Part shown: positions 1-64,000 of the stretch, in pieces | Numbering within the stretch: position 1 is the first letter of the stretch | How the letters are laid out: every line of letters begins with the position of its first letter | DNA from: Pseudomonadota bacterium | GTDB lineage: Bacteria; Pseudomonadota; Gammaproteobacteria; Xanthomonadales; Rhodanobacteraceae | Assembly: GCA_021795435.1 (NCBI GenBank) | Contig: JAJYPJ010000004.1 | Coordinates: 1-64,000, forward strand | Direction: 5' to 3' | Length of the DNA: 64,000 bases | Position numbers and translations under genes: made by a program | Notes under the pieces: model-generated | Databases searched by the model: none | What the model saw: the letters and a program-made list of their open reading frames with translations, nothing else | What the model was told of the DNA's origin: nothing

Positions 1-387
1 CGGCCATCGCTGGTGCAGGCCGGCGCCCGCCAGGCCCAGGCCGCTGAGGAAGCCGCGACAAAAATCCACGAGCGCCTTGGCCTGCACGGCGAGCGGCGCA
101 TCGCCAGCGGGCAACGGCGGCCTGTAGCGCGCCTCCGCGCGCAGCGATCGATCGGCGGCCGCCAGCGCCGCGCTGGCCTGGGCGCACAACCCCGGGTCCG
201 GGGCGCCATGGGCCGTCGCGAGCCATTCGTCCAGCAGCTGCGCGGCCTGATCCAGCGGGAGAACGCAGGCCAGTGCGCTGATGCCGCCGAGCAGCTCGCT
301 CGCCTCGGCGGCGTCCAGCGCTGCCTTGGGACCCTGGCCCTGGGCTGTGGGTACCCGCCCCCGGGCGGGCTGTCGATGGTCGGACAT
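1..387 (-). CDS. ygfB: UPF0149/YgfB-YecA family protein, truncated by the window edge
   Basis: Reading in from ATG at 387 (minus) gives MSDHRQPARGRVPTAQGQGPKAALDAAEASELLGGISALACVLPLDQAAQLLDEWLA...VDFCRGFLSGLGLAGAGLHQRWP, open to base 1. YgfB-like motifs; zapA/6S/fau synteny supports it. Missing from the ORF track because it has no stop in the window. Confidence 0.8.
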   Translation of the reverse strand, partial: MSDHRQPARGRVPTAQGQGPKAALDAAEASELLGGISALACVLPLDQAAQLLDEWLATAHGAPDPGLCAQASAALAAADRSLRAEARYRPPLPAGDAPLAVQAKALVDFCRGFLSGLGLAGAGLHQRWP

Positions 388-484
388 GGCCGGAGCGTCG
401 TGGCGCACGGGTCGCGCGGTGCGGCCAGCCTAGCCGCTCGGGCGCGGATTGCCTACACTCGGTCGACTCGGGGGACGGACCGCG

Positions 485-3400
485 ATGCCAGCCTTATTCT
501 CGCGCGTGGTGCAATCGCTGGCTTTGCTGCTCGGTCTGGCGATGCTCGTGCCGGCACCCCGCGGCAACGCGCAGGCCTCGCTGCCGACGCGCCATCCCGT
601 CGACGTGGCGCATTACTACTTCAAGCACATCGGGATCCACGACGGCATCCAGCCGTCGAGCATGGCCAGCATTTACCAGGATAACCACGGATTCCTGTGG
701 ATCACCGCCATGCCCGGCGGGCTCTACCGTTACGACGGCCAGCGCGTCATCCCGTTCCCTGAAGTGGAGGGGCCTCACGGCCAAACGTTGGTTGCGATCG
801 GCGACGTGACGGGCGCCGGAAATGGACGACTTTGGCTTTCGATCGATGGGGCCCGCGGCCAGAATATCGGATCCGGACTGCGGCTGGTCGATTCCACCGG
901 CCACCTCCTGCCGGTGCCCGCAGGCATCCGGGCACCCGGCGAAGGCGCGAGCCTGCTGAGGGTGGCAGGCAATGGCCTGCTGATGGCGGGACCGGAAGGC
1001 ATCAGCCTCTGGCAAGGGGGGCCGGCACGATTGCGCGTGCTGTGGCGGGCACCGGCGGACGCCGACGGCACGCACGCGCTGGTGGCCTGTGGAAGCGGCA
1101 TCGCCTATGCCCTGGCCGCCGGATCCCTGTGGCGCGTGGATCTGCGCGCGCCCAGCGCAGCGGCCCTGGCGCTGCCGGGCGCAACTGCCCTCAGCACGGG
1201 ACAGGCGCTGCTTTGCACCCACGCGGGTCACCTGCTGGTCGGCACCAACAGGGGACTCTTCGAGCTGGGCCCCGCGGGATGGACGAAGCGCTGGCCGACC
1301 AGCTCCGTCGCCGGCGTGAACGCACTCGCCGAGGATGCCAGCGGCGCCGTGTGGATCGCAGCCGAAAGCGGTGGGCTCATTCGATTGGACCGCGCCGGAC
1401 AGGCCGAGACCTTGCCCGCGCGCCACGGCACCGCTGGCGACCTTCCGCCCGGCGTCGTCCGGCAACTGCTGGTCACGAGGAACAACACGCTCTGGGCGTT
1501 GATCGGCTGGGACGGCCTGCTCTACACGGATCCGATGGGCACGCGGTTCCAGTCCGTCAGCGTGCCCGATTCGCGAGATCCCGCCGACAATGCCAATTAT
1601 GTCCGGGCGCTCGCGCCCGCCGGCGGCAGCAAAGTATGGGTCGGCTCGCACGCCGGGCTGATGCGCTACGACCCCCGCACGCGCCTCTTGTCCGACTACA
1701 CCCCGCTGCTCCTGCCGACGCTCGCTGGAGCGCACGTGCGCCCGGCTGGGTCGGCCATGCCGGCGCCAGGCCAAGTCGCGGTGGAAGGGATTGTCCGCGA
1801 TCCAGGCACGGGCGTGCTGTGGCTGGCCACCGATGCCGCGCGGCTGCTGCGCTTCAATCCGGCGACGGGCCGAGCGCGCTTCGCCTACCGCGCCGACCCG
1901 GGCAACCCCGCGCCCGGGCAATGGCTTTTTACGGTCTGGCGCGCGCCTGACGGCACGTTGTGGATCGCCGGCGCAACGCGCGGGGCGGCGCGCTGGCGGC
2001 CAGGAATGAACGCCCCGCAGTGGATGCCGGCACCGCCCGGCATGCGCCGCTTTCCGCACGTGTTCGGCTTCGCCGCTGGCGCCCACGGGGGCGTGTGGAT
2101 GCCCGGGAACGGGGGTTTGATCCATTGGCGCCATGGACAGTTGCAACTCATCCGGCATCAACCTGGCCATCGCGACACCCTGGCCAGCGACTCGGCACTC
2201 AGTGTTGCGAGAACCGCCGACGGCTCGCTTTGGGTCGGTACGGTCGAGGGCGTCGATCGACTTGCCGGCAACACGGCGGGACCGCCACGCTTCGTCCATT
2301 ACGGGGTCCATCAGGGCCTTCCCGACAACATCATCTATTGCATGGTCGAGCAGCCGCGCGGGATGCTCTGGATCGGCACGAACCTGGGCGTCAGCGCGCT
2401 GGACATCGCCACCGGGCGCATCGTGCGCTATGGCGAGAGCGCGGGCATCCGGGGACTGGAGTCGAATGCGGGCACCTGCACGCGCCTGGACAATGGCGCC
2501 ATCGCCTTTGGCGGTCCCGAGGGTTTTGTCATTGGCGCGGCCACGCGCGAGCAGCCGCCCGTCCCGACCACCGTGCATCTCTCCGCGGTTCGCCTCGGCA
2601 ATGGCGGGCCTCGGCCCGCGCCACTGGACGGGCTGCTGGACGCCATGCAGGGCGAAACCGTCCGCATCAGTTTCAGCGGCCTGGACTTTTTGCACCCGGG
2701 TGCCACGCTGTACCGATACCGTTTGCGCGGCCTCGACAAGGCGTGGAGCAAAGTGTCCGCGTCCGACGAGGTGATGTACCGTGGCCTGGCTTCCGGCCAC
2801 TATGTATTCGAAGTCGCCAGCAGTTGGCCTGATGGACGGTTGGCCAGCCCTCCGGCCAACCTCGCCATCGTCATTGTTCCGCCCTGGTGGGACAGTCCGG
2901 CACTGCGGTCGATCTACGCGTTGCTGGTCGGCGGCGTGGTCCTCCTGCTCACGGGCATGGCCTGGGGGCGGCGTCGGAGCGAACGCACCTACCGGCGCGA
3001 GAGTGCGGCACGGGAGGAGCGCCTGAAATTGGCGCTGTGGGGTTCCGGCGATGCACTCTGGGAACTGGACCTGCAACGCGGACTGTTGCATCGAATGGGC
3101 AGCGAGAACCTGCTCGGCGGCCCCCGGGAAGATGTCATGACGCTGGACGACTGGCGCCGCTACGCGGTCCACCCGGACGACCTGCCCGCACTTGAAACGG
3201 CGCTTGGCGAGCATCTGTCCGGGAATACCCCGTACTACGAATCGGAACATCGCCTTCGCGCGGGTGACGGCCAGTGGATATGGGTCCGCGCGCGCGGCAA
3301 GGTCAGCGACATGGATGCCCATGGGCGGCCCCTGCGCGTGATCGGCACATCGCGCGACATCAGCGCCGAGCTGACGCGCGAACGCGAGCACTCGATTGCC

Positions 3401-5074
3401 GACCTGGTGGTCCGCTCGATGGGCGAGGCCGTGGCAGTCCACGATGCGCAGATGCGCTTCGTGGCCGTCAACCCGGCCTTTACCCGCATGACGGGGTATG
3501 CCGAGCACGAAATCATCGGCAGGTCAGCCGGGCTGCTCGACAGCCAGGATCAACCCGAGGCCAGCCAGCACGTCCGCGCCCAGCTCGATGCCAGCGGCCA
3601 CTTTCGGGGCGAGTTGTGGCAGCGCAAGCGCGATGGCGAACCGGTGTTGTGTCGCATCGAAATCAACGAGATCCGGGACAGCCACGGGGAGCGGACGCAT
3701 TTCGTGGCCGTACTCAGCGATGTGACGGCTCGCCGCCGGGCGGAGCAGGAACTGCACTATCTCGCCAACTATGACCCGCTCACGGGCTTGCCCAATCGGA
3801 CCCTGCTCACCGAGCGCCTGGGCGACGCGATCCTGCGCGCACGCCAGACCGGGCGCCTGGTCGCGACGCTGTTCGTGGACCTGGATCGCTTCAAGCATGT
3901 CAATGACGCGCATGGCCACAGCGTGGGCGACCGGGTGCTGCAAGCGGCGGCACGGCGCCTGCGCGCCGTCGTCCGCGACGATGACACCGTCGCGCGACTG
4001 GGCGGCGATGAATTCACGATCGTTCTGGAACGGGTGGCCCGGACCGCCGATGCGGAAGACGTCGCCCGCAAGATCCTGGAGATCTTCGGCGAGACGATGG
4101 ACCTCGGCGACGGTCGGGAGGCCCAGATCACGCCGTCGATCGGAATCGCCCTGTACCCGAACCACGGACAGGTGCCCACCGACCTACTCAAGTACGCGGA
4201 CATCGCCATGTATCGCGCCAAGGAACGGGGGCGCAACACTTACTCGGTCTATACGGAGGCGCTGGACGCCGAGGTGCGCCAGCGGGCCGATCTGATCGCC
4301 GCGTTGCAGCGAGCCCTCAAGCGCGAGGAAATGCATCTCGTCTACCAGCCCAAGCTGAGCCTTCTGGAGGACCGCATCACCGGCGTCGAGGCCCTGCTGC
4401 GCTGGCAAAGCGAAGAGTTTGGCGAAATTCCCCCCAGCCTGTTCATTCCCCTCGCCGAGGAGATCGGCCTGATCGGCGCGCTCGGCGAGTTCGTCATCGA
4501 GCGCGCATGCGGCGAACTGGCGGAATGGCGGGAATCGGGGCTGGACAACGTGACCATGGCGGTCAATGTCTCCGTGGCGCAACTAGGCCGCGGTGACTTC
4601 AGCAGCTACCTGTTCGAGACGCTCGAGCGCCACCGTCTGCCACCGCAGATTCTCGAGCTTGAACTCACCGAAAGCATGCTGATGCAGGACCCCGAACGAT
4701 CGCGGGCGATCCTCGAGACCATCAACAACGTCGGGGTGACGCTGGCCATCGATGACTTCGGCACGGGCTACTCCTCGCTTGCATACCTTCAGCGGCTGCC
4801 GCTGGACACACTGAAAATCGACCAGACGTTCGTGGCCAAGCTCACGCTGAGCCCCGATGACGAAACCATCCTTGGCACCATCGTCCTGATGGCCCATGCG
4901 TTGGGCCTGAACGTCGTGGCCGAGGGGGTCGAGTCGCAAGACCAGGTCGAATATCTGCGCGAAAAGGACTGCGACGAAATCCAGGGCTATCACTTCGCGC
5001 AACCCATGCCGGGACCCGATTGCTTCCGGTTCATTCACCAGCACCGCGCGCGGCGCAGCACCGCGCGCGCGTGA
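485..5074 (+). CDS. Two-component-regulator-type propeller + Y_Y_Y + TM + PAS/PAC + GGDEF + EAL protein (c-di-GMP turnover)
   Basis: Signal peptide MPALFSRVVQSLALLLGLAMLVPAPRGNAQA; reg_prop repeats (LWITAMPGGLYRYDG, VWIAAESGGLIRLD); YRYRLRGLDKAW Y_Y_Y domain; ARLGGDEF with RDDD I-site; EALLRW, DDFGTGYSSL, EGVES. Confidence 0.92.
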   Translation: MPALFSRVVQSLALLLGLAMLVPAPRGNAQASLPTRHPVDVAHYYFKHIGIHDGIQPSSMASIYQDNHGFLWITAMPGGLYRYDGQRVIPFPEVEGPHGQTLVAIGDVTGAGNGRLWLSIDGARGQNIGSGLRLVDSTGHLLPVPAGIRAPGEGASLLRVAGNGLLMAGPEGISLWQGGPARLRVLWRAPADADGTHALVACGSGIAYALAAGSLWRVDLRAPSAAALALPGATALSTGQALLCTHAGHLLVGTNRGLFELGPAGWTKRWPTSSVAGVNALAEDASGAVWIAAESGGLIRLDRAGQAETLPARHGTAGDLPPGVVRQLLVTRNNTLWALIGWDGLLYTDPMGTRFQSVSVPDSRDPADNANYVRALAPAGGSKVWVGSHAGLMRYDPRTRLLSDYTPLLLPTLAGAHVRPAGSAMPAPGQVAVEGIVRDPGTGVLWLATDAARLLRFNPATGRARFAYRADPGNPAPGQWLFTVWRAPDGTLWIAGATRGAARWRPGMNAPQWMPAPPGMRRFPHVFGFAAGAHGGVWMPGNGGLIHWRHGQLQLIRHQPGHRDTLASDSALSVARTADGSLWVGTVEGVDRLAGNTAGPPRFVHYGVHQGLPDNIIYCMVEQPRGMLWIGTNLGVSALDIATGRIVRYGESAGIRGLESNAGTCTRLDNGAIAFGGPEGFVIGAATREQPPVPTTVHLSAVRLGNGGPRPAPLDGLLDAMQGETVRISFSGLDFLHPGATLYRYRLRGLDKAWSKVSASDEVMYRGLASGHYVFEVASSWPDGRLASPPANLAIVIVPPWWDSPALRSIYALLVGGVVLLLTGMAWGRRRSERTYRRESAAREERLKLALWGSGDALWELDLQRGLLHRMGSENLLGGPREDVMTLDDWRRYAVHPDDLPALETALGEHLSGNTPYYESEHRLRAGDGQWIWVRARGKVSDMDAHGRPLRVIGTSRDISAELTREREHSIADLVVRSMGEAVAVHDAQMRFVAVNPAFTRMTGYAEHEIIGRSAGLLDSQDQPEASQHVRAQLDASGHFRGELWQRKRDGEPVLCRIEINEIRDSHGERTHFVAVLSDVTARRRAEQELHYLANYDPLTGLPNRTLLTERLGDAILRARQTGRLVATLFVDLDRFKHVNDAHGHSVGDRVLQAAARRLRAVVRDDDTVARLGGDEFTIVLERVARTADAEDVARKILEIFGETMDLGDGREAQITPSIGIALYPNHGQVPTDLLKYADIAMYRAKERGRNTYSVYTEALDAEVRQRADLIAALQRALKREEMHLVYQPKLSLLEDRITGVEALLRWQSEEFGEIPPSLFIPLAEEIGLIGALGEFVIERACGELAEWRESGLDNVTMAVNVSVAQLGRGDFSSYLFETLERHRLPPQILELELTESMLMQDPERSRAILETINNVGVTLAIDDFGTGYSSLAYLQRLPLDTLKIDQTFVAKLTLSPDDETILGTIVLMAHALGLNVVAEGVESQDQVEYLREKDCDEIQGYHFAQPMPGPDCFRFIHQHRARRSTARA

Positions 5075-5118
5075 TCTCCCGCTCTCCGATACCGATGTAC
5101 CTGTTAGAGTTGTGAGCC

Positions 5119-5352
5119 ATGTCTGCCGCCGACCCGATCCGCGCCGAGCTTGAGACCCTGCACGCGTTGGCTGAACGCGCACTGCAGCAGCAGCGTCGCC
5201 TTGCGGAAGAGAATCACAGCCTGCGGCATGCCCAGGAACAGCTGGCTGGCGAACGCGCCGAGCTGGTTGCGCGCAACGACATGGCGCGCACCCGGATCGA
5301 AGCCATGATCCAGCGGCTGCGCGCGCTCGAGCAGGCACCCCAAGGCAACTGA
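5119..5352 (+). CDS. TIGR02449 family small coiled-coil protein (ZapB-like)
   Basis: 77 aa coiled coil directly upstream of zapA. Confidence 0.75.
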   Translation: MSAADPIRAELETLHALAERALQQQRRLAEENHSLRHAQEQLAGERAELVARNDMARTRIEAMIQRLRALEQAPQGN

Positions 5353-5355
5353 ACT

Positions 5356-5652
5356 ATGGCTGCAATCCCCGTCACCGTCCGACTTCTGGATCGCGAGTTC
5401 CTTGTCAGCTGCACCGAGGACGAGCGGGCCGGACTGACGGCCGCAGCCAACCTGCTCGACCAGAAGATGCGCGAGCTGCGCGGAACCACGCGTACGGTCG
5501 GGTTTGACCGCCTGGCAGTCCTCGCTGCGCTGAGCCTGACCCACGACCTCGTCCAACTGCGCGAGCGCCACGCCGAGCGGGAGCGGGAACTGGGCCACAG
5601 CCTCGGTCTGCTGCGGCGCAAACTGGAAGCGGTCCTGCCCGCGGAACGCTGA
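5356..5652 (+). CDS. zapA: Cell division protein ZapA
   Basis: VTVRLLDREFLVSCTEDERAGLTAAANLLDQKMRELR...FDRLAVLAALSLTHDL; position before 6S RNA. Confidence 0.92.
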   Translation: MAAIPVTVRLLDREFLVSCTEDERAGLTAAANLLDQKMRELRGTTRTVGFDRLAVLAALSLTHDLVQLRERHAERERELGHSLGLLRRKLEAVLPAER

Positions 5653-5708
5653 GGCAACGCCGGCCCGCCCCATTGCCCGTGATGACTGGCGGTTTATCGC
5701 CGGCTTGG

Positions 5709-5714
5709 TAGAAT
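5709..5714 (+). promoter_or_regulatory. Putative -10 element (TAGAAT) of the 6S RNA gene
   Basis: TAGAAT 10 nt upstream of the first base of the predicted 6S terminal stem; no good -35 seen. Confidence 0.5.
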
Positions 5715-5721
5715 CCCGATC

Positions 5722-5914
5722 GTGTTCTCTGCGGTGCTCGACAGCACGCTCTCAGCATTTGCCTTGTTCCTATTGAACGACCCCGGGTCGGCGAAACGAT
5801 CGCCTGATGTGCATGTCCGCCTCGCGCGGAAAGCCTGGCGGGTGGTCTGAGCCCTCCCACCTGATCCTTGGGATCAAGGTCGTCTGGCGTGCACCGGCAC
5901 CGCGGAGAACGCAC
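5722..5914 (+). ncRNA. ssrS: 6S RNA
   Basis: 5' gttctctgcggtg pairs with 3' caccgcggagaac (closing stem); conserved segment gatccttgggatcaaggtcgtctggcgtgc; zapA-6S-fau synteny. Ends approximate. Confidence 0.88.
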
Positions 5915-5915
5915 A

Positions 5916-6560
5916 TTGCCTGAAATCAATCCCGAACTTCGAGCGCACCGCCAACGCCTGCGCAGCGACATGCGGGCGCGCCGGGCCGCGCTGGCGGCCC
6001 ACGTCCGCATCGAGGCTGGCCATGGCGTCGCGATGCAACTGGCCGGGCTATCCGTCTTCGGCCACGCCCGTCGGCTTGCCGGTTACTTTGCGTGCAACGG
6101 CGAGTTGCCTTTGCACGAGGTTCCTGCCCTGTGTCGGACGCGCGGCATGGATTACTACCTGCCGGTGCTCGGGCGGGGCCGCATCATGCGGTTTGCCCGC
6201 TGGCAAACCGGCGAGGCCCTGGGCGGCAATCGCTACGGCATTCCCGAACCCCGGGTTCCTGAAGCCGACCTCCGCGCCGCCCGAACGCTGGACGTCGTCC
6301 TGGTGCCCGTAATCGCCTTCAGCAGGGACGGCACGCGACTGGGTACGGGCGGCGGCTTCTACGATGCGACGTTCGCATTCCTGCGCCGTCAACCCCGGCC
6401 GGGACGCCCCCGGCTTTGCGGCGTCGCCTATGCGGTGCAGGAAGTCGGGGGCGATCACCCCGGGCTCCAGGCCCAGGACTGGGACGTGCCTCTGGACTTC
6501 GTGCTGACAGAGCGCGAGACCATCGTCTGCGCGCAGGGGGAACCATGCAGCACTGGCTGA
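5916..6560 (+). CDS. fau: 5-formyltetrahydrofolate cyclo-ligase
   Basis: TTG start LPEINPELRAHRQRLRSDMRARR..., RLGTGGGFYDATFAFLR motif; downstream of 6S RNA. Confidence 0.9.
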   Translation: MPEINPELRAHRQRLRSDMRARRAALAAHVRIEAGHGVAMQLAGLSVFGHARRLAGYFACNGELPLHEVPALCRTRGMDYYLPVLGRGRIMRFARWQTGEALGGNRYGIPEPRVPEADLRAARTLDVVLVPVIAFSRDGTRLGTGGGFYDATFAFLRRQPRPGRPRLCGVAYAVQEVGGDHPGLQAQDWDVPLDFVLTERETIVCAQGEPCSTG

Positions 6561-7009
6561 TGAAATCCGAGCCGGCCGTCTTCTCGATCGACGATCTTGC
6601 CCGCAAGGGCGTTGAGCCATGGGATGGCGTTCGGAACTACCAGGCACGCAATTTCATGCGTGAGTCGATGCGGATTGGCGACGGCGTTCTCTTTTACCAC
6701 TCCAATTGCAAGGAGCCGGGCGTGGCCGGGATCGCGGAGGTCGCCAGCAAGGCCTATCCGGATCCCAGCCAATTCGACCGTTCCAGCAACCACTACGACG
6801 CCGGGAGCCCGCGCGCGGCACCGCGCTGGTGGCTCGTCGACGTGCGCTTCGTTCGCAAGCTCGCGCGCGTGGTCCCCCTGGCGGCCCTGCAGCGGGACGA
6901 GCGCCTGGGCGACTTTGCCCTCACCCGTCGCGGCAACCGCCTGTCGGTCCTTCCCGTAACCACCAGCCAATGGCGCATCATCCTGGCCCACGAGAGGCAA
7001 AACGCATGA
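6545..7009 (+). CDS. EVE domain-containing protein
   Basis: [39 protein letters not shown]...[22 protein letters not shown] is a canonical EVE/PUA-like fold sequence. Confidence 0.92.
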
Positions 7010-7674
7010 ACGCCCCGAGCAATTCCGATGCAGGCAAGCGTGCAGCCGCGGAGGCTGCACTCGGCTATGTCGAGGAGGGCAGCGTCGTCGGGGTCGGAAC
7101 CGGCTCGACCGTCCGGTTCTTCATCGAGGGCCTCGCGCGCCAGCGCGCGCGCATCGCGGGCGCCGTGTCCAGTTCCGAGCAATCAAGCGCGCTGCTGCGT
7201 GCCGCCGGCATCCCCGTCCTCGACCTCAATGCCACCGGACCCATTCCACTGTACGTCGACGGTGCCGACGAATGCGATCCTTGGAAGCGCCTGATCAAGG
7301 GCGGTGGCGCGGCCTTGACTCGCGAGAAGATCCTCGCGGAGGCGGCGGAGCGCTTCGTCTGCATTGTCGATCCAACCAAGCTGGTCGACGTCCTGGGTCG
7401 ATTCCCCCTGCCCGTCGAAGTCATTCCGATGGCGCGGAGCCTGGTGGCACGTCAACTGGTCCTCCTGGGCGGACAACCGGTATGGCGCGACGGAACCGTC
7501 ACCGACAACGGCAACTGGATCCTCGACGTCCACAACCTCAGGATTACCGCTCCCCTCGACCTGGAGCGCGAAATCAACCAGATTCCCGGCGTGGTCACGG
7601 TGGGATTGTTCGCGCGCCGGCCCGCCGACATCGTGCTGGTCGGCGCGACCCCGTTGCAGGAACCGCCCCGCTGA
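7006..7674 (+). CDS. rpiA: Ribose-5-phosphate isomerase A
   Basis: [69 protein letters not shown]. Confidence 0.96.
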
Positions 7675-7698
7675 AGTGGCGACGCCATCCCCCGGGCG

Positions 7699-10020
7699 TC
7701 AGTGCCGGGGAATGCCGTGCGGCAAGGACAGGATCCGGGCCCCCGCGGGCAGCGCTATGTCAACGAGCCTCGGATCGCGCTGCAGCAGGTTGATCTCGTC
7801 GCCCAGGATGTGGGCGGCTTCGATGAGCATCGTGTCGGACTTGCTTTCATCACGCCGGCGGTGCGCGGGGCCTGCAGGCAACGAGCGCTCGTCGTCCTGA
7901 AGTCCGTCATCACGTGCGCTGCTCGGCTCCGCGGGCGACGCCGATGAACTCCGCGCGGGCGCCGGGGCCGCGCGGCCCGGGTGCCGCGCATCCTCGATGG
8001 CCTTTTCGCGATCGCGGAATTGCTTTTGCAGGGCATCCTGCTGCGTCCTCTCACGCTCGCGAACTGCATAATTCAGCGAAATGCTGGTCTGCGACTGCAG
8101 TTTCTTGATTTCGGCGATTTCCTGGAGCATGAGCTGCCAGGCCGGCGACTTGGCAGTGCGGGCATCGTGTTCCCGGATCAGCATCGGCAAAAGCGGTTTG
8201 AGGTCCGCCACGGGCTTGTAGGGAGCTGGCTTGATCTGGCTCCACGGCAAGGCATAAGGATTGCTCGATTCGCCAAACTGGCTGGAATCGATCGTGTAGG
8301 GGAATTCGATGTCCGGCGTCACGCCGCGGAGCTGGGTCGAGCCGCCATTGACCCGGAAAAACTCCGCGATCGTCATGTGCAGGTCGCCCAACTTGGCGTG
8401 AGGCGTGCCGGCCATGCGGTCCAGGCTGACCAGATTCTGCACCGTGCCCTTGCCGTACGTGTTGGAACCGATGATCAGCGCACGCCCGTAGTCCTGCATC
8501 GCCGCCGCAAAGATCTCGGAAGCCGAGGCCGAGGCACGATTCACCAGGACGGCCAGCGGGCCATTCCAGACGCGCGATTGATCGCTGTCCTGCTCGTCAA
8601 CCTGGCCGTTGCTTTCGCGGACCTGCACGATCGGTCCCTTGCCGATGAACAGGCCTGACAATTCGGTCGCTTCGGTCAGCGATCCGCCGCCATTGTTGCG
8701 CAAGTCCATGATGACGCCGTCGACCTTGTCCTTTTTCAGCTCAACCAGCAGCTTGGCGACATCCCGGGTCGCGCTCCGGTAGTTTGGATCACCCTTCCGC
8801 CGCGCGGCAAAATCCTCGTAGAAGGCCGGGAGCGAAATCACGCCGATGCGATATGCCTGCCCACGGTCGCGCACGTTGATGATGGACTTCTTCGCAGCCT
8901 GCTCCTCGATCGTCACCTTCTTGCGGGTCAGGGTGATGAGCTCGTGCTTCGCGTCCGGACCGGCATCACCCGGGATCACCTCCAGCCTTACCACGGTGTT
9001 CTTCTTGCCTCGGATCAACGCAACCACGTCGTCGAGGCGCCAGCCGACGACATCCACCATCGGGCACTTGAGACCCTGCGCCACTCCGACGATCCGGTCG
9101 CCAACGCGCAGCTTGGAGCGCGACGCGGGTCCACCCGGCACGATCTGGGCAATGCTGGTGTAATCGTCGCGCCGTTCCAGCACGGCACCGATCCCCTCCA
9201 GCGAGAGATTCATCGAAATGTCGAAATTCTCGCTGGCGCGCGGTCCGAAATAATTGGTATGGGGGTCGTTGGCCAGTGCATAGGCGTTGAGGAAATACGA
9301 AAAGACATCCTCGCTGTCGAGCTCGTGCACGCGGTCCAGATAATTCTGGTAGCGCTTCTGCAGCACGCTGCGGATGTCGGCATCGCCCTTGCCCGCAAGC
9401 TTCAGGCGCAACCAGTCATTCATCACGCGCTCGCGCCAAAGGACGTCCAGCGCCGCATCATTGGCGGCCCAGGGCGCGTGCTCGCGATCGATCTCGTAGC
9501 TCGCGTTGCTGTTGAAATCAAATCCGCCCTTCTTGATCAACGCTTCGGCATAGGCCACGCGCTGTGCGACGCTGTCTTCGTAGACATTGAATATGTGGAA
9601 TGGGCCGGCCAGGTCGCCGCTGAGGATCGCATCGGCCAGATGGGTTTCGATCGGCTTGAAGCGGGCAAGGTCCTGGGCCGTGAAAAACAGCTTTCCGGGG
9701 TCCAGCGCATCAATGTAGCCCTTGAAGACCCGCTCACCCATCGCCGGGTCCAGCGGCAGTGCCTCGTAGGAATACCGGGACAGCAACTGCGCCGTCAGCT
9801 GGGTCACTTCGCCTTGCGTCGCGGTCGGCTGGAGCGGACGCTTGGCTACTTCGCCCTGGCGTACCCGGGCCGGCAGTGCGCAGAGGCTGTTATCCGATGG
9901 CGTGCCGACGGCGACCGCGGCGCCAGCGTGCGGGGTGGGCGCCGCAACCAGCGGAAGCGAAGCAAGCAGGGTGCAGCTCAGGCCCAGCAGCGTGGGCAGC
10001 AGGCGCCGGAAGGACGGCAT
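7699..10020 (-). CDS. prc: Carboxy-terminal processing (tail-specific) protease Prc/Tsp
   Basis: S41 peptidase with PDZ: GIGAVLERRDDYTSIAQIVPGGPASRSKLRVGDRIVGVAQG, DLRNNGGGSLTEATELSGLFI, ASASASEIFAAAMQDYGRALIIGSNTYGKGTVQ; N-terminal signal peptide. Confidence 0.94.
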   Translation of the reverse strand: MPSFRRLLPTLLGLSCTLLASLPLVAAPTPHAGAAVAVGTPSDNSLCALPARVRQGEVAKRPLQPTATQGEVTQLTAQLLSRYSYEALPLDPAMGERVFKGYIDALDPGKLFFTAQDLARFKPIETHLADAILSGDLAGPFHIFNVYEDSVAQRVAYAEALIKKGGFDFNSNASYEIDREHAPWAANDAALDVLWRERVMNDWLRLKLAGKGDADIRSVLQKRYQNYLDRVHELDSEDVFSYFLNAYALANDPHTNYFGPRASENFDISMNLSLEGIGAVLERRDDYTSIAQIVPGGPASRSKLRVGDRIVGVAQGLKCPMVDVVGWRLDDVVALIRGKKNTVVRLEVIPGDAGPDAKHELITLTRKKVTIEEQAAKKSIINVRDRGQAYRIGVISLPAFYEDFAARRKGDPNYRSATRDVAKLLVELKKDKVDGVIMDLRNNGGGSLTEATELSGLFIGKGPIVQVRESNGQVDEQDSDQSRVWNGPLAVLVNRASASASEIFAAAMQDYGRALIIGSNTYGKGTVQNLVSLDRMAGTPHAKLGDLHMTIAEFFRVNGGSTQLRGVTPDIEFPYTIDSSQFGESSNPYALPWSQIKPAPYKPVADLKPLLPMLIREHDARTAKSPAWQLMLQEIAEIKKLQSQTSISLNYAVRERERTQQDALQKQFRDREKAIEDARHPGRAAPAPARSSSASPAEPSSARDDGLQDDERSLPAGPAHRRRDESKSDTMLIEAAHILGDEINLLQRDPRLVDIALPAGARILSLPHGIPRH

Positions 10021-10023
10021 GAC

Positions 10024-11028
10024 TCAGTTGACCTCGTGGTAACCGGCGGCGTGGGCCTGCGCGTCGGCATGATAGGAAGATCGCACCAGCGGCCCGCTGG
10101 CGACGTGTCGGAAGCCTAGCGCCATTCCGGCCCGGTGCAATTCATCGAATTCCTCCGGCGTCCAGTAGCGCAAAACGGGATGATGATGAGGCGATGGTTG
10201 CAGATATTGCCCGATGGTGACCATGTCCACGTCGTGCCGGCGCAGGTCCTCGAGCGTGGCCATGACCTGCTCGCGCGTTTCACCCAGCCCCAGCATGATG
10301 CCACTCTTCGTGGCAATCCCCGGATGCCTGGCCTTGAACGTCTTCAGCAAGTCGAGCGACCACTGGTAGTCGGCGCCGGGGCGCACCTCTCGGTACAGGG
10401 CAGGCACCGTTTCGAGGTTGTGGTTGAATACGTCCGGCAGCGCCGAGTCCAGCGCATCGAGCGCCCGCTGCATGCGCCCTTTCCCACGGAAATCCGGGGT
10501 GAGGATCTCGATCTGCACGGATGGGCTGGCTTCGCGCACGGCGCGGATGCAGGCGGCAAAATGCGCGGCGCCACCGTCGGCCAGGTCATCGCGATCGACG
10601 GACGTGATCACCACGTAGCGCAGCCGCATATCCGCGATCGTGGCCGCCAGGCGTCGCGGCTCGAGCGCATCGGGCGGCTTCGGCCGGCCGTGCGCCACGT
10701 CGCAGAATGAGCAGCGACGCGTACACACTTCGCCCAGGATCATGAACGTGGCGGTCCCCTTGTGGAAGCATTCGTGGATGTTGGGGCACGACGCTTCCTC
10801 GCAGACGGTCACCAAGGCGCTGTCCCGCAAGCGCGACTTCAGTCGCTGGACCGCATTGCCTTGCGGCAGGCGGACGCGGATCCAGGACGGCTTGCGTAGC
10901 GGCTCCGCGGGCTGGAAGTGGGCACGATTGCCGGCAATCTTGTCGGCACCCACCAGACCCTGGCCGGGCACCAGTGCGTCCGCTTCGGCGGCAGCGTCCA
11001 CGCGGGCGGGGATGATCTTGTCTGTCAT
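10024..11028 (-). CDS. lipA: Lipoyl synthase
   Basis: [41 protein letters not shown]: both Fe-S motifs. Confidence 0.97.
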
Positions 11029-11705
11029 GATTCCAAGGATTCCGGCACGTCGGTCGGTGCGGGCAGGATCGGCGAGGCCGCCGATGCGCGCAACCCGAAT
11101 TGGGAACAAAGATTCTCGGCCAGCGTGGCCTCGACCGCCTCGACCGAGGCCGGCCCGCCCAAGTCGCTGACCTGGGTGACCGCCAGGCCGCGGTAGCCGC
11201 ACGGATTGATGCGCCCAAAGGGCTCGAGGTCCATGACCACGTTGAATGCCAGGCCATGAAAGCTGCAGCCTCGCCGCACCCGCAGGCCCAGCGCGCCGAT
11301 CTTGGCGTCGGCCACGTACACACCGGGCGCGCCGTCCCGCCGCTTACCCTCGATGTTCCAGCCGGCGAGCGTATCGATCATGGCTTGCTCGATGCGCGTG
11401 ACCAGATCGCGGATGCCAATCCCCAGCCGCCGCAAATCCAGCAGTGGATAGCCCACGATCTGCCCCGGTCCGTGGTAGGTGACCTGGCCACCGCGCTCGA
11501 CCTTGATGACCGGAATGTCGCCGGGGGCAAGCACATGCTCCATTCGCCCCGCCTGGCCCAGCGTGAATACCGGCTCGTGCTGCAACAGCCAGAGTTCGTC
11601 CGGGGTGTCGGGGGTCCGCGCATCGGTGAACGCGCGCATGGCACGCCATACCGGCTCGTAGGGCCGGCATCCCAGTCGACGGACGCGGAGGATCGGTTCA
11701 CTCAT
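11025..11705 (-). CDS. lipB: Octanoyltransferase
   Basis: [45 protein letters not shown]-type motifs. Confidence 0.96.
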
Positions 11706-11784
11706 GGGCTGCGCCGCCGCACGTGCGTACGGCGAATCGCCAAGTGTACCTCCAGCCCGGAAATCATGCGTTGAATTCCCGTAA

Positions 11785-12075
11785 TCACAGCGTGTAGCGG
11801 ATGTCGGGGTCAGCGCGCAGGACGGCGTGGGCCCGCTCGTACTCGGCACGCGATGCGGCGAAGAAGCGGACCCGCACCGCGATGTACTGGCCTGCACGGG
11901 AGGGCCGCACGCTCACCGAGTCCTCGACGACGCTCAGGCCAGCCTCATGCCGCAACAGGCCCGGCACGCGTGCCTCCAGCCCGACGCCAGCGCGGCCCAT
12001 TGCCGCGATCTCGAACTCCCCGGGGAAGTGAAAGCCATCCCCCGGCAGCAGCGCGCAGGCGGCGTCGCTGTTCAC
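11785..12075 (-). CDS. ybeD: DUF493 family protein YbeD
   Basis: GTG start; [19 protein letters not shown]...[33 protein letters not shown]; between dacA and lipB. Confidence 0.85.
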
Positions 12076-13337
12076 GACTTCGTCCCTGCGGGCGCCGGCG
12101 CAGGATTGGCCCCCTTGCTGCCCGACCACCATAGCCTCAGGCTGTCCCATAGGCGTCCGGCCCAGCCAGCCTCGGGAACCGCCTGCAGGGCGACCAGCGG
12201 CGCCTGGGCCAGGAGCTTGCCATCAAGGCTGACCTCCAGCGTGCCAATACGCTCACCCTTGCGGAACGGCGCGATCAGGAGCGCGGGGATGCGCATGCTG
12301 GCCTTCAGATCCCGGTAATGGCCTCGCGGGATGGTGACCTCGACGGGAGCCGCGACGCCGACCTGCAGATGGTCGCGCGAGCCCTTCCATAACCTTGGCT
12401 CGGCCAGGACTTTGCCGGCCGGATAAAGCGTGTGCGTCGCGAAGAAGTGGAATCCGTAGTTGAAGAGCGCATCGTCCTGGGTCGCGGCATCGGCAAGGCT
12501 GCCGGTTCGCATGACGACGGCGATCAGTCGCTGGCCATCGCGCTTCGCCGATGCGACCAGGCAAAAGCCCGCCTCAGCGGTACTGCCGGTCTTGAGTCCG
12601 TCGACGGAAGGGTCGCGATACAACAGCAGGTTGCGATTGGCCTGCTTGATACCGTCGATGGTGTAGGACGGAATCTTGTAGACCTGGTAGTACTGGGGGA
12701 AGTCATGGATCAGCGCACGTGCAAGCAGGGCAAGGTCGTAGGCCGTGACGTAAAGATCGGGTTTGGGATAGCCGCTGGCATTCGAGAAATGCGACCCCCG
12801 CATGCCCAGACGCTGCGCATACGCATTCATGAGCTGGACGAAGGCACCCTCGGTTCCGGCAACGTGCTCGGACAGCGCGATGGCCGCATCGTTGCCGGAT
12901 TGCACGATCATGCCCTTGTAGACTTCCGACAAGGGGTAGTACTGGTGCAACTTGAGAAAACTGGTCGACCCATCCGTGCCGGCACCGCCCTTCTGCCACG
13001 CATGCTTGCTGATGTAGACCTTGTCATCCCAGTGGACCTTGCCGGCTGCCAAAGCCGAATCGACCACATAGGCGGTCATCAGCTTGGTCAGTGAGGCGGG
13101 CGGGAGGCGCTCATGCATGCCCTTGTGCGCGATGATCTGGCCGGTCTCGTAATCCATCAGCACATAGGACGGCGACTGGATCGCGGGCGGCGGCGGGGTC
13201 GGCATCTGGGGAATGGCCAGGGTCGGCCGCGGGGGCATGGGCACGGCGGCGCTGGGTACCTGCTGCGCCCCGGCGGCTCCCGCGCACAGGAACAAGCCGA
13301 GAATGAGGGGACTGAGGAAGGGGCGATGCTGATTCAT
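12072..13337 (-). CDS. dacA: D-alanyl-D-alanine carboxypeptidase (PBP5/6 type)
   Basis: PPASLTKLMTAYVV (SxxK), SGNDAAIAL (SxN), DGLKTGSTAEAG (KTG); signal peptide. Confidence 0.95.
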   Translation of the reverse strand: MNQHRPFLSPLILGLFLCAGAAGAQQVPSAAVPMPPRPTLAIPQMPTPPPPAIQSPSYVLMDYETGQIIAHKGMHERLPPASLTKLMTAYVVDSALAAGKVHWDDKVYISKHAWQKGGAGTDGSTSFLKLHQYYPLSEVYKGMIVQSGNDAAIALSEHVAGTEGAFVQLMNAYAQRLGMRGSHFSNASGYPKPDLYVTAYDLALLARALIHDFPQYYQVYKIPSYTIDGIKQANRNLLLYRDPSVDGLKTGSTAEAGFCLVASAKRDGQRLIAVVMRTGSLADAATQDDALFNYGFHFFATHTLYPAGKVLAEPRLWKGSRDHLQVGVAAPVEVTIPRGHYRDLKASMRIPALLIAPFRKGERIGTLEVSLDGKLLAQAPLVALQAVPEAGWAGRLWDSLRLWWSGSKGANPAPAPAGTKS

Positions 13338-13378
13338 GGCTGGGTGTCGGAAACCGTCGGGTCGGGGGCAATCGGGAT

Positions 13379-14242
13379 TCAGGGGTTGCGCACATCGATA
13401 CTGACTTGCGGCGTCGGCAGGCCCAGTGCCTCGACGCGCGGCGCCAGTGCATCGGCGGCGGCAACATCAGGCAATGGTCCCAAGCGGACGCGCCAGAAAC
13501 GCTGGCCGCGGACGTCTGTCGAGCTAATGGTCGCATTCTCCAGTCCGCCCGCGCGAAGCCGGGCTTGCACACGTTCAGCGTTCGCTTGCTCGAGGAAGGC
13601 GCCAACCTGCAGATAGAGCAGCGGGTGCCCGCCACCGGCAGCGGCCACCGGCCCTGCACCGGCGCCTGGGCATGCCAGCGCGCGCACGCTGGCGGGATTC
13701 GCCGCGTCGATACCCTGGACCCGGACGATTCCGGTCCCCGCCTGCACGATGCCGAGCCGGATCGCGGCGACGTACGAAAGATCGATGATGCGGTTGGGGA
13801 CGAACGGGCCACGGTCGTTGACCCGCACGATGACGCAATGCCCGTTCTGCAGATTCGTCACGCGCGCATAGCTGGGAATCGGAAGCACCTTGCTCGCGGC
13901 GGTGAACCGGTACATGTCGTACGGCTCGAGGCTCGAGGTCAGATAACCCTGGAACTTGGTGCCATACCACGAGGCAATGCCACGCTGGTCGTATCCGGCT
14001 GCCGACGGCCGCACATGATACGTGCGGCCATCGACCTCGTAGGTCGACCGGTTGCCGAAACGCGACAGCGGCAGGGGCCGCGGCACGGGCATCGGGATCG
14101 CGGCGACATCGGGCACCGTGCCCCGCGGTGCCCCGTCCTGTGCCTGCGCGTAGCGCTGCCCACCGCGGCGCGGCGAGGAAGCACAGCCTGCAAGAAGCAG
14201 CGCCGCGAGGATCAGCAGTGCCGGCGCGCGAGCGTGCCTCAC
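13379..14242 (-). CDS. rlpA: Septal ring lytic transglycosylase RlpA family lipoprotein (DPBB + SPOR)
   Basis: Lipobox LLLAGC; GIASWYGTKFQGYLTSSLEPYDMYRFTAASKVLPIPSYARVTNL...VRVNDRGPF; C-terminal SPOR-like. Confidence 0.93.
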   Translation of the reverse strand: MRHARAPALLILAALLLAGCASSPRRGGQRYAQAQDGAPRGTVPDVAAIPMPVPRPLPLSRFGNRSTYEVDGRTYHVRPSAAGYDQRGIASWYGTKFQGYLTSSLEPYDMYRFTAASKVLPIPSYARVTNLQNGHCVIVRVNDRGPFVPNRIIDLSYVAAIRLGIVQAGTGIVRVQGIDAANPASVRALACPGAGAGPVAAAGGGHPLLYLQVGAFLEQANAERVQARLRAGGLENATISSTDVRGQRFWRVRLGPLPDVAAADALAPRVEALGLPTPQVSIDVRNP

Positions 14243-15372
14243 CGGCGCGGCCCTCCGGGCGCCACGCCGCGCCTGATCGCGTCTGCGAGCTGCGTCACCG
14301 CAAGCGCGTAGAGCGGACTGGAGTTGTAGCGCGTGATCACCTGGAAGTTGGTGAACGTGACCCAGTATTCGGGGCCCTGACGACCTTGCACTTGCAGAAG
14401 GGTCGCCGGGGTAGCTGCCGGCCATTTCCGCCCGGGCAGCGTGAATCCACGCGCTGCCAAGCCGGCAAGGTTGTGGATTGGCGCGCTGTGCTCCAGGAAA
14501 GGCATCTCATGGCGCGCGAAGACGTGGGCGCGCCGCGCGATCGGGCCGCCTCGCTGCCAGCCGTTCGCCGCCAGGTAATGGGCGGTGCTGGCCAGGATGT
14601 CCGGCAACGAGTTCCACAGATCCGCTGGACCGCTCCCGCTGGCGCTGACCGCATAGGCCGCGAAGCTCGAGGGCATGAATTGGCACCAGCCCATCGCGCC
14701 CGCGTACGAGCCTCGAAGCGAGGCCCGCGGCCCCGGCAGCAGGCTGCGCGGCAGGCTAAGGAAAACGGCGAGCTCCTTCTGGAAAAACGCCGCGCGAGGC
14801 GGGTAATGGAAAGCGAGCGTATACAACGCATCGAGCACGCGATAGCCGCCCGTCTGGCGACCGTAGTACGTTTCCACTCCGAGGATGGCGACCAGGACCG
14901 ACGGCGGCACGCCGTAGCGGCCCGCGATGCCGTCGATCAGCGCGCGGTGACGTCGGTAGAAGGCGACACCCGCATCAATGCGCTTTCGCCCCAGGAAAAT
15001 GGGCCGGTAATCCTTCCACGGCCTGGCTTCCGCCGGCCGCTCCATCGCCGCCAGAATCGAGGGCTGTACCCGCGCATCCCCCAGGAGCTCAAGGATGTGC
15101 GCGCGATCCAGCTCGGGGTGATCGTGCAACAGCGAAGCCACGAAGGCCGCACGCAGGGCCTGCGCAGATTGCACCGGCGCGACTGCGAATCGTCCGTGGC
15201 GGGCGATCACCCGGGGTGCCCCCCCTTCCGTGGCAGGCTGGGCCGCCGAGGCAACAGTTGCGGGCCGGGGCCGCGGCGGACGCGTGGCGCAGCCCGCGCA
15301 GAGCAAGGCCACCAGCAGGATCGGCAGTGATCGCATGGAGCGAGGCATCGAACGTCCTGTGCAGGCCTTCAT
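14239..15372 (-). CDS. mltB: Lytic murein transglycosylase B
   Basis: VLVAILGVETYYGRQTGGYRVLDALYTLAF...GAMGWCQFMPSSFAAYA; lipobox ALLCAGC. Start may be downstream (15348 or 15336). Confidence 0.92.
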   Translation of the reverse strand: MKACTGRSMPRSMRSLPILLVALLCAGCATRPPRPRPATVASAAQPATEGGAPRVIARHGRFAVAPVQSAQALRAAFVASLLHDHPELDRAHILELLGDARVQPSILAAMERPAEARPWKDYRPIFLGRKRIDAGVAFYRRHRALIDGIAGRYGVPPSVLVAILGVETYYGRQTGGYRVLDALYTLAFHYPPRAAFFQKELAVFLSLPRSLLPGPRASLRGSYAGAMGWCQFMPSSFAAYAVSASGSGPADLWNSLPDILASTAHYLAANGWQRGGPIARRAHVFARHEMPFLEHSAPIHNLAGLAARGFTLPGRKWPAATPATLLQVQGRQGPEYWVTFTNFQVITRYNSSPLYALAVTQLADAIRRGVAPGGPRR

Positions 15373-15502
15373 GGTCAGCTCCGGCGTCGCCTTCCCGGAC
15401 ATGGCGGCTGCCGAATCGCGACGCCAGCCAGCGTAGCACGCGCTCCATGGCCCTCCCTGCCGGCGCCGCGCTTGCGATCTCGGCATGGATCTTCTGCGGG
15501 CC

Positions 15503-16615
15503 TCACCGCATGAGCTTGCGGTGTGCGTGGATCGACATGAGCATGCCAAATCCCGCCAGGAGGCTCACCGCCGAAGTGCCGCCGTAACTCACCAGCGGCA
15601 ACGGCACCCCGACCACGGGCAGAAGACCGCTGATCATGCCTCCGTTGACGAGAACGTAGACGAAGAAACTCAGCGCCAGCGACCCACCGAGCAGCCGGGC
15701 GTAGGTATCCCGCGCATTCACGGCAATCCAGAGACTGCGACCGATGACGAACAGGTAGATGGCCAGCAGCAGGGTGACGCCGACCAATCCGAATTCCTCG
15801 CCCACCACCGCAAAAATGAAGTCCGTGGTGTGCTCCGGAAGGAATTCCAGCTGCGCCTGCGTTCCACGCATGAACCCCTTGCCAAAAACCCCACCCGAAC
15901 CCACCGCAATCTCGGACTGGATGATGTGCCAGCCCGTCCCCAGCGGGTCGGACTCCGGATTCAACAGCGTCAGCACGCGCTCGCGCTGGTAGTCGTGCAT
16001 GTGGTGCCACGCCAACGGCGCGAGCAATGTCAGCAAAGCGAACATCAAGCCAATGCGGCGCCATGTGAGGCCGGACAGGAAGAGCGCGAATCCGCCCGCG
16101 GCCACCACCAGCATGGCGGTACCCAGATCGGGCTGCTTGGCAATCAGCAATGCCGGAATCGCGATCAACAAGAGCACGACGGCCATGTCACGCCAGGACG
16201 GGGGCAAGGGCCGCTGCGCGAGGAACCAGGCCACCATCATCGGCATGGTCAGCTTGAGGAGCTCGGATGGCTGGAAGCGCACGATGCCGAGGTTCAACCA
16301 GCGATCCGCGCCAGAGCCTTCCCCGGCGAGGAGCACGAGGACCAGCATCAGCACGCTGGACAGGTACAGCCATGGCGTCCAGCGGCGGAATTGCGCCGGT
16401 GGCACGCGCGCGATCCCCAGCAGCAGCGCGAATCCGATCGCGAAGCGCAGCGCTTGCGCACCGATCGTCCGCCAGGCCAGGTCCGCCGCGCTGGAAAGGA
16501 AAAAGAGCCCCGTCGCCATGAGCGCCAGGAGGCCCAGGAGCAGTGGCACATCCACGCGGGGACGCAGGAGGAAGCGGCGCAGCGCCACGTCGACGCGCAA
16601 CCAGAGGCGGCTCAT
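15503..16615 (-). CDS. rodA: Rod shape-determining SEDS protein RodA
   Basis: SEDS family, QPSELLKLTMPMMVAWFL, KQPDLGTAMLVVAAGG, PLPLVSYGGTSAVSLLAGFGML. Confidence 0.96.
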   Translation of the reverse strand: MSRLWLRVDVALRRFLLRPRVDVPLLLGLLALMATGLFFLSSAADLAWRTIGAQALRFAIGFALLLGIARVPPAQFRRWTPWLYLSSVLMLVLVLLAGEGSGADRWLNLGIVRFQPSELLKLTMPMMVAWFLAQRPLPPSWRDMAVVLLLIAIPALLIAKQPDLGTAMLVVAAGGFALFLSGLTWRRIGLMFALLTLLAPLAWHHMHDYQRERVLTLLNPESDPLGTGWHIIQSEIAVGSGGVFGKGFMRGTQAQLEFLPEHTTDFIFAVVGEEFGLVGVTLLLAIYLFVIGRSLWIAVNARDTYARLLGGSLALSFFVYVLVNGGMISGLLPVVGVPLPLVSYGGTSAVSLLAGFGMLMSIHAHRKLMR

Positions 16616-18624
16616 GGCAAGGCTCTCCGGGCTGCGGCCGGATGATCCAGGACGCTGCCTTCGGCAGGCAGTGAACGGGCCGGCGGAACAGGGGGCAATA
16701 CCTGTCCTGGTGGCAACGCCAGCGGGGCGTAGGCGGGAAGCACGTCACCAGGCAAGGGAATGAACGGCAGATGCCGCTGCTTCGCCCAGGCGTTGAACAC
16801 GTCTCGCACGATCGGCGCGGCATCCCGCCCGCCCCAGGCAGCGCGCTCCAGGACGGCAACCGCCGCAACGCGCGGATCGCTGGCAGGCGTGAACCCGATG
16901 AACAACGCGCGATGGCGAAGGGCAAGCTCGCTGGTCGACAGCCGATTGTCCCATGCATGCGTGGTGCGCGAGAGGATTTCCGCGGTCCCCGTCTTGCCGG
17001 CGATCCGATACGGAAAACCCACATCGAGGCCGCGCGCCGTCCCGCGCGCGCCGTTGACAACCCGGACCATGCCCCGGGTGACCGCGTCCCAATCCACGCG
17101 TCGGGCAATCACCGGCGCCTCCGGTGCTGCCGGCGCCACCGGCAGGATGGGGGCACGAGCGCCATCCTGCGTGGCAAGCAACAGGTGCAGGTGCTGCGGG
17201 CGGCCGAAGTCCGCCAGCGTCGTCAGCGCGTTGGCGAGTTGCAGCGGCGTCACCTGCCAGTACCCCTGGCCAATGCCACTGATGACCGTATCACCCAGGT
17301 ACCAAGGGCGCTTCTGGGTCGCCGCCTTCCAGGCCCGCGAAGGCAAGACTCCGCTTGCCTCGTGGGGCAGGTCGATGCCGGTGGGTTGCCCGAAACCAAA
17401 AGCCGCCATGGCCTTGCTCAGCCGATCGATGCCCATGTCGTAGGCAAGCTTGTAGAAATACGTGTTGACCGACATCTCGATCGCCTCGGACAGGTCGACG
17501 ATGCCGACGCCTCCCTGGACATCGTCACGGTAGCCTCGGCCGGCGACACCCGGGATATGCCATTCGCCGACCGAATCCACGGTGTCCTGCGGCGTGCGCA
17601 AGCCCATCTCCAGTCCGGCGACAGCCAGGAATGGCTTCACCGTCGAGCCCGGCAGGTAGGTCCCGTCCGTCGCGCGATTGAGCAACGGGTGATGCGGGTC
17701 GTCAAGCAGCATCCGGTAGTTGGCCTCGCTGATGCCGCCGACAAACAGATTGGGGTCGTAGCTGGGTGAACTGACCAGCACCATCACCTGGCCATTGCGC
17801 GGGTCGACCGCCACCGCGGCACCGGCACGTCCGCGCAATCCCGCATAGGCCGCCTGCTGCATGGCCATGTCCAAGGTCAGGTAGAGGTTCTTGCCGGGGC
17901 GCGGCGGCACCCGATCGAGTATCCGTACGGGCCGCCCGTCTGCATTGACCTCGACCAATTCGTAGCCCGGCGTGCCACGGAGCAGCTTTTCGTATTCGCG
18001 CTCGATGCCCGTCTTGCCGATCTGGTTCATGTCCGCCCACGGTGTGCCCTGCAACCGCGTCGCCTCGCGTTCGTTGACGCTGCCGACGTAGCCCACAACC
18101 GGCGCGGTCAGCGCGCCAAACGGGTAATAGCGACGCAGGTAAGGCCGGACTTCAACACCGGGAAAGCGCCAGCGATTGATCGCAAAACGGGCGATTTCAT
18201 CCTCGCTGAGCCGATTCCGCAACGGCACCCCCTGAAAACTGCGGTGTTGCTTGAGCGCTTCGCGGAAGCGGGTCAGGTCATCGTTCGAGAGCGGCACGAC
18301 CGTACCCAGGCGGGCGAGCATGGCATCCATGTGGCGAACCTGGTCCGGAATGACCTCAAGCCGGTAGGCCGGCACGTTTTGCGCCAGCACAGCGCCATTG
18401 CGGTCGAAGATCATGCCGCGCGGTGGCGCGAGAAAGCGCACGTGAATGCTGTTGTCATTGGCCCGCGTGACGAATTCGGCGTGCCGGACAACCTGAAGCC
18501 AGAAGAAGCGCCCAGCCAGCCCGGCAAGCGCCACGACCACCACGGCGAGGCTCGCCCACGCGCGGCGCGCGAAGCGGCGCTGCTCCTCGCCACTGTTGCG
18601 AAGCGGATTCGCCCCGCGCTTCAT
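16612..18624 (-). CDS. mrdA: Penicillin-binding protein 2
   Basis: PGSTVKPFLAVAGLEM (SxxK), SVN, AGKTGTAEI (KTG), N-terminal TM. Confidence 0.96.
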   Translation of the reverse strand: MKRGANPLRNSGEEQRRFARRAWASLAVVVVALAGLAGRFFWLQVVRHAEFVTRANDNSIHVRFLAPPRGMIFDRNGAVLAQNVPAYRLEVIPDQVRHMDAMLARLGTVVPLSNDDLTRFREALKQHRSFQGVPLRNRLSEDEIARFAINRWRFPGVEVRPYLRRYYPFGALTAPVVGYVGSVNEREATRLQGTPWADMNQIGKTGIEREYEKLLRGTPGYELVEVNADGRPVRILDRVPPRPGKNLYLTLDMAMQQAAYAGLRGRAGAAVAVDPRNGQVMVLVSSPSYDPNLFVGGISEANYRMLLDDPHHPLLNRATDGTYLPGSTVKPFLAVAGLEMGLRTPQDTVDSVGEWHIPGVAGRGYRDDVQGGVGIVDLSEAIEMSVNTYFYKLAYDMGIDRLSKAMAAFGFGQPTGIDLPHEASGVLPSRAWKAATQKRPWYLGDTVISGIGQGYWQVTPLQLANALTTLADFGRPQHLHLLLATQDGARAPILPVAPAAPEAPVIARRVDWDAVTRGMVRVVNGARGTARGLDVGFPYRIAGKTGTAEILSRTTHAWDNRLSTSELALRHRALFIGFTPASDPRVAAVAVLERAAWGGRDAAPIVRDVFNAWAKQRHLPFIPLPGDVLPAYAPLALPPGQVLPPVPPARSLPAEGSVLDHPAAARRALP

Positions 18625-19112
18625 GGTTCGCGCGCGCGCGCGCGCGCGCGAAGGCCGTCCAGGACCAGGAAGACGAACGGCCACGCCAAGGCACCGACCA
18701 TCGGCGAGATCCAGGCCAACGCCGAGGGTGCCGACATGCCTGCAAAGGCGCGGATGAGCCAGCGCAGCAGGCAGTCGTTGAGCAGCAGAAGCAGCACCGT
18801 GGCGGCCTGTTGCGGCATCGGGAAGAAACGCAGGCGCGCACGGAACCGCTGGGCCAGAAAGGCGATGACCACCAACCGCAGCGCCTGGTCGCCCAGCAGG
18901 GCGCCCGCCAGTACATCAGCCGACAATCCCGTGACGAACGCCGTGCCGAGCCCGATGTATTGCGGCGCTTCGAGGACCCAGTACAGCAAGACAAGCGCCG
19001 GCCACCAGGGGCGCAGCGGCAACAGGGCCGGCGGCAGGGGCAGCAGGAGCAGGAAGACCGCGGCGCCCAGGCTCAGGTAGCAAACCCCGCGCTGCCAGTT
19101 GGCGCGGATCAC
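18621..19112 (-). CDS. mreD: Rod shape-determining protein MreD
   Basis: Small polytopic protein between mreC and mrdA; GLGTAFVTGLSADVLAGALLGDQAL. Confidence 0.9.
   Translation of the reverse strand: MIRANWQRGVCYLSLGAAVFLLLLPLPPALLPLRPWWPALVLLYWVLEAPQYIGLGTAFVTGLSADVLAGALLGDQALRLVVIAFLAQRFRARLRFFPMPQQAATVLLLLLNDCLLRWLIRAFAGMSAPSALAWISPMVGALAWPFVFLVLDGLRARARAREP
18629..18650. repeat. (CG)11 dinucleotide tract at the 3' end of mreD
   Basis: Uninterrupted CGCGCGCGCGCGCGCGCGCGCG, 5 nt from the mrdA start codon. Confidence 0.98.
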
Positions 19113-20065
19113 GGCGCTCCTCCCGGTTGCGAAGGAGGCGCTTGCGCGCTGACCGCCGCCGCGGGGCGGACCAACGCGCCCGGCGGCCCCGCCGTCGTCG
19201 CCGGCGCGGGAGGGCCAAAAGGTTCGGCAAGGTCCCGCAGCAGCAGCACGTGGTCGCTTCGATTCAGGTGCGCGAGCGGTCGCGCCTCGGCGCGCAGGTA
19301 ACTGTCGGACCGGTCCGGCGCGAGCGCGGTCACCAGGGCAACTGGAAACCCTGATGGAAAGCGGCCGCCAAGCCCCGAGCTGAGCAGTTCGTCTCCCACG
19401 CGCACGTCCGCGTTGATCGGCAGATTCGGTAGCTCCAGGCGCTCCCCGCGCCCGCTGCCATAGGCAAGCGCCCGCACGCCGCTGCGCGCATCGGTCACGG
19501 GCAATGCCCCGCTGGGATCCGTGATCAGCAGCACCACGGCGGTATCCGGCAGGACCTCCATCACCTGCCCCATCACCCCGTGCGAATCAACCACCGGCTG
19601 GCCCACGCGAACACCCTGGCGCGCGCCGCGGTTGATCACGATGCGTCCGTGGTTGGGATCCAGGTCGATGTCGATGACGCGGGCCAGTTGGCCCTGCATC
19701 CGCAACATCTCGGCCGCATCCAGCAATCGCTTGAGCTGGTCGTTTTGGCGCACGAGCGCCCGCATGCGCGCAATGCGGACGTTGGCGAGAAGCAGCGCAT
19801 CCCGCAGCTTCGCATTCTCGCTGCGCAGGGCGGCCTGGCTCGTGAGCCGCACACGCGCATCCTCGAACCATTGCGCCGGCGCGCCGGCAAGCCGCCACAG
19901 CGGCTGCACGACCATGTCCCCGGAGCTGCGCAGCCGCGGCAACCACGCGTTGTGCCGATCCAGCATCATCAGCGCGCCGGCCAGCAGAAGGTACCCCGCC
20001 AGACGCAGGGTGCCTCCGGCCGCTGAAGCTGACCAGCCCGGGGATCCGTCGCGGGACAATGCCAT
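19109..20065 (-). CDS. mreC: Rod shape-determining protein MreC
   Basis: Single TM plus NHGRIVINRGARQGVRVGQPVVDSHGVMGQV...LLITDPSGALPV. Confidence 0.95.
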   Translation of the reverse strand: MALSRDGSPGWSASAAGGTLRLAGYLLLAGALMMLDRHNAWLPRLRSSGDMVVQPLWRLAGAPAQWFEDARVRLTSQAALRSENAKLRDALLLANVRIARMRALVRQNDQLKRLLDAAEMLRMQGQLARVIDIDLDPNHGRIVINRGARQGVRVGQPVVDSHGVMGQVMEVLPDTAVVLLITDPSGALPVTDARSGVRALAYGSGRGERLELPNLPINADVRVGDELLSSGLGGRFPSGFPVALVTALAPDRSDSYLRAEARPLAHLNRSDHVLLLRDLAEPFGPPAPATTAGPPGALVRPAAAVSAQAPPSQPGGAP

Positions 20066-20086
20066 GGCCGCGCGTGGCTACCCCGC

Positions 20087-21208
<1,122 letters not shown>

Positions 21209-21309
21209 TTAAGAAAACCTTGTCCCCCTCGTGGTCCTGTGGCCGGCTTGGCATGTTCCGGGGGTGCGGCGCTACCATGCGCGGCCGCCCCATGCCCCCG
21301 GGAGTACCG

Positions 21310-22245
21310 ATGTCCGCCCTGATTTGCGGTTCACTTGCCTACGACACCATCATGGTGTTCCAGGACCAGTTCAAGAACCACATCCTGCCGGACAAGGTCC
21401 ACATCCTCAACGTCGCCTTCCTGGTCCCCCGCATGCGCCGCGAGTTCGGAGGCTGCGCGGGCAACATCGCGTACAACCTCAAGCTGCTGGGGGGCGATCC
21501 AGCCCCCATGGCGGCGGTGGGCCAGGACTTCGGGCCGTACCGACGGCATTTCGAAGCCTGCGGAATCCGTCTGGACCAGGTCCGCGAGATCCCCGACCTG
21601 TTTACGGCCCAGGCATTCATCACCACCGATCTCGACGACAATCAGATCACCGCCTTCCATCCCGGCGCCATGATGCGCTCCGTGGAATGCCATGTCCGCG
21701 ACGTCCCCGACGTCTCGTTCGGGATTGTCGCACCCGACTCGCGCGAGGCGATGCTTCAACATGCCACCGAGTTCGCCGAGCGGGACATCCCGTTCATTTT
21801 CGATCCCGGCCAAGCCATGCCGCTGTTCAGCGGCGAGGAATTCAAATCGTTGATCGAGCAGGCGCGCTACGTGACGGTGAACGACTACGAGTCGCAGCTC
21901 CTGCAGCAACGGACGGGCTGGAGCGAGAAGCAGATCGCCGAGCGGGTGGATGCCTACATCGTGACCCGTGGACCGCATGGCTCGCTGATCCATACGCGTC
22001 GTGGCGTCACGGAGATTCCGCCGGCCCACGAACGCCGCATCAGCGATCCGACCGGATGCGGCGACGCCTATCGAGCCGGCCTGATCCATGGCCTGATGCA
22101 AGGTGCCGACTGGCCAACTGCAGGCCGCATGGCGTCACTGATGGGTGCCCTGAAGATCGAGTATCCGGGAACCCAGAACCAGCGCTTCAGCTGGGATGCC
22201 TTCGCCGAGCAGTTCCGCCAGCAGTTCGGCTATGCGCTGGACTGA
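21310..22245 (+). CDS. PfkB family carbohydrate/nucleoside kinase (adenosine-kinase-like)
   Basis: GGCAGNIAYNLKLLGGDPAPMAAVGQDFG and DPTGCGDAYRAGLIHGL (PfkB signatures). Confidence 0.9.
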   Translation: MSALICGSLAYDTIMVFQDQFKNHILPDKVHILNVAFLVPRMRREFGGCAGNIAYNLKLLGGDPAPMAAVGQDFGPYRRHFEACGIRLDQVREIPDLFTAQAFITTDLDDNQITAFHPGAMMRSVECHVRDVPDVSFGIVAPDSREAMLQHATEFAERDIPFIFDPGQAMPLFSGEEFKSLIEQARYVTVNDYESQLLQQRTGWSEKQIAERVDAYIVTRGPHGSLIHTRRGVTEIPPAHERRISDPTGCGDAYRAGLIHGLMQGADWPTAGRMASLMGALKIEYPGTQNQRFSWDAFAEQFRQQFGYALD

Positions 22246-22289
22246 ACCGGCAACCAGGCCCGACCCCGAATGCGCCGGCCGGCCTTGTC

Positions 22290-24182
22290 TCAGTAGAGCA
22301 CGCGGAAACGCAGCGTATGGGGAACCGCTTTGATGGCGTCCAGGAGCGCCGGCGAATAATCGCGGTCGACATCGGTGATGACGTAGCCCACGTCGCCGTC
22401 GGTCTTGAGGTACTGGCCCAGGATGTTGGCGCCGTGCGCACTCAACGCTTCGTTGATGCGCGCCAGGACTCCGGGCTGATTCAAGTGCAAATGGACCAGG
22501 CGATGGGCCCGCTCCTGGGGGGGAAGCCGTAGCGCGGGCACGTTGACGGCACCTTCCGTGCTGCCCGTGTCCAGATAGTCGATCAGACGCTGGGCAACAT
22601 AGCGCCCGATGTCCTCCTGCGCCTCCAGGGTGCTGCCGCCGATGTGGGGCGTCAGCAGGAGGCGCGGATTCTCGCGCAGCGGGTGGCGGAAGGGATCGCC
22701 GTTGCGCGCGGGCTCCTCGGGGAACACATCGAGCGCCGCTCCGCGGAGATGTCCGGAATCCAGCGCTTCCTCCAACGCGTCGAGGTCGACCACGTGCCCT
22801 CGCGACAGGTTCAGCAGCACGCTGCCCTTGCGCATCGCGGCGAATTCCGCCGCTCCAAACAGGTTCCGGTTCTCGGCACGGCCATCGACGTGCAGGCTCA
22901 CGGCGTCGCACGCGGAGAGCAGCTCATGCAACCCGGGGACGCGTCGGGCCGTGCCCAGGGCCAGCCGCTCGGCGAGGTCGAAATAGAGCACGCGCATCCC
23001 GGCCGCTTCCGCCAGAACCGACAATTGCATGCCGATGTTGCCGTAGCCAACGATGCCCAGCGTCTTGCCGCGCACCTCCCGCGCCGGCCCGACCGATTTG
23101 TCCCAGATGCCGCGGTCCATCTGCCGCAATTTCTCGGGCAATCCGCGCAGCAGCAGGATGATTTCGGCGAGCGCGAGCTCGACCACCGAGCGCGTGTTGC
23201 TGTAGGGCGCGTTGAACACGGCGATCCCGCGCGAACGCGCGGCAGCAAGATCGATCTGGTTCGTGCCGATGCAGAATGCGCCAATGGCGACCAAACGCCT
23301 GGCTTGCCCAAGCACCTTGCCTGTCAGCCGGGTCTTCGAGCGGATGCCGAGAACCGCGATGTCCGCGAGGCGAGCGGCCAGTTGTTCCTCGTCCAATGCG
23401 CCGGCCTCGGTCTCCACGGTGTAGCCGGCGCGGGTGAATGCCTCGACCGCACAGGGATGGATGTTCTCGAGCAGCAGGACCTTGAGCTTGCTCTTCGGGT
23501 AGGAATGGATGCCGCGCAATCCCAGGTCGTGGAGCACCTCATCGAAGCTCGCCGCCTGCCTCTCCGAGCGGGCGAGGACGCTTTCCCGCCGCACGTGTTC
23601 CGTGTAGGCGTAAAAGCGCTCGACCAAGCCGGCGTTCGCAACCTCCCAGTCACTCCAGCCATCCCCGACGAGCACGCGCGGGGCCGGGAAGCCAAGGCTG
23701 CGCAACAGCGCGACCTTGCCGCCCGCGCTGGCCAGGGGATTGTGTTCGTCGTAGCCCAGCGAACGACCGTCTTCATCGAAAAGCAATCGATTCGCGTGCA
23801 CGTTTTCCGCACGCAGGCCCAGGGACTCGATCACCGGGACGATCAATTCGACGAAGCCCGACGAGAGCACGTGGATGCGCGCCGCATGCTCCTTCAGAAA
23901 CGCGCGGTTGGCACGGAAGGATGGGCTGACGGCCGCCATCAGCCGGGCGACCACATCGGGCAGCTGGTCTCGGCGGATGTCCAACAGGGACATGCGCGCG
24001 CGCAGTGCGTCGCCAAAATCCATTCGGCCTTCCATGCCGGCAGCCGTCAGTTCGGCAATGCGTCGACGCTTCGCCCCGCCGGCGTCGTCATTGGGCAGAC
24101 AGACCTCGGCCATGACCTCGAGCGATTCCGCGCCTACGAGGGTACTGTCGAAATCCAGCAGAAACGTCTGCGGCACGGGCAT
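22290..24182 (-). CDS. Fused HAD phosphatase (SerB-like) / D-3-phosphoglycerate dehydrogenase (SerA, C-terminal ACT)
   Basis: N-terminus FLLDFDSTLVGAESLEVMAEV...VHVLSSGFVE-type...RVLVGDGWSDWEVANAG (HAD-IB); C-terminus GIVGYGNIGMQLSVLAEAAGM, LLNLSRGHVVD, LTPHIGGSTLEAQEDIG, then ACT-like tail, one uninterrupted frame. Confidence 0.9.
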   Translation of the reverse strand: MPVPQTFLLDFDSTLVGAESLEVMAEVCLPNDDAGGAKRRRIAELTAAGMEGRMDFGDALRARMSLLDIRRDQLPDVVARLMAAVSPSFRANRAFLKEHAARIHVLSSGFVELIVPVIESLGLRAENVHANRLLFDEDGRSLGYDEHNPLASAGGKVALLRSLGFPAPRVLVGDGWSDWEVANAGLVERFYAYTEHVRRESVLARSERQAASFDEVLHDLGLRGIHSYPKSKLKVLLLENIHPCAVEAFTRAGYTVETEAGALDEEQLAARLADIAVLGIRSKTRLTGKVLGQARRLVAIGAFCIGTNQIDLAAARSRGIAVFNAPYSNTRSVVELALAEIILLLRGLPEKLRQMDRGIWDKSVGPAREVRGKTLGIVGYGNIGMQLSVLAEAAGMRVLYFDLAERLALGTARRVPGLHELLSACDAVSLHVDGRAENRNLFGAAEFAAMRKGSVLLNLSRGHVVDLDALEEALDSGHLRGAALDVFPEEPARNGDPFRHPLRENPRLLLTPHIGGSTLEAQEDIGRYVAQRLIDYLDTGSTEGAVNVPALRLPPQERAHRLVHLHLNQPGVLARINEALSAHGANILGQYLKTDGDVGYVITDVDRDYSPALLDAIKAVPHTLRFRVLY

Positions 24183-24320
24183 GCTCACCTCCAGAGGACC
24201 GAGCCTACCCGAAGCATTGGCGCAATGCAGCATCCGCCGAAAGGGCGAGCGGGCGAACCGTGGTTAGGAAGCGTCACGTCCCGCGACGGCGGCCAGCGCG
24301 CGGAGCGATGGGCTTGGTCT

Positions 24321-24351
24321 GGGCGGCAGGCCAGCACGAGGCCTGCCGCCC
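24321..24351 (-). terminator. Strong hairpin downstream of rpoH
   Basis: Perfect 12-bp inverted repeat gggcggcaggcc-agcacga-ggcctgccgccc, 7 nt past the rpoH stop; no U-tract. Confidence 0.6.
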
Positions 24352-24358
24352 TTGACGA

Positions 24359-25219
24359 TCAGGCCGCGAAGCTGGCTCGCATCTTTTTCAGGGCAGCCGA
24401 TTCGATCTGGCGAATGCGCTCGGCGGAAACGCCATACTCATCGGCCAGGTCCTGCAGCGTGACCTTGCTGTCCGCGTCCAGCCAGCGCCGACGGATGATG
24501 TCCTGGGCGCGCGCATCCAGCCGGCCCAGCGCATGCTGAAGACTGTCCAGGTCCCGGCCTTCCTGGTCGGCCTCGGCGAGCGTGCGATAGGGGTCCGCGC
24601 CATGGTCCTCGAGGTACAACGCGGGCGCGGGCGGTGCGTCGTCATCCGCGTCCGCCGGCGCATCGAAGGCGACGTCGTAGTTGTTCATGCGCGCCTCCAT
24701 TTCCAGGACGGTCGCTTCCGGAACGCCAAGGTCCTTCGCAACGACGCGCACTTCCTCCGCATTCAGCCAGCCGAGGCGTTTCTTACTCTTGCGCAGGTTG
24801 AAGAACAGCTTGCGCTGGGCTTTGGTGGTCGCCACCTTGACGATGCGCCAGTTGCGCAGGATGTACTCATGCATTTCGGCACGGATCCAGTGCACGGCAA
24901 AGCTCACCAGTCGAACCCCCATGTCGGGATCGAAGCGCTTGACCGCCTTCATCAAGCCAATGTTGCCTTCCTGGATCAGGTCGCCCAAAGGCAAGCCGTA
25001 CCCCGAATAGCCCCGGGCGACATGGACGACGAAGCGCAAGTGCGCCACGACCAACGCCTTCGCGGCCTCCAGATCCCCCCGCTCGCGGTAATCGCGGGCG
25101 AGCACCTGCTCGTCCTCGCTGCTGAGCATGGGGATGCGGTGCACTGCGCCAATGTAGGCATCGAGGCTGCCCACTGGGCTGGGCAGATTCCACGAGCGTG
25201 CCGCCAGAGCTTGGTTCAT
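24359..25219 (-). CDS. rpoH: RNA polymerase sigma-32 factor
   Basis: [90 protein letters not shown]. Confidence 0.97.
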
Positions 25220-25245
25220 GGGTGAACTCCTCGTTTGAGGCAATG

Positions 25246-25272
25246 CTAGCACTCTCGAACAATGAGTGCTAA
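25246..25272. promoter_or_regulatory. CIRCE element (HrcA operator) upstream of rpoH
   Basis: ctagcactc-tcgaacaat-gagtgctaa; on the minus strand TTAGCACTC-N9-GAGTGCTAG, 26 nt from the rpoH start. Confidence 0.9.
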
Positions 25273-25569
25273 TGCCGTGGGTCAGGCGCTCCCCGCCTAT
25301 AACTGAACTACATGGTACACGATACTGCCTGAAGGCCAGATGACGGCATGCCGCGGTCCTTGGTCGCGCCGTTATGCCGCCGCGACCGGTCCGGGCACCA
25401 TGCACCCTGATTGGCCGGGCCGGCGGGAACGGCGTCCCCTCGCCGGGGCGCTCAGCGCCTCCACCCCCGAGCGGCCCCGGACACGGGCACCCCCACTTCG
25501 CCGCCGAAGCCCGGGGCGGCCGCCCCGATCCATCCGCGGGCGTTCGCCCCGCCGGGCGGGGGTCGTGCC

Positions 25570-26268
25570 TCAGCAGTCCAGCTGCGCGCGCGGTGGCAAG
25601 GACCAATCCATGGCCGCCTCGCCGCGCCCGGCAAGCCAGGCGTTGCAGGCGGAAAAGTGGCCACAGCCCAAAAAGCCCCGGTGCGCCGACAGGGGGGACG
25701 GATGCGGGGCCTTCAGCAACAAGTGACGGCGTCCGTCGACCCACGCTCCCTTGGCCTGGGCATGGCTGCCCCAAAGCATGAAGACCAACCCTTCCCTGCG
25801 TTCGTTCAGCAATTGGATGATGCGGTCGGTGAATCCTTCCCACCCCCTACCCTGATGCGACCCGGCGCGCCCTGCCTCCACGGTCAACACGGCATTCAGG
25901 AGCAGCACGCCGCGTCGGGCCCATGGCAGCAGACAGCCATGATCCGGTGGCGGAAACCCCAGGTCGCGCTTCCGCTCCGCGAAGATGTTGGCCAGTGACG
26001 GCGGGATCGGCACGCCCGGACGAACCGAGAAGCACAACCCATGCGCCTGGCCGGGACCATGATAGGGATCCTGCCCGAGGATCACGACGCGCACCCGCAT
26101 GAAGGGCGTCTGGTCGAGCGCGGCGAAAATCTCATGACCCGGCGGATAGATCACCTTGCCTGCCGCCTTCTCGGCATGAAGAAACGCCGACAAGGCGCGC
26201 ATGTCGGGGCGCTCGAACCAATCAGCCAGCTCGGCCTTCCAACTGGCTTCCAGCCGCAGCCCAGCCAT
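25570..26268 (-). CDS. ung: Uracil-DNA glycosylase
   Basis: [59 protein letters not shown]. Confidence 0.97.
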
Positions 26269-26269
26269 C

Positions 26270-27115
26270 TCAGGCCTGCCCACCCTCGCGTTCACGCACA
26301 TGCTGCGCGAGGCGCAGCTGGAAGAGCAGCTTGGTCACGAGCAAGCGCTCCTCGATGGGCTTCTGGACCAGGTCATTGGCACCGGCCTTCAACAACGCCG
26401 CCTGGTTGCGGGGATTGTCGTCGCCAGTCATGACGAGAATCGGCAAGCGGCTCTTGCCATAGCCGAAATCGCCGCGGATCCGGGCGATCAAGTCGGCGCC
26501 CGAGAGCACGCCCTTGAGGTTCACATCGGTCAGAACGACCTCGGCGCCGACATGACCCTGCGCGCGAGCCGCCTCCAGAAGGGCCAGCGCGTCCTCGGCG
26601 CTGATCGAATGCAAGACCGTCAAACCGCACTTTTCCAGCATTCGCCGGGTCGCGAGCGCAACCACGCGGCTGTCCTCGACGTAAAGGACCGTCCCACTCG
26701 CCTGTTGCTGCGGCCGTACGTAGCCGCTGATGAAGCTTGCCAGCGCCGGGAATCCCAGCGACTTGTCGAAGTAGTCGGTCACGTCATCGCCCAGCTGCCG
26801 CGCGTGCAGGCGCTCGGTGACATCGCCGGAAACCACCACGATTGGCATGTACGCCTGCCGCGCCTGTTGCCTCAGCACCTTCGCCAGATCGATCCCGTCC
26901 ATGTCCGGGAGGCGCAGGGCCGTGGTCACGAAATCCACGGGCGCTTCCAGCAGGGCGGCGATCGCCTCAGCACCACTGCCGCAGGAGACGACCGCGACGC
27001 CGGGAATCTCCTTGAGCAGCAATTGCTCGATCATCCGGCGGACGACGCGCGACCCGTCGACGACCATCACGCGGGGTGAAACTGCAGGGAGGTGACTGGC
27101 GATATCGCCGTTCAT
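26270..27115 (-). CDS. Double-receiver (REC-REC) response regulator without output domain; first REC degenerate
   Basis: REC1: [10 protein letters not shown]...[26 protein letters not shown]2: [10 protein letters not shown]...[17 protein letters not shown]...[26 protein letters not shown]. Confidence 0.85.
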
Positions 27116-27126
27116 GCATGCCTCGA

Positions 27127-28080
27127 TCAGCCAGGCTCGCTTACCGCGAGATGACGCGCGCTGGCCAACCGCGCGCCCAGCCAGCCCAGCATAGCGGCCG
27201 CCAGCACCATCACCAACAGCGGCCTCGGATCGAGCGTCGCGAGGCCAAGGCGCCCCCCCCACACTGCGTCCAGGCGGGCAGCAGGGCCCGCCAGCGCAGC
27301 CTCCAGCGCCAGCGTCACGCCGATCGCCACGAGTCCGCTGAGCAGGCCGAGCCACAAACCTGCATACAGGTAGGGACGCCGCACGAAGGACGCGCCGGCA
27401 CCGACCAACTGCAGGACTTCGATCTCCTGCGCACGACCCTGGATGTCGTTACGCACGCTCGCGCCAACCACCAGCATCGCCGCAAGCGCCAGCAAGGCCG
27501 CCAGCGTCAGCATCAACCGGCCGCCGAAGGCTCTCAGTGCGGCCAACCGATCACGGAAGGGTCCCTGGTCCTGGACCTGGGCCACGCGCGCATCGGCGCG
27601 CAAGCGCGCCACCAATCGCCGGACATTGGCGGTCCCGGCGCTTGCCCTCGGTTCGACGACCAGGACCCAAGGCAAAGGGTTCTCGGGCATCGCCGCGATC
27701 GCCGGCCCAAATCCCTGCAGTGATGCCAGTTCGGCCAAACCCTGCTGCGGCGACTTCACGACGACGGCGGCCACGACCGGCTCCGCCCGCAGGCCCTGCG
27801 CCAGCAACGTCGCCATGGCGGGCGTCGCGCTGGCATCGAGGAAGACATTGATCGACTGCCCTTCGCCCAGCACCTGGCCAAAATGCGCCAGGTTGACCAG
27901 CACGAGATAAAAGCTGAGCGGCAGCGCCAGGGCCAATCCCATCACCGCGACCGTCAGCAGCGTCCCCAGCGGATGCTCGCGCAACCGCGCGAGGCTCTGC
28001 CCGAGCGCCCATCGGTGCGCTCGCCACCAACGCGCGACCGCCGCCCCCGGCTGCACGCGTTTTCCTTCCGTCGCGCTCAT
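27127..28080 (-). CDS. ftsX: Cell division protein FtsX
   Basis: Four-TM permease following ftsE; FLDASATPAMATLLAQGL, AEEIEVLQLVGAGASFVRRPYLYAG-type motifs. Confidence 0.94.
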   Translation of the reverse strand: MSATEGKRVQPGAAVARWWRAHRWALGQSLARLREHPLGTLLTVAVMGLALALPLSFYLVLVNLAHFGQVLGEGQSINVFLDASATPAMATLLAQGLRAEPVVAAVVVKSPQQGLAELASLQGFGPAIAAMPENPLPWVLVVEPRASAGTANVRRLVARLRADARVAQVQDQGPFRDRLAALRAFGGRLMLTLAALLALAAMLVVGASVRNDIQGRAQEIEVLQLVGAGASFVRRPYLYAGLWLGLLSGLVAIGVTLALEAALAGPAARLDAVWGGRLGLATLDPRPLLVMVLAAAMLGWLGARLASARHLAVSEPG

Positions 28081-28757
28081 GCCGCGACTTCGCCCGCGGG
28101 CACGTCATCGACCAGCCGGCCGTGGTCCAGCACGAGGACCCGCTTGCGGATGCGCTTGATGAGGAGCAGGTCGTGCGTCGCGACCACCACGGTGGTGCCG
28201 ATCGCCTGGAACTCCGCGAACAACTGCATGATCTCCACGGCCAATTGCGGATCGAGGTTGCCCGTGGGCTCATCCGCCAGCAGCACGGGAGGGCGCGCGA
28301 CGATGGCGCGGGCGATGCCGACGCGCTGCTGCTCGCCCGTCGACAGTCTCGATGGCAATCGCTGTTCCATGCCGCCCAGGCCGACCTTGTCGAGCGCGGC
28401 ACGCGCGCGTCTGGCCCGCTCCGGTCCAGGCACGCCAGCGACGACCAGCGGCAATTCCACATTGGCTTGCACGGTGCGGTCCAGCAGAACGCGGTGGTCC
28501 TGGAACACCATGCCCACCGCGCGCCGGTGCCGGGCAATGGCCTGACCCCGCGTTTGCCGCAGGTTGCGTCCCGCCACCATGACTGCGCCGCTGCTGGGAC
28601 GTTCCAGCAAGCCGATCAACTTCAGCAACGTGCTTTTGCCGGCGCCCGAATGGCCGGTGACGAAGGCCATTTCGGCGGCTTCCAGCGCGAAGCTGACCCC
28701 CTCAAGCGCGGCACCGCCTGCCGGGTAGCGTTTGCTGACTTGTTCGAATCGGATCAC
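28077..28757 (-). CDS. ftsE: Cell division ATP-binding protein FtsE
   Basis: GHSGAGKSTLLKLIGLLERPSSG, RLSTGEQQRVGIARAIV, LLADEPTGNLD; GTG start. Confidence 0.95.
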   Translation of the reverse strand: MIRFEQVSKRYPAGGAALEGVSFALEAAEMAFVTGHSGAGKSTLLKLIGLLERPSSGAVMVAGRNLRQTRGQAIARHRRAVGMVFQDHRVLLDRTVQANVELPLVVAGVPGPERARRARAALDKVGLGGMEQRLPSRLSTGEQQRVGIARAIVARPPVLLADEPTGNLDPQLAVEIMQLFAEFQAIGTTVVVATHDLLLIKRIRKRVLVLDHGRLVDDVPAGEVAA

Positions 28758-28828
28758 GATGCCGTTCCGGTGCGCTCCGCAGAGCATACGGCATCGCATG
28801 CAACCGCCGACGCCACCGACGCCACCAT

Positions 28829-30526
28829 TCAGCGACGTCGGAAAAGGCTCGCGATGCGGCGCAGGAAGCCGGGCTTCGGCGCATGGGGCGCGGGGACGGC
28901 AGCCGGCGATGCCCCGCGCGGTTCGCCGCGGCGCGCTGCGGGCACACGGGTACTCGGGACCGGCGCAGCCGCAACGGCGGCCGCCTTTTGCGCTTCCACT
29001 TCGTGCCGCCTCCCCCGACCACCACGACGCCTGCGCTTGCGCACGGGCGGCGCCGCCGTTCCAGCGACGGGCGCGGCACCGGCCTCGGCCTGCGCCGAAA
29101 CCTCCGCCCCGACGGGCGCTGCAGGGCTACCGGCAGGCGTCACGCTCCGGTGCGTGCGGGCGCCACCGGATCGCCGCTCCTCGCCTTCGCCCTTGCGGCG
29201 GCGCGACGACGTCCGAGACCGGGTCGAGGGGACGCCCGTGTTTGATGCCGACCGGGTGGGGCCGGAGCCGGCCCCTTCCGGCAGATCCTCGTCCGCCCCC
29301 CCGTGAGCCGCCGCGTGCGCCGCCAGTTGGGCCGCGTTGCGTCGCGGATTGGGTGACACCAGCAAATCCGGCGTGACCGTGGCGGTCGGGATTTTCTGCC
29401 CGATGTAGGCCTCGATGTCCGGCAGGGACATGGCGTACAGGTCGCATGCGAAACTGACTGCGTCGCCCTCGGCGCCCAGCCGCGCCGTGCGACCGATCCG
29501 ATGGACGTAGTCCTCGGCATCCTGTGGCAGGTCGTAGTTGAATACGTGGCTGACGGCGTCGATGTGCAGTCCGCGCGCGGCGACGTCCGTCGCCACCAGC
29601 ACTTCGAGGCCTCCGCGCTGGAACCGCGCCAGCAGCTTTTCGCGCTTCTTCTGCGGAACATCACCCGACAGCATGCCGGTCAGGATCCCCTGCCGCTGCA
29701 ATCGCTCGCTGACGCGCTCGGCGGCAGCCCGGGTGTTCACGAAGACGATGCTGCGCTCGGCGCCGGAACGCTCCAGCAGGTTCAGCAAGAGCGGCAGCTT
29801 TTCTTCCTTGGCGGGGAAATAGACGACCTGGCGCACCCGATCGGCGGTCACATTGTCCGATTCGACCGCCAGCTTCTCCGGCTCGTTCATGTGCTCGTAC
29901 GCCAGTTCCAGCACGCGATGGCTGAGCGTGGCGGAAAAGAGCATGCTTTGCCGCTGCTCGCGCGGCGGCAGGCGGCGGAACAGGAAATAGATGTCCTTGA
30001 TGAAGCCGAGATCGAACATGCGATCGGCCTCGTCCACGACCATCGCGTCGACCGCGCGCAGCGAGAACACCTGCTGCTTGTAGTAGTCGATGAGCCGACC
30101 GGGCGTGGCGATGATCACGTCGCAACCGCCCTTCAGCAATTCGCGCTGCCGGTCATAGTCGGTGCCGCCATAGATCAGGGCCAGGCGCAGGCCCGTGTGC
30201 CGCCCGATGGCTCGGGCATCCTTTTCGATCTGGATCGCGAGTTCGCGGGTCGGCGCAACGATCAATGCCCGCGGATCCTCCGGTCGACGCTCTGCCAGCG
30301 CCGGCCGGGTCAGCAGACGATTGAATACCGCCACCAGGAAAGCAGCGGTCTTGCCGGTGCCCGTCTGCGCCTGGCCCGCAACGTCCCGGCCCGCCAGGGC
30401 GACGGGCAGGCTGAGCGCCTGGATCGGCGTGCACCGGGTGAAGCCGCAGTCGGCCAGACCCTTCGCCAGGGAGGGATGCAGATCGAACTGTTCGAAAAAG
30501 GTGTCAGTGAGGACTTGATCGGCCAT
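28829..30526 (-). CDS. rhlB: DEAD-box RNA helicase RhlB with long disordered basic tail
   Basis: [72 protein letters not shown]; divergent from trxA-rho. Confidence 0.94.
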
Positions 30527-30726
30527 GAATCGGAACAATGATTGCGCAATGGGTGCCTTGCAACGAATCGGCGCTTGCGCTGGAATGACGGGCGTCAGCC
30601 GTCCACTGCCGGCCGTGCAGGACGCGCGGCGCGCCGCAGTGTAGCCCATCGGCAGGACAAAATCCGGGGGCGCGCGGAATCCGCCCGTGTCCGGTCGTGC
30701 GTCCCTTTTTGATCCGGAGACCCTCG

Positions 30727-31053
30727 GTGAGCCAGAACATCACCCACGTGACCGACCATGATTTTGATGCGCAGGTCCTGAAGTCCGACATGCCCGTGCT
30801 CGTGGACTTCTGGGCCACGTGGTGCGGCCCTTGTCGCGCCATCGCCCCGATCCTCGAGGACATCGCGGCCGAGTACGGCGGGCGCGTCAAAGTCACCAAG
30901 CTCGATGTCGACAACAACCAGAAGACCGCCATTGCGTACAACATCCGCAGCATTCCGACCCTGATGCTTTTCAAGGATGGCAAAGTCGCGGCGACGCAGA
31001 TGGGAGCCCTGCCCAAGGCGGCCATCGCCAAATTCGTCGATCAGGTTCTCTGA
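30727..31053 (+). CDS. trxA: Thioredoxin 1
   Basis: [27 protein letters not shown] start. Confidence 0.97.
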
Positions 31054-31233
31054 GCCTGCGGCGCCTCGTCGTCCGATGCTCGCCGTCGCGCGCCGGACCG
31101 CAGTCATGGACGCCGCCGCCCACGAGTGCTAGATTGCGGTTGCCAGCGTGCGGCCCGAGGCCGCGCCCCGCGCGATCGCGCCGCGCCAGCCCCTCCTTCC
31201 CTTCCACTTTCCACGGCCCCGCGAGGCCCGCCT

Positions 31234-32802
31234 GTGTCTGATATCGACGCCAAGACCCCCGACGAGGCCAGCCGCCCGTCCACCCCTCCCGCCGCCCCGA
31301 ATGGTCCTTCGGCCCCGGCTCCCGCCCCCCAGACCTCCGAAGCCGCGCCCGGTGCCGGCGCCCCGGCCAACGCCGGCGGTGCGCCACAGCGGGAGGCTCG
31401 CGACAACCATCGCGACCGCCGCCATCGTCGGAACCGCAATGACCGGAACCGCAGCCGCGGCCCCGGACCCGCCGGCCTTCCGCGCGAAGACTTTGACGAG
31501 GACGCCGCGGACGACGTCCCTCGCGATCCAGCACGCCAGATCAACCTGACCGAGCTCAAGCGGAAGCCCGCCGCCGCGCTCCTGGACCTTGCCGAGACGC
31601 TGGGCATTCACGAGGGTGTGGCGCGCGCGCGCAAACAGGACGTGATCTTCAACATCCTGAAGGCCCACGCCCGCAGCGGCGGGAGCATCTGGAGCGAGGG
31701 GGTCCTTGAAATCGTGCAGGACGGATACGGCTTCCTGAGGTCCGCCGACGAGTCCTACCTGGCGGGCCCCGATGACGTCTACGTCAGCCCCGGCCAGGTT
31801 CGCCGCTACAACCTGCGCACAGGTGACTACATCACCGGGCTGGTGAGGCATCCGCGCGAAGGAGAGCGCTATTTCGCCCTGTTCAAAGTCGACGATATCA
31901 ATGGCGAACCCATCGAGGCCTCGAAAAACAAGGTCCTGTTCGAGAACCTCACGCCCTTGTTCCCGCGCAAGGCCTTCAGGCTCGAGCGCGGCAATGGCTC
32001 GAGCGAAGACATCACGGGCCGCATACTCGATCTCATTGCCCCCGTGGGCAAGGGCCAGCGCGGCCTGATCGTCTCACCTCCGAAGGCCGGCAAGACGATG
32101 ATGTTGCAGAACGTCGCGCAAGCGATCGTGCACAATCATCCGGAAGCGCACCTGATCATCCTCCTGATCGACGAGCGTCCCGAGGAAGTCACGGAGATGC
32201 AGCGCAGCGTTCGCGCGGAAGTGATCAGCTCCACGTTCGACGAGCCCGCGGTACGCCATGTCCAGGTGGCGGAAATGGTCATCGAGCGGGCCAAGCGCCT
32301 GGTCGAACACAAGAAGGACGTGGTGATCCTGCTCGATTCCATCACGCGGCTCGCGCGCGCCTACAACACGGTCGTGCCCAGCTCCGGCAAAGTGCTGACC
32401 GGCGGCGTCGATGCCAATGCGCTGCAGAGGCCCAAGCGTTTCTTCGGTGCCGCGCGCAATGTCGAGGAGGGAGGGTCGTTGACCATCCTCGCGACCGCGT
32501 TGATCGACACCGGAAGCAAGATGGACGAGGTCATCTACGAAGAATTCAAGGGCACGGGCAACATGGAGGTGCACCTGGACCGCCGCATCGGCGAGAAGCG
32601 CGTTTACCCAGCCATCAACATCAATCGCTCGGGAACACGCCGCGAAGAGCTGTTGATCGATTCCGATTTGCTGCAGAAGGTCTGGATCCTGCGCAAGCTG
32701 CTGCATCCCATGGATGAATTGGCCGCCATGGAATTCATGCTCGAGAAGATGAAGAACACGAAGACCAACGACGAGTTCTTCAGCGCCATGAAGCGCGGCT
32801 GA
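31234..32802 (+). CDS. rho: Transcription termination factor Rho with extended disordered N-terminus
   Basis: [85 protein letters not shown] start. Confidence 0.97.
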
Positions 32803-33079
32803 CATCCGCCCAGCCCTCGCCGCAGCGCTCCGCATGCGCCCGATGTCACGCCGGAAGCCCCGGGCCTGTGGCGTGGCATCCGTGCATGCACGATGATCCC
32901 GAACCCGGCCACGACCCCCGCTGCCGCCGTGCGAACCCGGATGCGAGCCTCCGGCGTGGCTCGGGTCATGGTCGCGTCCGGCCGGGCGGCGCCCGACGCC
33001 CGCGGACGGGTCGCGCAAGCATTCCCCTGCTAGCATCCGCGGCCAGCGCGTGCACCGCGCGTCACTGAGCGAACCTTCC

Positions 33080-34609
33080 ATGCGCTGGTTACAGGATCTC
33101 GTCCGCCACAAAAGCATCGAACAACTGCAAAGCGAGGCCGGAGCCCGCGATGACCTGCGCCGCGTGCTCGGCGTGTGGCAACTCACCGCCATCGGCATCG
33201 GCGGAATCATCGGCGTTGGCATCTTCGTCCTGGCGGGCCAGCAGGCCGCCGTCAACGCCGGGCCTGCCGTTTTCCTCTCCTTCCTGATCGCCGGCGTGGC
33301 GAGTGCCGCGGCCGCCCTGTGCTATGCCGAGTTTGCCGGGCTGATCCCCGTGACGGGCAGCGCCTATACCTATGGCTATGCGGTCCTGGGTGAATTCGCG
33401 GCCTGGGTCATTGGATGGGACTTGCTCTTGGAGTACGCGTTGATCGTCGCGGTGGTCGCCATCGGATGGTCGGGGTACGTGCAGGCGTTGCTCGGCGCCG
33501 CCGGCGTCCACCTGCCCGATTGGGCGCAAGGCGCGATCAGCAACAATGCCCTTGCCTACTACTGGGATCGCGCGGCAATGTGGGTCGGCTTCACGCTTGA
33601 TCATCCCGCCCCCGCGCCCCATGGCGGACATGTCTTCAATCTGGTTGCCGCGCTGGTCTCGCTCGGCATTGCCGCGCTGCTCACGGTTGGCACGGAATGG
33701 GGCGCCCGCTTCAACACGGCGGTCGTGGCGGTGAAGGTGGCTGGCGTCGCCTTGGTGATCATTGCAGGCATCCACTACGTGAACCCGGCGCACTGGCACC
33801 CCTTCGTGCCACCGAGGCAAATCGTCGATGGCGTCGGACACTTCGGCTGGCAAGGCGTGCTGGCCGCCGCCAGCGTCGTGTTCTTCGCGGTGTTCGGCTA
33901 CGACACGCTGACCACGGCTGCGGAGGAAGCGCGCAACCCCCAGCACGACCTGCCGCGCGCCGTGCTTCTGAGCCTCGGGATATCCATGGCGCTTTATCTG
34001 GCGATTTCGCTGGTTCTGACCGGGATGGTCCCTTATCAGCAACTCAACAGCGACGCGCCGGTGGCAAGCGCCTTCATTGCCGTGGGAGCTCACTGGGTGA
34101 TGGTCGCGATCTCGGTGGCTGCCATTGCCGGCATCACGAGCGTGCTGTTTGCCTTCATGCTGGCCGCGGCCCGAATCTGGTTCGCGCTGGCGCGCGACGG
34201 CCTTTTGCCCGGCTGGTTTGCGCGCCCGCATCCGCGCTGGCGGACGCCCTACCGCCCAACGTTGATTCTGGGTGTCGGAACGGCGTTGCTGGCGGGATTT
34301 CTGCCCATTGGCGAACTGGCGGAAATGGTCAACATCGGCACGCTCAGCGCATTCATCGTCATTTGCGCCGCGATCATTGTGCTGCGCGCCCGGCGACCCG
34401 AGCTCCCGCGCCGCTTCCGCACGCCGTTCGTGCCATGGGTCCCGCTGGTCGGAATCCTCTTCTCGATCGCCCTGATCTGGGGGCTTCAGCAGGTGACCTA
34501 CTGGCGCTTCATCGTCTGGATGGGGATAGGCCTGGTCATCTATTTCAGCTTCGGCCGACGCAACAGCGCGCTGGCTCGTCGGGCGGAAATCCAGGACGAC
34601 CGCCGCTAG
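33080..34609 (+). CDS. APC superfamily amino acid permease
   Basis: LTAIGIGGIIGVGIFVLAGQQAAVNAGPA, about 12 TM segments. Confidence 0.92.
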   Translation: MRWLQDLVRHKSIEQLQSEAGARDDLRRVLGVWQLTAIGIGGIIGVGIFVLAGQQAAVNAGPAVFLSFLIAGVASAAAALCYAEFAGLIPVTGSAYTYGYAVLGEFAAWVIGWDLLLEYALIVAVVAIGWSGYVQALLGAAGVHLPDWAQGAISNNALAYYWDRAAMWVGFTLDHPAPAPHGGHVFNLVAALVSLGIAALLTVGTEWGARFNTAVVAVKVAGVALVIIAGIHYVNPAHWHPFVPPRQIVDGVGHFGWQGVLAAASVVFFAVFGYDTLTTAAEEARNPQHDLPRAVLLSLGISMALYLAISLVLTGMVPYQQLNSDAPVASAFIAVGAHWVMVAISVAAIAGITSVLFAFMLAAARIWFALARDGLLPGWFARPHPRWRTPYRPTLILGVGTALLAGFLPIGELAEMVNIGTLSAFIVICAAIIVLRARRPELPRRFRTPFVPWVPLVGILFSIALIWGLQQVTYWRFIVWMGIGLVIYFSFGRRNSALARRAEIQDDRR

Positions 34610-35688
34610 GCAGCCACTTCCACGCGGTTCCGGCCGTTGTGCTTGGCCCGTGCAAGCGCCTGATCGGCCTTCGCCAGCAGGCGCTCCAGGACCACCTCAT
34701 CCCGGCGAACCGCGACACCCACGCTGATGCTGAGCGGGTGGCCACCGGGATTTTCATGGGCCACCGCCTGCCGCAGTCGCTCGCCCGTGGCACGGGCGGC
34801 ATCGGCATCCAGTCGGGGCAGCAACGCCGCGAATTCTTCGCCGCCAATGCGACCGACGAGGTCATCGCCGCGCACGTTCTCGCGCAGGATGCGCCCCATG
34901 CTGGCCAATGCCGAATCGCCAGCGGCATGCCCATGGGTATCGTTCAGGAGCTTGAAGTGATCGGCATCCAGGTAAAGCACGGCCAGCGGCATGCCGGACT
35001 CGATGCTTTCCGCAAGCAGTCGCCTCGCCTGCTCTATGAAGCGCGAGCGCGTCGCGACGCCGGTGAGCTCGTCGACGAAGGCCCGCTGGCGCAGGCGCTG
35101 CTCCAGTTCAAGGTGCTGGCGGATCAGTCGCACCTGGTAGCCGTTGAGCACCGCGGCCAGAACCAGGGCAACCGCCATGTAATCCGCGTATTGGAATAGC
35201 TCCCAACTCGACGGTGTTTCCAGGAGCAGGAGCGGCAGCGGTCCCAGGATGGCGCTGATGACGCATGCGGCGACGAAGTAATGCCGCTTCAGCCAGACGG
35301 GACTGGCGGCAATCGGAACCAAGGCGTACGCCGGCAGGATCCAGGCCAGTCCTTCGGGACGTCCATAGCCGTTGAGGAAAATGCCGAGCTCGATCCACGC
35401 CAATGTCGCCAAACCAAGACCGCCGTAATGGCGTGGCTCGCGATGCACCATGCCGAGGAACGCCAGCAGGACCAAGGGCAGGATGGGAGACAACCGAAGC
35501 CAGAATGGCAGGTCCGATGGGCCAGTCAGCTCGCCGCCGATCACAAAGCTCGCGTAACTGCCGACGGCGGTCCAGAGCAAGGCACGCACCACCGGCCCGA
35601 GCCGTCGCTCGAGATCAAGCTCGAACTCGCGCGCGTCAAGCTCGGTCCACGATGATGCCGGTGGAGCATGGGCAGGTGGTGTTTGCAC
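34606..35688 (-). CDS. Membrane diguanylate cyclase (GGEEF)
   Basis: About 5 hydrophobic segments, then VDELTGVATRSRFIEQ...RGDDLVGRIGGEEFAALLPR (active motif with RxxD I-site). Start uncertain. Confidence 0.9.
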   Translation of the reverse strand: MQTPPAHAPPASSWTELDAREFELDLERRLGPVVRALLWTAVGSYASFVIGGELTGPSDLPFWLRLSPILPLVLLAFLGMVHREPRHYGGLGLATLAWIELGIFLNGYGRPEGLAWILPAYALVPIAASPVWLKRHYFVAACVISAILGPLPLLLLETPSSWELFQYADYMAVALVLAAVLNGYQVRLIRQHLELEQRLRQRAFVDELTGVATRSRFIEQARRLLAESIESGMPLAVLYLDADHFKLLNDTHGHAAGDSALASMGRILRENVRGDDLVGRIGGEEFAALLPRLDADAARATGERLRQAVAHENPGGHPLSISVGVAVRRDEVVLERLLAKADQALARAKHNGRNRVEVAA

Positions 35689-36229
35689 AAGCGTTGCATT
35701 CCTGGGAGGGCGGTCCGGACGATGCAAGAGGCGCACCGAAGGTGAGGCGTGTTGCAATCGTTCACCTGGCCGCCCGTGCAATTGTGATCGCCATCGCATG
35801 CCAGGCGCCATGCCCAGAGGCACTGCCCGATTGCCGCGACGCAGTGCCCGGTCGCCATCGCGGAGGCATGGGGGCGATGGATCTCCGCCGATGCGCGTGG
35901 ATCCCCGTGGCCGGATCGTGGCTCGCCCCTTGGGGACCCGGTGGCGCCCTGGTCCATGCGCGGGCCGCCAGCGTCCCGCGGTCCAGGGCGACCCGCTCCG
36001 CTAGTTTGTGACGAAGGTGGTCGCCGGCCTGGAACAAAGAGCCGCCGCCGGCCCGCTGCGTTGGGCGTGCGTTGGTTGCTTGGGGTTGCTCGCGACGCCA
36101 TTCAGGTTTCGTGCGTCAGGATGAATCCCGGCACAACCTCGATGATCGCCGCGGCGCCAGGCACGGCGGCTCGCTCGACCGCCCTGAGCGCGCGCGGCAT
36201 ACTGGCCCGCCCCGCCGTATGTCGTCCTG

Positions 36230-36583
36230 ATGACGCTCGATACGCTTCTGGCCTGGTTCGCGGTCCTGGTTTTCGACACAACTGGCCAGCTCGCATTCAA
36301 GGCCGCTGCTCATCATGCCGTGGGCGCCGGCCTGGCGCACTGGCGCGCGATGGCCCGCGGGCCTTGGCTGTGGCTGGGGATTCTTGCCTTCATCGTCGAG
36401 TTTGTCGCTTGGCTCGCGTTCCTTTCCTTGGTCCCGCTCGCCGTCGGCGTGCTTCTGGCAACGTTGAATCTGGTCACGGTGATGCTGGGCGGTCGGCTGA
36501 TCTTCGGGGAGAAGCTGTCGCCGCGCCGCATGGCAGGCGTCGGGCTCATCGCGGTGGGCGTCATGTTGGTCGGCCTCGGATGA
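36230..36583 (+). CDS. SMR/EamA-like 4-TM half-transporter
   Basis: AVLVFDTTGQLAFKAAAHHA...NLVTVMLGGRLIFGEKLSPRRMAGVGLIAVGVMLV, ArnE/ArnF-like size and layout. Confidence 0.8.
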   Translation: MTLDTLLAWFAVLVFDTTGQLAFKAAAHHAVGAGLAHWRAMARGPWLWLGILAFIVEFVAWLAFLSLVPLAVGVLLATLNLVTVMLGGRLIFGEKLSPRRMAGVGLIAVGVMLVGLG

Positions 36584-36969
36584 AGCCCGGCTGGCGCTAC
36601 TACGTCGCGGGTTTCGGCGCGCTGATGGCCTTCGACACGGTATCCCAGCTCTGCTTCAAGCTTGCCGCAGTGCATGCCCTGCCCTTCTCGGGTGATTGGC
36701 ATTGGGCGGTCCGCGTGCTCGGGGAACCCTGGGTCTACGGCGCGATCGCAGGCTATCTCGGTGCATTCGTCACGTACTTGGGCCTCCTGCGGAATGCCCC
36801 CGTCGGACCCGCTTTCGCCGCATCGCACCTGAACGTGGTGAGCGTCATGCTGGCGTCCGCATGGCTGCTGCACGAGCGCCTGAGCCTGCCGCAGGTGGCC
36901 GGCGCGGCGCTCATCGTCGCGGGCATCCTGATCCTCGCCAGTGCGGGAACCGGCGATGCTGCGTCGTGA
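36580..36969 (+). CDS. SMR/EamA-like 4-TM half-transporter, partner of preceding gene
   Basis: ALMAFDTVSQLCFKLAAVHA shares FDTxxQLxFKxAAxHA with the preceding protein; ATGA overlap. Confidence 0.8.
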   Translation: MKPGWRYYVAGFGALMAFDTVSQLCFKLAAVHALPFSGDWHWAVRVLGEPWVYGAIAGYLGAFVTYLGLLRNAPVGPAFAASHLNVVSVMLASAWLLHERLSLPQVAGAALIVAGILILASAGTGDAAS

Positions 36970-38176
36970 GCTTCCGCCGACCGCGGGCCTACCGGCGGCG
37001 TGGCGCGACTTCCTGCCTCCTTGGCGCCGGAGCTTCGCCCGTGATGTCGCCTCCTGGCTCGGCGGCGAATGGTCGCTCCTGACCAGCTCGGGTACCGCGG
37101 CTCTCTGCATCGCCTTCAATGCGCTGAGCAGGCTCGCACCCGGGCGGCGGCACGTGGTCCTGCCCGCGTACACGTGCCCGCTGGTGGCCGAGGCCGTGCT
37201 GCGCTCGGGGCTGACGCCGCGCCTCTGCGACACGCGGGAGGGCCATTTTGATTTCTATCCCGATGCCCTGGCCGCCTGCTGCGACGAGGACACCCTGGCA
37301 ATCGTGGCGACCCACCTCGCGGGTCGCGTCGCCGACGTCGCGCTGGCACGACGCCACGCCGACGCCTGTGGGGCATTCGTGATCGAGGATGCAGCGCAGG
37401 CGTTCGGGGCCCGGGTACGCGAGCCAGGCCAAGCCTGGCAAAGCGTCGGACACCGCGGCGATGTCGGGATTTTCAGCTTCTCGGTCGGCAAGGGGTTGAC
37501 GTTATTCGAGGGGGGACTTGCGGTCGCCAGGGATGAGCGAATCCGGGAGTCGCTTGCCGCAAGCGAACGCAAGCTCCAGCGTCGCGCTCCGCTACGAGAA
37601 CTGCAGCGCGCCACGGAACTGATGGGCTACGCCGCGCTTTACCGTCCGAGAACGCTGTCCCTGGTTTACGGCGCGCCGCTCCGCCGCGCTTTGGCACGCG
37701 AGGACGTGGTCAGTGCCGTGGGCGACCGCGCGCGACACGCCATTCCAATCCACCGGGTCAGCCGCTTTCGGCAGACGGCGGGCACGCGCGCACTGGCGCG
37801 TTATCAGGCCCATCTCGAAGCGGCATCCGACCGTGCGGCCCGGCTCCGCGAGGCCTTGGCCGCGTTGCCCGGCGTCCAGGTCTTGGACGATCCGCCCGGC
37901 CAGGCTGGCATCTGGATGTTCCTGATCCTTGTCCTTTCCGACGAGGCACGCCGCAACGAGGTCCTGCGGCCCCTTTGGGGCGCGGGACTGGGCGTGACTC
38001 GCCTGTTTGCCATGGCGCTGCCCGACTATCCGCAGTTGAAGGGACGCATTCATGCGCCACCTCTGCCCCACGCGCGAGCATTCGCCGCGCGGACACTGAC
38101 CCTGGGCAATAGCGCCTGGCTTGATCCGCAAGCCATGGACCATGTCATGGCGGCCCTGCGCACCCGGATCCCCTGA
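36956..38176 (+). CDS. DegT/DnrJ/EryC1/StrS family PLP-dependent enzyme
   Basis: SSGTAALCIAFNAL, ATHLAGRVADVALARRHADACGAFVIEDAAQAFGA, GIFSFSVGKGLTLFEGG (PLP lysine). Confidence 0.88.
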   Translation: MLRRELPPTAGLPAAWRDFLPPWRRSFARDVASWLGGEWSLLTSSGTAALCIAFNALSRLAPGRRHVVLPAYTCPLVAEAVLRSGLTPRLCDTREGHFDFYPDALAACCDEDTLAIVATHLAGRVADVALARRHADACGAFVIEDAAQAFGARVREPGQAWQSVGHRGDVGIFSFSVGKGLTLFEGGLAVARDERIRESLAASERKLQRRAPLRELQRATELMGYAALYRPRTLSLVYGAPLRRALAREDVVSAVGDRARHAIPIHRVSRFRQTAGTRALARYQAHLEAASDRAARLREALAALPGVQVLDDPPGQAGIWMFLILVLSDEARRNEVLRPLWGAGLGVTRLFAMALPDYPQLKGRIHAPPLPHARAFAARTLTLGNSAWLDPQAMDHVMAALRTRIP

Positions 38177-38348
38177 GTGGCTCGGCACCGGTCGCCTCCG
38201 GATCGGCGCCCGGGCATGGGACCTCGGGCCCATCGGATTCGAGACGTCCGTGCTGAATATTACGGGTTTGTAACATCCTGCTCTGCCCGCGGTCAGGCGG
38301 AGGATGGCAAAGTACCCGGAAGGCTGATGCCCAATCATTGCGTTCTAC

Positions 38349-39218
38349 ATGCCTAAACAAGTCGATTACCTGCTGCAGGGCGGACGCAACGGCGTCCTCC
38401 TCATCCATGGCCTCACCGGGACGCCTGCCGAAATGAGGTTCGTGGCCAAGGGCCTTCACCGCCGCGGCTACACGGTCTACGCCATGCAGCTCGCGGGCCA
38501 TTGCGGGACGGTCGAGGAACTGCTGGCCACGGGCTGGCGGGACTGGACGGCGAGCGTGCGGGACGCTGCGCAGCACTTGTCGGCCCAGGTCGACCGTTTG
38601 TTCGTGGGTGGCCTGTCGATGGGAGCCCTGCTCGCGCTGAACTATGCGCTTGAACAGCCGCAGATGGTCGATGGCTTGGCGTTGTACGGCACGACGTTCC
38701 GGTATGACGGCTGGGCCGTACCGGCCATCGGCCGACTTTCCTTTCTGCTGCCCTGGGTCGTGCCGCTGGGCATCGGCAGGAAACGCAGTTTCACGGAAGT
38801 CTTCCCCTATGGCCTCCGCGATGAGCGCATGCGCCAGCGCATCGTCGGTGCCATGTTCGGCGAGGATTCCAGCGCCGCTGGCCTGCCGGGCAACCCGTGG
38901 CCCTCGCTGGCCGAACTCTACCGACTGGCGCGGCATGTCCGCGCGCGCCTGCACCAGGTCCGCGCCCCGGCCCTGGTCGTCCATGCGACCGAGGATGACG
39001 TCGCCAGCCTCCGCAATGCCCGTATCCTCCTGGATAACCTGGGGGGAGCGTGCGAATTGCTGGAATTGCCCAACAGCTACCATATGGTCACGCTGGATGG
39101 TGAACGCGAGCGCGTGATCGAAGGTTCCTCGGGGTTCTTCCAGCGCGTGCTGCGGAATGCCCATGAAACGCCCGGCAACGTTGCGCCACTGGAACTCCGC
39201 GCCGTCGGCGCGGACTGA
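38349..39218 (+). CDS. Alpha/beta hydrolase (carboxylesterase/lipase type)
   Basis: VLLIHGLTGTPAEMRFVAKGLHRRGYTVYAMQLAGHC, GGLSMGALL nucleophile elbow, SYHMVTLD His. Confidence 0.9.
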   Translation: MPKQVDYLLQGGRNGVLLIHGLTGTPAEMRFVAKGLHRRGYTVYAMQLAGHCGTVEELLATGWRDWTASVRDAAQHLSAQVDRLFVGGLSMGALLALNYALEQPQMVDGLALYGTTFRYDGWAVPAIGRLSFLLPWVVPLGIGRKRSFTEVFPYGLRDERMRQRIVGAMFGEDSSAAGLPGNPWPSLAELYRLARHVRARLHQVRAPALVVHATEDDVASLRNARILLDNLGGACELLELPNSYHMVTLDGERERVIEGSSGFFQRVLRNAHETPGNVAPLELRAVGAD

Positions 39219-39318
39219 CCTCGATGCACCGTCGCGGCGCCTGCCCGCCCATGCGGTCCGGTATGCTTGTGCAGCCCGCCGGCAACCCGCCCGGCGAATG
39301 GTCAGGAGAATCCGCCCC

Positions 39319-39591
39319 ATGAGCGACCAGGTCGCCGACACCATTTTCGACATCATCGCCAAGGAGGCGAACATCGACCGCAGCCGGATCACGCTGGATT
39401 CGACGCTCAAGGACCTCGAAATCCAGTCTCTCGACGCGGTGCAGATCCTTTTCGAAATCGAGGATCACTTCAAGATCACCATGCCCGACCGTGATCCGAA
39501 CTTTGATACGGAGTCGGTCAAGGGCCTCGTCCAGACCGTGCAGACACTGCTGGCGGCCCAGAGCTCCACGCCCCCCGCTGCAACCAGCTGA
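39319..39591 (+). CDS. Acyl carrier protein
   Basis: MSDQVADTIFDIIAKEANIDRSRITLDSTLKDLEIQSLDAVQILFEIEDHFKI; phosphopantetheine Ser in QSL. Confidence 0.9.
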   Translation: MSDQVADTIFDIIAKEANIDRSRITLDSTLKDLEIQSLDAVQILFEIEDHFKITMPDRDPNFDTESVKGLVQTVQTLLAAQSSTPPAATS

Positions 39592-39596
39592 TCAAC

Positions 39597-40808
39597 ATGC
39601 GCCGGGTCGTCATCACGGGCCAGGGCGCGGTCACCCCGCTCGGGGCCACGGCCACCAGTACCTGGGAAGGCCTCAAGGCCGGGCGATGCGCCATCGGATC
39701 GTTGCAGTCCGTGCCGCGGGAGGGACTTCGCAGCGGGGTTGCGGCCGAGGTGCTGCACTTTGACCCGCTGGCGCACTTCGACGAGAAACGGCTGGTCCTC
39801 CTCGACCGCGTCAGCCAGTTTGCGCTCGTGGCGGCGCGCGAAGCGGTGATGCAGTCCGGACTCGAGTTCCGGGACAGCGGCCTGGGGGCACGCTGCGGGT
39901 GCATCATCGGTACCGGCATCGGCGGCGAGACGACGCATGATGACGCATCGAGGCGCATGTACGCGGAGGGCAATCCGCGGCTGCATCCTCTGACAATCGT
40001 GAGGGTGATGTGCAACGCACCCGCCAGCCATGTCAGCATGGAATTCGGGCTGACCGGCCCCGCGTTCGCTGTCGCCAGCGCCTGCGCGTCCAGCAATCAC
40101 GCGCTGGCGCAGGCGCTGGGCATCATACGCAGCGGACAGGCCGACCTCATGCTGGCGGGCGGGACCGAAGCATGCCTTTCGCTGGGTTCGTTGCGGGCAT
40201 GGGAGGCCATGCGGGTGCTCGCGGACGACACCTGCCGGCCGTTTTGCAAGCAGCGTCGCGGCCTCGTCCTGGGCGAAGGATCGGCCGTTTTCGTGCTTGA
40301 GGAATACGACCACGCGCGAGCCCGGGGCGCGACCATCCTGGCCGAGTTTGCCGGCGCCGGCATGAGCGCGGATGCCGGCGACATCGTCTTTCCGAAGGTC
40401 GAAGGCGCCGCAAGCGCCATGCGGGCGGCATTGGCCGACGCCCGCATGGCGTCGACCGAGGTCGCCTACATCAACGCCCACGGTACCGGGACGCCCGCGA
40501 ACGATCCCACGGAGACACGGGCCATCCACGAGGTGTTCGGTCCGCAGGCCGCCGAACTGGCGATTTCCTCCACCAAATCCATGCATGGGCACGCGTTGGG
40601 AGCCGCCGGGGCCCTTGAGTTGGTGGCAACCATCGGAGCCCTTCGCGAAGGCGTTGTTCCGCCGACGATCAATTTCATCGATCCAGACCCTGCGTGTGAC
40701 CTCGACTATGTCCCCAACGTGGCGCGGGACATTCCGGTCGCGGCGGCGCTGAGCAATTCCTTCGCCTTTGGCGGCCTCAATGCTGTGTTGGCCCTGCGAC
40801 GGGTCTGA
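39597..40808 (+). CDS. Beta-ketoacyl-ACP synthase
   Basis: VASACASSNHALAQ (Cys), INAHGTGTPANDPTE (His), TKSMHGHALGAAGALE (His). Confidence 0.93.
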   Translation: MRRVVITGQGAVTPLGATATSTWEGLKAGRCAIGSLQSVPREGLRSGVAAEVLHFDPLAHFDEKRLVLLDRVSQFALVAAREAVMQSGLEFRDSGLGARCGCIIGTGIGGETTHDDASRRMYAEGNPRLHPLTIVRVMCNAPASHVSMEFGLTGPAFAVASACASSNHALAQALGIIRSGQADLMLAGGTEACLSLGSLRAWEAMRVLADDTCRPFCKQRRGLVLGEGSAVFVLEEYDHARARGATILAEFAGAGMSADAGDIVFPKVEGAASAMRAALADARMASTEVAYINAHGTGTPANDPTETRAIHEVFGPQAAELAISSTKSMHGHALGAAGALELVATIGALREGVVPPTINFIDPDPACDLDYVPNVARDIPVAAALSNSFAFGGLNAVLALRRV

Positions 40809-40839
40809 CCGGCGCTCTCCCGCTTGCTAGCATGTGGGC

Positions 40840-41646
40840 ATGTCACCCAGGCACCCAGGCCGGCATCAATCCTCGCCGCCCTTGCGAGGTGCCACGCTGA
40901 TCCTCACGCGCAGCGCCGGCAGCGCGCGCACCGAGGCCCGGCAGGTGCGAGCGCTGGGCGGCACGCCGCTGCTGTTGCCCGGCACGCGCATTGCTCCACC
41001 GCGGGACCGCTCCGCAGCACGTTCCGCGCTGGCCACGGCGCTCGGCGCCCCGGTCTGCATCTTCGCTTCGCCGGCTGCGGCACGCATGGCGCACTCCATG
41101 GCCTTGGCCCGACCCGATCGCGGAACGCAAGTGCTCGCCGTTGGCGCCGCAACCGCCCGCGCGCTGCATCGGGCTGGGTTTCGCGACGTCTGTGTTCCAT
41201 CGCGCGCCGATAGCGAGGGTCTGCTGGCGCTCCCGGTGCTGTCCAGGCCACCAGGCCAAGTCGGCCTCGTCGGTGCGCCCGGTGGGCGCGAGATTCTGCC
41301 CCGGGTCCTGGCTGAACGCGGCGCGCGCGTGCTCCATGCTTGGGTCTACCAGCGGCTGCCCGCTCGCCTCGATCGGCGGCACCACCATGCCCTCGCCCAG
41401 ATGAAGCCGCCGGCCTACGCCCTGATTTCCAGCCTGGATGGACTCGGCAACTTGCTGCAGCAACTCCCGGCCGCAGCACGCGCCCGACTCATGTCGGCCA
41501 CGGCTATCGTCAGCAGCCTGCGGCTGGCCGCAGCGGCGCGGGCGGCCGGATTCATTCACGTTGAGCAGGCGCGGTCGGCCTTGTCGCAAGACATGCTGGC
41601 CGCCGTTTGCGCCAGCCACGCCCATCGCGGATCCGGCTGCGGTTGA
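40840..41646 (+). CDS. hemD: Uroporphyrinogen-III synthase
   Basis: LILTRSAGSARTEARQVRALGGTPLLLP...AVGAATARALHRAGF; upstream of hemX-hemY. Confidence 0.85.
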   Translation: MSPRHPGRHQSSPPLRGATLILTRSAGSARTEARQVRALGGTPLLLPGTRIAPPRDRSAARSALATALGAPVCIFASPAAARMAHSMALARPDRGTQVLAVGAATARALHRAGFRDVCVPSRADSEGLLALPVLSRPPGQVGLVGAPGGREILPRVLAERGARVLHAWVYQRLPARLDRRHHHALAQMKPPAYALISSLDGLGNLLQQLPAAARARLMSATAIVSSLRLAAAARAAGFIHVEQARSALSQDMLAAVCASHAHRGSGCG

Positions 41647-41802
41647 GTGTACGAGCGGGGCATTCGAGCCCATTCGCACGGCTTCGCGAAGCCCGTGCCC
41701 AGCCGAATTCCGCAGCCGCGACACCCCGAGATGGCGACGCCATTCCATGAACGGGAGGCGAGGCTTCGTAGCCGGTGCCGACGCTGCTGCTAGCATTCCA
41801 CC

Positions 41803-42852
41803 ATGGACGATGCCTCTCCACCCATCCCAGCGACGACACCCCAGCCACCGCGGCGTTGGCCTTGGTGGCTGCTGATCGTGATCGTGATGGCGATGATCGC
41901 CATGACCGCCTGGCAGTGGCGACAGACGGGCCTTGCCGCGCGCCATGCCTTCTCGCTGGCCCGCCGGCAGACCTCGCAGATCGCCGCCCTCCAGGGGGCG
42001 ATCAACCATCTGAAGCAGGATCGCATAGGCCTTGGGCAGCGACTTGCCGATGCAGATGCGGCCAATCGTTCGCTGCGACAGGAACTGGAGGGTCTGCGTG
42101 AGCGGACGCGTACCGTGGAGGATGCCGTTGCCGCGCTCAGCGAAGTGCGTAACGGTGGCGATCGATCGCTCCGGCTGGACGAGGCCGGATTCCTGTTACG
42201 CATGGCCAAGGAACGTTACGAGCTGTTCCACGACGCCGCGGGATCGCTCGATGCAACGCGCCTCGCCGCGAAGGCACTGGCTGGCATCGCCGATCCAGCC
42301 TACGCGCCCCTTCAGAGTGACGTCCATGCGGCGGTTGCTGCACTGGAATCCCTGCACGCCTCGGATCGCCCGCGCCAACTCGATACGCTGACCGCGCTGC
42401 GCGCCCAGGTGTGGACCCTGCCCAGGGCTTCATCGACACCGGCCCCGGGGGCGAGCGTGGGATGGCTGGCTCGGGTCGGGCAGGCACTGGCGGGACTGGT
42501 GCGCATTCGCCGGATCAATCGGACGCCCTTGGGTGGCGCTGACGGCGAGCTTTTGCGGGGTCTACTTGCCATGGATCTGGCCAACGCGCAGTCCGCGCTG
42601 CTGGCATGGGATGGCCGGGGCTACGCGAACGCGTTGCACTCCGCGAGCACGCTCCTCCAGCGGCACTTCGACATGGCGGCGCCGGCGTGCCGATCCTTTG
42701 TCGAAACGATGGCGACACTGCGGCCGCTGGCACCCACGCCGTTGCCGCAGGTCGACACGGCGCTGACGGAAGTGAATCGCGTTCGCGCGCTCGAGGCCTT
42801 GCGCACGAGTGTCGTGCCCGGTACCAAGCCTCGGCAGGCTCCTCGGCAATGA
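41803..42852 (+). CDS. hemX: HemX-like protein (uroporphyrinogen-III C-methyltransferase family annotation)
   Basis: Single TM plus coiled coil, YELFHDAAGSLDATRLAAKALAGIADPAYAPLQ; position between hemD and hemY. Confidence 0.85.
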   Translation: MDDASPPIPATTPQPPRRWPWWLLIVIVMAMIAMTAWQWRQTGLAARHAFSLARRQTSQIAALQGAINHLKQDRIGLGQRLADADAANRSLRQELEGLRERTRTVEDAVAALSEVRNGGDRSLRLDEAGFLLRMAKERYELFHDAAGSLDATRLAAKALAGIADPAYAPLQSDVHAAVAALESLHASDRPRQLDTLTALRAQVWTLPRASSTPAPGASVGWLARVGQALAGLVRIRRINRTPLGGADGELLRGLLAMDLANAQSALLAWDGRGYANALHSASTLLQRHFDMAAPACRSFVETMATLRPLAPTPLPQVDTALTEVNRVRALEALRTSVVPGTKPRQAPRQ

Positions 42853-44102
42853 GAATGTGGCGCTGGACGCTCTGGCTGCTCCTGGTGGCCCTCGCGGCCG
42901 CGCTGGGCTGGCACACGTTGGCAAGCGACCCCGGATACGTGCTGGTGCGCTTCCGCGGTTGGCAGCTGGAGAGCACCGTGGTCGCCCTCGTGCTCCTGGT
43001 GCTGCTGGCCTGGCTCGTGCTGGGGCTGGTTTGGCGGTTGCTCCACTGGCCGTTTGGAGCCATGTCGCGGCGGCATCGCCGCATCAGTCGCAGGCGGTTT
43101 TCCGAGGGGCTTGTGGCATTGATCGAGGGCCGCCACGGGGACGCCCAACGCGCCTTGACGCGAGCCGCCCGCTTTGGCCCGTTGCGGGCGCCTGCGCTGC
43201 TTGCCGAGGCGGAGGCGGCCTATCGCCGGGGCGAAGCCGCACGCGCCTTGGAGGCCCTCGATGAGGCCAGTCAACTCGCGCCACGTGCGGCCCGCGTGCT
43301 GAGGGCGAGGGTGCTGCGCCGCGAATCGAGGGCGGAGGAAGCTCTCGCCCTTCTGGTTCCTGCGGCCGAGAGCCAGCAATTGCCGCCTGCAGGCTGGGTG
43401 GAGCTGGTCGAGTCCGCACTGTCCGCAGGACGCATCGACCGTGCTCGGAGCGCGTTGGAGCCCTTGCGCGCCAGCGCAGCATTGAGCCCGCGAGCCTATG
43501 CCGAGCTTGAGTCGCGCGTGCTGGAGCGAGCAATTGCCGAGGCCAAGGGGCCGGCGGCGATCAATGCATTGTGGGCTGATCTCACGCGCGCCCAGCGCCA
43601 GCCAGCCTCGGTCGTGGCGGCTTACGCGCAACGCGCTGCCCAGTTTGGGGCAGGCCTTGCCGCCATGGATGAAATCGAGCAGGCGCTCGCGCGCCAATGG
43701 GACCCCCGGTTGCTGGCAGCCTGGTCCGACCTGGGTGACGCGCAGACGCGTCCGGCAAGGTTGGAACGCGCGTTGCACTGGCTGGACGCCCATCCGAACG
43801 ACGGGGTGCTCCTGACGGCCATCGGCCAGTTGCAATTGGACCTGGGCCAGCCCAGCACGGCCCGGGAAACGCTGGAGCGAGCGGTCGCCCTGGAGCCAAG
43901 CGCGCGCGCTTGGGCACTGCTGGGTCGGACATTCCAGGCATTGGGCCGTCCGGAGGATGCAGCGCACGCATTCCGAAACGCGCTCCGGTTGCGGGACAAC
44001 GAAGACGCGCTGCCGCTGCCTGGCGTTGGCGGCATGAATACGCGGCCCATCGCCGTCGAACGGCGCGACGATCTGGGATTGCCGCGACTGCCCGACGATT
44101 GA
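42849..44102 (+). CDS. hemY: HemY-like protein (TM + TPR)
   Basis: DPGYVLVRFRGWQLESTVVALVLL followed by TPR-like repeats; ATGA overlap with hemX. Confidence 0.9.
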   Translation: MRMWRWTLWLLLVALAAALGWHTLASDPGYVLVRFRGWQLESTVVALVLLVLLAWLVLGLVWRLLHWPFGAMSRRHRRISRRRFSEGLVALIEGRHGDAQRALTRAARFGPLRAPALLAEAEAAYRRGEAARALEALDEASQLAPRAARVLRARVLRRESRAEEALALLVPAAESQQLPPAGWVELVESALSAGRIDRARSALEPLRASAALSPRAYAELESRVLERAIAEAKGPAAINALWADLTRAQRQPASVVAAYAQRAAQFGAGLAAMDEIEQALARQWDPRLLAAWSDLGDAQTRPARLERALHWLDAHPNDGVLLTAIGQLQLDLGQPSTARETLERAVALEPSARAWALLGRTFQALGRPEDAAHAFRNALRLRDNEDALPLPGVGGMNTRPIAVERRDDLGLPRLPDD

Positions 44103-44312
44103 CGGATCCTCAGGATGCGGCCGGCTTCGTCCTTGCCGGTTGCATGGCGAGATCACGCTTCCGAGGCGGGGGGTGCGGGCCCGGGTGAAACTTGCGCCGC
44201 GCATGTTGGTCCAAAGCCCCGGTGCATTTCGCGCGCCGCCGGTCGGCCGTACGCGGGAAATGGCTCGGCTTGGCTCATCTGGCGCACCGCGCCCTACGCA
44301 GGGGAACCATTC

Positions 44313-47300
44313 ATGCAAGCGAAGCTCGGCAAGATCATGGCACTGGCGGCATTGGCGACCTTCGCGACAGGCAGCATGCCCGCGATCGCGGCATCCTCGT
44401 TGGTGCCCCCGGCCCTGTTCCAGGGATTGCACTGGCGCCTGATCGGTCCCTTTCGCGGCGGGCGGGTGCTCGCCGTGACGGGCGTGGTGAAGCACCCCCA
44501 GCGCTTTTATTTTGGCGCCGTGGATGGTGGCGTCTGGCGAAGCGATGATGCTGGACGCACGTGGCGGCCCATCTTCGACGGCGAACCGGTCGGGTCGATC
44601 GGCGCGATCGCAGTCGCGCCCTCCGATCCCAACGTCGTCTACGTCGGGACCGGCGAAGCCGACATGCGCTCGGACATCGCGACTGGCGACGGCATGTGGA
44701 AGTCCGTCGACGCGGGCAAGACATGGACGCACATCGGGCTTTCCGGAACCCAGGCCATTGGCAGTGTGCTCGTCGATCCGAACAACCCCAACGTCGTTTA
44801 CGTCGCGGCACTAGGCCATCCCTATGGCCCCAACGCACAACGCGGCGTGTTCAAGACGACGGACGGCGGCAGGACGTGGCACAAGGTGCTTTTCGAGAAC
44901 GATCGCACCGGTGCAATCGATCTCGCGTTCCAGCCGGGGAACGCCCGCGTGATTTACGCGGCGCTCTGGGAGACGCAGCGGCCACCGTGGAACACCTATC
45001 CCCCCTCCAACGGACCGGACTCGGGCCTGTACAAGTCCACTGACGGTGGCACGCACTGGACCCTGATCAGCAAGGCGTCGACGGGATTCGCGGCCAACCC
45101 GGGCCGCATCGGCGTCACCGTGGCGCCGACTGACCCACAACGCGTCTATGCCATGGTGGATGCCAAGGCTGGAGGGCTGTATCGCTCGGACGACGGCGGC
45201 GCGCACTGGAAGCGAGAATCGTCCGACGTCCGGATATGGCAGCGGGGATGGTACTTCGGCGGCGTAACCGTGAATCCCCGCAATGCCGACGTGGTCTATG
45301 CCGCGAATACCGCGCTGTATGAATCGCGCGACGGCGGCAGGACGTTCATCCCGATCAAGGGGGCTCCGGGCGGCGATGATTATCACGTGCTCTGGATCGA
45401 CCCCAGGGATCCCGCGCATCGCATGCTCGGCGTCGACCAGGGCGCCGTTGTCAGCATTGATGGTGGTTCGACATGGTCGAGTTGGTACAACCAGCCAACG
45501 GCCCAGATCTACCACGTCACCACGGACAACCGGTTCCCCTACTGGGTATGCGGCGCGCAGCAGGACTCTGGCGCCATGTGCCTGCCGAGCCAGAGCGGCC
45601 ACGGCGTCGATGGCATCAGCCTGATGCAGTTCCACGAAGTCACGGCAGGCGGCGAAAGCGGCGAGATTGCAGTCGATCCGCGTGATCCCGACCTTGTCTA
45701 CGGCAATACCTATGGCGGTTCGGTCGACAAGTACGACCATCGAACCCAGCAGACGCAGTCGGTCAACCCCACACTGGCCTATCCCGGCCTGTACAGGGCG
45801 ACGTGGACCCTGCCGCTGGTCTTCTCGAAATCCGATCCGGCCGACCTGTACTTCGGCAACCAGCGGGTATTCCGCACCTCTGATGGCGGCCGGCACTGGG
45901 TGCCCATCAGTCCCGATCTGACTCGACGGGACCCTGCCGTTCCTCGAAGCCTGAGCGCCAGCGCCGCCGCTGACAGTCCTATCGCTGGACCACGCCGCGG
46001 GGTCGTGTACAGCATCTCGCCGTCGCCCATCAATGCCGATTTGATCTGGGCGGGCACCGACGATGGCCTCGTGTGGCTGTCCCGCAATGGTGGCTCCAGC
46101 TGGACTCAAGTGACACCGCCCGGATTGACGGCGTGGTCCAAGATTGCATCCATCGCGGCCTCGCCGCGAAGTGCCGGGGTGGCATACGTCGCCGTTGACC
46201 GCCATCGACTCGATGACTTCAAACCCTACATCTGGCGGACGACCAATGACGGCCGGACCTGGCAACCCATCACCCATGGCATCCCCTCCCATGACTTCGT
46301 CAACGTCATCGCGGTCGACCCGATGACGCCCGACCTGCTGTACGCAGGCACCGAATTCGGGGTCTTCGTGTCCTTCGATGACGGCAGGGCATGGCAACCG
46401 CTGCAACAGAATCTGCCGGTGACGTCAGTCCGCGACATTGTGGTCAAGGACAATGACCTGGTGATTGCCACCCATGGCCGAGGGGTCTGGATCATGGACG
46501 ACGTAACACCGCTGCGGCAGGCGGCGGAGGCGGAGGCCGCCAGCACCGCGTACTTGTATCGCCCCGTTGCCGCTTACCGCATCAGGCCCATCGGCTTCGC
46601 CGGCACGCCGCTGCCGATGAGTGAACCCCGTGGCCAGAACCCGCCACAGGGCGCCTTGATCGATTACGCACTGAAGGCACCCGCCCATCACATCGTGCTG
46701 AGCATCTTCGACGCCAACGGAACGCTGGTGCGGCGATATGACAGCAGCGACGCTGCTCCTGCGGTCAATCTGGACAAGCTCCAAATCGCGCCCGGATGGG
46801 TCCAGCAACCGAAAATGCTCGCGCTCACGGCCGGAATGCACCGGTTCATTTGGGACCTGCACTGGTCGGCCCCGACGGCCATGGCCAAGAATGGCGACTG
46901 GAGCGATGGCGTCTGGGCCGCACCCGGGACCTATCGGGTGACGCTGGATGTCGATGGCACCGCATTCACACGCCACCTCACGCTGCTGCCCGACCCACGC
47001 GTCCACGGCATGACCGCTGACGACTACCAGCAGCAGTTGGTGCTGGCCCAGGAGATCGAACGGGATCGCGCTACCCTGAGCGCTGCACTGGGGAGTGCCG
47101 GGCGGCTCCAGGCGGCTGTCGCCAAGGTTCGGAACGCCGTGGCTCCGACGCTGGCTGACCGGCTCACGGCGTTCGCCCATGCGTTGGCCGCACTCAGCGA
47201 CATCCCGGCACCCAACCCGTCCAACTCGGTTGGAACACCACCCACCCATGTCGACAGCCTGACCGCCCTCGATGCGCGCATGACGGCGCTGGCCCATGCC

Positions 47301-47468
47301 GTCGACAACGCCGACGTTCCTCCCACCCTCGATGCCGAGCAGGGCTACAAACTGGCCCATCACGCCTTGCGCTTGACGCTTTCGCGGTGGCGGGACTTGC
47401 GTGGACCGCGCCTCGCCGCGCTCAACCGACGGCTTCGCGCCGCAGGCGTGCCACCCATCGTGCCCTGA
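44313..47468 (+). CDS. Secreted VPS10/BNR-repeat beta-propeller (sialidase-like fold) protein
   Basis: Signal peptide; many BNR motifs: GGVWRSDDAGRTWRPI, GMWKSVDAGKTWTHIG, GVFKTTDGGRTWHKV, GLYKSTDGGTHWTLI. Confidence 0.9.
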   Translation: MQAKLGKIMALAALATFATGSMPAIAASSLVPPALFQGLHWRLIGPFRGGRVLAVTGVVKHPQRFYFGAVDGGVWRSDDAGRTWRPIFDGEPVGSIGAIAVAPSDPNVVYVGTGEADMRSDIATGDGMWKSVDAGKTWTHIGLSGTQAIGSVLVDPNNPNVVYVAALGHPYGPNAQRGVFKTTDGGRTWHKVLFENDRTGAIDLAFQPGNARVIYAALWETQRPPWNTYPPSNGPDSGLYKSTDGGTHWTLISKASTGFAANPGRIGVTVAPTDPQRVYAMVDAKAGGLYRSDDGGAHWKRESSDVRIWQRGWYFGGVTVNPRNADVVYAANTALYESRDGGRTFIPIKGAPGGDDYHVLWIDPRDPAHRMLGVDQGAVVSIDGGSTWSSWYNQPTAQIYHVTTDNRFPYWVCGAQQDSGAMCLPSQSGHGVDGISLMQFHEVTAGGESGEIAVDPRDPDLVYGNTYGGSVDKYDHRTQQTQSVNPTLAYPGLYRATWTLPLVFSKSDPADLYFGNQRVFRTSDGGRHWVPISPDLTRRDPAVPRSLSASAAADSPIAGPRRGVVYSISPSPINADLIWAGTDDGLVWLSRNGGSSWTQVTPPGLTAWSKIASIAASPRSAGVAYVAVDRHRLDDFKPYIWRTTNDGRTWQPITHGIPSHDFVNVIAVDPMTPDLLYAGTEFGVFVSFDDGRAWQPLQQNLPVTSVRDIVVKDNDLVIATHGRGVWIMDDVTPLRQAAEAEAASTAYLYRPVAAYRIRPIGFAGTPLPMSEPRGQNPPQGALIDYALKAPAHHIVLSIFDANGTLVRRYDSSDAAPAVNLDKLQIAPGWVQQPKMLALTAGMHRFIWDLHWSAPTAMAKNGDWSDGVWAAPGTYRVTLDVDGTAFTRHLTLLPDPRVHGMTADDYQQQLVLAQEIERDRATLSAALGSAGRLQAAVAKVRNAVAPTLADRLTAFAHALAALSDIPAPNPSNSVGTPPTHVDSLTALDARMTALAHAVDNADVPPTLDAEQGYKLAHHALRLTLSRWRDLRGPRLAALNRRLRAAGVPPIVP

Positions 47469-47868
47469 GGATCGGCTCATGGGCGTTGCGCTGGCCAGAC
47501 TCGGCGGCCGAGGCTCGTGGCAGCACGCGCCTTCGCCGCGAGGGTCAAATGCGCGGCGCCCGTTGGTGCCGGCTGTCCAGGGCCGAGACGGACACGTTCC
47601 GGCCCTTCGCGGGGCACATGCGGGCAGGGTGGGCCCGTCCACTCGCTGGCCGTGGATGACCGAGTCGCGCCTATCGGGCCGAACGAGGGGCAAAAGTACG
47701 TCCCGTCGACCACCGTCTCGGTGATGATGGGTCCACTCGCGCATCAAGGATGCGGGCGCTCGACGCTCCCCCTCGAACAGCCAAGCACCTCGGGCGCATC
47801 GGCAATGGCCCCCTGGCCGGTTCGCGCGCCCGCGGATCTTCCGCGGGGCGCATTCCGATCGGGCCGAA

Positions 47869-48291
47869 TCAGTGCTTGAGCTGCTTGCGCAGGCGTTCCA
47901 GCGCCTGCAGCTGCGCGATGGCCTGGGCCAGCTGCGCCTGGGCTTCCGCGAGCTCCAGAGCGTCCTGGCGCCGGGCGATCGCGTCTTCCGCCGCTTGCTT
48001 GGCCTTGAGTGCGGCGGCTTCGTCGATGTCTGCAGCGCGGAGTGCCGTGTCCGCGAGCACCGTTACAACCTGTGGCTGCACCTCGAGGATGCCGCCGGAG
48101 ACGTAGAACGACAGCCTTTGCCCATCCGGCTGCACGACTTCGACCTGGCCGGGCTTCAAACGAGTGATCAGCGGAGCGTGCCTCGGGGCAATGCCCAATT
48201 CGCCCATCGTGCCGCTCGCCACGACCAACGTGGCCTCTCCATGGTAAATCTCGGCCTCGGCACTAACGATATCGCAACGGATGGTGGTCAT
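47869..48291 (-). CDS. atpC: ATP synthase F1 epsilon subunit
   Basis: [48 protein letters not shown]. Confidence 0.96.
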
Positions 48292-48337
48292 GGTTGGGTC
48301 CTGTGGTGCGGGTTCCAGCCCGGACCATCGCTGAGGG

Positions 48338-49771
<1,434 letters not shown>

Positions 49772-49851
49772 TCAAACGGTGGCTTACCGCTGGGCGCGCT
49801 GGGCGCGGCCCGTTCGGTGAAACCCAGACCTGCCTGGCGAAGCGGCCTCGC

Positions 49852-50718
49852 TCATACTGCCGCTGCGCCGCCGACGATCTCGCTGATTTCCTGCGTGATC
49901 GCAGCCTGGCGGGCCTTGTTGTAGATAAGGGTGAATGTTTCGATCAGCTTGCTGGCATTGTCGGATGCGCTCTTCATCGCCACCATGCGTGCCGCATGCT
50001 CGCTCGCGAGGTTCTCCAGCACGCCCTGGTACACGACCGCCTCGATGTAGCGACGCAATACGGGCTCCAGCACGCCCTGTGCGTCGGGCTCGTACAAGTA
50101 GTCCCAATCGTGGCTTGCCTGCAGATCTGATGCGGCCTGCAAAGGCAGAAGGGTGTCCACCACGGGCTTCTGGCTCATGGTGTTGACGAAGTCGTTGTAG
50201 GCCAGGAACACCCGGTCAATTCGCTGGCCCGCGAAATCGTCGAGCAGCACCTTGATGACCCCCACCAGGTCCTCGACCCGGGGACGCTCCCCGAGATGGG
50301 TGGCCGAGCCTGCCAAATGGATATCCTTGATTCGCCGAAAGAATTGCAGCGCCTTTTGTCCGACGGCCACCACCTCTACCTCAACCCCTTGGGCGCGCCA
50401 CTGGCGAATCTCGCCGACCAGCTTGCGCAACAGGTTCGCGTTCAGCCCACCACAGAGCCCGCGATCCGTGGAGATCACCAGATAGCCCACGCGCCTCACG
50501 GCTTCCCGCCGGACCATGTAGGGATGCCGGTATTCACTGTTGGCGCGCGCAATGTGGCCCACGACTTGACGCATCAGTCGCGCGTAGGGCCGCGACGCGC
50601 GCATGAGGTCCTGCGCCTTGCGGATCTTGGACGCGGAAACCATTTCGAGCGCGCGCGTGACCTTGCGCATGTTCTGCGTGCTTCGGATCTTGCTGCGGAT
50701 TTCGCGTGCGTTGGCCAT
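49852..50718 (-). CDS. atpG: ATP synthase F1 gamma subunit
   Basis: [36 protein letters not shown]. Confidence 0.98.
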
Positions 50719-50731
50719 GCCGAGACCCCGG

Positions 50732-52282
<1,551 letters not shown>

Positions 52283-52360
52283 GGCTTGGTTCCTGTGGGC
52301 TCCGGCAAGCGCGGAGCAGTCGCAGTATTGGAATGGGAGTCGAGTTCTCGCGCGCGTCGC

Positions 52361-52900
52361 TCAAAGGTTGTGCGTAAGAACGCCGGACAGCCGGTCGAGG
52401 CGCCCACGCACGGAGCCGTCGATCACTTCACCGTTCGCCTCGATCAGGATGCCTGCCACGAGGGCGGGGTCCTGGTGGATGCTGAGCTGGATGCGACGCG
52501 CGTAGCGGCGCGAAAGTGCCTCCGCGAGACGCGCCTGGGCAGCCTCGTCGAGGGGCTGCGCCGTGACGACGCGCACTTCAAGGGCGCCCTGCTCGGCACG
52601 CCACAGGCTCTCGAACTCCTCTCGGATGGCCGGCAGGAGCGAGAGGCGTCCGGCGTCGGCCAGCAATTCGAGCAGGCGCGCGAACTCGCCAGCGCTCGCC
52701 GCGTCGGGCGGCATGTGCAGCATCACCAACTGCCCCGGAGTGACCCGTGGATCACCCAGCAGTGCCCGAAGTTGCGGATCCTGCGAGGCGGTGGCGGCAA
52801 ATGCCAGATAGCCCGACCACGCCACGGTCTCCCGGGCGTCGTTCGCGACCGCAAAGGCAGCGCGCGCGTAGGGGCGGGCCAGGGATTGCACCTGCGCCAC
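52361..52900 (-). CDS. atpH: ATP synthase F1 delta subunit
   Basis: ARPYARAAFAVANDA...IEANGEVIDGSVRGRLDRLSGVL. Confidence 0.95.
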   Translation of the reverse strand: MAQVQSLARPYARAAFAVANDARETVAWSGYLAFAATASQDPQLRALLGDPRVTPGQLVMLHMPPDAASAGEFARLLELLADAGRLSLLPAIREEFESLWRAEQGALEVRVVTAQPLDEAAQARLAEALSRRYARRIQLSIHQDPALVAGILIEANGEVIDGSVRGRLDRLSGVLTHNL

Positions 52901-52902
52901 GA

Positions 52903-53373
52903 TCAGATCTCCGCGGCCAGTTGCTCGAGCAACTGGCGATGGGCGGCGGCATCGACCTCGCGCTGCAGGATCCGGCTGGCACCGGCGAGCGCCAATTCGC
53001 CCACCTGCCGGCTCAGATCCTGCCGGGCACGCGCGGCAGCGGCAGCGATCTCGGCGTCGGCGGCTGCCTTCAACCGCGCGAGCTCCGCCTGCGCATCCTC
53101 GCGCGCCTTGTCCAGCATGTGATTCGCCTGCTGCTGGGCACGGTCGATGATCTCGGCCGCCTGGGCACGCGCCGCCTTGATCTCTTCGGCAACGCGCGCG
53201 TCGGCATCGCGCAGCTCGGCGCGCGCGCGTTCGGCGGCCGCCAGCCCATCGGCGATCTTTTTCTGTCGATCTTCGATGGCCGCCATGATGTGCGGCCAGC
53301 CGTACTTCATCACGACCAACGCCGTGGCGAAGAACGCCAGGCCTTGGATGATGAGCGTGAGGTTGATATCCAT
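52903..53373 (-). CDS. atpF: ATP synthase F0 b subunit
   Basis: [44 protein letters not shown]. Confidence 0.96.
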
Positions 53374-53431
53374 TGCGTGTGTTCCGGCAGGCTATGCGGC
53401 TGATCGTGGCGACCGCAAGTCGTGGCGACCC

Positions 53432-54600
<1,169 letters not shown>

Positions 54601-54972
54601 TCACCTGATTGCAACCAGTCCCAGCCAGAACACCATTTGCGCCAAGCCAAGCCCCACGATCAGCGGCAGTGGCGGCAGGCGAAGCACGACCAGCGCGACC
54701 ACGATCACCCCAGCCACCAGCGCGAGCTTCAGTACTTCACCCACATAGGTGGCGCGGAGGGCCTGGCGCGGTGTTCTCGCTGGCGCCCCGAACATCCGCA
54801 GCGCAAGCGTCGCGTTGCCGACCGCCACAACCCCACCGCCGATCGCGGCCGCCAGCGCTCCCCGCGCCCCGTGGGCCGCCGCCCACGACAAGGCGAGCAG
54901 CACCGTTGCGGCCACCTGCAACGCGATCATGCCAGCCGCGTACCGCCGGCCTTCCGCGATGGAGTTGCGCAT
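54601..54972 (-). CDS. atpI: ATP synthase protein I
   Basis: 4-TM protein at head of atp operon; LAAAIGGGVVAVGNATLALRMF...VGEVLKLALVAGVIV. Confidence 0.88.
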   Translation of the reverse strand: MRNSIAEGRRYAAGMIALQVAATVLLALSWAAAHGARGALAAAIGGGVVAVGNATLALRMFGAPARTPRQALRATYVGEVLKLALVAGVIVVALVVLRLPPLPLIVGLGLAQMVFWLGLVAIR

Positions 54973-55036
54973 CGGCACTGCCCCGTAGCCGGGCCACCAT
55001 GGACCGACCGTCTCGTTCAACCTGCAAAGCCCCAAG

Positions 55037-55066
55037 AGAATAGCAGCGCCGCAACGGGCAGGGCAA
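55037..55066 (-). promoter_or_regulatory. Sigma-70-like promoter candidate for the atp operon
   Basis: Minus strand TTGCCC - 18 nt - TATTCT, 64 nt upstream of atpI. Confidence 0.45.
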
Positions 55067-55097
55067 CGACAACGAGTCGGGTCGCGACGAGCTCGGC

Positions 55098-55128
55098 ACA
55101 AAAAAACGGGCCAGTCCACTGGCCCGTT
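55098..55128 (-). terminator. Intrinsic terminator after the phasin gene
   Basis: Minus strand acgggccagtggactggcccgt stem-loop followed by a T7 run. Confidence 0.9.
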
Positions 55129-55190
55129 GCAGGCCGCAAGCGCCGAGAGGGAGGGGCGCCTGCGGGTTTTCGTCGCACTGGTTCGCGGGC

Positions 55191-55562
55191 TCAGCCTTTG
55201 ACCGGCTTGACCTGCGCGGCTTGCCGCTCGGCAAGGCCCTGCAGCGATTCGAGATGGTGATTGAGCGTGCTCGCGACATTTCGGCCGTGCGCCAGTGCCA
55301 GCTCGGCCTGCGTGCGCGCCGTGCTGATGCCCTTGCCGAGAAGCGCGCCTGCAGCCTCGATGTCGCGGGCAGCCAAGGCCTCGCGGCCGAATGCAGCGAC
55401 GCTCTCGGCTTGCTTGGCGAGTGTTTCGAAATGCTGGCCGAGCAACGCGCCAACCGTTTCGAACGAGAGGGCCTGCGCCTTGAGTGCAGCAGCCTGCACT
55501 TCCTTGCCGGCATTGAGCGCGGCTTCGGTCCACGCCGTGGTATTGAATGCGGTATTGCTCAT
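55191..55562 (-). CDS. Phasin family protein
   Basis: FETVGALLGQHFETLAKQAESVAAFGREALAARDIEAAGALLGKGISTARTQAELALAHGRNV. Confidence 0.88.
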   Translation of the reverse strand: MSNTAFNTTAWTEAALNAGKEVQAAALKAQALSFETVGALLGQHFETLAKQAESVAAFGREALAARDIEAAGALLGKGISTARTQAELALAHGRNVASTLNHHLESLQGLAERQAAQVKPVKG

Positions 55563-55596
55563 GGTCTGGCCTCGTGTGGGCGTCTATCGTGGAGGC

Positions 55597-55628
55597 ATCC
55601 TAGCAGGACAAATGTTGCAATGCAACAT
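55597..55628 (-). promoter_or_regulatory. Phasin promoter with PhaR/PhbF-like palindrome over the -35
   Basis: Minus strand -35 TTGCAT (55620-55625), 17-nt spacer, -10 TAGGAT (55597-55602); ATGTTGC-AAT-GCAACAT at 55612-55628 covers the -35. Confidence 0.7.
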
Positions 55629-55736
55629 CTCCGCGCGCCACCCCTGCCGCCTCGCGGGGCCAGCCGACAACGCCGAGGGCAAGATGCGATTCCCAGGTCG
55701 GCGCGGCATGAGGTGCCCCGCCATGCATCCCCGCGA

Positions 55737-56093
55737 CTATTTGCCGCAGTAGGTCACGCCCGCCGTGCAGGTTTCGTGGATCACGATCCGGCTCAGTCCC
55801 GGCAACACGGGTTCCAGGCGCTCCCAGACCCAGCGCGCGAGGCGTTCGCTGGTCGGATTGTCGAGGCCGGGCAGATCGTTGAGGTAGTTGTGGTCCAACT
55901 GCTCGTAGATCGGCTGGAACGCCCGCTTGATGTCGGCAAAATCGCAAACCCAACCGGTGCCGGGGTCGGGCTCGCCGGACACATGGACCTCCACCCGAAT
56001 GGAATGCCCGTGCAATCGCCCGCATTTGTGACCCTGCGGCACCGCCGTCAGTCGGTGCGCGGCTTCGACGGTGAAGACCTTGAATATCTCCAT
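55737..56093 (-). CDS. queD: 6-carboxytetrahydropterin synthase QueD
   Basis: [65 protein letters not shown]. Confidence 0.94.
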
Positions 56094-56138
56094 CAGCGTG
56101 TTCCGTAGGGGGATCTTCCCGCTGGGGCGCGCCAGCCC

Positions 56139-57560
56139 CTACAGGGAGCGCTTGGCGCGCGTGAGCACCTGGTCCAGCAACGCAATGGCCAGGTCGATCT
56201 CTTCGGTCGTGATGTGCAGCGACGGCGCAAATGTAATGACATTCTTGTAATAACCGCCGATGTCGAGGACCAGCCCCATCCGCTTTCCCTGGTGCTCGAG
56301 GTCGCCGGCCAGTCCGATGTCCACCATTCGATCGACCAGCTTCTTGTTTGGCGTGAAGCCGTCCGCCTCGCAGATCTCGCCTCGCAGCGCGAGTCCAAGG
56401 CCATCGACGTCTCCCAGCTCGGGATGCCGCTTTTGCAGATCGCGCAACCCCGCCAGGAAATGCGCGCCCTTCGCCGAAACCATTGCTTCGTAGTCGGTCT
56501 CGGCCATCATGCGCATGGCCTCGAGGCCGACTGCCGTGCCGAGGGGATTGGCGTTGAATGTTGAATGGGTCGACCCCGGCGGAAAGATCTTCGGGTTGAT
56601 CAGCTCCTCCCGCGCCCACAAGCCGGAGAGCGGATTTAGGCCATTGGTCAGTGCCTTTCCGAACACGATCGCGTCCGGCTTCACGCCAAAGTGCTCGATG
56701 CCCCAGAGCTTGCCGGTGCGATAGAAGCCCATCTGGATCTCGTCGACCACCATCAGGACCCCATGCTGGTCGAGGACCTTCTTGATGCCGGCGAAGTAGT
56801 TCATGGGCGGCACCACGTACCCGCCTGTCCCTTGCAGGGGCTCGACGTAGAGCGCCGCGTACTCGCACTCGTTGGCCTTCGGATCCCAAAGGCCGTAGTA
56901 CTCCGTCTCGAACAGGCGCGCGAACTCCCGCACCAGCTGCTCGCCGTATTCTTCCTTGCCGATGCCCTTGGCCCCGCGGAAGTGATAGGGGAAAGGCAAG
57001 AACAGCGCGCGATCGCCGAAGTGCCCATAGCGCCGCCGGTAGCGATAGCTCGACGTAATCGCCGACGCGCCAAGCGTGCGGCCATGGTAACCGCCCTCAT
57101 ACGCCATCATCAGACTCTTGCCGTGCTTGAAGTTGCGCACCAGCTTGAGCGAGTCTTCGACCGCCTGCGCACCGCCGACGTTGAAGTGCACGCGCCCGGC
57201 CAGACCGAATTTGCGCTCCGCGTCCTGGGCGATCGCCTTCGCGAGCTCGATCTTCTCGACGTGCAGGTATTGGCTGGCAACCTGCGGCAGCGTATCAATC
57301 TGGCGCTTCAGCGCATCGTTGAGACGCGGATTCGCGTAGCCGAAATTGCACGCCGAATACCACATCTGGAGGTCCAGGTACGGTACGCCCTCGCGGTCGT
57401 ACATGTAGCTCCCCTCGCAGCGCGAGAAGATTTTCGCCGGGTCCGTGTAGTGGACGGTGTCGCCGAAGGAGCAATAACGCGCTTCATCGGCCAGCAAGGC
57501 TGCCTCATCGCGACTCGTGTCGATGCGGGAAGCAATAGGGGTCGGATCTGCGTGCGGCAT
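56139..57560 (-). CDS. Class III (PLP) aminotransferase
   Basis: GGAQAVEDSLKLVRNFK, VDEIQMGFYRTGKLWGIEHFGVKPDAIVFGKALTNGLNPLSG. Confidence 0.92.
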   Translation of the reverse strand: MPHADPTPIASRIDTSRDEAALLADEARYCSFGDTVHYTDPAKIFSRCEGSYMYDREGVPYLDLQMWYSACNFGYANPRLNDALKRQIDTLPQVASQYLHVEKIELAKAIAQDAERKFGLAGRVHFNVGGAQAVEDSLKLVRNFKHGKSLMMAYEGGYHGRTLGASAITSSYRYRRRYGHFGDRALFLPFPYHFRGAKGIGKEEYGEQLVREFARLFETEYYGLWDPKANECEYAALYVEPLQGTGGYVVPPMNYFAGIKKVLDQHGVLMVVDEIQMGFYRTGKLWGIEHFGVKPDAIVFGKALTNGLNPLSGLWAREELINPKIFPPGSTHSTFNANPLGTAVGLEAMRMMAETDYEAMVSAKGAHFLAGLRDLQKRHPELGDVDGLGLALRGEICEADGFTPNKKLVDRMVDIGLAGDLEHQGKRMGLVLDIGGYYKNVITFAPSLHITTEEIDLAIALLDQVLTRAKRSL

Positions 57561-57563
57561 GGA

Positions 57564-58256
57564 TCAGCGGTCCTGGGATGGAATGGGAAGTGGGGGCGCC
57601 AAGCGGCCGGCCAAAAGGCGAGGCAGGGCGGCACGCGCGTCGGCGAAGTTGTGGAAGGCAAGATGCGGATAGCCGCGCTCGCGGCAGTGCGCCACGAGGC
57701 GATGCTTGGCAAACACGAAATCAGCAGAACCCGCGACGCAGAAATCGGAGCTGCCGTCGCCAATCAGCAGCACCCGCGCCGCGTCCTGGCGCAACCCCAT
57801 GGCGCGCTCGCACTTGCAAGTGCCGCTGGCTGCGCGGCAAGCCGGATTGCCGTGCGGGAACTCGAGACGCCAGCTGCGCGCACCCGCCTGCACCAAGTGG
57901 TTGGCGATGACCGGGAGGTCCTCCAGACCGTAGCGCGCCAGCAAGGCGCGAATGGCGCGGTCGAGTCCGTCGCTGACCACCGTGATATCCGCGCCCGCGG
58001 CACGGGCATCGGCCACGAAGGCAGGAAAGGCGGGATCGATGGCGATGGAGGCAATGGCTCCGTCGAGCTGCGCGGGGCTGGCATCGAGCAGCGCGACCTG
58101 GCCGGCAAGGCACGCCCGCGAGCCGATTTCGCCCATTTGCCACGCCGTTTCGAGCTCTTCCCAGCCCGGAGCCCCGAAACGCTCCAGCAGCAAATCGGTG
58201 ACGTCACCGACGCTGACGGTGCCGTCAAAATCACACACGATGGTCCATCGATTCAT
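57564..58256 (-). CDS. MtnX-like HAD-IB phosphatase
   Basis: VCDFDGTVSVGDVTDLLLERFG, VVSDGLDRAI, GTCKCERAMGL, LLIGDGSSDFCVAGSADFVFAK. Confidence 0.88.
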   Translation of the reverse strand: MNRWTIVCDFDGTVSVGDVTDLLLERFGAPGWEELETAWQMGEIGSRACLAGQVALLDASPAQLDGAIASIAIDPAFPAFVADARAAGADITVVSDGLDRAIRALLARYGLEDLPVIANHLVQAGARSWRLEFPHGNPACRAASGTCKCERAMGLRQDAARVLLIGDGSSDFCVAGSADFVFAKHRLVAHCRERGYPHLAFHNFADARAALPRLLAGRLAPPLPIPSQDR

Positions 58257-58370
58257 GGACTTGAGCCTGTCCGCCGTTGGGAAGATGAAACCGCTCCGGC
58301 GCCGGGATGCGCCGTGCAGCATGGGTAGGTATGACCGTCCAACAGTACGATAAGTTGCCTGAACGCGCGG

Positions 58371-59270
58371 TCAGGGGGGCGCCTTGCCCGGAAGGAACCG
58401 GACCAGAACACGCTGGCCCACGCGCAGACCCGGCGCATCCAGCTGCAAAACGCAAGGCAGGTCGTGCGCGTCGTCGGGCTGCTCGTGCGTCGGTCCGAAC
58501 GCCGCCGCGCCGTAGACGACCCCGAGTCGAAGCACGTGGGCCGGCCACTGCTGCGCTCCGCCCCCCTCGAGGACGACGACGGCGCGAAGGCCCGGGTGCA
58601 CGCGGTCCGCATAGGTCTGGCTGAGTTCCGCCTGGACCAGCAGGGGCCGATCAGGCAGCAAATCCAGCATCGGCATGGGATCCTGCGGCGCCACTCGCGC
58701 ACCCACCTGCACGAAACGTCCGGCCACACGGCCATTCGTGGCGGCACGAATCGTGTACTGCGCGAGGGTGTAGCGCTCAGCGTCCAGTCGCGCCAAGGCG
58801 GCGCGCTCGGCAGCCGTTGCCGCTGCCGCGCGTGCCTGCATCTCGGCCAGCGCGGCACGCGCATCGGCCAGTTCCTGTCCTGACGCCGCGTCGACCGCAG
58901 CGGCCGCGGCCAATCGCCGCTCACGTTGCTGCGCCGCGGGCAGCCCTGCCGCAAGCTCGGCCGACCGGGCCTTGGCCTGATCGACCTCCGCTTGCGCCAG
59001 CCGCACGGCGATGCGCACGGCTTCGTCATTCAGACGCACGAGCATCTGCCCTGCATGCACGCGGTCGCCCGAGTGGACCGCGACTTGCGAGACGACACCA
59101 GGCACGGCGGGACGCACCTGCAGCAACCCGCCCTCGACCGCGACCTCGCCGCGGGCAACGGCCACCCACGGCGAAGGCGTGGCGCTCGTCGAGGCGGGAC
59201 GCTCGCCATTGCCACAACCCGCCAGCACGAGCGCAGCAAACGAACACAGTAAAAGTGCCTTCATTTTCAT
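58371..59270 (-). CDS. HlyD-type periplasmic adaptor (membrane fusion) lipoprotein
   Basis: Lipobox LVLAGC; GVVSQVAVHSGDRVHAGQMLVRLND...IRAATNGRVAGRFVQVGARV. Confidence 0.92.
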   Translation of the reverse strand: MKMKALLLCSFAALVLAGCGNGERPASTSATPSPWVAVARGEVAVEGGLLQVRPAVPGVVSQVAVHSGDRVHAGQMLVRLNDEAVRIAVRLAQAEVDQAKARSAELAAGLPAAQQRERRLAAAAAVDAASGQELADARAALAEMQARAAAATAAERAALARLDAERYTLAQYTIRAATNGRVAGRFVQVGARVAPQDPMPMLDLLPDRPLLVQAELSQTYADRVHPGLRAVVVLEGGGAQQWPAHVLRLGVVYGAAAFGPTHEQPDDAHDLPCVLQLDAPGLRVGQRVLVRFLPGKAPP

Positions 59271-59992
59271 GATGTTGTATGGGCTCCCATCGGCGGGTGG
59301 GGGTGATGCTCGTCGGCCAGCACGCGTCCGTCCTCCATCCGCAGCACACGATCCGCATGTGCTATGAGCCGTGGATCGTGGCTTGCGCAGAGCACCATGG
59401 TGCCATGCACGCGCGCGGCGCGATGAAGGATGTCGATCACCGTCTGACCGCTGACCGAATCCAGTGCACTGGTTGGTTCGTCGGCAAACAGCAGTTGCGG
59501 CCGCTTGGCCAATGCGCGTGCAATGGCCACGCGCTGCTTCTCGCCGCCGGACAATTCGGCAGGACGCATGTGGCGGCGGTGGGCGAGGCCAACCTCATCC
59601 AGCGCGGCCCAAGCCCGTCGCCGCGTCTCTTCGGCCCCCAGCCCAAGATAGCTGAGCGGCAGTTCCACCTGTTCGACCGAGTTGAGCGCAGGAAACAGGT
59701 TGAAACCCTGGAACACGAAGCCGATGTGGTGCAGCCGGAATCGCTGAAGTGCCTTGCGGTCCAGCAACCAAACCTGCTCGCCCAGGGCCTCGACGCTGCC
59801 GGCGTCGGGGCGCTCAAGCCCGCTCAGGATCGCAAGCAGCGTGCTCTTGCCACAGCCGGAAGGGCCCGAGAGCAACGTCAGCTCCCCCGAAGCGACATCG
59901 ACGCTCAACTCGTCGATCACGCGCGTGGAAACCTTGCCGACCGTGAAGCTCTTGCCGATCCCCCGACCTCTTATGGCGACGTGCTCAACCAT
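59267..59992 (-). CDS. ABC transporter ATPase (DevA/LolD/MacB type)
   Basis: [58 protein letters not shown]. Confidence 0.95.
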
Positions 59993-59999
59993 GTCCGCC

Positions 60000-61130
60000 T
60001 CAGCGCAGCAGTCGCGCCGGATCGGCGTTGCGCAGCGTGCGCACCGCCAGCATCCCGGAAAAAAGCGTGATGCCCATCACCAGCACCGCGCACGCCGTCA
60101 CGCCGGCCACGGTAATGCCGACCGGCACGTCCTGACTATGCGCGAGCAGGAGCACCATTGCCGACAGAACGCCCCCGCCCAACAGGCCGGCGACGCCCAC
60201 CCAGCCAGCCTGTTCCATCACGACCCGACTGAGCGCGCCGTGGCTGGCCCCGAGCGCGTTGAGCGTGGCGTACTCACTGATCGAGCCAGCGACAGCACCC
60301 ATCAGCGTCTGGCTCGTGATCACCGTGCCAACCAGGAACACCACCAGAGACATGAACACCACGCCAAGCCCTGCACCGGTCTCGAAAAGCCAGTAGTGGA
60401 TGGTCCGGGCAGCCAGCGTCGATGCGCTCCAGACCGCATACCGACGCTGGCGATCATGCGGATCCAGCTGCGCGGCCACCACGGCCGCCCGCGCGGGATC
60501 GCGCAGACGTGCGACGTAGTAGGCGGGCCTGGGATCACCCCCCACGTTGAGCTGCTCCGCCGTCGCGAGCGACGTGACGATGTTGACACCGCCGAGCGCC
60601 CGCAACCCGCTGGTCGTGCCCACGAGGTAAACGCGCTGGCCGTTGAGGATCCCGCTTTGGCCCACTTGGATACCCAGCTTGGGCAAATCCGCACGGTCCA
60701 CGATGATTGCGCCAGGCTCTTCGAGCCTCGCGCGCAGCGCGGGCGGAATGGCGCGAGCGAATACCAGTCCATCCGGCGCAGGGTCGATGCCGGACACGAA
60801 CACCGATACGCTGCCGAGCTGACGACTGCCCCGCCAATCGCCGTTCACCCACTGGAATGGCTCGACCTGGGCCACCTGCGGGTTCATCAGCAGCCGCATC
60901 TGGGCGTCCCGCGGAATGCTGCGTCCGAGATCTATGCTCTGCGTGCCTGGGTAGCCAACCCAGATCTGGCCGCGCGATGCGTTGATATACACGGCCGCAC
61001 TGTCGAAGATCCCGAACACGAGCGCCAACTGCACCAGAAGCAACATGCCGGAGAAGGCCACCGCCAGCGACGCGGGCAGGTAGCGTCGCCACTCATAAAC
61101 AAGCGTCTTTCGCGCCAGTGCCACCATCAA
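60000..61130 (-). CDS. DevC-like ABC permease
   Basis: LVYEWRRYLPASLAVAFSGMLLLVQLALVFGIFDSAAVYINASRGQIWVGYPGTQSIDLGR, FtsX-like C-terminal TMs. Confidence 0.9.
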   Translation of the reverse strand: MMVALARKTLVYEWRRYLPASLAVAFSGMLLLVQLALVFGIFDSAAVYINASRGQIWVGYPGTQSIDLGRSIPRDAQMRLLMNPQVAQVEPFQWVNGDWRGSRQLGSVSVFVSGIDPAPDGLVFARAIPPALRARLEEPGAIIVDRADLPKLGIQVGQSGILNGQRVYLVGTTSGLRALGGVNIVTSLATAEQLNVGGDPRPAYYVARLRDPARAAVVAAQLDPHDRQRRYAVWSASTLAARTIHYWLFETGAGLGVVFMSLVVFLVGTVITSQTLMGAVAGSISEYATLNALGASHGALSRVVMEQAGWVGVAGLLGGGVLSAMVLLLAHSQDVPVGITVAGVTACAVLVMGITLFSGMLAVRTLRNADPARLLR

Positions 61131-62536
61131 CGTGACGCCAGGTCAGCGGGCTTCACGCGCGGCGCCGCGACGGCCAATGGCGAAGCCCCCCCCAACGCCT
61201 TGTAGAGGGCAACGAACGCAACGTCCTCTGCCGCACGCGCGCGCGTGGCGGCGATCGCCGCATGCAGAGCGGCATTCCCTGCATGGCCAGCGGCAAGCTG
61301 GTCAACCAATCCCAGGCGATTGCGGACGGCCGCGGTCCGCGCCGCCTCCCTGGCAGCCTGCAACGCTCCCATTGCAGCGGCGGCGCGGGCCCGTGCCGCG
61401 CGCAACGCCGCATAGTCCTGCTCGACCTCAGCCACGGCGGACAGCACGGTCTGGCGGTAGTCCAGGACCGCGGCCTTGAGCTGATGGCTGTCGGCACGAA
61501 TCTTGGCCTCGCGCAGGCCCCAGTCGAAAATCGGCATGTTGATGACGGGACCGAAGCTCGGAATCGTGCGCAACCGCCCGATCTCCCCGCCGGCGGTGCG
61601 CGCTGAAGCGGTTGCCGTCCAGCCCAACCCTAGGCGGGGATAGATGTCAGACCTGGCGATGCCGAGTTCACCTGCCGCACGGAGAATCGCGGCTTCGGCA
61701 CCCTGGATGTCCGGGCGCGCACGCAAGAGTTCCGCTGGTGGCAACACCGGCGGCACCCGTGGGCTTCGCAACATCGCCGTGGGCACGCGCAGGTCCAGCT
61801 TCGCCGCCGGCAGGCTCAGGAGCACCGCCAATTGCTGGTGCGCTATGACCATGCCGCTCTGGGCGGCCACGAGTGCGGCGCGCGCGGCCGCGACATCGGC
61901 CTGCGCGCTGCTGGCAACGGCAGCCGGCTCAAGGTGGTGCTCCACGCGAACCCGTTGCAGGCGGGCGTCGAGCGTCGCCTGCCGCAGCAATGTGGCACCG
62001 TCGGTCGCGCGCCGCGCTGCGTCACACCAGTCGATGTAGGCGCGCGCGACCTCGGCAGCGAGCGCCACCTGCGCCGCGGCCCGGTCTCCATCCGCCAGCG
62101 CCGTATTGGCATCGACAATCCGTTGCTCGCTCTCACCGCGCCCGAACAGCCCCAGTTCCCACACGGCATCGAAGCCAATTTGGAAGTAACTCGCCGTGCT
62201 GCCCGGCGTCGGCTCCTGGTTCGTATAAAGTGATTCCTGCGGCAAATGCCGCGCCTGCGGGGTATCCAGCAACGCGCGCGCCGCCGCGAGGCGCTCGCCG
62301 GCGGCCCTCAGGCCTAGGTTCTGGCTCAGCGCTCTCCGGACGAGCTGGTCCAGCTGCGGATCACCGAAGCTCCGCCACCACCGCGCCAGATCCGGGGCAG
62401 GACCCAACGCACCGACCGGCCCCTCCGCAAATCGGGAGGGCAATTCGATCTTGGGTTGCGGCACGCGCGGGGCGACGGAGCAGGCCGAAAGCAGGACCAC
62501 TGCGGCGACCAGCGCAGTCCGAAACCTTCGCTGCAT
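61127..62536 (-). CDS. TolC/NodT-type outer membrane efflux lipoprotein
   Basis: Lipobox VVLLSACS; two OEP repeats, LLRARPDIQGAEAAILRAAGELGIARSDIYPRL. Confidence 0.93.
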   Translation of the reverse strand: MQRRFRTALVAAVVLLSACSVAPRVPQPKIELPSRFAEGPVGALGPAPDLARWWRSFGDPQLDQLVRRALSQNLGLRAAGERLAAARALLDTPQARHLPQESLYTNQEPTPGSTASYFQIGFDAVWELGLFGRGESEQRIVDANTALADGDRAAAQVALAAEVARAYIDWCDAARRATDGATLLRQATLDARLQRVRVEHHLEPAAVASSAQADVAAARAALVAAQSGMVIAHQQLAVLLSLPAAKLDLRVPTAMLRSPRVPPVLPPAELLRARPDIQGAEAAILRAAGELGIARSDIYPRLGLGWTATASARTAGGEIGRLRTIPSFGPVINMPIFDWGLREAKIRADSHQLKAAVLDYRQTVLSAVAEVEQDYAALRAARARAAAAMGALQAAREAARTAAVRNRLGLVDQLAAGHAGNAALHAAIAATRARAAEDVAFVALYKALGGASPLAVAAPRVKPADLASR

Positions 62537-62663
62537 CCTCTTCACGGTGCGTGCCGCTTCCTGCACGTGCGTCCCAAACGGTCGGCGCAGCCGCGCCGGA
62601 ATCCCCATGATAGCTGCGCGGCAGTTGTCCCCAAGCTTACGAGAGCCCTACCGGATTGCGTCC

Positions 62664-64000
<1,337 letters not shown>

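Follow-up and report, generated by a model that had tools for sequence, protein, structure and literature searches.

In Bacillus subtilis, the repressor HrcA is kept active by GroEL, and folding stress titrates GroEL. The usual textbook account of sigma-32 comes from Escherichia coli, in which control acts at the translational and post-translational levels; the promoter P3 of E. coli rpoH is dependent on sigma-E. The sigma-32 and CIRCE sites of related genomes were reportedly the subject of a survey by Permina and Gelfand (2003), in which rpoH may figure among the CIRCE targets. The presence of a CIRCE, TTAGCACTC-N9-GAGTGCTAA, upstream of rpoH (at -51) was reported in 2004 in Geobacter sulfurreducens, where groESL and hrcA-grpE-dnaKJ also have a CIRCE (PMC545781). 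The open literature gave us nothing beyond PMC545781 on an rpoH-associated CIRCE in beta or gamma genera, with the reservation that the survey of 2003 may list some sites, and no description was found of the three-way overlap at rpoH presented below or of its spread. Since the G. sulfurreducens site is on record, the coupling of HrcA to rpoH is not new in kind, and the layout is widespread and already partly recorded.

The window analysed here is a stretch of 64,000 nucleotides (64 kb) of DNA from a member of the Rhodanobacteraceae. As in G. sulfurreducens, a CIRCE is found both upstream of rpoH and at groESL (PMC545781). G. sulfurreducens is however a Deltaproteobacterium, PMC545781 lists the site only, with neither a superimposed -10 nor a sigma-E promoter, and the one Geobacteraceae locus that we have seen (L030) is devoid of TAnnnT after the CIRCE. 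The operator, the repressor family and the target groESL are shared with the HrcA/CIRCE systems of the B. subtilis type (groESL, hrcA-grpE-dnaK). Contrary to these systems, the window has a heat-shock sigma factor as the target, its operator overlies the predicted promoter core and hrcA-grpE-dnaK is devoid of a CIRCE in this genome. Most relatives possess, like E. coli P3, a predicted sigma-E promoter (GGAACTT-16 nt-TCnnA) directly before rpoH. E. coli has no CIRCE at rpoH, in agreement with the sequence-only reading, and a control search detected no hrcA in it, whereas in the window the CIRCE is present and the sigma-E -35 has been lost.

On the minus strand, positions 25272 to 25246 of the window read TTAGCACTC-ATTGTTCGA-GAGTGCTAG. 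In comparison with the inverted repeat TTAGCACTC-N9-GAGTGCTAA that characterizes CIRCE and the HrcA regulon, 17 of the 18 arm bases are identical and the spacer has the expected 9 nucleotides. The element had been described as a perfect CIRCE, which is slightly overstated because its final base is G and not the A of the consensus; 8 of the 9 arm pairs are complementary. The spacer length and the distance of 26 nt from the downstream edge of the element to the ATG of rpoH (25219) are both as claimed. This CIRCE is the sole match with at most three mismatches in the 64 kb, while 100 shuffles of the window contained none (0 expected by chance). The identification of the downstream gene as rpoH is confirmed by the NCBIfam equivalog TIGR02392, well above its cut-off, and by the Pfam sigma-70 regions 2 and 4. 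As the gene ung, upstream of the CIRCE, points the same way as rpoH, the element is assigned to rpoH. The coordinates of all these features are given in the table.

The gene order ftsE-ftsX-response regulator-ung-rpoH (24359-28799, minus strand) corresponds to the E. coli ftsEX-rpoH neighbourhood with two intervening genes. Next to it on the same strand, a single ORF (22293-24185) contains a HAD phosphatase domain (SerB-like) and a D-3-phosphoglycerate dehydrogenase with an ACT domain (SerA-like), a fusion by which one polypeptide would apparently carry out both the first and the last step of serine synthesis.

Features of the rpoH upstream region, with positions in the window
Feature	Position	Strand	Basis
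rpoH, sigma-32 (286 aa)	24359..25219	-	TIGR02392, 402.1 bits (cut-off 323.1); Pfam sigma-70 r2 and r4
Shine-Dalgarno-like AGGAG of rpoH	25227..25231	-	sequence
Inferred transcription start region	25235..25238	-	6-9 nt (about 7) past the -10; leader of approximately 16-19 nt
Predicted extended -10, TGC-TAGCAT, first six bases shared with the CIRCE right arm	25243..25251	-	conservation of T at base 30; kept in relatives without hrcA
CIRCE operator, predicted HrcA site, TTAGCACTC-N9-GAGTGCTAG	25246..25272	-	17/18 to consensus, 0 in shuffles; kept in relatives with hrcA, absent in those without
Place of the sigma-E -35 (GGAACTT) of relatives, here CGCCTGA	25282..25288	-	best match nearby in the window 4/7

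The whole genome (2.28 Mb, approximately 90% complete) was searched for CIRCE with at most three mismatches. HrcA, proposed as the regulator by the sequence-only reading, is encoded by one gene located upstream of grpE-dnaK (PF01628, 190 bits). Exactly two CIRCE sites were detected, at rpoH with one mismatch and, as the only further site, at groESL with two mismatches (C41:49495-49521, 44 nt before groES). The canonical target groESL thus carries the element in the same genome, and the rpoH site is the better of the two copies. The usual locations of CIRCE had been given as groESL and hrcA-grpE-dnaK; no CIRCE within three mismatches precedes hrcA-grpE-dnaK in this genome. In most family members, hrcA is immediately preceded by a conserved CTTGCAA, accompanied by a CCTTAT-like -10 (L005, approximately 3588-3660; L306-L325). 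This motif is only suggestive of a sigma-32 promoter, because the promoter scores at hrcA in single genomes are not above those of shuffles.

In the order, 121 genomes were searched for CIRCE, RpoH and HrcA, and 80 rpoH upstream regions were compared, to which the window was added. The repeat is conserved in relatives in strict association with hrcA: a CIRCE precedes rpoH in 56/56 genomes with hrcA (window counted) and in 0/25 genomes without it, both counts being uncorrected for phylogeny. The scores of the sites in the first group are of 13 to 18 bases out of 18, and the best chance score in the upstream regions of the second group is 12. The joint absence of hrcA and CIRCE includes several separate co-losses. 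Genomes devoid of both are found in families otherwise endowed with hrcA (G013, G011 and G021, G026, G062), and G013 even shares its genus with the hrcA-containing G023, G040 and G068; the absence of hrcA is less sure in G062, whose genome is only 87% complete.

Some variants of the element were observed in the order. Two loci (L181 and L174, from G016 and G034) have a spacer of 8 nt instead of 9 with otherwise perfect arms. The families f2 and f4 contain the form TTAGCAGTC-N9-GACTGCTAA, in which base 7 is changed symmetrically from C to G, together with mixed forms, and some groESL sites of genomes with this variant at rpoH retain canonical arms. The arm positions 7 and 21 are non-complementary in about a third of the 54 rpoH sites of the order.

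The analysis was extended to 274 genomes of the class Gammaproteobacteria in the broad sense (betas included) with a strict pattern combining CIRCE and RpoH. This pattern matched 124 of the 274 genomes, distributed in 103 of 222 genera, and the reversed-pattern controls gave no match in the class. The gene hrcA was detected in 199 of the 274 genomes, and the strict pattern in 114 of these 199 versus 10 of the 75 genomes without hrcA (Fisher p ~2e-11, relatedness being ignored). The association seen in the order is therefore weaker but still strong in the class. Among 40 sampled genomes with hrcA that were negative for the strict pattern, 31 do have a CIRCE at rpoH, in most cases too far upstream to be captured by the pattern. 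From this non-random sample, it can be roughly estimated that 90% of the hrcA-containing genomes of the class have an rpoH CIRCE and that about one in ten seems devoid of it. Conversely, a CIRCE-like site is retained at rpoH in the hrcA-lacking genomes G194, G321, G247, G213 and G254. In two of them (L268 and L269, from G321 and G194), it is the shifted palindrome TGTGCACTC-N9-GAGTGTTAA, perhaps the site of a different regulator or of one that escaped detection.

A regulator other than HrcA could in principle use the palindrome throughout, as these few apparently complete genomes without hrcA might suggest, but this explanation is very improbable given the distribution in the order, the presence of the same motif at groESL and the fact that 8 of the 10 exceptions to the strict pattern in the class come from genomes less than 90% complete.

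A scan of GTDB genome contigs recovered at least 119 contigs with an rpoH CIRCE, and the matches listed include Nitrosomonas, Methylocaldum, Pseudoalteromonas, Rheinheimera, Dyella, Aromatoleum, Rubrivivax, Fontimonas and a Geobacteraceae MAG. Elsewhere in the phylum, outside the class, the strict pattern was found in none of approximately 212 genomes, which does not prove absence because the pattern may not suit the alphaproteobacterial RpoH. Two MAG contigs with a proteobacterial-type CIRCE-rpoH arrangement are labelled Verrucomicrobia (L013) and Chitinophaga (L034), and they are probably misbinned or mislabelled.

An alignment of 167 rpoH CIRCE sites was realized (80 among the GTDB matches listed, 54 from the order and 33 from the class sample). 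TGC occupies the operator bases 22-24 in nearly all sites, and base 30, three past the CIRCE, is T in 158/167 rpoH sites versus 0/18 groESL sites. The right arm and the three bases that follow it read TGC-TAnnnT, an extended -10 pattern strongly conserved family-wide. On the other side of the operator, GGAACTT (at least 6 of 7 bases) is present in 111/167 rpoH sites, mostly at -16 or -17 from the CIRCE, compared with 2-3% of shuffled flanks and 1/18 groESL sites. The bases TC..A are found at operator bases 8-9 and spacer base 12 in 122/167 rpoH sites, and the left arm with the spacer is thus predicted to contain in most relatives a sigma-E -10 (TCnnA), at the canonical 16-nt spacing from GGAACTT. 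The composite GGAACTT-N16-TCnnA was detected at rpoH in 40/56 genomes of the order with hrcA and in 16/25 without it (shuffles, 10/1410); in some families without hrcA the match is farther upstream and may represent a different promoter. At groESL, the operator instead overlaps a TAGAAT-like -10 only by its first base or bases, where this -10 ends, and the fusion of operator and promoter is therefore a property of rpoH and not of CIRCE in general. At rpoH, the CIRCE appears to be superimposed on a predicted promoter core and not merely located upstream of it.

The genomes that have lost hrcA, aligned with their hrcA-containing relatives, reveal which bases persist. GGAACTT and TGCTAAGAT or TGCTAAAAT are invariant, whereas the operator shows a destroyed left arm or a spacer extended to 10 nt: G011 and G021 have kept GGAACTT and TGCTAAAAT with the left arm gone, and G013 combines an intact GGAACTT and TGACTGCTAAGAT with an altered left arm and a spacer that now has 10 bases. 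These alignments suggest that the arms decay after the loss of hrcA while both predicted promoters survive, the retained bases being those with a presumed promoter role. In six loci of family f2, probably Xanthomonadaceae (L159, L162, L154, L166, L155 and L148), only some 6-9 nt separate the end of the -10 fused to the CIRCE from the rpoH ATG, and a Shine-Dalgarno is lacking; the rpoH mRNA should consequently be leaderless.

The promoter of the window itself departs from that of most relatives. Its -10 is weak, with 4 of 6 bases of TATAAT in TAGCAT in addition to the TG. A two-hexamer sigma-70 scan of positions 25200-25600, uninformative for extended -10 promoters, found no promoter, and no -35 was found. 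RpoE is encoded in the genome, and no GGAACTT-N16-TCnnA composite is present within 400 nt of the window's rpoH. The sigma-E part of this copy thus seems degenerate through the loss of its -35, and the part composed of the HrcA operator and the extended -10 remains.

Such degeneration, with the weak -10 and the changed CIRCE base, could mean that HrcA binds but contributes little, rpoH being transcribed in this genome mainly from an upstream promoter and the CIRCE being a relic or having only a weak modulating effect. This explanation is unlikely; the rpoH CIRCE is a better match than the genome's only other copy, and it is strongly conserved in relatives.

Still less probable is a function of the palindrome in the mRNA, as a hairpin of the rpoH leader acting as a thermosensor or a stability element. 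The arms do fold as RNA into a 9-pair stem, E. coli rpoH is known to be controlled by mRNA structure, and CIRCE in transcribed leaders alters mRNA stability in some bacteria. However, the conserved -10 overlaps the right arm, and the transcripts made from it would begin past the CIRCE; with a start about 7 nt beyond the -10, the element would be outside the mRNA, which argues against an RNA role, and sigma-E transcripts would begin inside it. The element stops 26 nt short of the ATG, and its stem leaves the ribosome site uncovered. The folding of the 93-nt leader does not surpass that of shuffled sequences (z -0.87), and the leader without the CIRCE folds like random sequence. Positions 7 and 21 are often unpaired in relatives, as expected of a protein site and not of an RNA stem, and the element tracks the presence of hrcA. 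The hairpin is disfavoured on these grounds.

We therefore retain, with a probability of roughly 0.8, that the rpoH CIRCE is a genuine HrcA operator at which HrcA, by covering the core of the promoter, would repress the transcription of rpoH. The proposal of the sequence-only reading that HrcA represses rpoH and so couples the two heat-shock circuits is well supported by comparative data, in the order as in the class. Since the site is common to most HrcA-bearing relatives and gone when HrcA is lost, the HrcA heat-shock system very probably controls the sigma-32 system. We infer from the sequences HrcA binding, repression and the start site, and by analogy with the B. subtilis model the dependence on GroEL. 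According to this model, free GroEL would keep HrcA active, and HrcA on the rpoH CIRCE would block RNA polymerase because the right arm doubles as the extended -10 (TGC-TAnnnT). When unfolded proteins occupy GroEL, HrcA would lose its activity and groESL and rpoH would be derepressed together. In most relatives, HrcA would gate at one site both the housekeeping and the envelope-stress inputs to sigma-32 synthesis; in the window's genome, HrcA and the extended -10 only would operate. The possible sigma-32 promoter at hrcA, for which the evidence is weak, would close a negative loop.

Concerning the origin of this arrangement, we lean slightly towards an ancestral rpoH promoter of the Gammaproteobacteria (betas included) that was a three-input switch within approximately 50 bp, where the HrcA operator doubled as an extended sigma-70 -10 and as a sigma-E -10, and where the status of GroEL gated basal and envelope-stress synthesis of sigma-32. 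The lineages that lost HrcA, such as E. coli, would have kept the promoters without the operator, P3 being a remnant.

Most of the sampled Gammaproteobacteria with hrcA seem to place the synthesis of sigma-32 under a repressor that senses GroEL. The sole other predicted target of HrcA in the genome of the window is groESL, as is probably also the case in many relatives. The exact overlap of operator and promoter gives clear predictions, for which the lineages that have lost hrcA represent natural controls.
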